45,774 nt of DNA, from positions 1-45,774 of the forward strand of contig JAFWDM010000127.1 in NCBI GenBank assembly GCA_017513005.1. Direction: 5' to 3'. Below are positions 1-45,774 of the stretch, piece by piece. This DNA is from Lachnospiraceae bacterium. GTDB taxonomy: Bacteria > Bacillota > Clostridia > Lachnospirales > Lachnospiraceae. The position numbers and the translations under genes were made by a program. Under the pieces are notes generated by a model. The model worked only from the letters and a program-made list of their open reading frames with translations, was not told where the DNA came from and did not search any database. Every line of letters starts with the position of its first letter. Position 1 is the stretch's first letter.

Positions 1-128
1 ATAAGGCTATAGAGGAAATCAGAAAACTTGATCCTACCCACATTTTCACAAAGGAAAGGGGTTTTGCTCCTGGTGACCCTAGACGTTGCAGAGGTCATAG
101 GTTTGGTCCTAGAGAAGGTTTCCATCAA
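1..128. other. Window edge: open frames of unclear meaning
   Basis: This stretch uses AGA, GCT, CCT and GGT codons, unlike the GC-rich gene that follows. The + frame of the downstream L,D-transpeptidase stays open back to base 3 with no stop. On the - strand a second open frame runs from an ATG at 125 off the left edge, and its residues (for example GRIKFSDFL) faintly recall the N-terminus of an IS4-type transposase, but no SD precedes it. Neither can be called a gene. An AGAAGG about 10 nt before 129 supports starting the transpeptidase there. Confidence 0.3.
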
Positions 129-2012
129 ATGGAAAAAGAGTACAGAAATGATCTGCCGGAGGCAGATCAGGAGGAGCTCCCCGTGATCAGGCCGGAGGAA
201 ATCGAGGAGACAGAAGTCCTTTTGGACGCTGCCGGGACAGAGGATGCAGTCCGGTCAGCAGTAGAAGTGGAGGACAGCCCGGCAGACAGAGAGCAAGAGA
301 GTGAAGCCGGATCAGAACCCGCAGCCGGTCATCCGGACCGGGAACCCGGGCCGGAATCGGAATCTCCGGCGGATGCAGAGGAGCAGGCGGATACAGAGGA
401 TCCGGCGGATGCGCTGCAGGCCCAGACAGCCCCGGCAGGGAACATGCCCGGGACTCCGGCCGGGAAAGAGCCGGAAGGCCTTCCTGCAGGCCCGGCTGAT
501 CCGGCAGGGCAGGAAGCCCTTCCTGCAGCCCCGGATGATCCGGCAGGGCAGAAATCCGGGGGCGGAAACGGCGGAGGCCATCGGATCCCGGCGTTCTGGA
601 TCAGCCTGCTGGTGGTTCTGGCCCTTCTGGGCGGAATCTACGGGTACGGGGTTCATTACTGCAATACGCATTTCATGCCGGGAACGCGGATCAATGGATA
701 TCATTGCGGCGGCATGACGGACGCAGAGGTGGAAGAGGTCTTTGCGGAAGCGGCAAAGGACTATGTTCTGAACCTGCGGTTCCGCGGCGGGGACACGGAG
801 ATGATCCGGGCAAAGGAGATGGGCTTCGCTTATCAGTCCGATGGCAGTGTGACTGCCCTGCTGCAGGAGCAGGACGAGATGCTGTGGCCGAAATATTTTC
901 TGGAGGAGGCGCACTACCAGATCAAACCGGGCGGGACATATGATCCCGATCTCCTGCTGAAGGCCCTGCAGGCGCTGCCTGAACTGCAGGAAGAAAATAT
1001 GGAGAAGCCGGAGAACGCATATATTCAGTTCCGAGACGGCGAGGGAGACGAAGACGGGAAGTTCGTGATCGTGCCTGATACAGAGGGCAGTACGATCGAT
1101 TCCGCCCAGCTGGCGGCAGGCGCCGGGGATGCTGCAGCCTCCTATGAGGATATCGTGGATGCGGAGGAGATCAGCGGAGCCTATGTGCCGGCTGAGATCC
1201 GGGCGGACGATGCAAAGCTGGTGGCACGATGTGAGGATCTTAACGAGATCGTGGGAGCCAGTATCACCTACGTACAGCCGGACGGGGATACCCTGAAGCT
1301 GAACGCGGACGTCATGAAGGACTGGCTTGTCAAAGATAAAAGCGGAAAGCTCGTCAAGGATGACGAGAAGTGGGACGAGAAACTCTGGGAGTTTCTGGAG
1401 AAACTCGCGGTGAACTGCAATACGATCGGGCAGGATCACCGGTTTCACTCCACCCTGCGCGGGGAGATCACGGTCAGGGGAGGCTATTACGGCTATATGG
1501 TGAACCAGATCTCGGAGCATGATAAGCTTGTGAAGGATCTGGCTGCCGGCGTGAAGGAGACGCGCAAGCCGGACTATTATATCCGTCCCTACAGTGAGGA
1601 GACCGAAAATGACGGTATCGGCACGACCTATGTCGAGGTGGATCTGGGCGCCCAGCATGTCTGGTGCTATGTAAACGGGCAGCTCCGGATGGAATGCGAT
1701 TGCGTGAGCGGAAACACCGCCGACGGACACGGGACGCAGGAGGGAGTCTGGAGCATCATGTTCATGAAGAAGGATGCCACCCTCCGCGGTGTCATGCAGA
1801 GCAACGGAAAGTACGAATACGAGACCAAAGTCAGTTACTGGATGCCCTTTTACACGGATACCGGCTTCCATGACGCCTGGTGGCGGACAGCATTCGGCGG
1901 GACGATCTATCAGAACAACGGCTCCCACGGATGTGTCAACCTGCCTGTCGACGGCGCGGAGCAGCTGTTTTCCCTCTGTGAGGAAAAAATGCCGGTCGTG
2001 GTCTACAACTGA
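129..2012 (+). CDS. L,D-transpeptidase (YkuD family) with acidic cytoplasmic head
   Basis: Membrane-anchored peptidoglycan L,D-transpeptidase of 627 aa, expected to make 3-3 cross-links or anchor proteins outside the membrane. Residues 1-150 are very acidic and rich in Pro, Ala and Glu, with short PADPAGQ-like repeats. A single transmembrane segment lies at about 153-174. The next 300 residues fit the L,D-transpeptidase-associated peptidoglycan-binding domain of Clostridia. The YkuD domain occupies about 505-627 and ends with the catalytic motif SHGCVNLP, with Cys602 as predicted nucleophile and His600 beside it. With no signal peptidase site after the helix, the topology should be N-in, C-out. 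ATG 129 has AGAAGG about 10 nt upstream, but the frame is open to the window edge, so a longer protein cannot be excluded. The family call is secure; the role of the acidic head is unknown. Confidence 0.93.
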
Positions 2013-2091
2013 CGGCCCGGACTCTTTTTATGGCGCTGCAATAAGATGGCCCGAACCGGAATGCAGCTCAGAGCGGTGAGAAAGGAAGCGC

Positions 2092-2697
2092 ATGGAAATC
2101 ACACAGATCATCAGACAGACGCAGAATAAATTCCTGAATATGTTTGAATACCGCGGCAAGAACAAGGTCGGGCACGACTTCCGGTATTTTGTCGCATCCC
2201 GCGCGGAACGGGAGGAGGATCTCAAGGCTGTCAGTCAGGATACCAGTCCGGACGGAGTGATCATCTATGCCCTGTACGGGGAAAAGCGGGACCGGGTCGC
2301 CCTGATCCGGCAGTACCGGATCCCGCTGGGAGACTATCTCTATGAATTCCCGGCGGGGCTGGTCGAAAAAGGCGAGGATTACCGGGAAGCGGCCGTGCGG
2401 GAGATGCACGAGGAGACCGGGCTCACTCTGGAGCCGATCCATGCAGACAGTATGTTTGAGAACGCACGCTTTACGACAGCCGGACTGACGGATGAATGCT
2501 GCTGCATGGTCTATGGATATGCCTCCGGCGAACCGAGCCGAAAATACCTCGAAGAGGGGGAGGATATCCAGATCATCCTGGCGGACAGGACGGAGATCCG
2601 CAGGATCCTCCGGGAGGAGAAGGTCGCCCTGATGTGCGCCTATCAGCTGATGCATTTTCTCAAGGATGAAGAGCCCTTTGCGTTCCTGGAGCAGTAG
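2092..2697 (+). CDS. Nudix hydrolase, ADP-ribose pyrophosphatase-like
   Basis: A 201-aa Nudix enzyme likely to hydrolyse ADP-ribose or a related nucleoside diphosphate sugar to AMP plus a sugar phosphate in the cytoplasm. The full Nudix box GX5EX7REUXEEXGU is visible at about residues 87-109 (GLVEKGEDY, then REMHEETGL), preceded by the YEFPAGLVE signature common in ADP-ribose pyrophosphatases. GAGAAAGGAAGCGC precedes the ATG and gives an SD at good spacing. It lies 79 nt after the L,D-transpeptidase and before a second Nudix gene, all on one strand, and no terminator was seen between them. Substrate is inferred from the subfamily signature only. Confidence 0.88.
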   Translation: MEITQIIRQTQNKFLNMFEYRGKNKVGHDFRYFVASRAEREEDLKAVSQDTSPDGVIIYALYGEKRDRVALIRQYRIPLGDYLYEFPAGLVEKGEDYREAAVREMHEETGLTLEPIHADSMFENARFTTAGLTDECCCMVYGYASGEPSRKYLEEGEDIQIILADRTEIRRILREEKVALMCAYQLMHFLKDEEPFAFLEQ

Positions 2698-2756
2698 GAC
2701 ATACGTGCGCTGCGCATCCTGCCGCACAGGAGATCCGTACATGCTGTCAAAGCTCC

Positions 2757-2860
2757 GGGACCGGACGAGAAAACATGCAGGATTGGAAGAGATAGCGTAC
2801 GTGACCGGAAGGAGAACATGCGGGACCGGAAGAGAAAGCATGTGAGACCTGAAGGAAAAA
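2757..2860 (+). repeat. Degenerate short tandem repeats between the two Nudix genes
   Basis: The gap holds three to four imperfect copies of a roughly 20-22 bp unit resembling GACCGGAAGAGAAARCATG, with strong purine bias on the + strand. No hairpin or protein gene stands out. The last copies overlap the in-frame extension upstream of the second Nudix gene, which is one reason to prefer its internal start at 2914. Confidence 0.5.
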
Positions 2861-2913
2861 CGGAAAGATTGGACTTAACAGATACAAATCAAATGCATAA
2901 GGAGTCAAGGAAG

Positions 2914-3666
2914 ATGAACAATAATGCACCCTCTGTGGAACAGCTGAGTGCCTGGGTGGCAAAAGCCCAGGAACTGGAAAGCCGTGAGCAGCGTTCAAAG
3001 GGAAGCTCCGCCGTGCTCATCCCGGTCATCCTGAAGGAGGACGGCTATCATGTCCTCTACGAGGTCCGGGCGGCAAAGCTCCGCACGCAGCCGGGGGAGA
3101 TCTGTTTTCCCGGAGGCAGGATCGAACCCGGGGAGGATCCCGGAGAGACGGCAGTCCGCGAGGCTATGGAGGAGCTTCTGATCAGCCGCGACCAGATCGA
3201 GGTCGTGGCCCGGCTGAATAAGAATCCGGGTCCGGGCTCTGTCGCCCTCTACTCCTTTATCGGTGTCCTGCACGGCTATGAGGGGACGTGGTCCCGCGCC
3301 GAGGTCGAGTATGTATTCACGCTCCCGCTCAACTGGATCCTCACCCATGATCCGAAAATCTATCAGATCGAGCTGACCAGAAATATTCCCGAAGATTTTC
3401 CCTATGATAAAGTGCCCTACGGGAAAGACTATCGATGGAGGAAGGAATACCACCAGATTCCCTTTTATCCCGATTTGCAGACCGTCACCTCCCGGGACGG
3501 GCAGCAGGCAGAGGAAGGCCGCGGGCAGCAGAAGGGACCGGCAGAACCGGTCCTGGAGGAGGAGACGATCCCGGCCGACCTGCCTGTGCTCTGGGGAGCT
3601 ACGGCGCGTGTGACCTATGCGCTCGCACAGCTTCTGAAGAAGGTGCCTTTAAAAGATCTGTGCTGA
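2914..3666 (+). CDS. Nudix hydrolase, CoA pyrophosphatase-like
   Basis: A 250-aa Nudix protein related to the CoA diphosphatase (NudL/YeaB) group, which cleaves CoA to 3',5'-ADP and phosphopantetheine. The sequence LRTQPGEICFPGGRIEPGED matches that group's LxxHxGxxxFPGG motif running into the Nudix box, which continues as REAMEELLI. The Gly usual near the end of the box is Leu here. The frame is open from 2818, but ATG 2914 is preferred because AAGGAG (2899-2904) sits 9 nt upstream and the extension is repeat-derived. Residues near 195-225 are a low-complexity Gln/Glu/Gly-rich insert. It is the last gene before a strong terminator. Confidence 0.85.
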   Translation: MNNNAPSVEQLSAWVAKAQELESREQRSKGSSAVLIPVILKEDGYHVLYEVRAAKLRTQPGEICFPGGRIEPGEDPGETAVREAMEELLISRDQIEVVARLNKNPGPGSVALYSFIGVLHGYEGTWSRAEVEYVFTLPLNWILTHDPKIYQIELTRNIPEDFPYDKVPYGKDYRWRKEYHQIPFYPDLQTVTSRDGQQAEEGRGQQKGPAEPVLEEETIPADLPVLWGATARVTYALAQLLKKVPLKDLC

Positions 3667-3681
3667 CGACCCGATAACATG

Positions 3682-3722
3682 AAAAAACGCCCTGTACAGG
3701 CCGGCTGCACAGGGCGTTTTTT
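3682..3722. terminator. Bidirectional intrinsic terminator
   Basis: A perfect 14-nt stem (AAAAAACGCCCTGT pairing with ACAGGGCGTTTTTT) around a 13-nt loop, with A and T runs on both sides. It serves the + strand Nudix operon and the convergent - strand glycosidase gene that ends at 3792. Confidence 0.93.
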
Positions 3723-3791
3723 GTATGTGTAGGATTTTTATGTGATTATTTATGCGCAGGTTTTTTGTGCGTGCAGGAAGTGCAGGTGGAT

Positions 3792-4661
3792 TTATTTCAG
3801 GGCAACATTGTTGGAAATATAGTAGGAGTATCCTCTCTTCTTGCAGTAGTTGATGATCTCCTTGCGCATGGCGGAACTCTTTGTGTACTCCAGAAGGGCG
3901 ATCGACCGGCCGGCCTTTTTGACCTTCTTGAGGTAGGCTTCGTAGTAGGTGCGGTCTGACTTGAGCTGGCGGGCGAACTTGTTGGAGTTGTAGCCCGTGA
4001 TCCTGGTGAGGACCTCCTCCTGCATGACGCCGTCGATGATCTTGGCCTTGCCCATGCTGATGATCTTGGAGACGAAGACATCGCCGCCGTTGATGATGAT
4101 CGGGATCTTCTTGTTGTGGCAGCGGGAGAGAATGGAGATCAGGCCGTTCAGGATAGAGGTGCGGTGGAACTCATAGTAGACGTCGGTGTTGTCTACCCAG
4201 AGGCCGTCGATCCCCTTTTTGCGGAGATTTGCGACCAGCTCGTTCACGACGAAATCCTGCCAGGCCTTCTTGGAGGTGTCGACCCATCTCTCGTCCGGCC
4301 AGTTGTCGTACTTGCCAAGCGTGTACTTTTTGAAGCGCTTGTAGTAGGAACGATAGGTCGCGATCGATCCGATACTCAGATAGCTGTAGACCTTGCGGCC
4401 GCCGGATTTGAGCTTTTTGATCTCAGCCTTGGTATAATTCTGGCCGTCGATGACGATCGACTTGTAGTTTTTGACTTTGGAAGTGTTTCCGTGCAGGGTC
4501 GTTCCGATAAAGACGCCCCAGGTCGTGGTCTTGGCGGCAGCTTCCGCGGGGACCTCAGTGACCGGGACGATGGCCGCGAAGCTGAGCACGGCGGCAAGGA
4601 CCAGAGCGGCCAGACGCTTTGTGAGCGGGGAATTATGTGTCAGTTTTCTGCTTTCTTTCAA
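3792..4661 (-). CDS. Secreted GH114-like (TM1410 family) glycoside hydrolase
   Basis: A secreted 289-aa TIM-barrel protein of the GH114/TM1410 group, whose characterised members are endo-alpha-1,4-polygalactosaminidases acting on galactosamine-rich exopolysaccharide. After a positively charged start, a hydrophobic signal segment lies at about 16-32 with likely cleavage near AEAAA (39-43). The body shows SYLSIGSIATYRSYY (93-107) and IDGLWVDNTDVYYEF, where Asp152 and Asp157 fit the conserved acidic strand-end residues. The start is TTG at 4661-4659, with AAAGGAGG 7 nt upstream; the ATG at 4736 would put 25 unlikely residues before the signal peptide. A c-di-GMP-I riboswitch and a terminator lie upstream on the same strand. 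Activity on galactosaminogalactan or on a wall glycan is inferred from family only. Confidence 0.85.
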   Translation of the reverse strand: MKESRKLTHNSPLTKRLAALVLAAVLSFAAIVPVTEVPAEAAAKTTTWGVFIGTTLHGNTSKVKNYKSIVIDGQNYTKAEIKKLKSGGRKVYSYLSIGSIATYRSYYKRFKKYTLGKYDNWPDERWVDTSKKAWQDFVVNELVANLRKKGIDGLWVDNTDVYYEFHRTSILNGLISILSRCHNKKIPIIINGGDVFVSKIISMGKAKIIDGVMQEEVLTRITGYNSNKFARQLKSDRTYYEAYLKKVKKAGRSIALLEYTKSSAMRKEIINYCKKRGYSYYISNNVALK

Positions 4662-4770
4662 ATGAATCCCTCCTTTACAAAGTCTATACAAATAAAACTG
4701 AAACCTGATCGGTATACGTGATTTATGTGCTGACAATTATTGTATCATTTCGCAAATAAAAAGTATAGAT

Positions 4771-4802
4771 AAAAAAAGCACCGGCCCTGCCGGACCGGTG
4801 CT
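4771..4802 (-). terminator. Intrinsic terminator in the leader of the GH114 gene
   Basis: Read on the - strand this is a stem AGCACCGG / CCGGTGCT, GC-rich, followed by seven T. It lies about 110 nt before the gene start and about 200 nt after the c-di-GMP-I aptamer, so it can act as the expression platform or as the end of a short riboswitch RNA. A second hairpin (TCCGGT/ACCGGA, plus-strand region 4866-4881) lies between and shares CCGG tracts that could compete with it; that is inference. Confidence 0.8.
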
Positions 4803-5001
4803 CTGTACAGTCTGATTAGATGCTACTCGTTCGATTACTTTCGTCGTTTTCCTTTCTTTTTATTTCCGGTCTTTACCGGATCTTGTATCTTTCGCACTTT
4901 TAGACTGTATCGGGGAAGCGCTTTTTCAGGAAGTGTTCATGGTCTGGCTTCCGCTTTTTCAGGATTCTGCCGGAGTCTTCGGCTCGAACTGTTTCCTCAG
5001 T

Positions 5002-5080
5002 CTAAGAATGCAGCTGGCTGGCATTTTACAGCCCCTTTAGCTTTGCGTCACAGGCTTTCGCCTGCTTTGCCACAGATTCT
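5002..5080 (-). ncRNA. c-di-GMP-I riboswitch aptamer (GEMM-I), copy 1
   Basis: The - strand reads GGCAAAGC, a stem closed by a GAAA tetraloop (GCAGGC GAAA GCCTGT), then GACGCAAAGCTAAAGGGGC and a second hairpin ATGCCAGCCAGCTGCAT. These are the conserved GEMM-I elements: the CAAA strand, GNRA tetraloop, ACGCAAAGC core and the P3 hairpin. It matches copy 2 with a single mismatch over 82 bp. It heads the leader of the GH114-like gene and lies just downstream of the NlpC/P60-like gene. The stretch 5081-5167 upstream of it is AT-rich, with three TCTGGAATTCTTT-like repeats and possible -10 boxes. Confidence 0.93.
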
Positions 5081-5167
5081 TTCTGGAATATTTTATTAGG
5101 AATATTTTATCTGAAATCTTTATCTGGAATTCTTTTCTGGAATTCTTTTCTGGAATGATACTCTCTG

Positions 5168-5938
5168 TCAGCGCCTTGTCATGACGTAGGTGCCGCCGTT
5201 TTTCGCTTCGCTGCGGGTGATGACGCGTCCCCAGTGGATCGAGCGGTTGTAGTTGCCTTCTGCTACGATGAAGTTGTTTCCGACGACCTTCATGACCATC
5301 ACGGAGTGGGTGTTGTTTTTGATGCGGAGGATGTCGCCTACCTTGACGTTGCCGAAGTTGGTGTGTCTTCTTGCAGGGGCTCTGCCGAAGGCCGCGTCGC
5401 TGAGAAGGAATGCAAAACCGGAGCATCCGAAGCCGCCGGAGAAGATGCCGCCCTTCCAGCCGTAGTAGTTGCTGTTGGTCCAGGGTCTGCCTTCGAAGTA
5501 GGCGGAGCGCTTTGCATACATTTTGCGGAAGATGACCGCGTCCTGCGCATTCATGCCGGAGGTGCTGAGCTTCATCGTGGCTGCGGAGCCGCCCGCTGCG
5601 CCGGAAGAGGTCTTTGCGGTGACTTTCACTGTGCAGGAATAGGTCTTTTTGCTGGTCTTCGCCGTGATCTCGGCGGTGCCGGCCTTTTTCGCTGTGACCT
5701 TGCCGGCCGTGCTGACCGTTGCGACCGAGGGAGCGGAGCTCTTCCAGGTGACCTTGCCTGCGTTCTTTACGTTGAGGGCTTTGGTGCTGCCCTGCTGGAT
5801 GGTGATGGTTCCCTTGACGTTTGTCGTGACCGTTGCCGCCGCGTGGACGGGCATAGCCGAGGCAATCGCGATCAGGGTGATGACGATGATGAGGGAAATG
5901 ATGCCGATGTGCCTTTTGTTCATTTTCCTGGTCTTCAT
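5168..5938 (-). CDS. Secreted BIG2 plus NlpC/P60-like cysteine peptidase
   Basis: A secreted 256-aa protein likely to cut peptidoglycan stem peptides or another amide. A signal peptide covers about 1-34 (hydrophobic 11-29, cleavage near VHA). One bacterial Ig-like BIG2 domain follows at about 36-108 (VTWKSSAPSVATVSTAGKVT, then KKAGTAEITAK). After an SSGAAGGSA linker, the C-terminal domain carries GGFGCSGFAF with predicted nucleophile Cys172 and NNTHSVMVMKV with His211, the order expected of NlpC/P60 or CHAP-like folds. The start at 5938 has AAAGGAG 8-9 nt upstream. A 235-nt leader contains a c-di-GMP-I aptamer immediately followed by a terminator, so expression should respond to c-di-GMP. The exact peptidase subfamily is not certain. 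Confidence 0.85.
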   Translation of the reverse strand: MKTRKMNKRHIGIISLIIVITLIAIASAMPVHAAATVTTNVKGTITIQQGSTKALNVKNAGKVTWKSSAPSVATVSTAGKVTAKKAGTAEITAKTSKKTYSCTVKVTAKTSSGAAGGSAATMKLSTSGMNAQDAVIFRKMYAKRSAYFEGRPWTNSNYYGWKGGIFSGGFGCSGFAFLLSDAAFGRAPARRHTNFGNVKVGDILRIKNNTHSVMVMKVVGNNFIVAEGNYNRSIHWGRVITRSEAKNGGTYVMTRR

Positions 5939-6122
5939 GTTCGCTTCTCCTTTCTCTTGCGTTGTGCCCGGCTAAAGGTTCAGCGATTCTTGTTTTGACC
6001 AGGATGTCTGTTCTCCGGTTCCGGATGCTTTGGACGTTGGCGGCTCTGTCGTGTACAGGTCTGCCCTTGTGTCCTTGCGCCGGTCGGCGTCTGGAGGGAT
6101 GAGATCCGGTTCGGGTCGTCTG

Positions 6123-6166
6123 AAAAAAGAAAACCCGGATCCGAATACCATTCTTCGAAACCAGGT
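6123..6166 (-). terminator. Riboswitch expression-platform terminator, copy 2
   Basis: On the - strand ACCTGGTTTCGAA pairs with TTCGGATCCGGGT over 12 of 13 positions (including two G-T pairs), around an 8-nt loop, and is followed by TTTCTTTTTT. It begins within about 10 nt of the end of the c-di-GMP-I aptamer, the usual layout of a transcription-attenuating riboswitch. Confidence 0.85.
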
Positions 6167-6175
6167 GTCCCAAGT

Positions 6176-6254
6176 CTTAGAATGCAGCTGGCTGGCATTT
6201 TACAGCCCCTTTAGCTTTGCGTCACAGGCTTTCGCCTGCTTTGCCACAGATTCT
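6176..6254 (-). ncRNA. c-di-GMP-I riboswitch aptamer (GEMM-I), copy 2
   Basis: Same 79-82 nt sequence as copy 1, differing at one base (position 6178 against 5004). It contains the GAAA-capped P2 stem, the GACGCAAAGC core and the P3 hairpin. It stands at the head of the leader of the BIG2/NlpC-like peptidase gene and is followed directly by a terminator. The promoter should lie just above 6254 on the - strand; an AT-rich run (CATAAACAATATAG) is there, but no convincing -35 was seen. Confidence 0.93.
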
Positions 6255-6423
6255 ATATTGTTTATGAAGTTTTCCGCTCCGGGGAGGTCGTTCTTTTTCG
6301 TTCCCCTTTGCTTGATTCTACTCTAACAGAAGAGTCACAAAAAAGCAAGACATGTGCGCAAGGTAGTCTGAAATTTGACGCTTGCATTGATTTCTGAAGG
6401 ATGTGCATATGCGGATACCGTGG

Positions 6424-6459
6424 TTGAGAAGCACTGCGAAATAGTATAAAATATACTAT
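6424..6459 (+). promoter_or_regulatory. Candidate promoter with overlapping palindrome
   Basis: TTGAGA (6424-6429), a 17-nt spacer and TAAAAT (6447-6452) form a plausible sigma-A promoter for the lipid kinase gene. The -10 is embedded in a perfect inverted repeat ATAGTATA-AAA-TATACTAT (6441-6459), which could be an operator. No regulator for it is identified. Confidence 0.5.
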
Positions 6460-6519
6460 CTGTTCTGCCATCTCCGGTTTTGTCATACGTGGTTTTGCAC
6501 CAGGAAATGGAGTTGAAGC

Positions 6520-7620
6520 ATGCTCTGGAAAAAAATCCTTTTTATCTATAATCCTGTGGCGGGTCGCACCCAGATCCGGGAATATCTGCCGGACATCATC
6601 GACACCCTGTCTGCTGCGGATTTTAAAGTGCTCTGTTATCCCACCAGGGGGCAGGGGGACGCCAGGCGGATCGTGCGCGAGCGCCAGGAGGACTATCTGT
6701 ATGTCGTCTGCGCCGGCGGGGACGGGACGCTGGACGAGGTCGTCAGCGGCATGATGGAAAATCCGGACAAGCCCTTTGTGCCGATCGGATATATTCCCGC
6801 GGGAACGACCAATGATTTTGCAACGAGCCTGCACATTCCCACAGATATGCGGCAGGCGGCACAGATCATCGCGCAGGGCCGGACCTTCCGCTGCGACCTT
6901 GGCCTCTTCAATGAGACGGACTATTTTACCTACGTGGCGGCCTTCGGGATCTTTACGGGCACCTCTTACCAGACGCCCCAGGAACTGAAAAACCAGATCG
7001 GCCACCTGGCCTATATTTTTCAGGGCGTATCGGAGCTGGGCAATATGCGGGCCTACAACATGCACGTGGAAGCGGAGGGGCTGGAGGAACCGGCGCAGGA
7101 AAAACACAGTGCCGCGGCAATGGCGCATCCGGAAACAGGGGAGTATCCCGCGGCAGAGGGCCAGGTGCTGTCGTTTGCCGGGGCAGGGGAGAAGGAGAAA
7201 GGTCCCCATGCGGAAAGCCGGGAAACCGGGCGCTCGTCCGTCCCGGCAGATCGGAGAAAACGAGTGATCGACGGTGAATTCGCACTCGGGATGATCACGA
7301 ATTCCCGATCGATCGGAGGATTTGCAAATATCACGGGCAGCCGGGTCGACCTGCAAGACGGCCTGTTCGAAGTTACGCTGGTCCGCATGCCGAAGAACCC
7401 GCTGGAACTGAGCGAGATCCTCTTTTCCATCGGGAACCCGCAGGCATCGACCTCGATGATCTATAACTTCAAGGCAGCCCGCGTGACACTGGAGTGTGAT
7501 GAACAGGTGGCGTGGACCCGGGACGGGGAGTATGCCGGGGCCCATCGCCGTGTATCGCTGGAAAACCACAGCCGCCAGCTGCGGATCCTGGTGCCGGAGG
7601 AACACGCCGACAGCTTCTAA
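6520..7620 (+). CDS. Lipid/diacylglycerol kinase family protein (DAGK_cat, YegS-like)
   Basis: A 366-aa cytoplasmic lipid kinase of the DAGK catalytic family. The nucleotide-binding signature GGDGT is at 66-70 (VVCAGGDGTLDEVV), preceded by FIYNPVAGR (8-16) and followed by PIGYIPAGTTNDFA (88-101), all typical. The C-terminal beta domain resumes at about 250 with DGEFALGMITNSRSIGGFANI. Residues about 185-245 are a Glu/Ala/Pro-rich insert absent from most members, which run near 300 aa. GGAG 7 nt before the ATG supports the start. It could recycle diacylglycerol released when phosphoglycerol is transferred from phosphatidylglycerol, which would suit the GroP-transferase-like gene further right; that link is inference. 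Confidence 0.88.
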   Translation: MLWKKILFIYNPVAGRTQIREYLPDIIDTLSAADFKVLCYPTRGQGDARRIVRERQEDYLYVVCAGGDGTLDEVVSGMMENPDKPFVPIGYIPAGTTNDFATSLHIPTDMRQAAQIIAQGRTFRCDLGLFNETDYFTYVAAFGIFTGTSYQTPQELKNQIGHLAYIFQGVSELGNMRAYNMHVEAEGLEEPAQEKHSAAAMAHPETGEYPAAEGQVLSFAGAGEKEKGPHAESRETGRSSVPADRRKRVIDGEFALGMITNSRSIGGFANITGSRVDLQDGLFEVTLVRMPKNPLELSEILFSIGNPQASTSMIYNFKAARVTLECDEQVAWTRDGEYAGAHRRVSLENHSRQLRILVPEEHADSF

Positions 7621-7652
7621 AGCATGCGGATTTCCCTGTCCATGTGAAAAAG

Positions 7653-7773
7653 CGATTCCGGCGAAAAAAACGATTCCAGCGAAAACGGATCTTGATTCCA
7701 GCGGGAAAAACGATTCCTGTGAAAACGGATTTTGATTCCTGCGGGAGAACGATTCCTGTGAAAACGGATTTCT
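7653..7773 (+). repeat. Tandem ~40-bp repeat upstream of and touching the DUF2142-1 start
   Basis: Two near-full copies (7671-7710 and 7711-7749) and a truncated third (7750-7773) of a unit that starts CGATTCC and contains GAAAACGGAT and TTGATTCC, plus a degenerate half copy at 7653. The annotated ATG of the next gene sits at the end of the third copy. No SD, terminator or clear promoter is seen inside. Confidence 0.8.
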
Positions 7774-10700
7774 ATGAAGAGACGAAAAACAAACTTGAAT
7801 GGAAACGGTGATAAAAAGACAGAGTTCCGGCTTGGTAAAAACACACAGGCGAGGCTCTTTTTCGGAGCATACTTCGGGGTCGTGTTTCTGGTGTTGGTCT
7901 GGAATCTGTTTCACTGTACCTCCGTGTCCTGGCTGAACAGGGAGGCTTTTTTGTCTGCGGATGCGGGTCCGGAAACGAACGGAGACGGTGATCTGCAGAC
8001 GGAGCAGACTGTATCTGAAGGAGAAAAGGCGGGCACAGGCGGCGGAACCGCCGTTCTCCTTGACGGGGAGCCGCTGCTGCTGTACAGTCCTTCGGATCCC
8101 GCCGCCTCAAAGGAGGCCGGACGGAAAGCCATTCCGGCCGGGGCGAAGCTGCGGGGGGCAGCGGTCTACGGATACGAGAACAGCAGGGGGCTTCGTTTTA
8201 CTAAGGAGACGGTCAGGGCGGAAGTCCTGGACGTCTCGACGAAGGAAGTGCTGGGCAGCGGGACCCTGTTTTTAAGAAATCAGTCCCCCTATCCGAATGA
8301 TGAGACCTCTGTCTATATTGCTTTTGAACATCCTGTGGAAGATACGGCCGGAAAAGATCTGGAGCTGTGCATAAGGTCTGCGGGCCTGGTACGGAACGGG
8401 ATCTCCTTCGCAGGCGGTACCGCCGGCGAAGACGGAAAAGTCCCTGCCGCCGGGCTGTACTATGAAAAGAAGACCTGGAACCCGCTGAGTGCCTTTTTGT
8501 ACTTTCTGGCAGAGATGGCAGTGGGGCTGGGAGGCCTGCTGGTGTACGGGGAGCGGATCCTTCCTCTGTTTGGAAAGAAGAGGAGCCGGCAGGCTGCGCC
8601 GGCCGGGTCTTCCTGCCGCACATGGATCGCGGGATCCCTGTGCGGGAGAGACCTCCTGCCGCTGGCGGCTGTTCTGGTCCTCTGCCTTGTCTGCATGGGA
8701 ACTGTCTACATGCGGGTTGTCCGCAAGACCGCGGATTCCATGGATGCGGAGGTGCTCGTGCGCCTGGAGGGCGCAGAAGAGAGCGTCACCCTGCAGCCGG
8801 GCCGGTCTGTCAGGCAGAGGATCATGCCCGGACAGGATGGTCTGGCCGGCTTCGGAATCTGTCTCTCAGACGGGGAGGACCCAACAGACGGACCGGTTTT
8901 GGGCTGGAAACTCCTGAATGCGGACGGAACCGGGACCCTCGGGGAGGGGAAGGCGGTTTTGTCAGATCTCCGGAAAGTGAAGACGACGCTCGAGAAGGAC
9001 ATAGAAGATGAAGAGATCCTGCAGGCAGCGGGCCGGTGCCTGCTCCTGCCGCTGGATTCCGTGATCCCTGCATCATCCGGACAGGGGTATCTGCTGGAAC
9101 TGACGGCAGAACCGGCGGAGGAAAGAGACAGCGAAGAAGCCGTCGGAAACGGGAACGGGAAAAGCGCAGGAGGATCCATCAGCCTGCTGGCGTCTGCGGA
9201 TACGAACAGCGGACTGCAGATCCCGGACCGGGAAGGCGCAGGAGAGGGCAGAGACCTGGAAGTGTGCCTGCTGGCGGCTTACAGGAACAACAGATTCATA
9301 AAGGGCTTTTTTGCCCGGGTCTGTGTCCTTCTTCTGGTCTCGCTGGCAGGAATATACGTCCTGTGTCTGTCCGCAAAAGAAGGTGCCGGAAAAGAAGGGC
9401 CCGCAAAAGAAGGGCCCGCAAAAGAAGGTGCCGGGAAAGAGGGATCCGGGGCAGGTGTTGCCACAGTCTATCTCGTCAGCGCCCTGTGCATGGGCCTCAT
9501 ATTCAGCTTTATGACACCGGTCTACACGATCTCCGATGAGAGGACACATATAGATTCTGTCTATCAACTGTCAAACCGCCTGCTGGGCATCACGGATATT
9601 CCGGGACCGCGGAGAATATACAAGCGCGCCTGTGATATTGACGCGGCAATTGCGAACACGATGCCCGTGAAGATGGCGAGATACCGGGCGGTATCGGAGA
9701 ACCTGTTCGGGGCGGCGGAGGCCGAGGTACAGGAGACAGAGGCTGCGGCACAGGATACAGAGGCTGCGGCACAGGAGGCAGAGCCTGCAGCACAGGAGAC
9801 AGAGGTCCTGCAGGCTGCCGGTGCAGAGACAGAGGTCCTGCAGGCAGCCGGAGCAGGGACGGAGGGAACGGATGCCGGTGCAGGGGGAAGTGTGCCCGCT
9901 GCCGGTAAGGAGCTCACTGCGGCTTACGCCCGCAGCGCGCTGGACAACGTCCCACTGCTGTGTTATCTCCCGGCTGCGATCGGTTTTTCGATCGCCAGGC
10001 TGGCGGGGCGAAACATGATCACCATGATCATGTTTGCCCGCTGGGCCAACCTTCTGGCATGTGCCCTGGTGATGTATTTTGCCATAAAGCACCTGCCCCG
10101 GGGCGGCGCCTGCCTGGCGGTCATCGGCCTTTTTCCCAAAACGCTCCAGCAGACGGCCTCCTGTTCCTACGACGGTCTGATCATTGCAGGTACATTTCTC
10201 TTCATTGCCTTCTGCGCGGCGGCCGCCGGGGACAGTCTCCTTCCCTGTGCGTCCGGGACAGAAGCGCGCAGGACAGAACCACACAGGACAGAACCACACA
10301 GGACAGAACCACACAGGACCTGTATCGTTGACCTCATGGTCCTTGTCCTCGCCGGCTTCTTTGTCGCCTCCTGTAAAGGCGGCGTCTATCTGCCCGTGCT
10401 GGGGCTGGCGTTCCTGCTCCCCTTTTCGGGAAGGGGGGACAGGAGATTTTCGAAAAAGATCCGGACAGGGCTGGCGGCTTCTGTCCTGGGCGGGGCTGCT
10501 TTTCTCTTTTTCGGGAAATTTGTCGTCCGGCTCATCAGCATTTTTTCCAGACAGTCGGGATCTGCTTCGATCGCAGCCGGAACTAAGACCCTGTACACGC
10601 TGTCGGATTTTGCGGGGGCACCCGCAAAACTTGTGCGCATCTATTACAATACCCTGGATATTCGCGGAGACGGCCTGCTGGGAGAGCTGGTGGGGAAAAA

Positions 10701-11199
10701 CCTCTGCCAGAAGTGGGTGTTTGTATTTGCTTTTTTGTTCATTGCCTTTCTGGGCATCCTGGAGGAAGGGAACAGAAAAGGGGAAAGCGGCAGATCGGAG
10801 AGCAGGAAACCGGAGTACCGCAAGGCGGAAAACGACAGGATCGGAACAGCGGATCCCGGGACGGCTCCGGTACGGGAAAACAGGACCCGGAAGGGAGGGG
10901 AAACCGGCGGGACCGGGCTGCGCCTGTCTGTCAGGCTCTGGCTGGTGTTTCTGACTGCCGCCAGTACCGCTCTGGTCTTTCTCTCCATGCTGCTCGCCTT
11001 TACGGCAAAAGGGGGTGCCTATGTGGACGGACTGCAGGGGCGGTATTTCCTGCCCGTCGTGCCCCTGCCTTTTATGGCTGCCCAGACCGTAAGGTTCAGG
11101 AGAGAGGGGATGAAGGACCAATGGCTGGTCTATGCGGCGGATGTGCTTCTGGCAGTGACCTTCAGCCAGATCTTCCTGGCGTATCTGGGAAGTATTTAA
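7774..11199 (+). CDS. DUF2142 family polytopic membrane protein, paralogue 1
   Basis: An 1141-aa multi-spanning protein of the DUF2142 family, suspected GT-C-like glycosyltransferases or polymerases of surface glycans. After an N-terminal helix (about 27-48) comes a soluble beta-rich region, helices near 238-260 and 293-313, a second soluble region, then the multi-helix core. The core opens with ISDERTHIDSVYQLSNRL near residue 588, where the acidic DE matches the position of GT-C catalytic acids. IPGPRRIYKRACDID and LQGRYFLPVVPLPFMA also recur in paralogue 3. The protein is swollen by in-frame repeats: AKEG-type (about 534-558), ETEAAAQ-type (656-696), and EPHRT (about 833-849). A charged insert lies near 1000-1045. 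The ATG at 7774 lacks a clear SD and lies in a repeat, so the start is uncertain. The enzymatic role is inferred. Confidence 0.8.
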   Translation: MKRRKTNLNGNGDKKTEFRLGKNTQARLFFGAYFGVVFLVLVWNLFHCTSVSWLNREAFLSADAGPETNGDGDLQTEQTVSEGEKAGTGGGTAVLLDGEPLLLYSPSDPAASKEAGRKAIPAGAKLRGAAVYGYENSRGLRFTKETVRAEVLDVSTKEVLGSGTLFLRNQSPYPNDETSVYIAFEHPVEDTAGKDLELCIRSAGLVRNGISFAGGTAGEDGKVPAAGLYYEKKTWNPLSAFLYFLAEMAVGLGGLLVYGERILPLFGKKRSRQAAPAGSSCRTWIAGSLCGRDLLPLAAVLVLCLVCMGTVYMRVVRKTADSMDAEVLVRLEGAEESVTLQPGRSVRQRIMPGQDGLAGFGICLSDGEDPTDGPVLGWKLLNADGTGTLGEGKAVLSDLRKVKTTLEKDIEDEEILQAAGRCLLLPLDSVIPASSGQGYLLELTAEPAEERDSEEAVGNGNGKSAGGSISLLASADTNSGLQIPDREGAGEGRDLEVCLLAAYRNNRFIKGFFARVCVLLLVSLAGIYVLCLSAKEGAGKEGPAKEGPAKEGAGKEGSGAGVATVYLVSALCMGLIFSFMTPVYTISDERTHIDSVYQLSNRLLGITDIPGPRRIYKRACDIDAAIANTMPVKMARYRAVSENLFGAAEAEVQETEAAAQDTEAAAQEAEPAAQETEVLQAAGAETEVLQAAGAGTEGTDAGAGGSVPAAGKELTAAYARSALDNVPLLCYLPAAIGFSIARLAGRNMITMIMFARWANLLACALVMYFAIKHLPRGGACLAVIGLFPKTLQQTASCSYDGLIIAGTFLFIAFCAAAAGDSLLPCASGTEARRTEPHRTEPHRTEPHRTCIVDLMVLVLAGFFVASCKGGVYLPVLGLAFLLPFSGRGDRRFSKKIRTGLAASVLGGAAFLFFGKFVVRLISIFSRQSGSASIAAGTKTLYTLSDFAGAPAKLVRIYYNTLDIRGDGLLGELVGKNLCQKWVFVFAFLFIAFLGILEEGNRKGESGRSESRKPEYRKAENDRIGTADPGTAPVRENRTRKGGETGGTGLRLSVRLWLVFLTAASTALVFLSMLLAFTAKGGAYVDGLQGRYFLPVVPLPFMAAQTVRFRREGMKDQWLVYAADVLLAVTFSQIFLAYLGSI
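9373..9447 (+). repeat. Five 15-bp in-frame minisatellite units in DUF2142-1
   Basis: Five units of GCAAAAGAAGGGCCC type run head to tail and encode AKEGA, GKEGP, AKEGP, AKEGA, GKEGS. They lie in the loop just before the conserved core. The unit is a multiple of three, so copy changes lengthen the loop without frameshift. Confidence 0.88.
9739..9861 (+). repeat. 21-bp and 30-bp in-frame repeats in DUF2142-1
   Basis: Three 21-bp units (9739-9759, 9760-9780, 9781-9801) encode ETEAAAQ-like heptads. They pass into two 30-bp units (9802-9831, 9832-9861) encoding a Val-Leu-Gln-Ala-Ala-Gly decapeptide. Paralogue 3 has nothing at this place except a short loop. Confidence 0.85.
10269..10320 (+). repeat. 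Perfect 15-bp triplicate in DUF2142-1
   Basis: Three identical copies of CAGGACAGAACCACA (10269-10283, 10284-10298, 10299-10313) and a partial fourth encode repeated RTEPH in a loop between membrane helices. Perfect identity suggests recent expansion. Confidence 0.92.
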
Positions 11200-11220
11200 A
11201 TGATTGTATCATTGCAGTGT

Positions 11221-11259
11221 ATACTGTCTGTGGAAGTGACACAGACAGTATTTATTTAT
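11221..11259 (+). terminator. Likely intrinsic terminator after DUF2142-1
   Basis: A perfect 12-bp stem ATACTGTCTGTG / CACAGACAGTAT with a 7-nt loop, followed by TTATTTAT. The T tract is interrupted, so efficiency may be partial. It lies 21 nt after the stop codon. Confidence 0.7.
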
Positions 11260-11303
11260 AATATTCATAATCGACTTATAATAAGCCCCTATAAGTTCGT
11301 CTC

Positions 11304-11383
11304 TATACAAAATAGTGTATAAACATTCAAGAACACAAAGTATGTGTAACAAAAAGAAATGAAATGATTCAGACAGATCTGTC
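11304..11383 (+). promoter_or_regulatory. Palindromes upstream of the first XRE gene
   Basis: Two inverted repeats lie in the AT-rich leader: TATACA-N6-TGTATA (11304-11321) and the perfect 12-mer GACAGATCTGTC (11372-11383), the latter 25 nt before the ATG. Either could be an autoregulatory operator of the XRE protein encoded at 11408. No consensus promoter was pinned down. Confidence 0.4.
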
Positions 11384-11407
11384 ATATTTTCGTAGGGGTG
11401 GTCCATT

Positions 11408-11656
11408 ATGGGTGAAGAGAGAATTATCAGTAACCACAGTAATACGATTGGACGGAATTTACGAAAGATTCGAAAATCGAAGAATAGTCGAATGCAGGAC
11501 ATGGTCATAAGATTACAGTTGCATGGTGTTGAGATTTCAAGGGAGACATTGGTGAAAATAGAAGGAGGACGACAGCATATAAAACTGTCCCAGCTGCAGG
11601 GCATGAAGGAACTTCTGGATGTTTCCTATGAAATAATTCTGGAAGAGAAACTATAA
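11408..11656 (+). CDS. Small XRE-family helix-turn-helix regulator
   Basis: An 82-aa protein that is almost entirely one Cro/C1-type HTH. IGRNLRKIRKSKN begins helix 1 at about residue 14, ISRETLVKIEGGRQHI is the recognition-helix region, and LSQLQGMKELLDVSYEIIL closes the bundle. GGGGTGG lies about 6 nt before the ATG. It is AT-rich compared with the genes to its left and stands alone on the + strand, with palindromes upstream. It is expected to act as a DNA-binding dimer; its targets are not shown by the sequence. Confidence 0.82.
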   Translation: MGEERIISNHSNTIGRNLRKIRKSKNSRMQDMVIRLQLHGVEISRETLVKIEGGRQHIKLSQLQGMKELLDVSYEIILEEKL

Positions 11657-11801
11657 CCGGTTGAAAAAAGATCGGCAGAGATGGTTTTGAAGAAAACACG
11701 GAGCCTGGTATTCCAATAAAGGGTGTGATCGGCGCAGGAAGGCTTTCGCTTTTCTGCTGACCAGGTAGAGGCGAACGATTAAATACTGCAGATACCAGTA
11801 C

Positions 11802-11844
11802 TTCACATTGTGAAATGACAAACTATTGACCTCAACATTATAAT
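11802..11844 (+). promoter_or_regulatory. Strong promoter with operator-like palindrome, pointing into a terminator
   Basis: ATGACA (11815-11820), an 18-nt spacer and a perfect TATAAT (11839-11844). A palindrome TTCAC-ATT-GTGAA (11802-11814) abuts the -35. Transcription would start near 11851 and meet the hairpin at 11858-11905 at once, giving an RNA of only about 55 nt. No ORF fits between. Confidence 0.55.
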
Positions 11845-11857
11845 GCAGGAAGGTGTG

Positions 11858-11905
11858 AAAAAAGACACAGGCACTTGTTCAAATCAACGTGCATGTGTCT
11901 TTTTT
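11858..11905. terminator. Bidirectional terminator between the two XRE genes
   Basis: AAAAAAGACACA pairs with TGTGTCTTTTTT, with an inner GCAC/GTGC extension around a short loop. It can end the - strand XRE gene (stop at 11921) and any + strand transcript arriving from the left. Confidence 0.88.
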
Positions 11906-11920
11906 GTCACAGAAAATCTT

Positions 11921-12271
11921 CTATTCTTCCAGGGGTTTAGTATCCAGTGTACTCAAAAGGTATAGAAATGCGCGGCGCTGATGCGGAGAAAGACGGCTCC
12001 AGTATTCATATAAAAGAGCTTCTTCTTCGGTCAGGTGTTCCCGGGAATTGGGTCTGGGGGTTTCGAAAAAATCAGACAGAGAGATACCAAAACCGATGCA
12101 GATCTTCTCTATAGACGCCACAGAGGGCTGCATATTCTTTCGATACCAGGAGGAGATCGTCGACTGAGGGATGCCGGAATTCTTCGCCAGGGTGTACTCG
12201 GACCAGCTCCTGTTTAACCTTTCGAGTTTAATTTTATTCAATATGTCGAAGTTTGACTTGTCATGAGGCAT
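11921..12271 (-). CDS. XRE-family helix-turn-helix regulator
   Basis: A 116-aa regulator with an N-terminal Cro/C1 HTH at about 9-68: ILNKIKLERLNRSWSEYTLAKNSG, then IPQSTISSWYRKN as turn and recognition helix, then PSVASIEKICIGFGISLSDFF. The C-terminal tail (about 75-116) is helical and acidic (LTEEEALLYEYWSRLSPHQRRAFLYLL), a form often seen in clostridial XRE proteins, where it probably mediates dimerisation. The start ATG is preceded by AAGGGG. Its upstream region holds the palindrome at 12338-12359, which is also found once more at 12651-12670. I infer autoregulation and control of the rightward promoters there. Confidence 0.85.
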   Translation of the reverse strand: MPHDKSNFDILNKIKLERLNRSWSEYTLAKNSGIPQSTISSWYRKNMQPSVASIEKICIGFGISLSDFFETPRPNSREHLTEEEALLYEYWSRLSPHQRRAFLYLLSTLDTKPLEE

Positions 12272-12330
12272 GGCTTACCCCTTTTGCTAGACTAAATAAT
12301 GATACTGCGAAGTATGCGCGAATGAATGTT

Positions 12331-12359
12331 TGTTATAATAGGACTAAAACTGGTCCTAT
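12331..12359 (+). promoter_or_regulatory. Extended -10 promoter overlapping operator-like repeat, copy 1
   Basis: TGTTATAAT (12331-12339) is an extended -10 element. It overlaps a perfect inverted repeat with arms ATAGGAC (12338-12344) and GTCCTAT (12353-12359). The TAGGAC-N7-GGTCC core is repeated at 12651. On the - strand the same palindrome lies about 70 nt before the XRE gene that starts at 12271. Confidence 0.5.
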
Positions 12360-12387
12360 TTTACAATTCTGAAATGAAAAATGCAAG

Positions 12388-12404
12388 ATACTAGCGACTA
12401 GTAT
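12388..12404. repeat. Perfect palindrome ATACTAG-CGA-CTAGTAT
   Basis: A 17-bp inverted repeat with 7-bp perfect arms and a 3-nt centre. It lies 29 nt right of operator copy 1 and may be a further regulator site. The span to 12622 holds no convincing gene, only short open frames on both strands. Confidence 0.45.
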
Positions 12405-12622
12405 TCTCTGCTTTAAGACCATACCGTCATATCCGGCTGATTTATATCCGACTGTCGGTTTTGATCCGGCACTGGCGAGAATGAGTTTTGCGGCAGGATA
12501 CAGGAGAATAAAGCGATGAAACCTTTGCCCGGGGAGCCGGACTGCAGCACTTTCATGAAACCCTGTCATGCTTCGGTTTGTGCATTAACAAATACATTAC
12601 CAACAAAAAAAGCATTTCTGTG

Positions 12623-12670
12623 TTGAAAAAAGGTAAACATCGCTGTAAAATAGGACCCGTATTGGTCCAC
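12623..12670 (+). promoter_or_regulatory. Sigma-A-like promoter overlapping operator-like repeat, copy 2
   Basis: TTGAAA (12623-12628), 17-nt spacer, TAAAAT (12646-12651), then TAGGAC-N7-GGTCC (12651-12668) placed over the start point exactly as in copy 1. This arrangement suits repression by a dimeric XRE protein. It could drive the long leader toward the secreted protein gene at 13176. Confidence 0.55.
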
Positions 12671-12881
12671 TTTTGAATGTGGAGGCATATATCCTCAGTG
12701 CTTTATCAGGGAATCAGAGCCGATTGATTTATCTGAAAACCATAGAGCAGTGTGGAATCTGCCACTGTACATTCGCAATAAACCTTTATCATCTGTAGAA
12801 AAGTCTGTGTTTATGTCTTCGTTCTGTACAGAGGTACTGATCTACATTGGCATGTTGCTGATTGAGGAAAGGAACATCTAA
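12654..12881 (+). other. Open frame, possibly a degenerate small gene
   Basis: A 75-codon stop-free frame follows operator copy 2. Its conceptual product includes IDLSENHRAVWNLPLYIRN and ends EERNI, with a composition that looks coding. The first usable start is GTG 12750 and has no SD; the earlier part has no ATG, GTG or TTG. I do not recognise it. It may be a decayed gene or chance. The remainder up to 13175 holds two 10-codon frames with good SDs (ATG 13031, TTG 13061) and a palindrome, but no clear gene. Confidence 0.25.
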
Positions 12882-13111
12882 CGGAAGCGGGCGTAAAATC
12901 AGAGTTTAAAAGGGGGTGAAGGTGCTTCTATCCGATCATGCAGGCAATGTTCTTTTGCAATGAATAAAGACCTTTTGTATATAGGGCAGATTATCTGCCT
13001 GTGTACAAATAGGATTTTGAACGGGGGAACATGCCGATGGGAACAGAAAGGAGGTTTGTTTGAAAAGGTATAGGGTAAGCAATAATCGGTGAGAGGCAGA
13101 ATAGACCAATA

Positions 13112-13127
13112 ACTTTGTATACAATGT
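13112..13127. promoter_or_regulatory. Palindrome upstream of the cysteine-rich protein gene
   Basis: TTGTATACAA with outer AC/GT pairs (ACTTTGTATACAATGT) lies about 50 nt before the start codon. It contains TACAAT, which could serve as a -10, but no matching -35 was seen. A possible regulator site. Confidence 0.35.
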
Positions 13128-13175
13128 CAAAAAAACGGATAAACAGAGGTAATTATCTCAAGGAGGAACTATTCA

Positions 13176-15512
13176 ATGAAGAAGACAATTGCAACAGTAG
13201 CAGCTTCTGTATTATTGTCGGGTGTTCTCTGCATGACTGCATTCGGTGCGGAAGCCGGAGATCATGATGATTATGGTATCCCGGAATATAATCCCACACT
13301 GATTCATGAGAGTCAGGAAGATTATGAAAATGGCAGAGTTGCTGTTGAACCGACCTGTACAGAAGATGGCATTTATCGTTTTGATTGCACGCAGCCCTCT
13401 GAAAGCGGCGTCTATTTCCATGAAGTTGTGATTCCTGCACTGGGTCATGATTGGGATGAAGGCGTTGTCACAAAGGAGCCGACATGCACAGAGCCTGGCG
13501 TTATGACTTATACCTGCCAGCGCTGTGGAGAGACACGCACAGAGGAAATCAAGGCGCATGGACATGTCTGGAGCTCTGATGTGGACGGAGATAATTGGGG
13601 ACGTGTGACCAAGGAAGCAACCTGCCAGGAAACTGGTGAGGCAGAGGATTTCTGCACGATCTGCGGAGAGGTCAACACAGAAGTCAAACCCCGTGTACTT
13701 GAAAAGAAACCTCACAGATTTGAGTATGTGCAGGATTCTTTTGAAAAGGCAACTTGCATCAGTGATGGTAAGGAAACCGGCCATAATGAGTGTGTAGATT
13801 GTGGAGAGACCGAGCCGGATTCTCAGATGACTGATACCTGGGTATGGACTGATCCCGGCGAAGAAGCTGACGAGTACGACGAGCCTCATGATTGGGACGG
13901 GCTGGTAACTGAAAAGGCTGCAACATGCGCAGAGCCTGGCATCGCTGTACAGTGGTGCAAGAAGTGTGGTGTCAAGAGAGAACAGGAGATTCCGGCTCTC
14001 GAGGAAAACTACGTTGTTGTTTCTACACGTCTGATCGACTGCTACACAGAGGAATATACCTGGAGATGCAGCAATTGTGACGGTGAGTTCCATGAGGACT
14101 ATACAACTGAAGGACCGACTAAGGCACATACCTTCCGTCTTGAAGCCAAGTATCAGGATGAAGAGAAGTCTGCAGACCCTGACTGCACACATTATGGGTA
14201 CAACGTTTACAAATGCGTCCACTATGATGATCTTGGAAATGACCAGGAAAAGCACGATGAGCTTGTAGAAGAAGTTGACTTCCACTTCAATGACAGGGGT
14301 ACAGACGTCGTCACTACTGTTCCTTATTATGAAGGTTACAAGACGGTTGTTATTGACCCTGTGAACCATAAGTGGGGGAACTGGATCAAGCGTCATGGCG
14401 CTGGCGAAGGCGACAACGAATACAGCTACTGGATTCGCGAATGCAAAGAGTGCCATACGACAGATGAGCTTGTTGCAGCTACAGATGTATCTGAAGTGAT
14501 CAACCCTACCTGCACGGAAGCAGGAAAATATATTTACCTTGATGGACATGAAGAAGAGATTCCTGCTCTTGGCCATGAAATCGTTGAGGATGCAGCTATT
14601 GACGCTACCTGCACTGAGACAGGTCTGACTGCAGGTTCTCACTGTGCAGTCTGTGGTGAAGTGATTGTTGCACAGGAAGAAGTTCCTGCGCTTGGACATG
14701 ATTATGAAGTAGAGACTCTGATTGACGTAACCTGCACGAAAGATGGTCTTACACGTAGCACCTGCAAGAATTGCGGCGATGTTAAGTATGAGACAATAGA
14801 AGCTACCGGACATAAGGAAGTTGAGATTCCTGCGGTTGCTCCTACCGCAGACAGTGTTGGCTACACAGCAGGTACAAAGTGTGAGATCTGCGGTGAGATC
14901 CTGGTGGCTCCCGAAGAGATTGCAAAAGTCAAGAATGGGCTTGTCCACGATGAAGATGGTAAATGGCGTCTCTATGATATGGGTGAAGTAGACAGTGACT
15001 TCACAGGTATCTATGAATATGACGGCGGTGAGTTCTATCTTCAGAACGGTATCCTTCAGGACGATGCAAACGGCCTGAATCTGATCGGCAAGACGTGGTA
15101 TTTCCTTTCTCAGGGTCAGATCCAGAGGGAAGACGGCTTTGCAGAGTATGATGACAACTGGTTCATGATTGACAATGGTGAACTCGATAAGAATGCGAAT
15201 GGACTGTATACCTATAAAACTGATGAGGGTGAGGGTGTGTTCCTGTTTGCAGCCGGCCGGCTTCGCAGAGATGTAAATGGCCTGTGGCAGGATCATTATG
15301 GAACCTATGGACCTGCAGATACATGGTATTACCTTGCAGACGGTCAGGTCGTTAATTACACTGGAGTTGCAGAGTATAACGGTTCTTTCTTCGTTGTTGA
15401 AAATGGTGTTTTCAACAACAACTACAATGGAACCATCGAGTATGACGGCGCAACCTTCAACGTTGTTGCTGGTCAGCTCTATGATCAGGTCAAGGCAGCT
15501 GAAGCTGCATAA
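13176..15512 (+). CDS. Secreted cysteine-rich repeat protein with wall-binding-like C-terminus
   Basis: A 778-aa exported protein. A signal peptide covers about 1-25 (cleavage after AFGA). Residues about 40-580 hold around ten degenerate modules of the form ATCTEPG...CQRCGETRTEEIPALGHDW, each with a lone Cys followed by a CxxCG pair, giving more than two dozen Cys. Such modules occur widely in gut clostridial surface proteins; disulfides or metal binding are possible. From about 585 to the end, repeats of the form YDGGEFYLQNGILQDDANGL resemble choline/cell-wall-binding repeats and probably hold the protein on the wall glycan. AAGGAGG sits 9 nt before the ATG. Codon use is more AT-rich than in the flanking polysaccharide genes. 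It follows two XRE genes and twin operators and ends at a strong terminator, so it is probably a separately regulated unit. Function unknown. Confidence 0.85.
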   Translation: MKKTIATVAASVLLSGVLCMTAFGAEAGDHDDYGIPEYNPTLIHESQEDYENGRVAVEPTCTEDGIYRFDCTQPSESGVYFHEVVIPALGHDWDEGVVTKEPTCTEPGVMTYTCQRCGETRTEEIKAHGHVWSSDVDGDNWGRVTKEATCQETGEAEDFCTICGEVNTEVKPRVLEKKPHRFEYVQDSFEKATCISDGKETGHNECVDCGETEPDSQMTDTWVWTDPGEEADEYDEPHDWDGLVTEKAATCAEPGIAVQWCKKCGVKREQEIPALEENYVVVSTRLIDCYTEEYTWRCSNCDGEFHEDYTTEGPTKAHTFRLEAKYQDEEKSADPDCTHYGYNVYKCVHYDDLGNDQEKHDELVEEVDFHFNDRGTDVVTTVPYYEGYKTVVIDPVNHKWGNWIKRHGAGEGDNEYSYWIRECKECHTTDELVAATDVSEVINPTCTEAGKYIYLDGHEEEIPALGHEIVEDAAIDATCTETGLTAGSHCAVCGEVIVAQEEVPALGHDYEVETLIDVTCTKDGLTRSTCKNCGDVKYETIEATGHKEVEIPAVAPTADSVGYTAGTKCEICGEILVAPEEIAKVKNGLVHDEDGKWRLYDMGEVDSDFTGIYEYDGGEFYLQNGILQDDANGLNLIGKTWYFLSQGQIQREDGFAEYDDNWFMIDNGELDKNANGLYTYKTDEGEGVFLFAAGRLRRDVNGLWQDHYGTYGPADTWYYLADGQVVNYTGVAEYNGSFFVVENGVFNNNYNGTIEYDGATFNVVAGQLYDQVKAAEAA

Positions 15513-15680
15513 ATCTACTCGTCTACAAGATACCTTTTTGGGTGAAATGGTTTGATAAGAAGGCATTTCATTTAGCAAGTCTTCGTGATTTGTCGGTATC
15601 CTTTGTCGACAGGAGAGTAAACAGTTATGTAAAACATGGTGAACAGATTCCTTGTACAGCATGTTAAAACGTAATTGCAT

Positions 15681-15727
15681 ACAGGGGACAGTTGCCAGAC
15701 ACATGTGCGGCAGCTGTCCCCTGTTTT
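15681..15727 (+). terminator. Intrinsic terminator after the cysteine-rich protein gene
   Basis: ACAGGGGACAGTTGCC pairs with GGCAGCTGTCCCCTGT apart from one mismatch, around a 12-nt loop, followed by TTTTT. From 15513 to 15680 and from 15728 to 15870 no other gene or clear promoter is seen. Confidence 0.92.
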
Positions 15728-15870
15728 TCCCGCAGGGTGTGCATGTGCTGTCAGAGAGCATTGTATGACACATGTTAAAAAGCGTACTGTGCTTTATGAC
15801 AGAATATGCAGATAAAAAGACAGGTTTATCGAGTCGGCGATGAAGAGAATCTCATAGGAGCAGGAAGGAT

Positions 15871-18363
15871 ATGCATAGGTCAGGAAAAAAAAGCAATGTG
15901 TTCGGGCATGTCATTTGTTTAGTGGCTGCAGTAGTTATGTCTGCGGCAGCCTGGATGAATACCAGGACGTTCCTGCCTGCGGAAATGGACTCCTATTACT
16001 ATGATGATTACCAGATGCCGGAGCAACTTGTTTCTGTTTACAAACCGACTGAAAAAGGCAAAAAGAAGTCCTCAATCGGGAAGATCCGCAAAGCTGACGA
16101 CATTAAGGAATCGCAGATGTATCTGGATTTCCGGGAGGGAAAAGAACAGAAATTTCTGGGAGTCATAGTCAAACTCAAAGATTCTTTTCCCTATGATATG
16201 AAGTGTACGCTCTATTATCAGAACCGGGCAGGAAGGCTGGATCATAACTGCAAGACAACGACAAAGCTTCCCCAGGGAGAAAAGACGATCTATTTTTCGC
16301 TGCCGGAAGACAGATACTATGATATGACAGGGATTCGAGTCGATTTCGAGGAGGATTATGCGAAGTATCTGGAAGAAGTGCTGGTCTGTAAAAATCAGAT
16401 AGTAGGAAAATACAGGGCACAGGAACAGGATTCGGAGCACTCTATACTGATATGTTTTCTTTCAGTCCTGATCCTGATGGAGTTTATTCGTTTTCTGAGT
16501 CCGGAAATCCGCAGAGCTTTTCCGGGCTTTCAAACAAGGATTAAAAAATGGGGAAAGTATTTCTTGCTTTCCGTTGTTGTGGCAGTCAATACAGCTGTTT
16601 TTGGGGAGCTGATTTTTCAGTTTTCCGCGAAATCCTATGGGCGATTTCAGGCAGGACTTCTGGTTATAGCTGCCGTGGCTGTTGCTATAGAATGTGGACT
16701 TTTACTTCAAAAGCTTCCGGAGCTGGAAGATAAGTCGGTCGACCGTCATCCACCGGCTCTGACCTGGAGAGAACTTCTGCCAAAGCTGCTGTACTGGCTT
16801 TTACTGACAGGACTATGTGTGCAGATCTATCTGGCATTCAGAGATGGTTATTATGAAAAGTGGGCAGAGCTGGAGGGGGCTTATATCTGGATTCCTTTTA
16901 CAGTTTTGCTGATTCAGGTTCTCCCGCTTGGGCTTTTATATCAAAAGTATATCCTGATTCGGGAAGAAAACCGGATTTCGTTTGACAAAGTGTTTCTTGT
17001 TCTGTTTTTTGCCATTGGCCTTTGCTATATTCTGCTGTTTCTCCCTTTTGTGTCAGCGGATGAGCCGGATCATTTTTTGTCTGCCTACAGGGTTTCAAAT
17101 CTGTTTATGGGGCAGATTGGGCAGCTGGGTGATGCCAGGCTTCTGATGCGGCTGGAGGACTATCTCTTTTTTACAAACAGGAAGGAAACACTGTCAGCAG
17201 ATTATTATAAACAGATCGCGGAGAATCTGCATTATTTTCGACAGGAAGCTGGATATGTAATTGCAGATGGACCAATGGTGACAAACGCATTATTTTCCTA
17301 TCTCCCGGCGGGGGCAGGGATTGCGATTGCCAGGCTTTTACGGTTGAGTGATGTAATGACATTCTGGGCAGGGCGGTTCGGAAATCTTCTCTTCTGTACT
17401 GCAATGCTGGGGAAGGTGATGAAGAAGATCCCGTTTGGAGAGACAGCGGTTTTTGCCATGGCTATGTTCCCGATGGCGCTTCATACAGTAGGATCCTTCT
17501 CTTATGATGGTCCTACGCTCTGCTTTGTGCTTCTTTTTGTGGCTCATGTGATGCAGATGGCCTACAGTGAAGAGCGGATCAGGAACAGAGACTATCTGTT
17601 CTGCGTATTTTACGGAATTTTGTTGGCACCTTCGAAGCTGGTCTATCTGCCTCTTTTAATGCTGGTATATCTGGTTCCGTCGAAAACACTTTCCTCGAGC
17701 GAGAGAAGAGCATTCTGGAGAAAATGTCTAGTGGTTGTGGCAGGAATGCTTGCTGTCATTCTGATTATGTCCGCAGTGAACCTGCTGGGGGCCGATTCCG
17801 CAATCGGGAAAATGGTCCGGGATAATGCATCGGTGCATCTGGTCAAGTGGGTAAAGCATGAAGAAGGATATACGATTTCGTGGATCCTGTATCATCCTTT
17901 GAAGTATCTGGTCATGTGCTTGCGTACGTTTGTGAAAATGGCGGATTACTTTCTTTTTACGATGGCAGGCACACAGCTGGGCTGGCTCAATATTTATCTT
18001 CCGTATGCGCCTGCGGCCATCAGTCTTTTCGTGTTTGTTCTGGCAGTAAACATTCGGGAAAAAGACGATTCGGAGAGGACACCGGATATAGAGGAAAAAA
18101 GCTGGATCTTTTTGCTGTGTATAGGATCCGCCATGATCATCTTTCTGGCGATGGCTTTGGACTGGACGCCGCTGTCCGACAACTATATCTCCGGAATCCA
18201 GGGCAGGTATTTTCTGCCTCTTTTGGGACCTGCGATCTGGATGCTCAGGACACCAATGATACGGGTGCAGAGTTCCATGCGGCGTTATATCGTTTTTTAT
18301 GAGGGTGCAATCAATATCCTGCTTCTGGTACATGTGTTTACGCGTTATATGATCAGCACCTGA
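15871..18363 (+). CDS. DUF2142 family polytopic membrane protein, paralogue 2
   Basis: An 830-aa DUF2142 protein, the most compact and most divergent of the three here. An N-terminal helix at about 11-31 is followed by a soluble region to about 185, helices near 190-210 and 225-300, and then the core. The core opens with FLPFVSADEPDHFLSAYRVSNLF, placing the DE acid pair near 397, the point equivalent to DERTH in the other two. The family ending IQGRYFLPLLGPAIWML is present. It lacks the low-complexity inserts of paralogue 1. AGGAAGG lies just before the ATG. Base composition is lower in GC than paralogues 1 and 3, and the next two genes share this. A role as GT-C-like transferase or polymerase is inferred from fold and context. 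Confidence 0.82.
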   Translation: MHRSGKKSNVFGHVICLVAAVVMSAAAWMNTRTFLPAEMDSYYYDDYQMPEQLVSVYKPTEKGKKKSSIGKIRKADDIKESQMYLDFREGKEQKFLGVIVKLKDSFPYDMKCTLYYQNRAGRLDHNCKTTTKLPQGEKTIYFSLPEDRYYDMTGIRVDFEEDYAKYLEEVLVCKNQIVGKYRAQEQDSEHSILICFLSVLILMEFIRFLSPEIRRAFPGFQTRIKKWGKYFLLSVVVAVNTAVFGELIFQFSAKSYGRFQAGLLVIAAVAVAIECGLLLQKLPELEDKSVDRHPPALTWRELLPKLLYWLLLTGLCVQIYLAFRDGYYEKWAELEGAYIWIPFTVLLIQVLPLGLLYQKYILIREENRISFDKVFLVLFFAIGLCYILLFLPFVSADEPDHFLSAYRVSNLFMGQIGQLGDARLLMRLEDYLFFTNRKETLSADYYKQIAENLHYFRQEAGYVIADGPMVTNALFSYLPAGAGIAIARLLRLSDVMTFWAGRFGNLLFCTAMLGKVMKKIPFGETAVFAMAMFPMALHTVGSFSYDGPTLCFVLLFVAHVMQMAYSEERIRNRDYLFCVFYGILLAPSKLVYLPLLMLVYLVPSKTLSSSERRAFWRKCLVVVAGMLAVILIMSAVNLLGADSAIGKMVRDNASVHLVKWVKHEEGYTISWILYHPLKYLVMCLRTFVKMADYFLFTMAGTQLGWLNIYLPYAPAAISLFVFVLAVNIREKDDSERTPDIEEKSWIFLLCIGSAMIIFLAMALDWTPLSDNYISGIQGRYFLPLLGPAIWMLRTPMIRVQSSMRRYIVFYEGAINILLLVHVFTRYMIST

Positions 18364-18433
18364 TGTCATTCCGGCGTGAATCTATTTAAATGCTCTGACG
18401 CAGGCGCGGGCTTCGCGACTGGAGGAGGTGGAC

Positions 18434-19714
18434 TTGATAAACGAGTGGAAGGATTATTCCGGCAGGAAGCGCTTGCACGGCGCTTTCTGGAACATGATGG
18501 GCAGTGGAATCATGGCGGCCAATACAGTTCTGCTGACGATGCTGACCGGGCATTCTGCAGATCTGTCGGAAGTCGGAGTGTTCACACTGGCACTGACCAC
18601 GGCACAGGTCCTGTATTCGATTGGTCTGCTGGGAGCGAATGATCTGCAGATGACGGATTACAATCGGCGCTATGCTTTCTCACAATACTTCTGGGCGAAG
18701 GTGATCAGTACGATACTTGCTGTTCTGGCAGGTATTCTGGTGGTGCAGGCATTTGGATTTGATGAAAGGGCGCGTCTGTATACGCTGTTGCTGACCGGTT
18801 TTATGTTGGTTAATTCATTTGCCGAGCTCTATCAGAGCCTCTATTTCCAGAACCAGCGGCTGGATCTGTCCGGAAAATCGCTTTTTTTTCGCTATCTGTT
18901 GTCTACCATTGCTTTCGCCTTGGGGATTTTTACAGGGAAGACGATTATTATTTCCTGTGTACTTATGCTGGCAGCAGATATTGCTGCAACGATTTATTGG
19001 ATCATACGCTACGAAGCCGGATTCCGGGATTCCGACTATCATCTGAATTTACAAAGGACGATACGCTTGATCAGGGAGGTGCTTCCGCTGGGGGTGAGTG
19101 TTCTGGCTTCTTTGCTGCTGGTTAATGCGCCAAAGTACCTGATCTATTTGTTTGTATCAGACGCAACGCAGGGTATCTACACACTTCTATTTATGCCTGT
19201 GTACGCCGTTAACCTGCTCAGTCAGTTCATTTTTAAGCCTTTTCTGTACAGATACGCGGAATTCCTGCAGGGGGATCAAGACGGATTTGGATCGCTGTTT
19301 GTGAGACAGGCTCTCGTGATATGCGGAGCGGCAGTCAGCGGGGCTCTGTTTTTCTGGCTGTTCGGTGTACCATTCATGCGTGTGTTTTTCGGGCAGGACC
19401 TCGCACCATACAGAAATTTGATGTTTCTCTTTATGCTGTCGGGTGGTTTTCTGGCTATCAATCAGCTGCTGTATTATCTGCTGGTCATTTTGAATAAACA
19501 GAAAACAATCTTGTGTAATTATGTTGTCAGTGCTCTATGGACGGTTCCGATCGGAATTATCCTGGTGCCCCGGTTTACAATCCTGGGAGCCTGGGTCTGC
19601 TTTACTGTGGGACAGGCCAGCCTCACGGCAGGCTATGCGGGAACTCTGCTGCACAGTTTAAGCTTAAAAAGAGAAAAGCAGGAATGTTCAGAAGGGAGAT
19701 ATGAAAGAGAATAA
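18434..19714 (+). CDS. Wzx/MATE-type polysaccharide flippase 1
   Basis: A 426-aa polytopic protein of the polysaccharide transport (Wzx/RfbX-like) family, expected to flip lipid-linked sugar intermediates across the membrane. About 12 hydrophobic segments are visible, starting with FWNMMGSGIMAANTVLLTMLTG at about 15 and including the paired repeats typical of the MOP superfamily. The start is probably TTG 18434 with GGAGGAGG 5-6 nt upstream; GTG 18428 would crowd the SD. Its end overlaps the next ATG by 14 nt, so it is translationally coupled to the acyltransferase. It lies directly after DUF2142-2. Confidence 0.85.
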   Translation: MINEWKDYSGRKRLHGAFWNMMGSGIMAANTVLLTMLTGHSADLSEVGVFTLALTTAQVLYSIGLLGANDLQMTDYNRRYAFSQYFWAKVISTILAVLAGILVVQAFGFDERARLYTLLLTGFMLVNSFAELYQSLYFQNQRLDLSGKSLFFRYLLSTIAFALGIFTGKTIIISCVLMLAADIAATIYWIIRYEAGFRDSDYHLNLQRTIRLIREVLPLGVSVLASLLLVNAPKYLIYLFVSDATQGIYTLLFMPVYAVNLLSQFIFKPFLYRYAEFLQGDQDGFGSLFVRQALVICGAAVSGALFFWLFGVPFMRVFFGQDLAPYRNLMFLFMLSGGFLAINQLLYYLLVILNKQKTILCNYVVSALWTVPIGIILVPRFTILGAWVCFTVGQASLTAGYAGTLLHSLSLKREKQECSEGRYERE

Positions 19715-20747
19715 TTTTAATCTTTTGCGCCTGGGAGCGAGTCTGTTTGTATTTGCGGGACATATGGGGAGAATACGGGGCGGAGAACCTCCCAGATTAG
19801 GGGGATATGCCCTTCATGAATTGGGGGTCGGGATACTGTTTCTGCTGGGAGGATATCTGGTCACACAGAGCTGGGCCAGGGACCCGCATCCTGTGCGGTA
19901 TGGAATCCGGCGTTTTTTCAGCTTGTGGCCTCCTTTTGCGGTCATGGTGCTTTTGATGACATTTGTGACTGGACCTCTTTTGTCTGACCTTGGGGCGGCC
20001 GCTTACTTCCGGAGTGGATATACAGCTTATTTAAGGAATCTTCGTTTTTATATCACCTATGCGCAGCCGGGGGTTTTCACCCATCTTCCAATTCCTTCGT
20101 CGACAAACGGATCTTTGTGGACGATGCCGGTGGAAGCGGCCATGTATTTTTTGTCCCCTGTTCTCGCGACGGTGTTGGGAATGCGGAAGCACTCAGATAA
20201 GTCCTTCTACGCGACGGGGGTATTGGCAGGAGTACTTCTAATCATAGATCTGTATCTGCGTGCGGCCATACCGGATGCGAAGATTATTTTCTACGCCACG
20301 GATCTGATCGCAGGATACCATCTGGCTCTCATGTATGTGATTGGTATTTTGTATACTTTTCCGCAGATGCGGCGGTTCCTTAATCTACAGCGGGCTTGTG
20401 CAGGAATCGGTATCGTCTTTATCTGCTCTATGGCTTCGGGAACCGTTCAGTATTTTTTATACTACCTGGCCATTCCCTATTTTATCTTTTCTTTTGCGTT
20501 TGCAGAAAAACCCGTTTTTTCCCGATTGGGAACCCGCATGGATCTATCTTACGGGATTTTTCTTTATGGTTTTTTCTTTCAGCAGCTGGTCATACAGAGG
20601 CTGCAGGAATGCAGTGTGGATTGTGGATATTTGCAGACATTTGTTTTGGCTCTTGCGCCGACTCTTCTTGCAGCAGTCATATCTTTTTATCTCGTGGAAA
20701 AGCCCGCACAGCATGGAGCAAGGATGTTGATTCGGAAGCTGTCTTAG
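19701..20747 (+). CDS. Acyltransferase 3 family membrane protein 1
   Basis: A 348-aa acyltransferase-3 (OafA-like) protein with about ten membrane segments, which would add acetyl or another acyl group to a glycan. NFNLLRLGASLFVFAGHMG at the N-terminus provides the conserved Arg and His positions of the family. The final helix and FYLVEKPAQ match the usual ending. GAAGGGAG precedes the ATG, which lies inside the tail of the flippase gene. With DUF2142-2 and the flippase it forms a three-gene unit that ends at the terminator at 20828. Its acceptor is unknown. Confidence 0.85.
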   Translation: MKENNFNLLRLGASLFVFAGHMGRIRGGEPPRLGGYALHELGVGILFLLGGYLVTQSWARDPHPVRYGIRRFFSLWPPFAVMVLLMTFVTGPLLSDLGAAAYFRSGYTAYLRNLRFYITYAQPGVFTHLPIPSSTNGSLWTMPVEAAMYFLSPVLATVLGMRKHSDKSFYATGVLAGVLLIIDLYLRAAIPDAKIIFYATDLIAGYHLALMYVIGILYTFPQMRRFLNLQRACAGIGIVFICSMASGTVQYFLYYLAIPYFIFSFAFAEKPVFSRLGTRMDLSYGIFLYGFFFQQLVIQRLQECSVDCGYLQTFVLALAPTLLAAVISFYLVEKPAQHGARMLIRKLS

Positions 20748-20827
20748 TAGAAGTAGTGGATGAAATGATCCTGCTCTGCCCCGGGATATCAGCGGTGTTT
20801 AATGTCATGTGTTAAATCGTACAAAGG

Positions 20828-20859
20828 GACAGGTATCACAGGGGATATCTGTCTTTTTT
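20828..20859 (+). terminator. Intrinsic terminator
   Basis: GACAGGTATC pairs fully with GATATCTGTC (one G-T pair) around a 6-nt loop, followed by six T. It separates the DUF2142-2/flippase/acyltransferase unit from the next glycosyltransferase. Confidence 0.88.
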
Positions 20860-20976
20860 GCTTCTCTTTGGTTACGAAATTAGTCCTGTATTATTTCCGT
20901 AGTATCTGCTAAAATAAATTGGTATGCAGATTTTTAACGGGTGTTATGCCTGACAGACAGAAGCAGCAGGTAGAAA

Positions 20977-21885
20977 ATGAAAACTGTGAATATCCTTCTT
21001 TCCTCCTATAATGGAGAAAAATATATCGCCCGGCAGATCGAGAGCCTGCTGAAACAGACTTATCCGGCAATTGAGATACATATTCGCGATGACGGCTCGT
21101 CTGATCATACGGTGGAAATCATAAAACGCTATCTCCACAACGAAAATATTCACCTGTATGAAGGTGAAAATCTCGGCTACAGGAAGAGCTTTGCCTGGCT
21201 TCTGGCAAACTGCCGGGGGGCGGACTATTACGCCTACTGCGACCAGGATGACATCTGGCTGCCTGACAAGATCAGCCGGGCAGTAAGGGCGCTGGAGCGG
21301 TATGGTACGGAGATCCCCGCGATCTATGTAGGGGATTTCTACTGGGGAGACGCAGACTGCAACCCGCAAAAACCAAACCGGAATGCCTATAAGAGGCACT
21401 CGCTTATCAAATACATCACGACAGGGGATATGAATACCTTCGGCTTTACGGAGGTCTTCAATGAATGTGCTGCAGCGGGAATCAGAGACCGCGAACCGCT
21501 GGAACTCTGTGTGCACGACCAGGTCGTCTATCTGTACTGCAGATGTGCAGGAAAGGTGATCTGGGATGTGGAACCGACCGCCTGCTACAGGCGTTACGGG
21601 GAGAATGCATCTCCGCAGGAGCTTCATGGCGGAAACAGGGTGTCTCACCTGTTCTGGCAAATCCGGACATTTCTTCTTCAGTCCGGCAGAGACCGGGTCT
21701 ATGACAGATTTGAGGAATTTTATCATGCCTATTATGACATTATTCCTGATAAGGAAAGAGAAGTTTTCGAGAGGTATTTAAAACCGGGGAACCGGATTCG
21801 GAAGACGCTGTATAAAGGATGTTACAGAGATAACCGGTTGGAGGACTTCCTGATCCGGGGGCTTTTTCTTATGGGAAGGTTATAG
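20977..21885 (+). CDS. Family 2 glycosyltransferase, rhamnosyltransferase-like
   Basis: A 302-aa GT2 enzyme with an N-terminal GT-A domain. NILLSSYNGEKYIARQIESLLKQT starts the domain, IRDDGSSDHT holds the first aspartates, and YCDQDDIWLPDKI near residues 88-100 carries the DxD-type metal site. This DQDDxW form is common among rhamnosyltransferases of O-antigen and RgpB type, so rhamnose from dTDP-rhamnose is a reasonable donor. The SD is weak (GCAGGT about 8 nt upstream). It begins a new transcriptional unit after a terminator. Confidence 0.85.
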   Translation: MKTVNILLSSYNGEKYIARQIESLLKQTYPAIEIHIRDDGSSDHTVEIIKRYLHNENIHLYEGENLGYRKSFAWLLANCRGADYYAYCDQDDIWLPDKISRAVRALERYGTEIPAIYVGDFYWGDADCNPQKPNRNAYKRHSLIKYITTGDMNTFGFTEVFNECAAAGIRDREPLELCVHDQVVYLYCRCAGKVIWDVEPTACYRRYGENASPQELHGGNRVSHLFWQIRTFLLQSGRDRVYDRFEEFYHAYYDIIPDKEREVFERYLKPGNRIRKTLYKGCYRDNRLEDFLIRGLFLMGRL

Positions 21886-21898
21886 AATCTCTTCTTAT

Positions 21899-22002
21899 TC
21901 AAATTATCTTTATGAATTCAAAATATCTTTATGAATTCAAAATCTCTTTAGGAAGCTCTTCTAATTTAAGAGGAAACTTATATATTTTAAGAGGAGACTT
22001 AT
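21899..22002 (+). repeat. AT-rich tandem repeats before licD-like gene
   Basis: Two full 19-bp units (21899-21917, 21918-21936) containing ATCTTTATGAAT and a partial third. They are followed by two copies of a 17-bp unit TTTAAGAGGAAACTTAT (21965-21981 and 21986-22002). The block is sharply more AT-rich than the genes around it. No terminator or clear promoter is visible, though the richness in A/T would suit an upstream promoter element. Confidence 0.7.
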
Positions 22003-22141
22003 AAAATCAAATTAAGAAAAGACTTTTAAAAGAAAAAGGCTTATATGAAAAAGGGTCATAAAGGGATAAGGTACCGGCATGAAAAGCGTATGATCGGCTG
22101 ATCAGAGAAAAAGCAGTAGAAGAGGGAACAGGGACTTGGAT

Positions 22142-22999
22142 ATGCTGTATAAAGAATACGACAGAGAAACGCTGGAAAAGCTGCAGAAAATAGAACTGGA
22201 AATATTGAAGGATTTTGATGACCTGTGCAGGAAACACGGACTCACCTATTTCGGATGTGGCGGAACAGCGATCGGTGCGGTCCGCCACCACGGGATGATC
22301 CCCTGGGACGATGATATCGACGTCGGTCTTCTCCGGAAGGATTACGAGAAATTCCTGCGCATTGCAAAGAAAAAAAAGTACAGGGAAAAATATACTGTCA
22401 TCAACGCTCGGACAATGGAGAATTATCCTTTGATGACAACCCGCTGGTGCAGGAAGGGGACGAAGTTCAAGGAGGAAGCCCTGAAGAATATCGAGGGAGA
22501 ACTGGGGGTTTTTCTGGACATCTACTGTTTCGATAATATTCCGGACAACGAGATCCTCATGAAGATCCACGGATGGCGCAGCTGGTTCTGGGGAAAGCTC
22601 CTGATTCTGTACTGGGTCGACGAGCCGGTGCTGTATTTTGGAGGGAGTCTTGGGAGGGCAGTCACGTTTACCTGCAAGACCGTGCATAACGCGCTTCATC
22701 TGATGAAAGTATCGCCGCGCTGGCTTTATCAAAGGGCAAAAAGGGTCTCCGGCTGCTACAACGGGCAGGAGACAAAAAGAGCCAATTATCTGCATGACCC
22801 GAAGCCTTTTATCAGCATCGTGGAGAAGAAAGATATCTTTCCAGTACAGCGCATGCCCTTTGACGGGCAGGAGATCTGTGAACCGGCGGATGTAGATGCT
22901 TATCTCTCCAAACGGTTCGGGGACTATATGACACTGCCGCCGGAGGACAAACGGCACAATCATCCGCCTTATGAACTTGATCTGGGCGAGGAAGGCTGA
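22142..22999 (+). CDS. LicD family nucleotidyl/phospho-polyol transferase
   Basis: A 285-aa LicD-family protein. Relatives transfer phosphocholine, ribitol phosphate or similar groups from CDP-activated donors to glycans; eukaryotic fukutin and FKRP use CDP-ribitol. CGGTAIGAVRHHGMIPWDDDIDVGL (about 38-62) carries the GG and DDDID motif of the fold. ATG 22142 is preferred, with AGGG 8 nt upstream; TTG 22136 is the alternative. It is followed by a TarI-like cytidylyltransferase and an NAD-epimerase, so its donor is most likely the CDP-polyol made by that neighbour. Confidence 0.88.
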   Translation: MLYKEYDRETLEKLQKIELEILKDFDDLCRKHGLTYFGCGGTAIGAVRHHGMIPWDDDIDVGLLRKDYEKFLRIAKKKKYREKYTVINARTMENYPLMTTRWCRKGTKFKEEALKNIEGELGVFLDIYCFDNIPDNEILMKIHGWRSWFWGKLLILYWVDEPVLYFGGSLGRAVTFTCKTVHNALHLMKVSPRWLYQRAKRVSGCYNGQETKRANYLHDPKPFISIVEKKDIFPVQRMPFDGQEICEPADVDAYLSKRFGDYMTLPPEDKRHNHPPYELDLGEEG

Positions 23000-23106
23000 T
23001 TTCAAAAAAGAGGCAGGGGACGGCACCCGGCACATTGTCATTGTCATAGGACAGTGCAGGCATGTCGGTTCACGGGTAAAAATGATACGTATAAGAGGAG
23101 AAATAC

Positions 23107-23820
23107 ATGACGATCGCATTATTGACGGCTGCGGGAAGCGGGACCAGGATGCACCAGGATATCCCGAAACAGTTTATTCACGTGGATAATAAGCCGGTCA
23201 TCATCCATACGATGGAAGCATTCCAGAAGCATCCGGGGATTGATGCTATCATCGTCGTGACGATCGCTTCCTGGACGGATGTCCTGTGGGCTTATGCAAA
23301 GCAGTTCAATATCACCAAGCTGAAGTGGATCGTTCCGGGAGGCGAAACGGGACAGGAGTCCATTTTCCACGGGCTTGCAAAACTGAAAGAGGAGGCGCCG
23401 GAGGATACGGTCGTCATGGTTCATGACGGAAACCGGCCGCTTGTGTCCGCCCAGATCATCTCGGATAGTCTGGCGACCTTCTCCATGCACGGGAGCGCTG
23501 TCGCCGTGATCCCCTGTACAGAAGTGGTTTTTGAGAGCGATGACGGGATCTCCTCCTGCACATCGACGGAGAGAGAGCGGCTGTTCCGCACACAGACGCC
23601 GCATACCTATCGTCTGCAGGAGCTCTATGAAGCGCATATGGAGGCGCAGAAGCGGGGAATCACAGGTACCGCCGCATCCTGTATGCTGATGAAGGAACTG
23701 GGCAGGACGACCTGGTTTTCCAAGGGGTCTGAAGAGAACCTTAAGATCACGACGCTCGAGGATCTGCGTATTTTCAAGGCATTGCTGCACACTTCCCAGG
23801 ACAACTGGATCAAGGAATAG
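23107..23820 (+). CDS. IspD/TarI-family cytidylyltransferase
   Basis: A 237-aa CTP-dependent cytidylyltransferase. ALLTAAGSGTRMHQDIPKQF (4-23) is the nucleotide-binding loop, VHDGNRP near 107-113 is the conserved substrate loop, and NLKITTLEDL near the C-terminus holds the IspD/TarI Lys. NKPVIIHTMEAFQKHP and the KQFNIT stretch are closer to TarI (ribitol-5-phosphate) than to housekeeping IspD. Sitting between LicD and an epimerase, it probably makes CDP-ribitol or a related CDP-polyol for LicD rather than an isoprenoid precursor. AGAGGAG lies 8 nt before the ATG. Confidence 0.82.
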   Translation: MTIALLTAAGSGTRMHQDIPKQFIHVDNKPVIIHTMEAFQKHPGIDAIIVVTIASWTDVLWAYAKQFNITKLKWIVPGGETGQESIFHGLAKLKEEAPEDTVVMVHDGNRPLVSAQIISDSLATFSMHGSAVAVIPCTEVVFESDDGISSCTSTERERLFRTQTPHTYRLQELYEAHMEAQKRGITGTAASCMLMKELGRTTWFSKGSEENLKITTLEDLRIFKALLHTSQDNWIKE

Positions 23821-23869
23821 CGAAGGTTTGATCCTTTGATTATTCGTAAAAGGAGCCGGAACGAAAGGC

Positions 23870-24916
23870 ATGAACTATCACGAGTCATATGTGGAGGATC
23901 TGCGCCGGATCCGGGCGGCAGTTCCCGACTGGAGAAGGCTCTGCGGCAGATGTGTACTCATCACCGGGGCGACCGGCCTGATCGGTTCGGCGGTGGTGGA
24001 TTTTCTCGCGCAGTGCAATATAGATGAGGGAGCGGAGATCCGGATCCTGGCAGGCGGAAGAAGCCGGGACCGGGTCCTGGACCGGTTTGCCGGAAGGGCG
24101 GAAGCGGGGAAGATCTCGTTTTTTTATTATGATGCCCTGAATCCCTCCGGTCCGGAGGCCTATCCGGATCCGATGCCTGCTTTCATCGTGCATGCCGCGG
24201 GGAACGCGAATCCGGGGCTGTACGGCACGGTTCCGGCACAGACGATGATGACGACGATCCTCGGGACCCGGACGCTTCTGGATATGGCTGCGGCAGCAGA
24301 GGGCTCCCGGTTCCTGTTCGTCTCCTCCAGCGAGGTTTATGGAAGGAAGGAATCGAAGGATCCCTTCCGTGAGGATATTTTCGGTACTGTCAACATTCTG
24401 GATCCCCGGTCCTGCTATCCTGTTTCAAGACGGGCGGCAGAGACGCTCTGTGCGTCCATGCGGGCAGAAGCAGGCGTCGATTTTGTTATTGCGCGCCCCG
24501 GACATGTCTACGGCCCGACGATGACAGAGGCGGATAACCGAGCTTCCTCCCAGTTCCCGCGCGACGTGGCGGTGGGCAGAGATATCGTCCTGAAGAGCAG
24601 CGGCAGCCAGCTCCGGTCCTATTGCTACGTGCTGGACTGCGTGTCGGCGCTTCTGGTGATCCTGCTGTGCGGGGAGAGCGGGACAGCTTACAATATTTCC
24701 AATCGGGAGAGCGTCGTGACGATCCGTCAGATGGCGGAGGCTTTTGCGGATGCGTCCGGGAGAAAGGTCCTTTTCGATCTGCCGACGGACGCGGAGCGGG
24801 CTGTCTTTAATCCCATGGACAATTCCTCCCTGGATGCTTCGCGCCTGGAGGCGCTGGGATGGAAGGGCATGTTCGATCTGAAGACCGGAACGGCCAGGAC
24901 CCTGGCCTGTCTGTGA
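23870..24916 (+). CDS. NAD-dependent epimerase/dehydratase (extended SDR)
   Basis: A 348-aa extended short-chain dehydrogenase acting on a nucleotide-linked substrate. The Rossmann motif is ITGATGLIGSAVVDFL (about 31-46). SSSEVYG near 148 and the YPVSRRAAE element near 183, with Tyr-x3-Arg instead of the usual Tyr-x3-Lys, mark the catalytic area; the Lys substitution is odd and worth checking. It follows the TarI-like gene by 49 nt with AAAGGAG upstream of the ATG. I infer it modifies a CDP-linked sugar or polyol, or supplies the phosphopolyol, for LicD. Confidence 0.83.
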   Translation: MNYHESYVEDLRRIRAAVPDWRRLCGRCVLITGATGLIGSAVVDFLAQCNIDEGAEIRILAGGRSRDRVLDRFAGRAEAGKISFFYYDALNPSGPEAYPDPMPAFIVHAAGNANPGLYGTVPAQTMMTTILGTRTLLDMAAAAEGSRFLFVSSSEVYGRKESKDPFREDIFGTVNILDPRSCYPVSRRAAETLCASMRAEAGVDFVIARPGHVYGPTMTEADNRASSQFPRDVAVGRDIVLKSSGSQLRSYCYVLDCVSALLVILLCGESGTAYNISNRESVVTIRQMAEAFADASGRKVLFDLPTDAERAVFNPMDNSSLDASRLEALGWKGMFDLKTGTARTLACL

Positions 24917-25029
24917 GCGGCGTCCCGGGGAACGGACAGTGACGCAGTGCCTGCGGACGGCAGCCGGGGCAGGACTGCAAAGAGGCAAGTAACTGAAAAG
25001 CTGTAGAAGACGACAGAGCAGGAGAACAG

Positions 25030-26418
25030 ATGGCAAACAGATATTACCAAAAAGGTGTGCGCCGCGGGGCTGCCCGTGCATTGGGCAGAGCCAGGTACGG
25101 GGCTCTTATAAAAAAGAACAGTGAAAAGAGGATCCTCGTGTTCCTGCATCTGTTTTATCCGGAGAGCTGGAAAGAGATCCGGGAATACCTGCACAATTTT
25201 GAGGGGTATGAGTGGGATCTGTGCATAACGTATCCGGATTTTCTGGAGGAGAAGCTGGATTTCGATGATATCCGGAAACTGAACGGGAAAACGAGGTTTT
25301 TCCGTTTTGAAAACAGGGGATTTGACATCGGCCCCTTCCTGACAGCGCTGCGGCAGGTGGATTTCATGGACTATGATGTCGTTTTCAAACTTCAGTCCAA
25401 GGGGACACATCGTCCGTGGATCTATATCTACAGGCAGCTCTTTGTCGGAAGGGACTGGTTCCGGAACCTCTTTGAAGGAATCGTCGGTGCAGGGACCATC
25501 CACACAACGATTGATGCCATTGCCAACGATCCCGCGATCGGAATGTGCGCCGCTTCGAATTTGATCGTACATGATCCGCCCCACAAGGAGAGTATGGTCC
25601 TGCGGAAGCTGGATGAGTACGGGATTCGGGCGAAGAAGGGATACCGGTTTGTAGCAGGGACCTGTTTCGCGGTAAAGCCGCAGTGTCTGCAGCCGCTGGC
25701 GGATTTTCCCGCCGGACTGGAGGATTTTGTACCTGTCCCGCCGTCGAGAGGATTGAGCCTGGGGCATATTCTCGAGCGATATATGACGATCGCTGTGACG
25801 CAGCAGGGGTTTGTCCTCAGGGGGAACCGGGTCATGGGACTGGAGAGGGCTTTCAAGTCTCCGCTGGAACATGATTTCGAGGCGCTCTCGAGCGAGCGCC
25901 TGTATGATCTTCCCTACGAATACGATGATGAGTTCTTTTTCTGGGCCCTGGATCATTTTATGGTGAAATACAGAACGAAAAAGATCCGGCTGGGAGATCT
26001 ACGCTACCGCATGGGAAAGGAGGGGGAGATCATTCCCCTGTCTGCGTGTGTTCCCTATCAATATCTGCAGGGGAACCGGGAGGTCTACGAGGAGTATTGC
26101 AGGATCCATGAAGAGAGCGGCCGTCCGCTGATGTCTCCGCAGAGATATGATGCCCTGATCCGTTCCATGGAGGTAGACAGTTTCGACGGGAAACATATTA
26201 TCATGGTCGATGAAAAGAATATCCTCAAGGACGGGCAGCACCGCGCGTGCTGGCTGGCCCACCGGTATGGTCTGGACCACGAGATAGAGGTTCTGGAGGT
26301 AAAGGTTCTTGCAGGTGTGGATCTGGCCGTGGAGATGGCAAAGGTTCCGGTTATCTCGGCGGGAAAGGCCCTTGCTTCTGCAAAGGGCAGGATTCGTTCT
26401 GCTGAGGAAATGAGATAA
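25030..26418 (+). CDS. RgpF-like rhamnan synthesis protein with ParB-like C-terminal domain, copy 1
   Basis: A 462-aa protein in two parts. Residues about 28-260 match the rhamnan synthesis protein F (RgpF) domain: RILVFLHLFYPESWKEI, NRGFDIGPFLTALRQ and DVVFKLQSKGTH are hallmark pieces. RgpF proteins are glycosyltransferase-like and help build rhamnose-glucose polysaccharides. Residues about 370-440 resemble the ParB/Srx N-terminal fold, with IIMVDEKNILKDGQHRACWLAHRYG containing a DGQHR motif. AGGAGAACAG precedes the ATG. A near relative is encoded on the opposite strand at 27958-29361, on the far side of a flippase. The donor is probably dTDP-rhamnose; the tail's job is unknown. Confidence 0.83.
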   Translation: MANRYYQKGVRRGAARALGRARYGALIKKNSEKRILVFLHLFYPESWKEIREYLHNFEGYEWDLCITYPDFLEEKLDFDDIRKLNGKTRFFRFENRGFDIGPFLTALRQVDFMDYDVVFKLQSKGTHRPWIYIYRQLFVGRDWFRNLFEGIVGAGTIHTTIDAIANDPAIGMCAASNLIVHDPPHKESMVLRKLDEYGIRAKKGYRFVAGTCFAVKPQCLQPLADFPAGLEDFVPVPPSRGLSLGHILERYMTIAVTQQGFVLRGNRVMGLERAFKSPLEHDFEALSSERLYDLPYEYDDEFFFWALDHFMVKYRTKKIRLGDLRYRMGKEGEIIPLSACVPYQYLQGNREVYEEYCRIHEESGRPLMSPQRYDALIRSMEVDSFDGKHIIMVDEKNILKDGQHRACWLAHRYGLDHEIEVLEVKVLAGVDLAVEMAKVPVISAGKALASAKGRIRSAEEMR

Positions 26419-26491
26419 GCGCCCTGCGGCAAAGCTACGCACTGTCGGATGCGCAGAAGTGCGGTGCGGAATATGAGATAAGCGCGATTAT

Positions 26492-28021
26492 ATGGAAAAA
26501 GAAAACAGTGCCGGCAGCACCGGCAATACAGGACGGGACAAACGGAAGGGAGCATCCGGGGAAAAATCGATCGGCGTCAATGCGATCCTGAACTTTATCA
26601 AAGTCGGATGTTCGATCGTTTTCCCGCTGATCACCTTCCCCTACACTTCCCGCGTTCTGCAGGTAGAGAGTATCGGGAAGGTCAATTACGCAAACTCGAT
26701 CATTACATACTTTGCTCTTTTCGCCGCTCTCGGGATCACCACCTACGGGGTGCGGGAAGGAGTGAGAAAAAAAAGGGGCGCACAGTTTGAGCGTTTTGCC
26801 TCGGAGATCTTTACACTGAATCTCCTGACAACAGCGGTATCCTATGCGGTCCTGTTTATCATGCTCCTGCTGGTTCCGAAGTTCAGGGATTACAGGGCTG
26901 TTATTCTGATCCAGAGCCTGACGATCTTTCTGACGACACTGGGTGTCGAGTGGGTCAATACGGTCTATGAGGATTATTTCTACATCGCGGTCCGCAGTAT
27001 CGTTATTCAGATCCTGAGCATTGCGGCACTTTTTCTCTTTATTCACAGGCCGGAGGACTATCTGAAGTATGCCTGCATCTCCGTGATGTCAAGCGGTTTA
27101 ATGTGCGTAGCAAACTGGATCTACTGCAGACGCTATGTGCATATCCGTATCCTTTCGGATCCGGCAGTTTTCCGGCATCTGTATCCGATGTTCATTTTTT
27201 TTGCAAACAATCTCGCAATCACGATCTATGTGAGCGCAGATACGACGATGCTGGGCTGGATCGCGGGAGATTACTATACAGGTCTTTATGCTGTGTCTGT
27301 CAAGATCTACCAGATCATCAAGAGGCTGATGACAGCCGTTTACACAGTGACCATTCCGCGGCTGTCCCGATTCGCCGGCAACGGAGACTGGCAGAATTAC
27401 CGGAAGCTTCTGACTCGAATCTGTTGTGTTCTGATCCTGCTGCTTGTTCCCAGTATGACGGGACTGGCAGTATACGCAAAAAATATTATCTTCATTATCT
27501 CGGGAGAGCGGTATCTGCCCGCCGTGCGATCTCTGCAGATTCTGGCCATAGCCCTGCTGTTTGCCGTGGGGAGCGGCGTGGTCGTAAACTGTATCAATAC
27601 GCCCAATGGTTTTGAAAAAACCAGTCTCTCCGCGACGATCGTTGCGGCTGTGGTTAATGTGGGATTGAATATTTTTCTGATTCCCGTTCTTCGCCAGGAT
27701 GGGGCAGCGGTGACTACAGTGATCGCGGAAGCGATGGTCATGATCATCTGCCTTGTCCGCCTGCGTGACCTGGATCATTACGTGGACGTACACGAGGTCC
27801 TGGTCCAGGCCGCTTTTGCGGCGGCAGGAGCCGCACTGATCCTGGGGATCAGCGCGGGTGTCGGGCGGACCGGTTTATCGCCCCTGCATTCCCTGCTCCT
27901 GGGACTTGTTCTGTGCCCCGCCGCCTATGCCGTGCTGCTTGCGGCAGGCAGAAACACCTATTTCCTTTCCGCGGCACAAAAGCTGCTCCGCAGTGGCTCT
28001 ACCCCGAATCGTTTCCGGTAG
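26492..28021 (+). CDS. Wzx/MATE-type polysaccharide flippase 2
   Basis: A 509-aa flippase of the oligosaccharide transport family (RfbX/Wzx-like). Hallmarks are NAILNFIKVGCSIVFPLITFPYTSRVL at about 28-54, SIGKVNYANSIITYF, and 12-14 hydrophobic helices. The first 25 residues are charged and cytoplasmic. It lies 73 nt after the RgpF-like gene; the 13-mer ATGAGATAAGCGC at the end of that gene (26410) is repeated just before this one (26473), a small local duplication. Its 3' end overlaps the convergent second RgpF-like gene by 64 bp, so the two transcripts would be antisense there. Confidence 0.88.
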   Translation: MEKENSAGSTGNTGRDKRKGASGEKSIGVNAILNFIKVGCSIVFPLITFPYTSRVLQVESIGKVNYANSIITYFALFAALGITTYGVREGVRKKRGAQFERFASEIFTLNLLTTAVSYAVLFIMLLLVPKFRDYRAVILIQSLTIFLTTLGVEWVNTVYEDYFYIAVRSIVIQILSIAALFLFIHRPEDYLKYACISVMSSGLMCVANWIYCRRYVHIRILSDPAVFRHLYPMFIFFANNLAITIYVSADTTMLGWIAGDYYTGLYAVSVKIYQIIKRLMTAVYTVTIPRLSRFAGNGDWQNYRKLLTRICCVLILLLVPSMTGLAVYAKNIIFIISGERYLPAVRSLQILAIALLFAVGSGVVVNCINTPNGFEKTSLSATIVAAVVNVGLNIFLIPVLRQDGAAVTTVIAEAMVMIICLVRLRDLDHYVDVHEVLVQAAFAAAGAALILGISAGVGRTGLSPLHSLLLGLVLCPAAYAVLLAAGRNTYFLSAAQKLLRSGSTPNRFR

Positions 28022-29361
28022 TAGAGGCGGACGACAGGACCGGGGATCAGGCGCTTTATGAGCCAGATCCGATCGATATTCTCCACTTCCAGTACATCTA
28101 TCTCATAGTCAAGTCCGTGTTTGTGGGCAATGCAGCAGGCGCGGTGCTGGCCGTCCCGGATGACCCCCAGTTCATTGACCAGGATGATGTGTCTCGGATC
28201 AAACCCCTCTTCCGACATGGAGCGGATCAGCGCTTCAAAGCGTTCCGGTGTCATGGAGGGATACCCTTTTTCCTTATGGAGCCGGCAGTATTCCTCATAG
28301 GGAGCCCGGTCTCCCTGCAGGAAGCGGTAAGGCCATGTCTCCTCGAGCGGGAGGATCTTTTCACCGGGACCCATCTGGTACCTGAGGTCACCGACCTTCA
28401 TTCTGCGGACCTGCCACCGGACAAAACGATTGTCAAGGCGCCAGAGAAAATACTCGTCATCAAAATCGTAGGGGAGGTCATGCAGGCGTTCGCTTGAGAT
28501 CCCGTACAGGACTTTTTCGAGAGGGTGGCGGATAACTCTGCGCAGTTTCAGCACATCGTTGCCCTCAATGCGAAGCCCTTCCTTTTCTGCCAGGATGCAC
28601 ATATAGCGTTCTAATGCATGGGCGAGGCTCATTCCCCGGGAGGATGGAACGGGTACAAAGTCGTCCAGGGTAAAAGGCAGTTCCTTCAGAGACTGCAGGC
28701 ACGAAGGCTTCACAGCAAAACAGGTGCCTGCGAGAAAGCGGTAGCCCTTCTCCACCCGGATGCCGGCTTCCTGCAGACGGCGTATGATCAGGTTTTCCTT
28801 GTGGACGGGGTCATGCACGATCAGGTTTCGGGCACCGATCATGCCGATCCCGGGGTCATTGAGGATCCTGTCGATCGTCTGGTGAATGACAGAGGCGCCG
28901 ACGGTGCCTTCATACAGGTTCAGGAACCAGTCCCGCCCGAAGAAAAGCTGACGGTAGATATAAATGAAGATACGCTTAACCCCTTTGGACTGGAGCTTAA
29001 AGACTGCCTCGTAGGAAGTCAGGTCGTACTCGCGGACAGCCATGAGAAAGGGGCCTATATCAAATCCCTTATTCTCCATTTTCAGGAAACGGGTACGGGG
29101 ATTGATGGACAGGATATCCTCCCGGTCCAGTTTTTCTTCGATCATATCCGGAAAAGTAATACAGAGGTCCCAGGTGTAGCCGGAAAAGTTCAGCAGGTAT
29201 TCCCGGATCTCTTTCCAGCTCTCCGGGTAGAAGAGGTGGAGAACGACAAGAATCCTGCGGTCCCTGTTCTTGTCGATCAGGGCAGCGTTTCTGGCTGCCG
29301 CAGCCCTGCGCTGTGCAGAGCGCAGAGTTTTATGACTGTAGTAGGTTCGAAAAATGCGCAT
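27958..29361 (-). CDS. RgpF-like rhamnan synthesis protein with ParB-like C-terminal domain, copy 2
   Basis: A 467-aa paralogue of the 25030 protein with the same two-domain plan. The RgpF part includes RRILVVLHLFYPESWKEI, KGFDIGPFLMAVRE and AVFKLQSKGVKR; the tail has IILVNELGVIRDGQHRACCIAHKHG with the DGQHR motif. Differences are spread along the protein, so this is an old duplication with separate roles rather than a recent copy. The start has GAGGAG 5 nt upstream. It is one of only four - strand genes in the window and stands in inverted orientation to its paralogue around flippase 2. A promoter and a hairpin lie upstream. Confidence 0.83.
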   Translation of the reverse strand: MRIFRTYYSHKTLRSAQRRAAAARNAALIDKNRDRRILVVLHLFYPESWKEIREYLLNFSGYTWDLCITFPDMIEEKLDREDILSINPRTRFLKMENKGFDIGPFLMAVREYDLTSYEAVFKLQSKGVKRIFIYIYRQLFFGRDWFLNLYEGTVGASVIHQTIDRILNDPGIGMIGARNLIVHDPVHKENLIIRRLQEAGIRVEKGYRFLAGTCFAVKPSCLQSLKELPFTLDDFVPVPSSRGMSLAHALERYMCILAEKEGLRIEGNDVLKLRRVIRHPLEKVLYGISSERLHDLPYDFDDEYFLWRLDNRFVRWQVRRMKVGDLRYQMGPGEKILPLEETWPYRFLQGDRAPYEEYCRLHKEKGYPSMTPERFEALIRSMSEEGFDPRHIILVNELGVIRDGQHRACCIAHKHGLDYEIDVLEVENIDRIWLIKRLIPGPVVRLYYRKRFGVEPLRSSFCAAERK

Positions 29362-29384
29362 ATGGACTCCTCGAAAAAAGCATA

Positions 29385-29429
29385 GCGGCAGTCCGGCTGC
29401 CGCAGCGGTTTCTATACATCTTTATTATA
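29385..29429 (-). promoter_or_regulatory. Promoter -10 and leader hairpin of RgpF-like copy 2
   Basis: On the - strand a perfect TATAAT (29429-29424) with only a weak -35 is followed by a GCGGCAG / CTGCCGC hairpin (29403-29385) and, 5 nt later, a TTTTTT run just before the SD. The hairpin-plus-T layout resembles a weak attenuator, but the gap weakens the case. Confidence 0.4.
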
Positions 29430-29612
29430 GGGTAAACAGGACTTCGTGAAAAGCTGAAAATCTGCGCACGACCGGTCTTCCGGCCGGGTGCAGATGCTGC
29501 AGCATCACAGAAATGCGAAGCTTTGCCTCCGCCCCCGATCGGGCGTGAACAGACAGCGCCGCAGACCTTCACCAGAAAAAGTCCCGCCGTCAAGGCGTTA
29601 TGAGGTACAGAG

Positions 29613-32525
29613 ATGGATCGATCAGAAAACAGATATGTCCCTGGGAAGAGGAGCAGGAGAGGCGCCGGGCACAGGTTGGGAACCGGCGGGCAGCTTTTCG
29701 GTATCATCCGGAAAATGGACCCTTTTTTCCGGATCTATTATATTGTCATCATAGTTCTTTTTCTGGTCCAGCTTCCTTTTGCAGATTCTCAGTCCTTTTC
29801 CTCCTGGCCTTTCGGGGGAACAGGGGACGCGGTCTGTGAGATCAATGATCACAAGGACGCGGAGATGCTGGTGACAGTGGAAGAGAACCATCTGAGCGGC
29901 GCGGCAGTTTATGGATTCCTGAATGAGCTGAATCTGCTTTTCACAAATGAAAAGCTGATCATGACAGTCACAGAGGCGGATACCGGGGAATTGTTGACCG
30001 AGTCTGTTTTCAACGTCGCCGATCAGCCGCAGAGCGCAGCGGATGACAATGGCATGTACTTTGCTTTTAAGGATGAGATTCCGAAGGGGACTCATGTCAG
30101 AATCCGGCTGCATTCACAGGGGTTTTTCAAGCGTGGGGTCTTTTTTGAACTCTCGGACGAAGCCCTTCATGACAACGTGACGATTCTGGACGGGGATGTC
30201 TCGGAGCAGACCCTGTGCCTGAGCTTCAAACACAAGAAACACAGTCTTAACCTGCTCAGACCCCTGCTCTTCCTTCTCATCGAAGCAGCCCTCGGCTTTG
30301 CCCTGATGCTGCTCCACAGGAAGTTCAGGTTCCCCATCCGGTCCATGCATGCCGGGAGAACCGGGACAGATTCGGTCCGGAAGCCGGTTCCGATTCGGAG
30401 GATCGCTCTTGTGACAGCTGTCACTGCGCTATGTATGGTCCTTCTGGCGGAATTTGCCTACTGGCGCGCGGTGAGCCGTGTGAGTGCGCGCTATGATGCG
30501 GATATGGTCTGTATGGATGACTATGACCTGAGCAGTCGGATCGCAGTGGCAGACGATACGGTGGTTGAACAGGTGATCCGGACGTGTAAGAGAAACTTCT
30601 GTGGGATCGGGCTCGCTGTTCAGAACAATTCGGACGGGGAGGAGCCATCCAGCCAGTCCTTTTATGTTTCGGCGAAAGAAAAGGAACGTCTGAAAAATGT
30701 CTCCGACACAGTCAAGTATGTGAAGGGGTCGCTGCTGGTACAGGTATATGACAATGACACCGATGAGCTGCTGGTGGACAGGGAATATGAAGCCGGTACC
30801 CTGATGGACGTCACGAGAGTGATCGCGCCGGGTGTAAAATCAACACAGGTCAGAGACAATAAGGAAAAGTTCGTCTGGCTGGGTTTCGGCAGAAACATTG
30901 CTGATTCCAAAGGCAGGGAATACAGGATCGTGATCCGGGGGAGAGATACGGGAGAGTACGGGATCCGTCTGTCTACCTCCGGCCGTACCAACACAGTCCT
31001 TAACAGGGACGGGGAGATCAGGAAGAGTTCACTCTGTATGATCACGTTTTTCGATGTGAATAAGGGAATCAGCTTCTGGTATCTGATTATAGTCGCAGGG
31101 ATGATGATCGTGGTTCTGGGGGTCGGCGTTCTGATCCGTGTCCGCAATATCCGGATCGAATATGTCTTTCTGGTGAGCGCGATCAGCATGGGGTTTCTCT
31201 TCAGTCTGATCGTACCGCCCTACTGTGTGCCCGATGAGCGGACGCATGTCGATACGATCTACAGAATGTCCAATGAGTTTCTCGGGATCCGGGAGATCCC
31301 CGGACCGAACAGGATCTACAAGCGGGCCTGTGATGTGGATTCCGGGATCAGAAACACAATGTCTCTGGCCCCCTATATGTATTGTGAGATGTCGGAGCAG
31401 CTTTTCGAAGGGGCCGGCTGGGATACGCAGCTGGTTCCGGCGTACGCGAGAAATGCCATCGATAATGTCACTGTGCTCAACTATCTGCCTGCGGCGGCCG
31501 GGTTTACGTGCGCAAGGCTTCTGAGGCGGAATCTTCTGACGATGATCATGATGGCGAGATGGTTCAATGTCATTGCTGTCTCCTGGCTGATGTTTATCGC
31601 CGTGCGCAAAGCGCCTTTCGGCAAGGGGGTCTTCGCGCTCATCGGGCTGCTGCCGAAGATGCTGAACCAGAATGTGTCCTGCTCCTATGACGGGATGATC
31701 ATCGCGGCTGTCTTTTTGTTTCTGGCCTATGTGCTGCATATTTTTTATGAGGACAACGTCAGTGTAGGAGACCTGCTCCTGGTCGTTGTATGCGGGTGGT
31801 TTCTGGCAGCCAACAAGGGGGGCGCGTATCTGCCGCTCACCGCTTTTTTACTGCTCCTTCCCTTCGTCCGCAGAAAAAACAGAAAGATGTGGAGGGAGAT
31901 CGCGGGCTATACCCTGCTCTCCATGCTGCTGGTTTTTTCGTTCAAATTTATCGTGCGGGTCTCGGGGATCCTCGTCAGGAGTTCCGGCACAGCCGTGAAG
32001 GCGGAGGGGAAGGCCACGCTCTATACCCTGTCGGATTTCTTTACAGCCCCCGGGAGTCTGTTCCGTGTCTTTGAAAGCACTGCGGTCATAAAGGGGCAGA
32101 ACCTGCTGGGGGATGTGGTCGGGATCAATATTGCCCAGCAGCAGGTAAATGCTCCCTGGCTGATCATCTTTGCCTTCCTCATCCTCCTGCTGATCGCTGC
32201 ACTGAACAGGGAGGACGGGCGAGTCTGGTTCTCCCCGCGGCAGAAAGGATACATCGCCCTGCTCACGGCAGCAGGAGTGGGTCTGATCTCGGTGTCTATG
32301 CTGCTTTCCTGGACTACCGTCGGGAGCGAGACGATCGAAGGTCTGCAGGGAAGATACTTTCTTCCCTATGTGATCCTGCCTTTTTTATGCCTGCAGAACA
32401 GAGTGATCGCGAGAAAGACAACGGAGGACCAGGGCCTGCTCTGGTTCGCGGATGTGCTCTTGTTTGTGACGTTCTGCAATCTGATCATATCGACCTTTTC
32501 CTGTTCGGTGATCATGATGGATTGA
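29613..32525 (+). CDS. DUF2142 family polytopic membrane protein, paralogue 3
   Basis: A 970-aa DUF2142 protein, the closest relative of paralogue 1. The core opens with VPDERTHVDTIYRMSNEFLG near residue 541, and GPNRIYKRACDVD and ETIEGLQGRYFLPYVILPF also match paralogue 1 closely. None of the three repeat inserts of paralogue 1 is present. N-terminal helix at about 35-52, a soluble beta-rich region, helices near 208-230 and 260-285, then a second soluble region before the multi-helix core. GAGG lies 8 nt before ATG 29613; a later ATG at 29715 is possible but has a poorer SD. It is divergent from RgpF-like copy 2 and lies just before the dTDP-rhamnose genes. Confidence 0.82.
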   Translation: MDRSENRYVPGKRSRRGAGHRLGTGGQLFGIIRKMDPFFRIYYIVIIVLFLVQLPFADSQSFSSWPFGGTGDAVCEINDHKDAEMLVTVEENHLSGAAVYGFLNELNLLFTNEKLIMTVTEADTGELLTESVFNVADQPQSAADDNGMYFAFKDEIPKGTHVRIRLHSQGFFKRGVFFELSDEALHDNVTILDGDVSEQTLCLSFKHKKHSLNLLRPLLFLLIEAALGFALMLLHRKFRFPIRSMHAGRTGTDSVRKPVPIRRIALVTAVTALCMVLLAEFAYWRAVSRVSARYDADMVCMDDYDLSSRIAVADDTVVEQVIRTCKRNFCGIGLAVQNNSDGEEPSSQSFYVSAKEKERLKNVSDTVKYVKGSLLVQVYDNDTDELLVDREYEAGTLMDVTRVIAPGVKSTQVRDNKEKFVWLGFGRNIADSKGREYRIVIRGRDTGEYGIRLSTSGRTNTVLNRDGEIRKSSLCMITFFDVNKGISFWYLIIVAGMMIVVLGVGVLIRVRNIRIEYVFLVSAISMGFLFSLIVPPYCVPDERTHVDTIYRMSNEFLGIREIPGPNRIYKRACDVDSGIRNTMSLAPYMYCEMSEQLFEGAGWDTQLVPAYARNAIDNVTVLNYLPAAAGFTCARLLRRNLLTMIMMARWFNVIAVSWLMFIAVRKAPFGKGVFALIGLLPKMLNQNVSCSYDGMIIAAVFLFLAYVLHIFYEDNVSVGDLLLVVVCGWFLAANKGGAYLPLTAFLLLLPFVRRKNRKMWREIAGYTLLSMLLVFSFKFIVRVSGILVRSSGTAVKAEGKATLYTLSDFFTAPGSLFRVFESTAVIKGQNLLGDVVGINIAQQQVNAPWLIIFAFLILLLIAALNREDGRVWFSPRQKGYIALLTAAGVGLISVSMLLSWTTVGSETIEGLQGRYFLPYVILPFLCLQNRVIARKTTEDQGLLWFADVLLFVTFCNLIISTFSCSVIMMD

Positions 32526-32589
32526 GAGAAGGCGCTGTGCTTGCATTACAGAACTGATTCTGGTATTTTACATTTCATGGAGGTGAAGT

Positions 32590-33609
32590 ATGACGATCAT
32601 TGTGACCGGCGGAGCCGGATTTATCGGCAGTAATTTTGTATTTTATGAGAGAAAAACACATCCGGAGGACCGGATCGTCTGCATTGATAAGCTTACCTAT
32701 GCAGGGAATCTGTCCACACTTGCACCTGTGATGGAGGATCCGGGCTTTCGCTTTGTGCGTATGGATATATGCGACAGAGAGGGGATCTACCGCCTTTTCG
32801 AGGAGGAGAAACCGGACATCGTCGTGAATTTCGCTGCGGAGTCCCACGTGGACCGCTCGATTGAAAATCCGGAGATTTTTCTGCAGACCAATATTATCGG
32901 CACTTCCACGCTGATGGATGCCTGTCGGAAATACGGCATCACCCGGTATCATCAGGTCTCTACGGATGAGGTGTACGGGGACCTGCCGATCGACCGTCCT
33001 GACCTGTTCTTTACGGAAGAGACTCCGATCCATACCAGCAGTCCCTACAGCAGCTCCAAGGCGGGGGCGGACCTGCTCGTTCTCGCGTACCACAGGACCT
33101 ATGGCCTTCCGGTCTCCATCAGCAGGTGCTCCAATAATTACGGTCCCTACCATTTCCCGGAGAAGCTGATCCCCCTGATGGTCATCAATGCGCTGCATGA
33201 CAAGCCGCTTCCTGTTTACGGTGAAGGGCTGAATGTCCGTGATTGGCTGTATGTGGAGGACCACTGCAAGGCGATCGACCTCGTTATGCGCAAAGGCCGC
33301 GTCGGTGAAGTCTATAACATCGGCGGGCATAACGAGATGAGGAATATCGATATCGTGAAGCTGATCTGTGCGGAACTCGGAAAACCGGAGAGTCTGATCA
33401 CCTATGTGACAGACCGCAAGGGGCACGACCTGCGGTATGCGATCGACCCGACAAAGATCCACAATGAACTCGGCTGGCTTCCGGAAACGAAGTTTAAAGA
33501 CGGCATTAAAAAGACGATCCGCTGGTATCTGGACAACCAGTCCTGGTGGCAGCCCATTATCGACGGGGACTACCAGAATTATTACGAGCAGATGTACGGG
33601 AACCGCTGA
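32590..33609 (+). CDS. rfbB: dTDP-glucose 4,6-dehydratase
   Basis: RmlB/RfbB, 339 aa, which converts dTDP-glucose to dTDP-4-keto-6-deoxyglucose, the second step of dTDP-L-rhamnose synthesis. [12 protein letters not shown] (6-17) binds [13 protein letters not shown] holds the catalytic Asp-Glu pair, and [13 protein letters not shown] holds the Tyr-x3-Lys. [17 protein letters not shown] and the length are typical. GGAGGTG lies 6 nt before the ATG. First gene of the rfbB-rfbD-GT2-GT2-DUF2304-rfbC group, which ends at the terminator at 37173. The first-step enzyme rfbA is absent from the window. Confidence 0.96.
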
Positions 33610-33708
33610 TCGGGCAGTCAGTGTCAGCAGCCGGACCTGCCTGTCAGAAAAGCATGTCAGAGCCAATGAGGCAAGCCGCATGTGCAAAAGAGAAGAAGGG
33701 ATAGGGCG

Positions 33709-34638
33709 ATGAAAGTACTGGTGACCGGTGTCGGAGGCCAGCTTGGCCACGACGTGATGAATGAGCTGTACGAAAGAGGGATCGAGGGGATCGGAAGCGA
33801 TATTGCACCTGTTTATGCCGGAGCAGCGGACGGATCTCCCGTCACGGTCATGCCCTACGTACAGCTGGATATCACAGACAGAAATGCTGTATTTCGTGTA
33901 ATGGGGGAATGCACCCCGGATGCAGTGATCCATTGCGCGGCATGGACTGCAGTGGATGCCGCCGAGGATGAGGACAATATCGAAAAAGTCCGCGCGATCA
34001 ATGCGGGCGGCACAGAGAATCTCGCACAGGCATGCAGGCAGGCCGGCTGTAAAATGGTCTATATCAGCACGGATTATGTGTTTGACGGACAGGGGACGGA
34101 ACCCTGGAAGCCCGGCTGCAGGGATTTTCGGCCGCTGAATGTCTACGGGCAGACGAAACTGGAGGGAGAACTGGCGGTCTCCGGTATTCTGGACAAGTAT
34201 TTTATCGTACGCATCGCGTGGGTCTTCGGCCTGAACGGTAAAAATTTCATCAAGACTATGCTGAATGTCGGGAAAACGCATGATACAGTCCGGGTCGTCA
34301 ACGACCAGATCGGGACCCCTACCTATACATTTGATCTTGCCCGGCTGCTCGTCGATATGATAGGAACGGAGAAATACGGGATCTATCATGCCACGAATGA
34401 GGGGGGATATATCTCCTGGTACGATTTCACCTGCGAGATCTTCCGGCAGGCGGGATATACGACAAAGGTGGTTCCCGTGACGACGCAGGAATACGGGCTG
34501 TCGAAGGCTGCAAGACCTTTTAACAGCCGCCTGGACAAGACCTGCCTCACAGAAAACGGCTTTGTCCCGCTTCCGGACTGGAAGGATGCGCTGCGCAGAT
34601 ATCTGGAGGCGCTTCGGCAGGCAGGCGAAATAGGGTAA
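33709..34638 (+). CDS. rfbD: dTDP-4-dehydrorhamnose reductase
   Basis: RmlD/RfbD, 309 aa, the last step of dTDP-L-rhamnose synthesis (NADPH reduction of dTDP-4-keto-rhamnose); the group A streptococcal homologue is GacA. Seen are VTGVGGQLGHDV at the N-terminus, ISTDYVFDGQG near 120, and VYGQTKLEGE with Tyr-x3-Lys. The frame opens at 33682, but ATG 33709 is chosen because GAAGGGATAGGG lies directly upstream and the protein then starts like its family. Confidence 0.94.
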   Translation: MKVLVTGVGGQLGHDVMNELYERGIEGIGSDIAPVYAGAADGSPVTVMPYVQLDITDRNAVFRVMGECTPDAVIHCAAWTAVDAAEDEDNIEKVRAINAGGTENLAQACRQAGCKMVYISTDYVFDGQGTEPWKPGCRDFRPLNVYGQTKLEGELAVSGILDKYFIVRIAWVFGLNGKNFIKTMLNVGKTHDTVRVVNDQIGTPTYTFDLARLLVDMIGTEKYGIYHATNEGGYISWYDFTCEIFRQAGYTTKVVPVTTQEYGLSKAARPFNSRLDKTCLTENGFVPLPDWKDALRRYLEALRQAGEIG

Positions 34639-34685
34639 AGCGTTTTATCAAATGATTCTGTGAACGGAGGTCATGAAGCACAAGT

Positions 34686-35486
34686 ATGAAACATCTGCAT
34701 ACATTTGCGGTCTGTGCCTACAGGGAGAGTCCCTATCTGGAGGAGTGTATCCGTTCCCTGCTTGCACAGACAGTGCCGGCAAATATTCTGGTCGCAACAT
34801 CCACTCCGAATGCATTTATAGAAGGGATCGCAAAAAAATACGGGCTTCCGCTGTTCATTAACCATGGCGAGGGCGGGATCACACAGGATTGGAATTTTGC
34901 ATACGCGCGCACGCAGACGCCTTATGTCACGATCGCGCACCAGGACGATGTGTATGAGCCGGACTATCTCGCATGCGTGCTGGAAAAAATGGAATCTTCC
35001 TCGAGACCGCTGCTTTTTTTCAGCGATTATTATGAGATCCGGGAAGGTGAGAAGACCTATCAGAACCGCCTGCTGCAGATCAAGAGACTGATGCTCCTTC
35101 CGATCCGGCTGCCCGGCGCGCAGCGATCGAGATGGATCCGGAGAAGGATCCTTTCTCTCGGGTCTCCCATCTGCTGTCCTTCGGTGGCATATGCAAAAGA
35201 GAACCTTCCGTATGCTGTATTCCGGCATGGCTTCCGCTCCTGTGAGGATTGGGAGGCGTGGGAGATGATCTCCAGACTGCGGGGAGATTTTCTGTACAGC
35301 TCAAAGCCGCTTATGGGCCACCGCATCCATGAAGACTCCGAGACATCCGCGATCATCGGGGATCACATGCGCACGCAGGAAGAATATATCATGTACTGTA
35401 AATTTTGGCCGGAAAAGATTGCAGGTGCCCTGAGCCGGCAGTATGCAAAGGCACAGAATTCCAATCGTCTGGAGAGATCCGAATGA
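34686..35486 (+). CDS. Family 2 glycosyltransferase
   Basis: A 266-aa GT2 enzyme with a single GT-A domain. FAVCAYRESPYLEECIRSLLAQT starts the fold and VTIAHQDDVYEPDYL near 85-99 carries the DD metal site. Acceptor and donor are not visible from sequence; the rhamnose operon context suggests a rhamnosyl or side-chain transferase. The only good SD (GGAGG, 34667) is 15 nt from ATG 34686. An out-of-frame ATG at 34673 lies closer, and an in-frame TGA just upstream rules out a longer product. It ends with an ATGA overlap with the next gene. Confidence 0.85.
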   Translation: MKHLHTFAVCAYRESPYLEECIRSLLAQTVPANILVATSTPNAFIEGIAKKYGLPLFINHGEGGITQDWNFAYARTQTPYVTIAHQDDVYEPDYLACVLEKMESSSRPLLFFSDYYEIREGEKTYQNRLLQIKRLMLLPIRLPGAQRSRWIRRRILSLGSPICCPSVAYAKENLPYAVFRHGFRSCEDWEAWEMISRLRGDFLYSSKPLMGHRIHEDSETSAIIGDHMRTQEEYIMYCKFWPEKIAGALSRQYAKAQNSNRLERSE

Positions 35487-36169
35487 AAAAGCTTGTCATC
35501 ATCCCAGCCTATAATGAAAGCGGGAGCATCCTGCGGACTGTGCAGAACATCAGGAACAATGCACCGTCTTATGACATCATTGTCATCAATGATTCTTCAA
35601 AAGACGATACGCTGCAGATCTGTCAGGATCATGGGATCCCTGTCCTGGATCTTCCGGTCAATCTCGGGATCGGAGGCGCGGTGCAGACCGGCTTTTTTTA
35701 TGCATTCCGATACGGTTATGATATCGCGGTGCAGATGGACGGGGATGGACAGCACGATGCTGCCTATCTGGAGAAGATGGAGGAGACTCTGCTGCGGGAA
35801 AACGCGGATATGGTCATCGGATCTAGGTTCATAGAGAAGAAGGGGTTTCAGTCTTCCGGTATGCGCAGAGTCGGCATTCGTCTCTTCACAGTCCTTTCCG
35901 GTGTTCTGTTCGGGAAACCGATCCTGGATGCTACGAGCGGCATGCGCATGTGCAGCCGCCGGACCATCGAACTGTTTGTGAAAGATTATCCCAGGGACTA
36001 TCCCGAACCGGAGACAGTCTGCAGGCTTCTTCGCAAAAAGTATAAAGTTATCGAGGTCCCGGTCATCATGAAAGAGCGGGAGAGCGGGGAATCCTCTATT
36101 TCCCTGAATAAATCCGTCTATTATATGATCAAGGTCACTCTGGCGATCATCATAGAAAGGCTGAGGTAA
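35483..36169 (+). CDS. DPM/GacI-like family 2 glycosyltransferase (lipid-phosphate sugar synthase)
   Basis: A 228-aa GT2 of the dolichyl/undecaprenyl-phosphate sugar synthase type. KLVIIPAYNESGSILRTVQNI begins it; QMDGDGQHDAAYL near residues 90-102 is the DxD motif in the form typical of DPM1-like enzymes; SSGMRRVGIRLFTVL and YPEPETVCRLLRKKYKVIEVPV follow. There is no membrane tail, and the next gene encodes a small DUF2304 membrane protein. In streptococci, GacI with the small membrane partner GacJ makes undecaprenyl-phosphate-GlcNAc; I infer the same kind of pair here. The start ATG 35483 overlaps the previous stop (ATGA) and ends 4 nt before DUF2304, so the genes are coupled. Confidence 0.87.
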   Translation: MKKLVIIPAYNESGSILRTVQNIRNNAPSYDIIVINDSSKDDTLQICQDHGIPVLDLPVNLGIGGAVQTGFFYAFRYGYDIAVQMDGDGQHDAAYLEKMEETLLRENADMVIGSRFIEKKGFQSSGMRRVGIRLFTVLSGVLFGKPILDATSGMRMCSRRTIELFVKDYPRDYPEPETVCRLLRKKYKVIEVPVIMKERESGESSISLNKSVYYMIKVTLAIIIERLR

Positions 36170-36173
36170 TACC

Positions 36174-36581
36174 ATGTCTCTGCGGATACAAATCATTCTT
36201 TTGATTCTGTTGGCGATCGGGCTGGCTGTGATCATCAATATGGTGAGAAAACGCGATCTGGAGCTGAAGTATGTGCTCGCATGGCTGTTCGCGGATATCG
36301 TTCTGGTCTTTCTGGTGCTCTTTCCGGGGATGATCAGATCGATCTCCCGTTTGCTGGGCATCTATTCGCCGATGAATATGATTTTTTTCCTTGGCTTTCT
36401 TCTTTCACTGGTCATCATCTTTACCCTGACGGTCGCGCTTTCCAAAGTGACGGCAAATGTGCGGAGAATGAGCCAGACTATTGCGCTTCTGCACAAAGAA
36501 CTGCAGGAGCTGCAGGCAGAATACAAAACAGAACGGGAACAGGAATCTGACAGGAGGACATCATGGGACGGATCAAAGTGA
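36174..36581 (+). CDS. DUF2304 small membrane protein, GacJ-like partner
   Basis: A 135-aa protein with three hydrophobic segments (about 4-22, 33-55, 67-89) and a helical, charged C-terminus (VRRMSQTIALLHKELQELQAEYKTE) that looks like a short coiled coil. DUF2304 genes typically follow DPM-like glycosyltransferases. Their best-known relative, GacJ, binds GacI and raises its activity at the membrane. The gene starts 4 nt after the GT2 and overlaps rfbC by 19 nt. Confidence 0.85.
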   Translation: MSLRIQIILLILLAIGLAVIINMVRKRDLELKYVLAWLFADIVLVFLVLFPGMIRSISRLLGIYSPMNMIFFLGFLLSLVIIFTLTVALSKVTANVRRMSQTIALLHKELQELQAEYKTEREQESDRRTSWDGSK

Positions 36582-37171
36582 CAAAGACAGAGATAGAAGG
36601 ACTCTATGTGATCGAACCGGCTGTACACGGCGACAGCAGGGGATATTTTATGGAGACCTATAATCAAAATGATATGCATGAGGCAGGTCTGGATATGGTC
36701 TTTGTGCAGGATAATCAGAGCATGTCTGTAAAGGGCGTTCTGCGCGGACTGCATTTCCAGAAGCAGTATCCACAGGGGAAGCTGGTGCGGGTGATCCGGG
36801 GAGAGGTCTTTGATGTGGCGGTCGATCTGCGGGAAGGAAGCAGGACGTACGGAAAATGGTACGGGATCCTCCTTTCGGCCGAAAATAAAAAGCAGTTTTA
36901 TATTTCCGAAGGATTCGCCCACGGTTTTCTGGTTTTGAGTGATGTGGCGGAGTTCTGTTATAAGGTCACGGATTTTTACCGCCCCGGGGACGAGGGTGGA
37001 CTTGCCTGGAATGATCCCGAGATTGGAATCGAGTGGCCGCAGCTGTCCGGGGAGTATACCGGGACGGCTGACAGCAGCGGTTACACACTGGCAGACGGGA
37101 CACCGCTGAATCTGAGTGATAAGGATAAGCTCTGGAAGGGAATTGCGGAGACCTTCCATTTCCGGAAATGA
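36563..37171 (+). CDS. rfbC: dTDP-4-dehydrorhamnose 3,5-epimerase
   Basis: RmlC/RfbC, 202 aa, a cupin enzyme that epimerises dTDP-4-keto-6-deoxyglucose at C3 and C5. SVKGVLRGLHFQ (including the catalytic His), VRVIRGEVFDVAVDLREGS, and YISEGFAHGFLVLSDVAEFCYK are family signatures. AGGAGGAC precedes the ATG, inside the DUF2304 gene. Last gene of the rhamnose operon. Confidence 0.95.
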   Translation: MGRIKVTKTEIEGLYVIEPAVHGDSRGYFMETYNQNDMHEAGLDMVFVQDNQSMSVKGVLRGLHFQKQYPQGKLVRVIRGEVFDVAVDLREGSRTYGKWYGILLSAENKKQFYISEGFAHGFLVLSDVAEFCYKVTDFYRPGDEGGLAWNDPEIGIEWPQLSGEYTGTADSSGYTLADGTPLNLSDKDKLWKGIAETFHFRK

Positions 37172-37172
37172 G

Positions 37173-37201
37173 AAAAAACAGGGTTGGCAAACCTGTTTTT
37201 T
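37173..37201 (+). terminator. Intrinsic terminator closing the rhamnose operon
   Basis: AAAAAACAGG pairs with CCTGTTTTTT, with an inner TT/AA extension around a small loop. It lies immediately after the rfbC stop. Confidence 0.88.
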
Positions 37202-37253
37202 ACTATGGCGTACAGCGGGCTGTAAATGCCGTTTTAAGAGAGGACTCTGCCGG

Positions 37254-39092
37254 ATGCAGACAGGGAATGCATTACAGATGAAGAAAAAAGGAGTATGGCA
37301 GGGACTGGCAGTTCTGACAGGTTTCCTTCTTTTCCTGGTCTCTTTTATCGGGTTCGGGGCTCTTTGGGGCCTCACGACCTGGGGCGAGATCGATATTGAT
37401 GAGATCATTTTTCAGCTGCAGATGCCCCTTGAGGGAACCGGAAACGGGATGCTTCTGGACTATGCCGTAAAAGGCATTCTTCCTGTCTTTTTTGTAGTAG
37501 GAGCCTATATTCTGCTGGCTGTCAGAAGCAGGAATTCCCGGTACCGGATGCGGGTTGTGGCAGGGTGCCTGGCGGCTGTCCTGCTCAGTGTGGTCCTGAT
37601 CCGCCGGTATGTCTGGGAAAGACTGCATGTAGAGGAGTGGTTCGCCGGCCAGGCGGACCAGTCCATGTTCATTCAGGACAACTATGTAAGCACGGCAGAT
37701 GTAAAACTCACCTTTCCAGAACAGAAGAGAAACCTGATCTATATTTATCTGGAATCGATGGAAGTGACGTTCGCGGACCGGGATTCCGGAGGTGCATTTC
37801 CGGAAAATGTGATTCCGGAGCTGACTGCGCTTGCCAGGGATAATGAAGATTTTTCCGGCAGTTCGGATGCTTTGAACGGCGGGATCGTCTATGTGGGTAC
37901 GTCGTTTACGACAGGCGGAATGTTTGCCCAGACGACAGGGCTTCCGCTTAAAATATCGATCGGCAAGAATAATATGGATACGCAGGAGAGCTTTTTTCCG
38001 GGCATCAAAGGCCTCGGGGACATTCTGCAGGAGGAAGGATATAAACAGGTTCTCATGATCGGTTCCAATGCTACTTTCGGAGGGCGGAGGCTCTACTACC
38101 GGGAGCATGGTGATTTTGAGATCGACGATTATTTATATGCAAAGGAGCAGGGATGGATCCCGGAAGATTACAAGGTGTTCTGGGGATACGAGGACGAAAA
38201 GCTCTTTGCATTTGCGAAAAAAAGGCTGACAGAGATGGCGGCGGAAGATGCGCCGTTCCACCTCACTCTCCTGACGGTCGATACGCATTTTGAGGACGGC
38301 TATGTCTGCCGGCTCTGCAAAGATGAATTCGGGGAGAACCAGTACGCAAATGTGATCGCGTGTTCCAGTCGGCAGGTGGCAGCGTTTGTGGACTGGATCC
38401 GGAAACAGGATTTTTTCGAGAATACCACGGTGATCCTGGCCGGTGATCACACGACCATGGACAAGGATTTTTGTGCGGAAATAGACAGTTCCTATCGGCG
38501 GAAAGCGTATGTGGCGTATATTAACGCGGCAGCGCAGCCTGCGGATCCTGCGAAAACACGCACATATGCCACGCTGGATGCATTTCCGACGACCCTTGCG
38601 GCTCTAGGCGTGCAGATCGAAGGGAATCGCCTGGGGCTTGGAACCAATCTCTTCTCAGAGAAGGAGACCCTGTCGGAGAAGTACGGGGATTATTACGAGA
38701 GGGTGGAACTGGGAAAACGGTCTGCGTTTTTAGAGTATCTGGAAAAAACAGATGACTCCCCGGAAGTTCTGCTGGAGCGCCTGCAGACACAGATGAAAAA
38801 TGCACTTCAGATCGACTCCTGTGATTCTGCTACGGGTAAGGTCCGGATCCGTGTAAAAAATGACTTTGATTCGGGGCTGAAGGCAGAAAGTATGGAGGCA
38901 CAATACAGGGAGAACGGCTCTTCTGCCGTAAGTACTGTCCTGCTGGAGCCTGATCCGGATGACGGGACATGGATGGTGGGAACCCTGGATGTTTCCGGAT
39001 GGAAGACAAAAAAAGGGGAGGTCATCATCAATGCGACATTGGAGACAAACGGGAAGAAATATGAAAATGTGGTCTCGGGGCACTTGGAGTGA
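37254..39092 (+). CDS. LTA synthase/OpgB-like phosphoglycerol transferase (sulfatase fold)
   Basis: A 612-aa membrane enzyme of the LtaS/OpgB (MdoB) group, which transfers glycerol phosphate from phosphatidylglycerol to a glycan outside the cell. Helices lie at about 16-40, 67-88 and 97-115, then an extracellular sulfatase-like domain. VYVGTSFTTGGMFAQTTGLPL near 212-232 matches the OpgB nucleophile region, with Thr219 the likely nucleophile; VDTHFEDGY and LAGDHTTMD give the metal ligands. GacH, which adds glycerol phosphate to group A carbohydrate, is of this type. The frame opens at 37116, but ATG 37254 has GAGGA 9 nt upstream. The last ~100 residues form a beta-rich appendix. Confidence 0.88.
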   Translation: MQTGNALQMKKKGVWQGLAVLTGFLLFLVSFIGFGALWGLTTWGEIDIDEIIFQLQMPLEGTGNGMLLDYAVKGILPVFFVVGAYILLAVRSRNSRYRMRVVAGCLAAVLLSVVLIRRYVWERLHVEEWFAGQADQSMFIQDNYVSTADVKLTFPEQKRNLIYIYLESMEVTFADRDSGGAFPENVIPELTALARDNEDFSGSSDALNGGIVYVGTSFTTGGMFAQTTGLPLKISIGKNNMDTQESFFPGIKGLGDILQEEGYKQVLMIGSNATFGGRRLYYREHGDFEIDDYLYAKEQGWIPEDYKVFWGYEDEKLFAFAKKRLTEMAAEDAPFHLTLLTVDTHFEDGYVCRLCKDEFGENQYANVIACSSRQVAAFVDWIRKQDFFENTTVILAGDHTTMDKDFCAEIDSSYRRKAYVAYINAAAQPADPAKTRTYATLDAFPTTLAALGVQIEGNRLGLGTNLFSEKETLSEKYGDYYERVELGKRSAFLEYLEKTDDSPEVLLERLQTQMKNALQIDSCDSATGKVRIRVKNDFDSGLKAESMEAQYRENGSSAVSTVLLEPDPDDGTWMVGTLDVSGWKTKKGEVIINATLETNGKKYENVVSGHLE

Positions 39093-39152
39093 ATACGATT
39101 CAGTATGTGATGATTTATGCTTCGCAAAAGCATGTGTGGAGGAATAAACAAT

Positions 39153-40286
39153 ATGGCAGAGAAATATGAGTATCTTATTGTCGGCGCAGGCCTTTTCGGG
39201 GCGGTGTTTGCCCATGAGGCGAGGGAGGCGGGAAAGAAAGTGCTGGTCATCGACCGGCGGCCGCACATCGCCGGCAATGTGTATACAGAGCAGGTCGAAG
39301 GGATCCATGTGCATCGGTACGGCGCCCATATTTTCCACACGAATGACCGCCAGGTCTGGGACTATGTGAATCGTTTTGCTGAATTCAACCGGTTTACGAA
39401 TTCACCTGTGGCCAATTATCATGGAGAACTCTACTCCCTGCCCTTCAACATGTACACATTCAATAAAATGTGGGGCGTGGTGACACCGCAGGAGGCCGCC
39501 GCGAAGATCGAGGAGCAGCGGCAGGCGGCGGGGATCACAGAGCCGAAAAACCTGGAGGAGCAGGCGATCAGCCTGGTGGGGACGGACATCTATGAGAAAC
39601 TGGTGAAGGGCTATACGGAGAAGCAGTGGGGGCGCCCCTGTACGGAGCTGCCGGCCTTTATCATCAAGCGGCTTCCCGTCCGCCTGACCTTCGACAACAA
39701 TTATTTTAATGCCCTGTTCCAGGGGATCCCCGTCGGCGGTTACACAAAGATGGTGGAGAACTTGCTGGAGGGGATCGAGGTCCGGCTGGGGTGCGACTAT
39801 CTGGAGAACCGCACACAGCTGGATGCGCTGGCAGAAAAGGTGATCTACACCGGCCCGATCGATGCCTTTTTCGGCTTCTGTTACGGTCCCCTGGAGTACC
39901 GGAGCGTCCGGTTCGAGACGGAGGTTCTGGACATGCCTAATTTCCAGGGCAATGCCGCCGTCAATTATACGGACAGGGAGACCCCCTGGACCAGGATCAT
40001 CGAGCACAAGTGGTTCGAGTTCGGGAAAGATGCAGAGGGCAATGACCTGCCGAAGACCGTGATCAGCCGCGAGTACAGCTCCGCATGGGAACCGGGGGAG
40101 GAGCCCTACTATCCGGTGAACGACGATAAAAACGGTGCCCTCTATGCGCAGTACCGCGCACTGGCACAGAAGGAAGAGAAGGTGGTCTTCGGAGGCAGGC
40201 TCGGTGAGTACAGATACTATGACATGGATCAGGTCATTGCGTCCGCACTGCAGGCTGCGGCTATAGAATTGCAGGGAGAAAAGTGA
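39153..40286 (+). CDS. glf: UDP-galactopyranose mutase
   Basis: Glf, 377 aa, a flavoenzyme that converts UDP-galactopyranose to UDP-galactofuranose, the donor for Galf residues in surface glycans. YLIVGAGLFGAVFAHEA binds FAD; HRYGAHIFHTNDRQVWDYV, LVKGYTEKQWGRP and FDNNYFNALFQGIPVGGYTKM are family hallmarks. ATG 39153 is chosen over the frame start at 39117 because GGAGGA lies 9 nt upstream. It abuts the next gene, whose TTG follows the TGA directly. Confidence 0.96.
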   Translation: MAEKYEYLIVGAGLFGAVFAHEAREAGKKVLVIDRRPHIAGNVYTEQVEGIHVHRYGAHIFHTNDRQVWDYVNRFAEFNRFTNSPVANYHGELYSLPFNMYTFNKMWGVVTPQEAAAKIEEQRQAAGITEPKNLEEQAISLVGTDIYEKLVKGYTEKQWGRPCTELPAFIIKRLPVRLTFDNNYFNALFQGIPVGGYTKMVENLLEGIEVRLGCDYLENRTQLDALAEKVIYTGPIDAFFGFCYGPLEYRSVRFETEVLDMPNFQGNAAVNYTDRETPWTRIIEHKWFEFGKDAEGNDLPKTVISREYSSAWEPGEEPYYPVNDDKNGALYAQYRALAQKEEKVVFGGRLGEYRYYDMDQVIASALQAAAIELQGEK

Positions 40287-41390
40287 TTGGAAAAAACGAG
40301 GGTAAGGGAGTCCGGGTTTGAACTTCTCAGAATCATTGCGATGGTCATGATCGTTGCAAATCATCTGGTGAACCACGGGATACTGAAAGTGTCGTCTCCG
40401 GATCCGAATGTCCTGTGGCCGGGCGGATCTGTTCTGAATCGTCTTCTCTGCGCCTTGCTCACAAGCGGGGGAAGAGTCGGCGTAGCCGTCTTTTTTATGA
40501 TCTCCGGCTATTTTCTGGCTGAACAGGAGAAAATATCTGTCAGATCTCTTCGGGGGATCCTGGGAAAAGTCCATTATTTTGGCGCTGTGATGCTGGGGCT
40601 CCTCTTTGTCCTGAACCGGGTCGTGAATTATGGGGCGCAGATCGACCTGCACGCGGCTGCCAGAGAATCCCTGTGCATCCCGCTGACGGTCTGGTGGTTC
40701 ACGTTTGCCTATACCGTTTTGCTGTTTCTGGCGCCTTCTTTGAATATTCTCGTCGCATCTTTTCGGCAGAAATGGGCATTTGTCCTGTTGATTTTGTATA
40801 TCTGGTTTTTCTTTTACAGGGCACTCGGTGATTTTGTCTATGACGATTTCATCAAAGCGGTTTTCTTTTACCTGATCGGTGCCTGGGTCAGGAGGACATT
40901 CGGGCCTGCCCGGAAGGCCTCTGTTTTGCGTATCGGCCTCTTTTTCTGCCTGTGTCTTGCCGCCTGGCTCCTGGCGGGCTTTTTGTCCTGGGTCGGGCTT
41001 TGCCACGCAACGGCCGGGGCGGCCGCCTATGCGTGGAGCCTTCCGGTGTCTCCCGGCAGGATCCTGAACAATGCCGTGATTCCTCTGTTTGCCCTGTCGA
41101 TGCTTCTTCTGTTCCGGGAAGTGCATTTCTCCAGCGGAATGGTAAACAGGATCGCCGGATGTACTTTCGGCGTGTATCTCTTTCATGATTATACTTTTAC
41201 ACGGGCGTTTTTGTGGCATTCATTTCTGAAAACGGATACGCTCCAGTTTTCCTCCAGATGGTTTCCTGCGTACATCCTGCTGGACATCCTGCTCATTTTC
41301 GCGTTTGGGATCCTGCTGGAGCTGCTTCGGGAGCTGCTGGTTTATCTGGGAACGAAAGTGATATTCAGGAAAACCTCCCGGAACGAATAA
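40287..41390 (+). CDS. Acyltransferase 3 family membrane protein 2
   Basis: A 367-aa acyltransferase-3 protein with about ten helices. GFELLRIIAMVMIVANHLVNHG at about 8-29 has the conserved Arg and His; GGRVGVAVFFMISGYFLA is the second family motif. TTG 40287 is the start, with GGGAG 9 nt upstream and no ATG near. It is likely co-translated with glf. It probably O-acylates the glycan; the acceptor is unknown. Confidence 0.85.
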   Translation: MEKTRVRESGFELLRIIAMVMIVANHLVNHGILKVSSPDPNVLWPGGSVLNRLLCALLTSGGRVGVAVFFMISGYFLAEQEKISVRSLRGILGKVHYFGAVMLGLLFVLNRVVNYGAQIDLHAAARESLCIPLTVWWFTFAYTVLLFLAPSLNILVASFRQKWAFVLLILYIWFFFYRALGDFVYDDFIKAVFFYLIGAWVRRTFGPARKASVLRIGLFFCLCLAAWLLAGFLSWVGLCHATAGAAAYAWSLPVSPGRILNNAVIPLFALSMLLLFREVHFSSGMVNRIAGCTFGVYLFHDYTFTRAFLWHSFLKTDTLQFSSRWFPAYILLDILLIFAFGILLELLRELLVYLGTKVIFRKTSRNE

Positions 41391-41474
41391 AGAGCGAATA
41401 TCGCCGGCAAGATCCGGTTAAGCGGGACGCAGAGCCATCGTAAACGTTTGACCTTTACAGCAGGTTTTAAAAAG

Positions 41475-43781
41475 ATGGAAAAAAAGAAGACTGTCCCTGC
41501 CGCGCTGGCGGTTATGACGTTTCTGCTGGCGGCAGTCCTTGCCGCGGCGGCAGCCGTCCATCTGCGGCAGTCTGCCGGGGAGACAGAGACGGGCGGGAAA
41601 ACCGCATATTTTGAAAATATCCTGTTCAGCGGGCAGAGCACAGTCCGTCAGGTATCCCGGACGGAGGAGGCTTTTGCCCGGGATGCCGCCTTTCCATCTG
41701 CGCCGGTACAGCAGATTTGTCTGCACCGGCGCTGTCCCGGAAAGTGGACCGCCTATGTGCCGGCGGACCTCTCCGGAGGTTTTTACCTGCACTTCACCGG
41801 CTTTGCTTCTCTCAGACTCTCGGCAGTGCCGGACCGGGCGGAGAAAGGTTCCGACGAGGCAGAGGCAGACCCCGGTCGTGCAGAGGCGGCTTTCGACGAG
41901 GCAGAGGCTGTGCCGGGCCGGGAGGGAGCGGTTCCGGCGGACATGGGAGGAGTGCTCACCATCAAAAGCGGCACATACCTGTCCGTGGAGGAGCTGCGCA
42001 GTCTGACAGGGGATCCGGGCAATGGGGACCCGGAGAAAAAAGCAGCCGGGGCCGGAGCAGCCGGGACCGGAGAGGAACCGGAGATACAGGATCCTGCTGA
42101 TCCTGCGAAGGATCCCGGCCTGCCGGGAAAAGTCCGTCTGCAGGCGGCGGCGGTCAGCCGGGACGGCGGGATCCTGGAAGAGGCGGAGCTCACATTTTTC
42201 TTCGCCAATGCGGTTCCCACACTCTACCTCGATACGGTTTCCGGCAGTATGGAGGCGGTGGATGCGGACAAAACGCACAGGGAAAACGGAAGCTTCCTCT
42301 TTTTCAGGGAGGACGGACGCCGGGATGTCTCGGGCACCTGCAGCCTGCACGGGCGCGGAAACAGCAGCTGGAACGAGGATAAAAAACAATACAGCCTGAA
42401 TCTCACCGACTCTGCGGAAGTCCTCGGCATGGACGCTTCGAAAAAGTTTGCCCTGATCGCAAATAGTTCGGACGATTCGAACCTGCGCAACAGGACAGCC
42501 TTCGACATCGCACGTCTGTGCGCTATGCCCGCTTCGCCCGGGTCCGCCTTTGTGAATGTCTATCTGAACGGCGTCTATAACGGCTTTTACCTGCTCGCGC
42601 AGCGTCCCAATGCCAAGGGCGGGAGTGTACGGATCGCGAAGCTGGAGAAGGCGAATGAGGCGGCTGCCCGGCAGGATCCGGAGGGGACCGGGGCTTTTGC
42701 GGAATCGGACCCGGAGGGAACCGCGGCTTTTGCGGAATCGGCCCCGGAGGGAACCGCCACAGATTCGGACGGGCTGACAGTTGTTACAGACCCGGACGGG
42801 CTTGAGACCCACGCTTTCGGGCGGCAGGTGCTCCCGGCTGATATCACCGGCGGGTATCTGCTGGAGATGGACGGGCGCTATGAGGACGAGGACTGCTGGT
42901 TTTCTACGCAGCGGCACCATTTCGTGATCAAATATCCGGAGAAGATCCCCTTGCAGGAGGCGGAATACATTGCCGGCTATGTGCGGGAGGCGGAAAAGGC
43001 GATCTATGCCGAAGACGGGAAAAATCCTGATACCGGCAGGCCCTGGGAGGAATACCTGGATGCGGATTCCTGGGCCAAAATGTATCTTCTGCAGGATTTT
43101 ACGGCCCAGTGGGATGTGGAGAGTTTCAGCTTTTTCATTTATAAGGACACGGGGGACCCCCTCCTGTACTGCGGACCCGTGTGGGATTTCGACCTCTCCA
43201 TGGGAACGACGGGGCTGGGGAGACTTCCCAACCTGATGCAGCGCAGCAGTTGGCTTTTGGACCACAGGCCCGGCTGGCTCACACAGCTCTATGCACACGC
43301 CGACTTCTCATCAACCGTCCATGCGATCCTTGAGGATACATTTGTCCCCGTACTGGAAACATATCTGGGCGCCGGGCAGACAGGAGAGGCAGACAGCATG
43401 GTCGGATATGCCGCGTGGATGGACAGGCTCCACAGCAGTGCCGCAATGGATGCGTACAGGTGGGAAGAGAAAAACGGTTTTCCGGAGGATGCGCAGGCTG
43501 TGCGGGCCTGGCTTCTGGGACGCCTGGACTTCTATACGGAGTATGAAGCCTTTCCGGAGAGGTTCTGCACAGTGACTTTTCGCTATGGCTTTGCGGACAT
43601 GGACGTGTATATCCGGCGGGGAAGCAGGATCGGTTTTGTCCCCACTGAGGAATTCGGCGAACATCTTTACAAGAGCTTCCGGAAAAAGTACGGAGAGGTG
43701 GACGGATGGACCGCGGAGGACGGCACGGTCCTGACGGAGGATACGGTGATCGACAGCGATCAGGTATTTTTGCCTTTTTAG
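41475..43781 (+). CDS. CotH kinase family protein, membrane-anchored and exported
   Basis: A 768-aa protein with an N-terminal helix (about 8-28, signal anchor) and a CotH domain. CotH of Bacillus is a spore-coat protein kinase with an atypical fold. SLHGRGNSSWNEDKKQYSLNL, KKFALIANSSDDSNLRNRTAFDIA and GPVWDFDLSMG are the recognisable motifs; the last holds the metal-binding acids. Pseudo-repeats DEAEADPGRAEA (about 135-155) and PEGTAAFAES (about 402-428) are low-complexity inserts. The C-terminal ~55 residues carry an Ig-like repeat (FRYGFADMDVYIRRGS). ATG 41475 has CAGGT about 9 nt upstream; the TTG at 41448 is less likely. Its presence among wall-glycan genes suggests an extracytoplasmic substrate in the wall. 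Confidence 0.83.
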   Translation: MEKKKTVPAALAVMTFLLAAVLAAAAAVHLRQSAGETETGGKTAYFENILFSGQSTVRQVSRTEEAFARDAAFPSAPVQQICLHRRCPGKWTAYVPADLSGGFYLHFTGFASLRLSAVPDRAEKGSDEAEADPGRAEAAFDEAEAVPGREGAVPADMGGVLTIKSGTYLSVEELRSLTGDPGNGDPEKKAAGAGAAGTGEEPEIQDPADPAKDPGLPGKVRLQAAAVSRDGGILEEAELTFFFANAVPTLYLDTVSGSMEAVDADKTHRENGSFLFFREDGRRDVSGTCSLHGRGNSSWNEDKKQYSLNLTDSAEVLGMDASKKFALIANSSDDSNLRNRTAFDIARLCAMPASPGSAFVNVYLNGVYNGFYLLAQRPNAKGGSVRIAKLEKANEAAARQDPEGTGAFAESDPEGTAAFAESAPEGTATDSDGLTVVTDPDGLETHAFGRQVLPADITGGYLLEMDGRYEDEDCWFSTQRHHFVIKYPEKIPLQEAEYIAGYVREAEKAIYAEDGKNPDTGRPWEEYLDADSWAKMYLLQDFTAQWDVESFSFFIYKDTGDPLLYCGPVWDFDLSMGTTGLGRLPNLMQRSSWLLDHRPGWLTQLYAHADFSSTVHAILEDTFVPVLETYLGAGQTGEADSMVGYAAWMDRLHSSAAMDAYRWEEKNGFPEDAQAVRAWLLGRLDFYTEYEAFPERFCTVTFRYGFADMDVYIRRGSRIGFVPTEEFGEHLYKSFRKKYGEVDGWTAEDGTVLTEDTVIDSDQVFLPF
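42678..42758 (+). repeat. 33-bp in-frame repeat in the CotH gene
   Basis: Two copies (42678-42710, 42711-42743) and a partial third of a unit encoding PEGTGAFAESD. They differ at only a few bases. They interrupt the CotH domain between two conserved motifs. Confidence 0.85.
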
Positions 43782-43883
43782 GCGGAGGACCTGTTTCCTC
43801 TCCCCCCGCGGGAACCACCGGAATGAATCATGAATCGACGGAATGGATCAGCAATGAAACAGTCTTTACAGGAAGAAAAGGGA

Positions 43884-45614
43884 ATGCGGGAGCGGCTGCC
43901 GGAGGAGTTTCTCCTCCGGATCAGAGACCTTTTGCCGGAAAAAGAATACCAGGCGTTTTTGTCCTCCTACGGGCGAAAACGCTTTTTTTCCCTGCGTGTA
44001 AATCCCCTGAAATGTACCCCGGAGCGTTTTCTGGAGCTGATGGAGCCTGCGCTGCAGGCGCTGACGGAGCCATACGGGGCGGTTTGCGGGGCTACCGGCG
44101 CCGGGCAGACCACAGCAGATCCGGGTGCAGGGGTTGGCGCCGGGCAGGCTGCAGTAGAGCCGGGTACAGGGGTTGGCGTCGGGCAGGATGCAGAGGCCGG
44201 CGCGCAGGACCGCGGCAGAGCCGCCCTGGTTCCCGTTCCCTGGGAACCGGACGGGTTTTATTACCCGGAGGAGCTGCGGCCGGGCCGGCACCCCCGGCAC
44301 GAAGCCGGCATGTATTATATCCAGGAGGCGAGCGCCATGGCCCCTGCTGTGCTCTGCGGAGCCCGGCCGGGAGACCGGGTGCTGGATCTTTGTGCGGCGC
44401 CGGGAGGCAAGAGCACGAAGCTGGCGGCCTGCCTCCGGGGCCAGGGGCTTCTGGTCGCCAACGAGATCCATCCGGAGCGGGCGAAGATCCTGGCCTCCAA
44501 CCTGGAGAGGATGGGGGTCCGAAATGCGGTGGTGACAAATGAGACCCCGCAGCGGCTCGCCTCCCGCTTTCCCCTGTTTTTTGACCGGATCCTCGTCGAT
44601 GCCCCCTGCTCCGGGGAGGGGATGTTCCGCAAGGAAGAGGCAGCACTCACACAGTGGAGCCTGGAAAATATCCAGCTGTGCGCCCGGCGGCAGAAGGAGA
44701 TCCTGGAGGAGGCCGCGGCCATGCTCCGCCCTGGCGGAATACTGGCCTACTCCACCTGCACCTTTGCCCCCGAAGAAAACGAAGACGTGATCCGCTGGTT
44801 CCTGGAGGAACATCCTTCCTTTTCCCTGATCGAGATCCCGGGACTGCCGGGCGTGGACACGGAAGGATGGGGGTTCTCCCCGGGGAGCCTGCCCGGGACT
44901 GTGCGGCTGTGGCCGCACCGCCTGCAGGGGGAGGGGCATTTCGCTGCCCTCCTGCAGAAAGAAGGAAGGCCGGACAGGAGACCGGCGGGCGGAGAGGACC
45001 GGGCAGAACCCTTAGCCGCGGCATCTGCCGGTACAGGGGGCAGAAGCAGCAGAAAGCTGTATGGACCGGGAGAAAAAGAAGATAGGAATAAAGAAGGAAG
45101 AAAAAAGGAAAGCAGGAATAGAGCGGGCAGGAATAAAAGAGGGCAGATAGATCCCGGCCGGGCGGAGACTGTCCGTCTCTGGCGCGCTTTTCAGAACGAA
45201 GCACTCCTTCCTCCGGACCCCGCCGCCGGGCCGGCTCTGTGGGACCTGCCGGAGGACCGCCTGCTCCTGTTCGGAGATGCGCTCTATGCCTGCCCCGTCC
45301 CGCAGGACAGCCTGTCGCTGGCGGGCCTGCGGGTCCTGTGCCCCGGTCTGCAGCTGGGCAGGCAGAAAAAAGGAAGATTCGTTCCCGCCCATGCCCTGGG
45401 CATGGCCCTGCACGGCGGGGAGGTCCGGAGATTCATTGATTTTTCAGGGGAGAGCCCTGCCGCCTCTGCCTGGATCCGGGGGGAAGCGATCCCTGTCGGG
45501 GAGGAACAGGAAAACGGCTGGACCCTGGTCATGATCGACGGCTGCACCGCGGGATGGGGAAAGGTGAGCGGGGGAATGCTGAAAAACCACTATCCGAAAG
45601 GTCTGCGAAGGTGA
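43884..45614 (+). CDS. RsmF/NSUN-type 16S rRNA m5C methyltransferase
   Basis: A 576-aa SAM-dependent RNA cytosine-5 methyltransferase, cytoplasmic, acting on 16S rRNA or tRNA. RVLDLCAAPGGKSTKLAACL (near 165-184) binds SAM, VDAPCSGEGMFRKE gives motif IV with Cys242, and AYSTCTFAPEENE gives motif VI with Cys292. The C-terminal part carries the RsmF RNA-binding extension (VPAHALGMAL, RRFIDFSGE, GWTLVMIDGCTAGWGK). Inserts not usual in the family lie near 73-105 (39-bp repeats) and about 350-425 (Arg/Lys/Glu/Gly-rich linker). Start 43884 has AGGAAG 8 nt upstream and gives a family-like N-terminus; ATG 43854 or 43830 would add 10 or 18 residues. It is a housekeeping gene marking the right border of the glycan locus. 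Confidence 0.9.
   Translation: MRERLPEEFLLRIRDLLPEKEYQAFLSSYGRKRFFSLRVNPLKCTPERFLELMEPALQALTEPYGAVCGATGAGQTTADPGAGVGAGQAAVEPGTGVGVGQDAEAGAQDRGRAALVPVPWEPDGFYYPEELRPGRHPRHEAGMYYIQEASAMAPAVLCGARPGDRVLDLCAAPGGKSTKLAACLRGQGLLVANEIHPERAKILASNLERMGVRNAVVTNETPQRLASRFPLFFDRILVDAPCSGEGMFRKEEAALTQWSLENIQLCARRQKEILEEAAAMLRPGGILAYSTCTFAPEENEDVIRWFLEEHPSFSLIEIPGLPGVDTEGWGFSPGSLPGTVRLWPHRLQGEGHFAALLQKEGRPDRRPAGGEDRAEPLAAASAGTGGRSSRKLYGPGEKEDRNKEGRKKESRNRAGRNKRGQIDPGRAETVRLWRAFQNEALLPPDPAAGPALWDLPEDRLLLFGDALYACPVPQDSLSLAGLRVLCPGLQLGRQKKGRFVPAHALGMALHGGEVRRFIDFSGESPAASAWIRGEAIPVGEEQENGWTLVMIDGCTAGWGKVSGGMLKNHYPKGLRR
44100..44200 (+). repeat. 39-bp in-frame repeat in the rRNA methyltransferase gene
   Basis: Two 39-bp units (44100-44138 and 44139-44177) and a truncated third encode AGQTTADPGAGVG, AGQAAVEPGTGVG and VGQDAEAG. 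They lie between the N-terminal domain and the SAM-binding core. Confidence 0.9.
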
Positions 45615-45642
45615 CGGAATAACGAAGGGGAGCGGCGGTGAC

Positions 45643-45709
45643 GGTGACAACGGGGACGGTTCTTTTTGTCACACAGAGCGTGACAAAAAGAACCGTCCCC
45701 GTTGTCACC
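45643..45709. repeat. 30-bp perfect inverted repeat (REP-like palindrome)
   Basis: Two perfectly complementary 30-nt arms (45643-45672 and 45680-45709) flank a 7-nt loop ACAGAGC. The arm contains GGGGACGGTTCTTTTTGTCA, a motif I recall from dispersed intergenic elements in Clostridia and other bacteria. A C-rich tract with CCGTCCCC repeats follows to 45742. It may fold into a hairpin that also acts as the terminator of the methyltransferase gene. No transposase is next to it in the window. Confidence 0.85.
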
Positions 45710-45745
45710 CCCGTCCCCTGTCCCCATTGTCCCCCCGTCCCCTCA

Positions 45746-45774
45746 TTGACCTGTTTTTTTCATTCTGCTATAAT
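45746..45774 (+). promoter_or_regulatory. Consensus sigma-A promoter at the window edge
   Basis: TTGACC (45746-45751), a 17-nt spacer and TATAAT (45769-45774). It should drive a rightward gene beyond the window. Confidence 0.8.

Follow-up and report, generated by a model that had tools for sequence, protein, structure and literature searches.

Twin c-di-GMP-I riboswitch aptamers on either side of a gene for an exported peptidase-like protein in a Lachnospiraceae bacterium

It is already known that class I c-di-GMP riboswitches can precede genes for exported proteins, that class I regions have been duplicated and that switches can be neighbours, and in C. difficile 11 of 12 c-di-GMP-I riboswitches are under negative control (PMC3649979). 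For the C. difficile OFF switch Cd1 (Cdi1_3), the available text describes an antiterminator of only transient stability, which abolishes the binding ability of the aptamer and competes with the terminator (PMC9262584). Tandem class I aptamers have been surveyed as well; the accessible part of that survey gives 347 doublets and 12 triplets, where pairs were required to have no open reading frame between them and a gap of at most 300 nt (PMC9481103).

Here we describe a locus in a stretch of 45,774 nucleotides from a Lachnospiraceae bacterium (assembly GCA_017513005.1, contig JAFWDM010000127.1), hereafter the window. It is an instance of the c-di-GMP-I class with an odd layout, a gene standing between two copies of the aptamer, RS_B and RS_A (Table 1). 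Our reading, in which we have somewhat better than even confidence, is that RS_B is a transcriptional OFF switch of the exported Big_2/NlpC-P60-like gene, that RS_A is a second copy and that the GH114 gene runs on its own promoter.

Table 1. Positions of the features of the locus in the window
Feature	Position	Strand	Basis
Exported GH114-family glycoside hydrolase (signal sequence by eye), TTG start	3792..4664	-	PF03537 1.5e-24; 6oj1 1.1e-9
Probable proximal GH114 promoter, TATACT-17-TACAAT, extended -10 TGATACAAT (4747-4739)	4739..4767	-	motif match
Strong intrinsic terminator closing the RS_A segment, 13 bp, T tract	4775..4804	-	scan; -24.5 kcal/mol, z -5.89
RS_A platform, long helix (5011-4998 with 4908-4894) that rivals aptamer P1	4890..5012	-	folding, shuffles
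RS_A, second c-di-GMP-I aptamer, 86 nt past the peptidase-like stop codon	5006..5081	-	RF01051 53.8 bits
Sigma-70-like promoter match ATGACA-16-TATCAT, 10/12, at the end of the peptidase-like gene	5155..5182	-	consensus scan only
Exported 256-aa protein: signal sequence (by eye), Big_2, C-terminal NlpC/P60-like peptidase-fold domain	5168..5938	-	
RS_B terminator, 12-bp stem (one mismatch) followed by UUUUCUUUUUU	6123..6166	-	folding, shuffles
RS_B, c-di-GMP-I (GEMM-I) aptamer, 5' of the peptidase-like gene	6180..6255	-	RF01051 54.2 bits
Divergent diacylglycerol-kinase-domain gene	6520..7620	+	PF00781 1e-32

The aptamers and the protein encoded between them

An Rfam covariance search bears out the GEMM-I call of the earlier note: both aptamers score above the curated RF01051 cut-off of 35 bits and cover the model at full length (positions 1-87 of 87). 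They lie in direct repeats (6173-6254 and 4999-5080) that are identical at 81 of 82 bases, just as that note had described 82-bp twins differing at one base, and the similarity ends abruptly at both edges. No further c-di-GMP-I match was found in the 2.68-Mb genome, a draft assembly of 130 contigs. This genome also has eight GGDEF matches (seven above the cut-off) and two EAL matches, domains that should enable it to make and break c-di-GMP, and RS_A and RS_B are predicted to bind it. Both aptamers carry a G at the alignment position that we take to be ligand contact 20.

The peptidase-like domain of the exported protein has a papain-like fold, with a cysteine at the start of a helix and a histidine at the start of a strand. 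The protein had been proposed to be a BIG2 plus NlpC/P60-like peptidase. The Big_2 domain and the NlpC/P60-like fold stand, whereas neither the NlpC/P60 nor the CHAP profile matched the 256-aa protein at E<=1. Both families are likewise absent among the ten listed for 33 aligned peptidase-fold domains at E<=0.1; one of the 33 matched Amidase_6 (0.0053). The protein is a probable secreted cell-wall enzyme.

The peptidase-fold domain (window 5171-5590) belongs to a family with members in 55 other genome records (L180-L234), mostly labelled Clostridia. When 32 of these relatives were aligned with the window's domain, the cysteine, the histidine and WGR were invariant in all 33. The family is without a name in Pfam (33 members searched) or NCBIfam (window protein only). 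All 55 relatives were scanned for GEMM-I, and none was found near them. Among the genus genomes in a 99-genome search, matches over most of the domain were confined to the bacterium's own genome and G324.

A predicted switch ahead of the peptidase-like gene

Between RS_B and the peptidase-like gene, folding predicts a terminator of -15.3 kcal/mol (2 of 200 shuffled sequences were equally good), which was not among the matches listed by the consensus terminator scan. An antiterminator can form through base-pairing of the terminator loop, AGAAUG (6154-6149), and 5' arm with the 3' P1 strand (CAUUCU). In a transcript ending at 6140, where the 3' arm of the terminator is absent, the probability of this antiterminator is 0.82 with P1 free and 0.00 with P1 locked, and it is 0.41 with the end at 6135. 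For transcript ends from 6130 to 6114 the terminator dominates at equilibrium (0.99) with P1 free or locked, and from end 6110 onward the antiterminator comes back if P1 is free (0.80-0.94). Since the equilibrium favours the terminator in either state of P1, an OFF model for RS_B must be kinetic. The competitor helix was matched or beaten in 78 of 500 shuffled downstream stretches, so that the antiterminator alone is statistically unremarkable; the 68-nt stretch that includes both terminator and antiterminator has a z of -1.66 (13 of 200 shuffles).

According to this model, the antiterminator would capture the 3' strand of P1 when c-di-GMP is absent, and the peptidase-like gene would be read. 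When c-di-GMP is present, P1 would hold, the terminator at 6166-6123 would form and the gene would be off. We infer the OFF polarity from the fit with the kinetic logic of Cd1 and with the negative control prevailing in C. difficile. Taken together, the leader anatomy, in which a terminator meets a competing helix that borrows from P1, supports control of the peptidase-like gene by c-di-GMP through RS_B, as the earlier note had claimed.

The GH114 gene and the second aptamer

The neighbouring hydrolase scores 87 bits with the GH114 profile PF03537 (cut-off 27), in keeping with its previous designation as a GH114-like glycosidase; it is a family member by profile, and hydrolysis of an alpha-1,4-galactosamine polymer is a putative activity. 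Between RS_A and this gene, the terminator at 4804-4775 is predicted with a probability of at least 0.998 whether P1 is free or locked, and hence no antiterminator was found for it. The pattern TGNTANNAT of the extended -10 is present within 200 nt upstream in 10 of 11 GH114 regions (the window and ten congener loci), its distance to the start codon ranging from 45 to 179 nt. This count is flattered by the choice of the pattern post hoc, after the sequences had been inspected. In 200 shuffles of the GH114 upstream regions, the corresponding count averaged 0.91 and was three at most.

We compared the gene order with that of congeners. In six of them (G306, G307, G308, G323, G325 and G334), GH114 orthologues of 59-83% identity face the same kinase gene directly, with a gap of 281 to about 900 bp versus 1,856 bp in the window. 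No match to the peptidase-like protein was observed in ten congener GH114 loci, five of which retain the NUDIX gene at the other flank of GH114, and GEMM-I was not found in any of the 12 further genomes of the genus that have a GH114 match. Because GH114 faces the kinase gene in congeners without the peptidase gene or a riboswitch, the block from 4775 to ~6500 looks like an insertion between the GH114 promoter and the kinase gene that brought its own terminator. Insertion here rather than loss in the relatives is the simplest reading of the gene order, and we infer it on that ground. The non-coding stretches of the block had no match in any compared locus, and the edges of the insertion are thus unplaced.

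The GH114 gene would therefore, in our preferred reading, run from its own promoter at 4767-4739, insulated by the terminator of the block; this terminator, the promoter motif and the gene order in relatives suggest that it is probably independent of RS_A. RS_A would be a second copy behind the peptidase-like gene, within the same inserted block, and its transcript would end at 4804-4775. A very small c-di-GMP regulon seems to have been gained in this lineage. The target of a riboswitch can be misjudged from gene order alone: here the next gene seems to have retained a promoter of its own, downstream of a terminator.

GH114 matches occur in 13 of 62 genomes of the genus and in 29 of 299 genomes of a family sample, the own genome being counted in both. 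No GEMM-I was found at the 28 family GH114 loci scanned (three of them below the family cut-off), at three own-genome loci with other GH114 genes or, with a second model, at 22 of the 27 foreign GH114 loci of the genus. Both control aptamers (L078 and L086) were recovered with the second model, and neither had been used in building it. Two more GH114 genes of the own genome (L177, contig C90) lie near repeated ATPase-like genes, as judged by eye, and one of them is a 65%-identical paralogue of the window GH114 without a riboswitch.

The aptamer itself was found in 4 of 62 genomes of the genus, including the own genome, and in none of the other 58; in the family sample it was found in 110 of 299 genomes under stricter filters, by which weak matches were lost. 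We examined 110 family loci, of roughly 150 among the matches listed. A same-strand frame lies downstream at 105 of them (up to four frames each, 199 in total), and Pfam was run on 100 of the 105, frames shorter than 100 aa or with long masked runs being left out. PAS, CAP, GGDEF, transglutaminase-like and solute-binding proteins are among the 25 commonest of the 120 families downstream of these 100 loci. None of the 105 loci matches GH114 or the peptidase domain, and the idea of a remodelling or dispersal pair, put forward in the earlier note, is therefore without comparative support in this sample. The peptidase-like protein matches a single family c-di-GMP-I locus (L015), through its Big_2 part only.

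Other aptamers of the survey were inspected by eye. Those of L018, L117 and L126 (G131, contigs C29 and C43) precede small proteins that resemble immunity proteins, L018 and L117 being clearly alike, and those of L079 (G297) and L121 (G004) precede small, mutually similar proteins of helix-turn-helix appearance. The G344 aptamer precedes a gene for an EAL-like protein and a glycosyltransferase-like gene, tandem aptamers in G317 and G331 lie ahead of a metalloprotease-like secreted protein, and a G331 aptamer also lies ahead of a partly masked secreted protein. In these three genomes (L055, L057 and L058 in G317 and G331; L056 in G344), the position that presumably corresponds to ligand contact 20 is an A and not a G. 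A G20A variant of the c-di-GMP-I riboswitch goes with a cGAMP-type ligand in the excerpts available to us, hinting at a cGAMP-type or mixed ligand for these aptamers.

A different account holds that both enzymes are controlled by c-di-GMP: RS_A would modulate read-through at 4804-4775, adding to basal transcription from a proximal promoter, and GH114 would trim a Pel-type polymer when c-di-GMP falls. We consider this unlikely. GH114 is indeed the next downstream gene on the same strand, and the RS_A platform has a structured competing helix, but the terminator is predicted in both P1 states. In C. difficile, 496 bp separate the flgB promoter from the start codon (PMC3649979), and Bc1 of B. thuringiensis, as far as the accessible text goes, combines a long c-di-GMP-I platform with strong terminators (PMC11218506); here, however, an extended -10 motif lies between terminator and gene, as in riboswitch-free GH114 genes. 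The GH114 family includes a solved polygalactosaminidase and the genome has PelF and PelG homologues, yet GEMM-I is absent at 50 other GH114 loci and the three own-genome loci. Of the two riboswitch-led enzymes claimed at the outset, the peptidase-like protein behind RS_B is thus retained on its platform anatomy, and GH114 behind RS_A is not, a terminator and a promoter motif lying between them. The claim of paired control including GH114 is likewise not supported, given the orthologues in the same place in six congeners and the recurrent extended -10, which in the window lies downstream of the RS_A terminator.

The Pel homologues are located outside the window, on contig C38 (L178 and L179), with matches to PelG (418 bits), PelF DUF3492 (275 bits) and a DUF2194 deacetylase-like protein (480 bits). 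The cluster embeds a further GH114 gene; its PelD-like and PelE-like proteins were called by position, size and look only. No GGDEF family was detected in the PelD-like protein, and no GGDEF match on contig C38. A GH114 gene run by a riboswitch would restore a c-di-GMP link to Pel, an idea against which the terminator and the promoter count. A probable Gram-positive Pel-type exopolysaccharide locus coexists with GGDEF and EAL domains in this genome. In the window itself, three DUF2142 membrane proteins (7774-11199, 15871-18363 and 29613-32525) are encoded in or near one surface-polysaccharide locus, which also includes RgpF, RmlD-type sugar genes, UDP-galactopyranose mutase and CotH.

The RS_A platform (5012-4890) folds with -33.2 kcal/mol (z -3.05), a value reached by none of 200 shuffles, and 8 of 500 shuffles gave a helix that competes with P1 equally well. 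Since the platform is more structured than chance, RS_A may have an output. With P1 free, the helix 5011-4998/4908-4894 has a probability of 0.96-0.98. With P1 locked, the values are 0.61-0.79 for ends 4890-4820, 0.00-0.15 for ends 4805-4765 and 0.67 at 4740. In this locked state, once 4823-4807 has been made, segment 4908-4894 pairs there, beside the terminator (0.81-0.96, ends 4805 to 4765), and this pairing varies in longer transcripts (0.16 at 4740, 0.98 at 4700, 0.35 at 4650).

We consider it as unlikely as the control of GH114 by RS_A that RS_A is a relic of duplication, its former target gene lost, and that it persists because it is recent or recombines with RS_B. The near-identity of the copies with their abrupt ends fits this, as do the four c-di-GMP-I regions of C. 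difficile that are 88-93% alike, ascribed to duplication (PMC3649979), and the family aptamer L086, which likewise has no same-strand frame behind it. However, a 123-nt platform that folds better than 200 of 200 shuffles would be unexpected in decaying DNA. The L086 aptamer (G179, 317-393) is 92% like the window's over 62 nt, and the gene on the opposite strand resembles a serine recombinase by eye.

We give still less credence to an RS_A that acts from behind, either within the 3' region of the peptidase mRNA or as a separate c-di-GMP-sensing RNA of ~370 nt, altering RNA stability or 3'-end formation. The aptamer is intact, the platform structure exceeds chance and the promoter match at 5182-5155 could start a separate RS_A transcript. 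The consensus scan listed no terminator on the - strand between the peptidase-like stop codon and RS_A, but this silence is weak evidence, because the same scan missed the RS_B terminator. No case of exactly this kind was found in the literature compared, and the two 3' riboswitches named in the available text of PMC9943018 work in antisense; if RS_A does work behind the gene, its position would be an unusual one for a riboswitch. The segment just 5' of RS_A (5082-5167) is AT-rich (GC 0.28) and, by eye, has imperfect ATTCCAGAAAAGA-like repeats of ~13 bp. Least credible of all is a single mRNA bracketed by the same aptamer, in which RS_B gates the start and RS_A, a 3' riboswitch on the sense strand, influences the end or the stability; the unit would have moved beside GH114 with its 82-bp direct repeats. 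The layout of the locus itself is not named in the accessible parts of the open-licence literature on GH114 with c-di-GMP or on Lachnospiraceae c-di-GMP riboswitches.

Comparison with described systems

Pel locus architectures have been described (PMC7112168, of which parts were available). The C38 cluster resembles the class IV PelD loci of S. intermedius in having PelF, PelG, a deacetylase-like protein and a PelD-like protein without GGDEF; in the available text, that class IV PelD is said not to bind c-di-GMP and S. intermedius to lack cyclases, whereas the genome studied here has GGDEF and EAL domains (PMC12345266).

With Cd1, which precedes flgB, RS_B shares the aptamer class and the contest of antiterminator and terminator, as far as the accessible account goes (PMC9262584). 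The targets differ, and the polarity of RS_B is deduced.

CD2830 is the protease PPEP-1/Zmp1. Its gene, with Cdi1_12, stands beside CD2831 much as in the window: the gene for an exported protein is on a c-di-GMP-I switch and its neighbour lies behind a second c-di-GMP switch (PMC3649979). In that pair two switch classes are combined, CD2831 having a c-di-GMP-II switch, whereas the window has one class twice, and the second copy is seemingly insulated from the neighbour.

Like Bc1 of B. thuringiensis, RS_A is a c-di-GMP-I aptamer with a long platform and strong termination; a separate promoter between terminators and gene, as we propose for GH114, is not mentioned for Bc1 in the available text (PMC11218506). 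RS_A and RS_B resemble the tandem c-di-GMP-I riboswitches in that two class I aptamers lie close together (PMC9481103, from the part accessible). Unlike the surveyed tandems, they have a gene between them, and each has a platform of its own.
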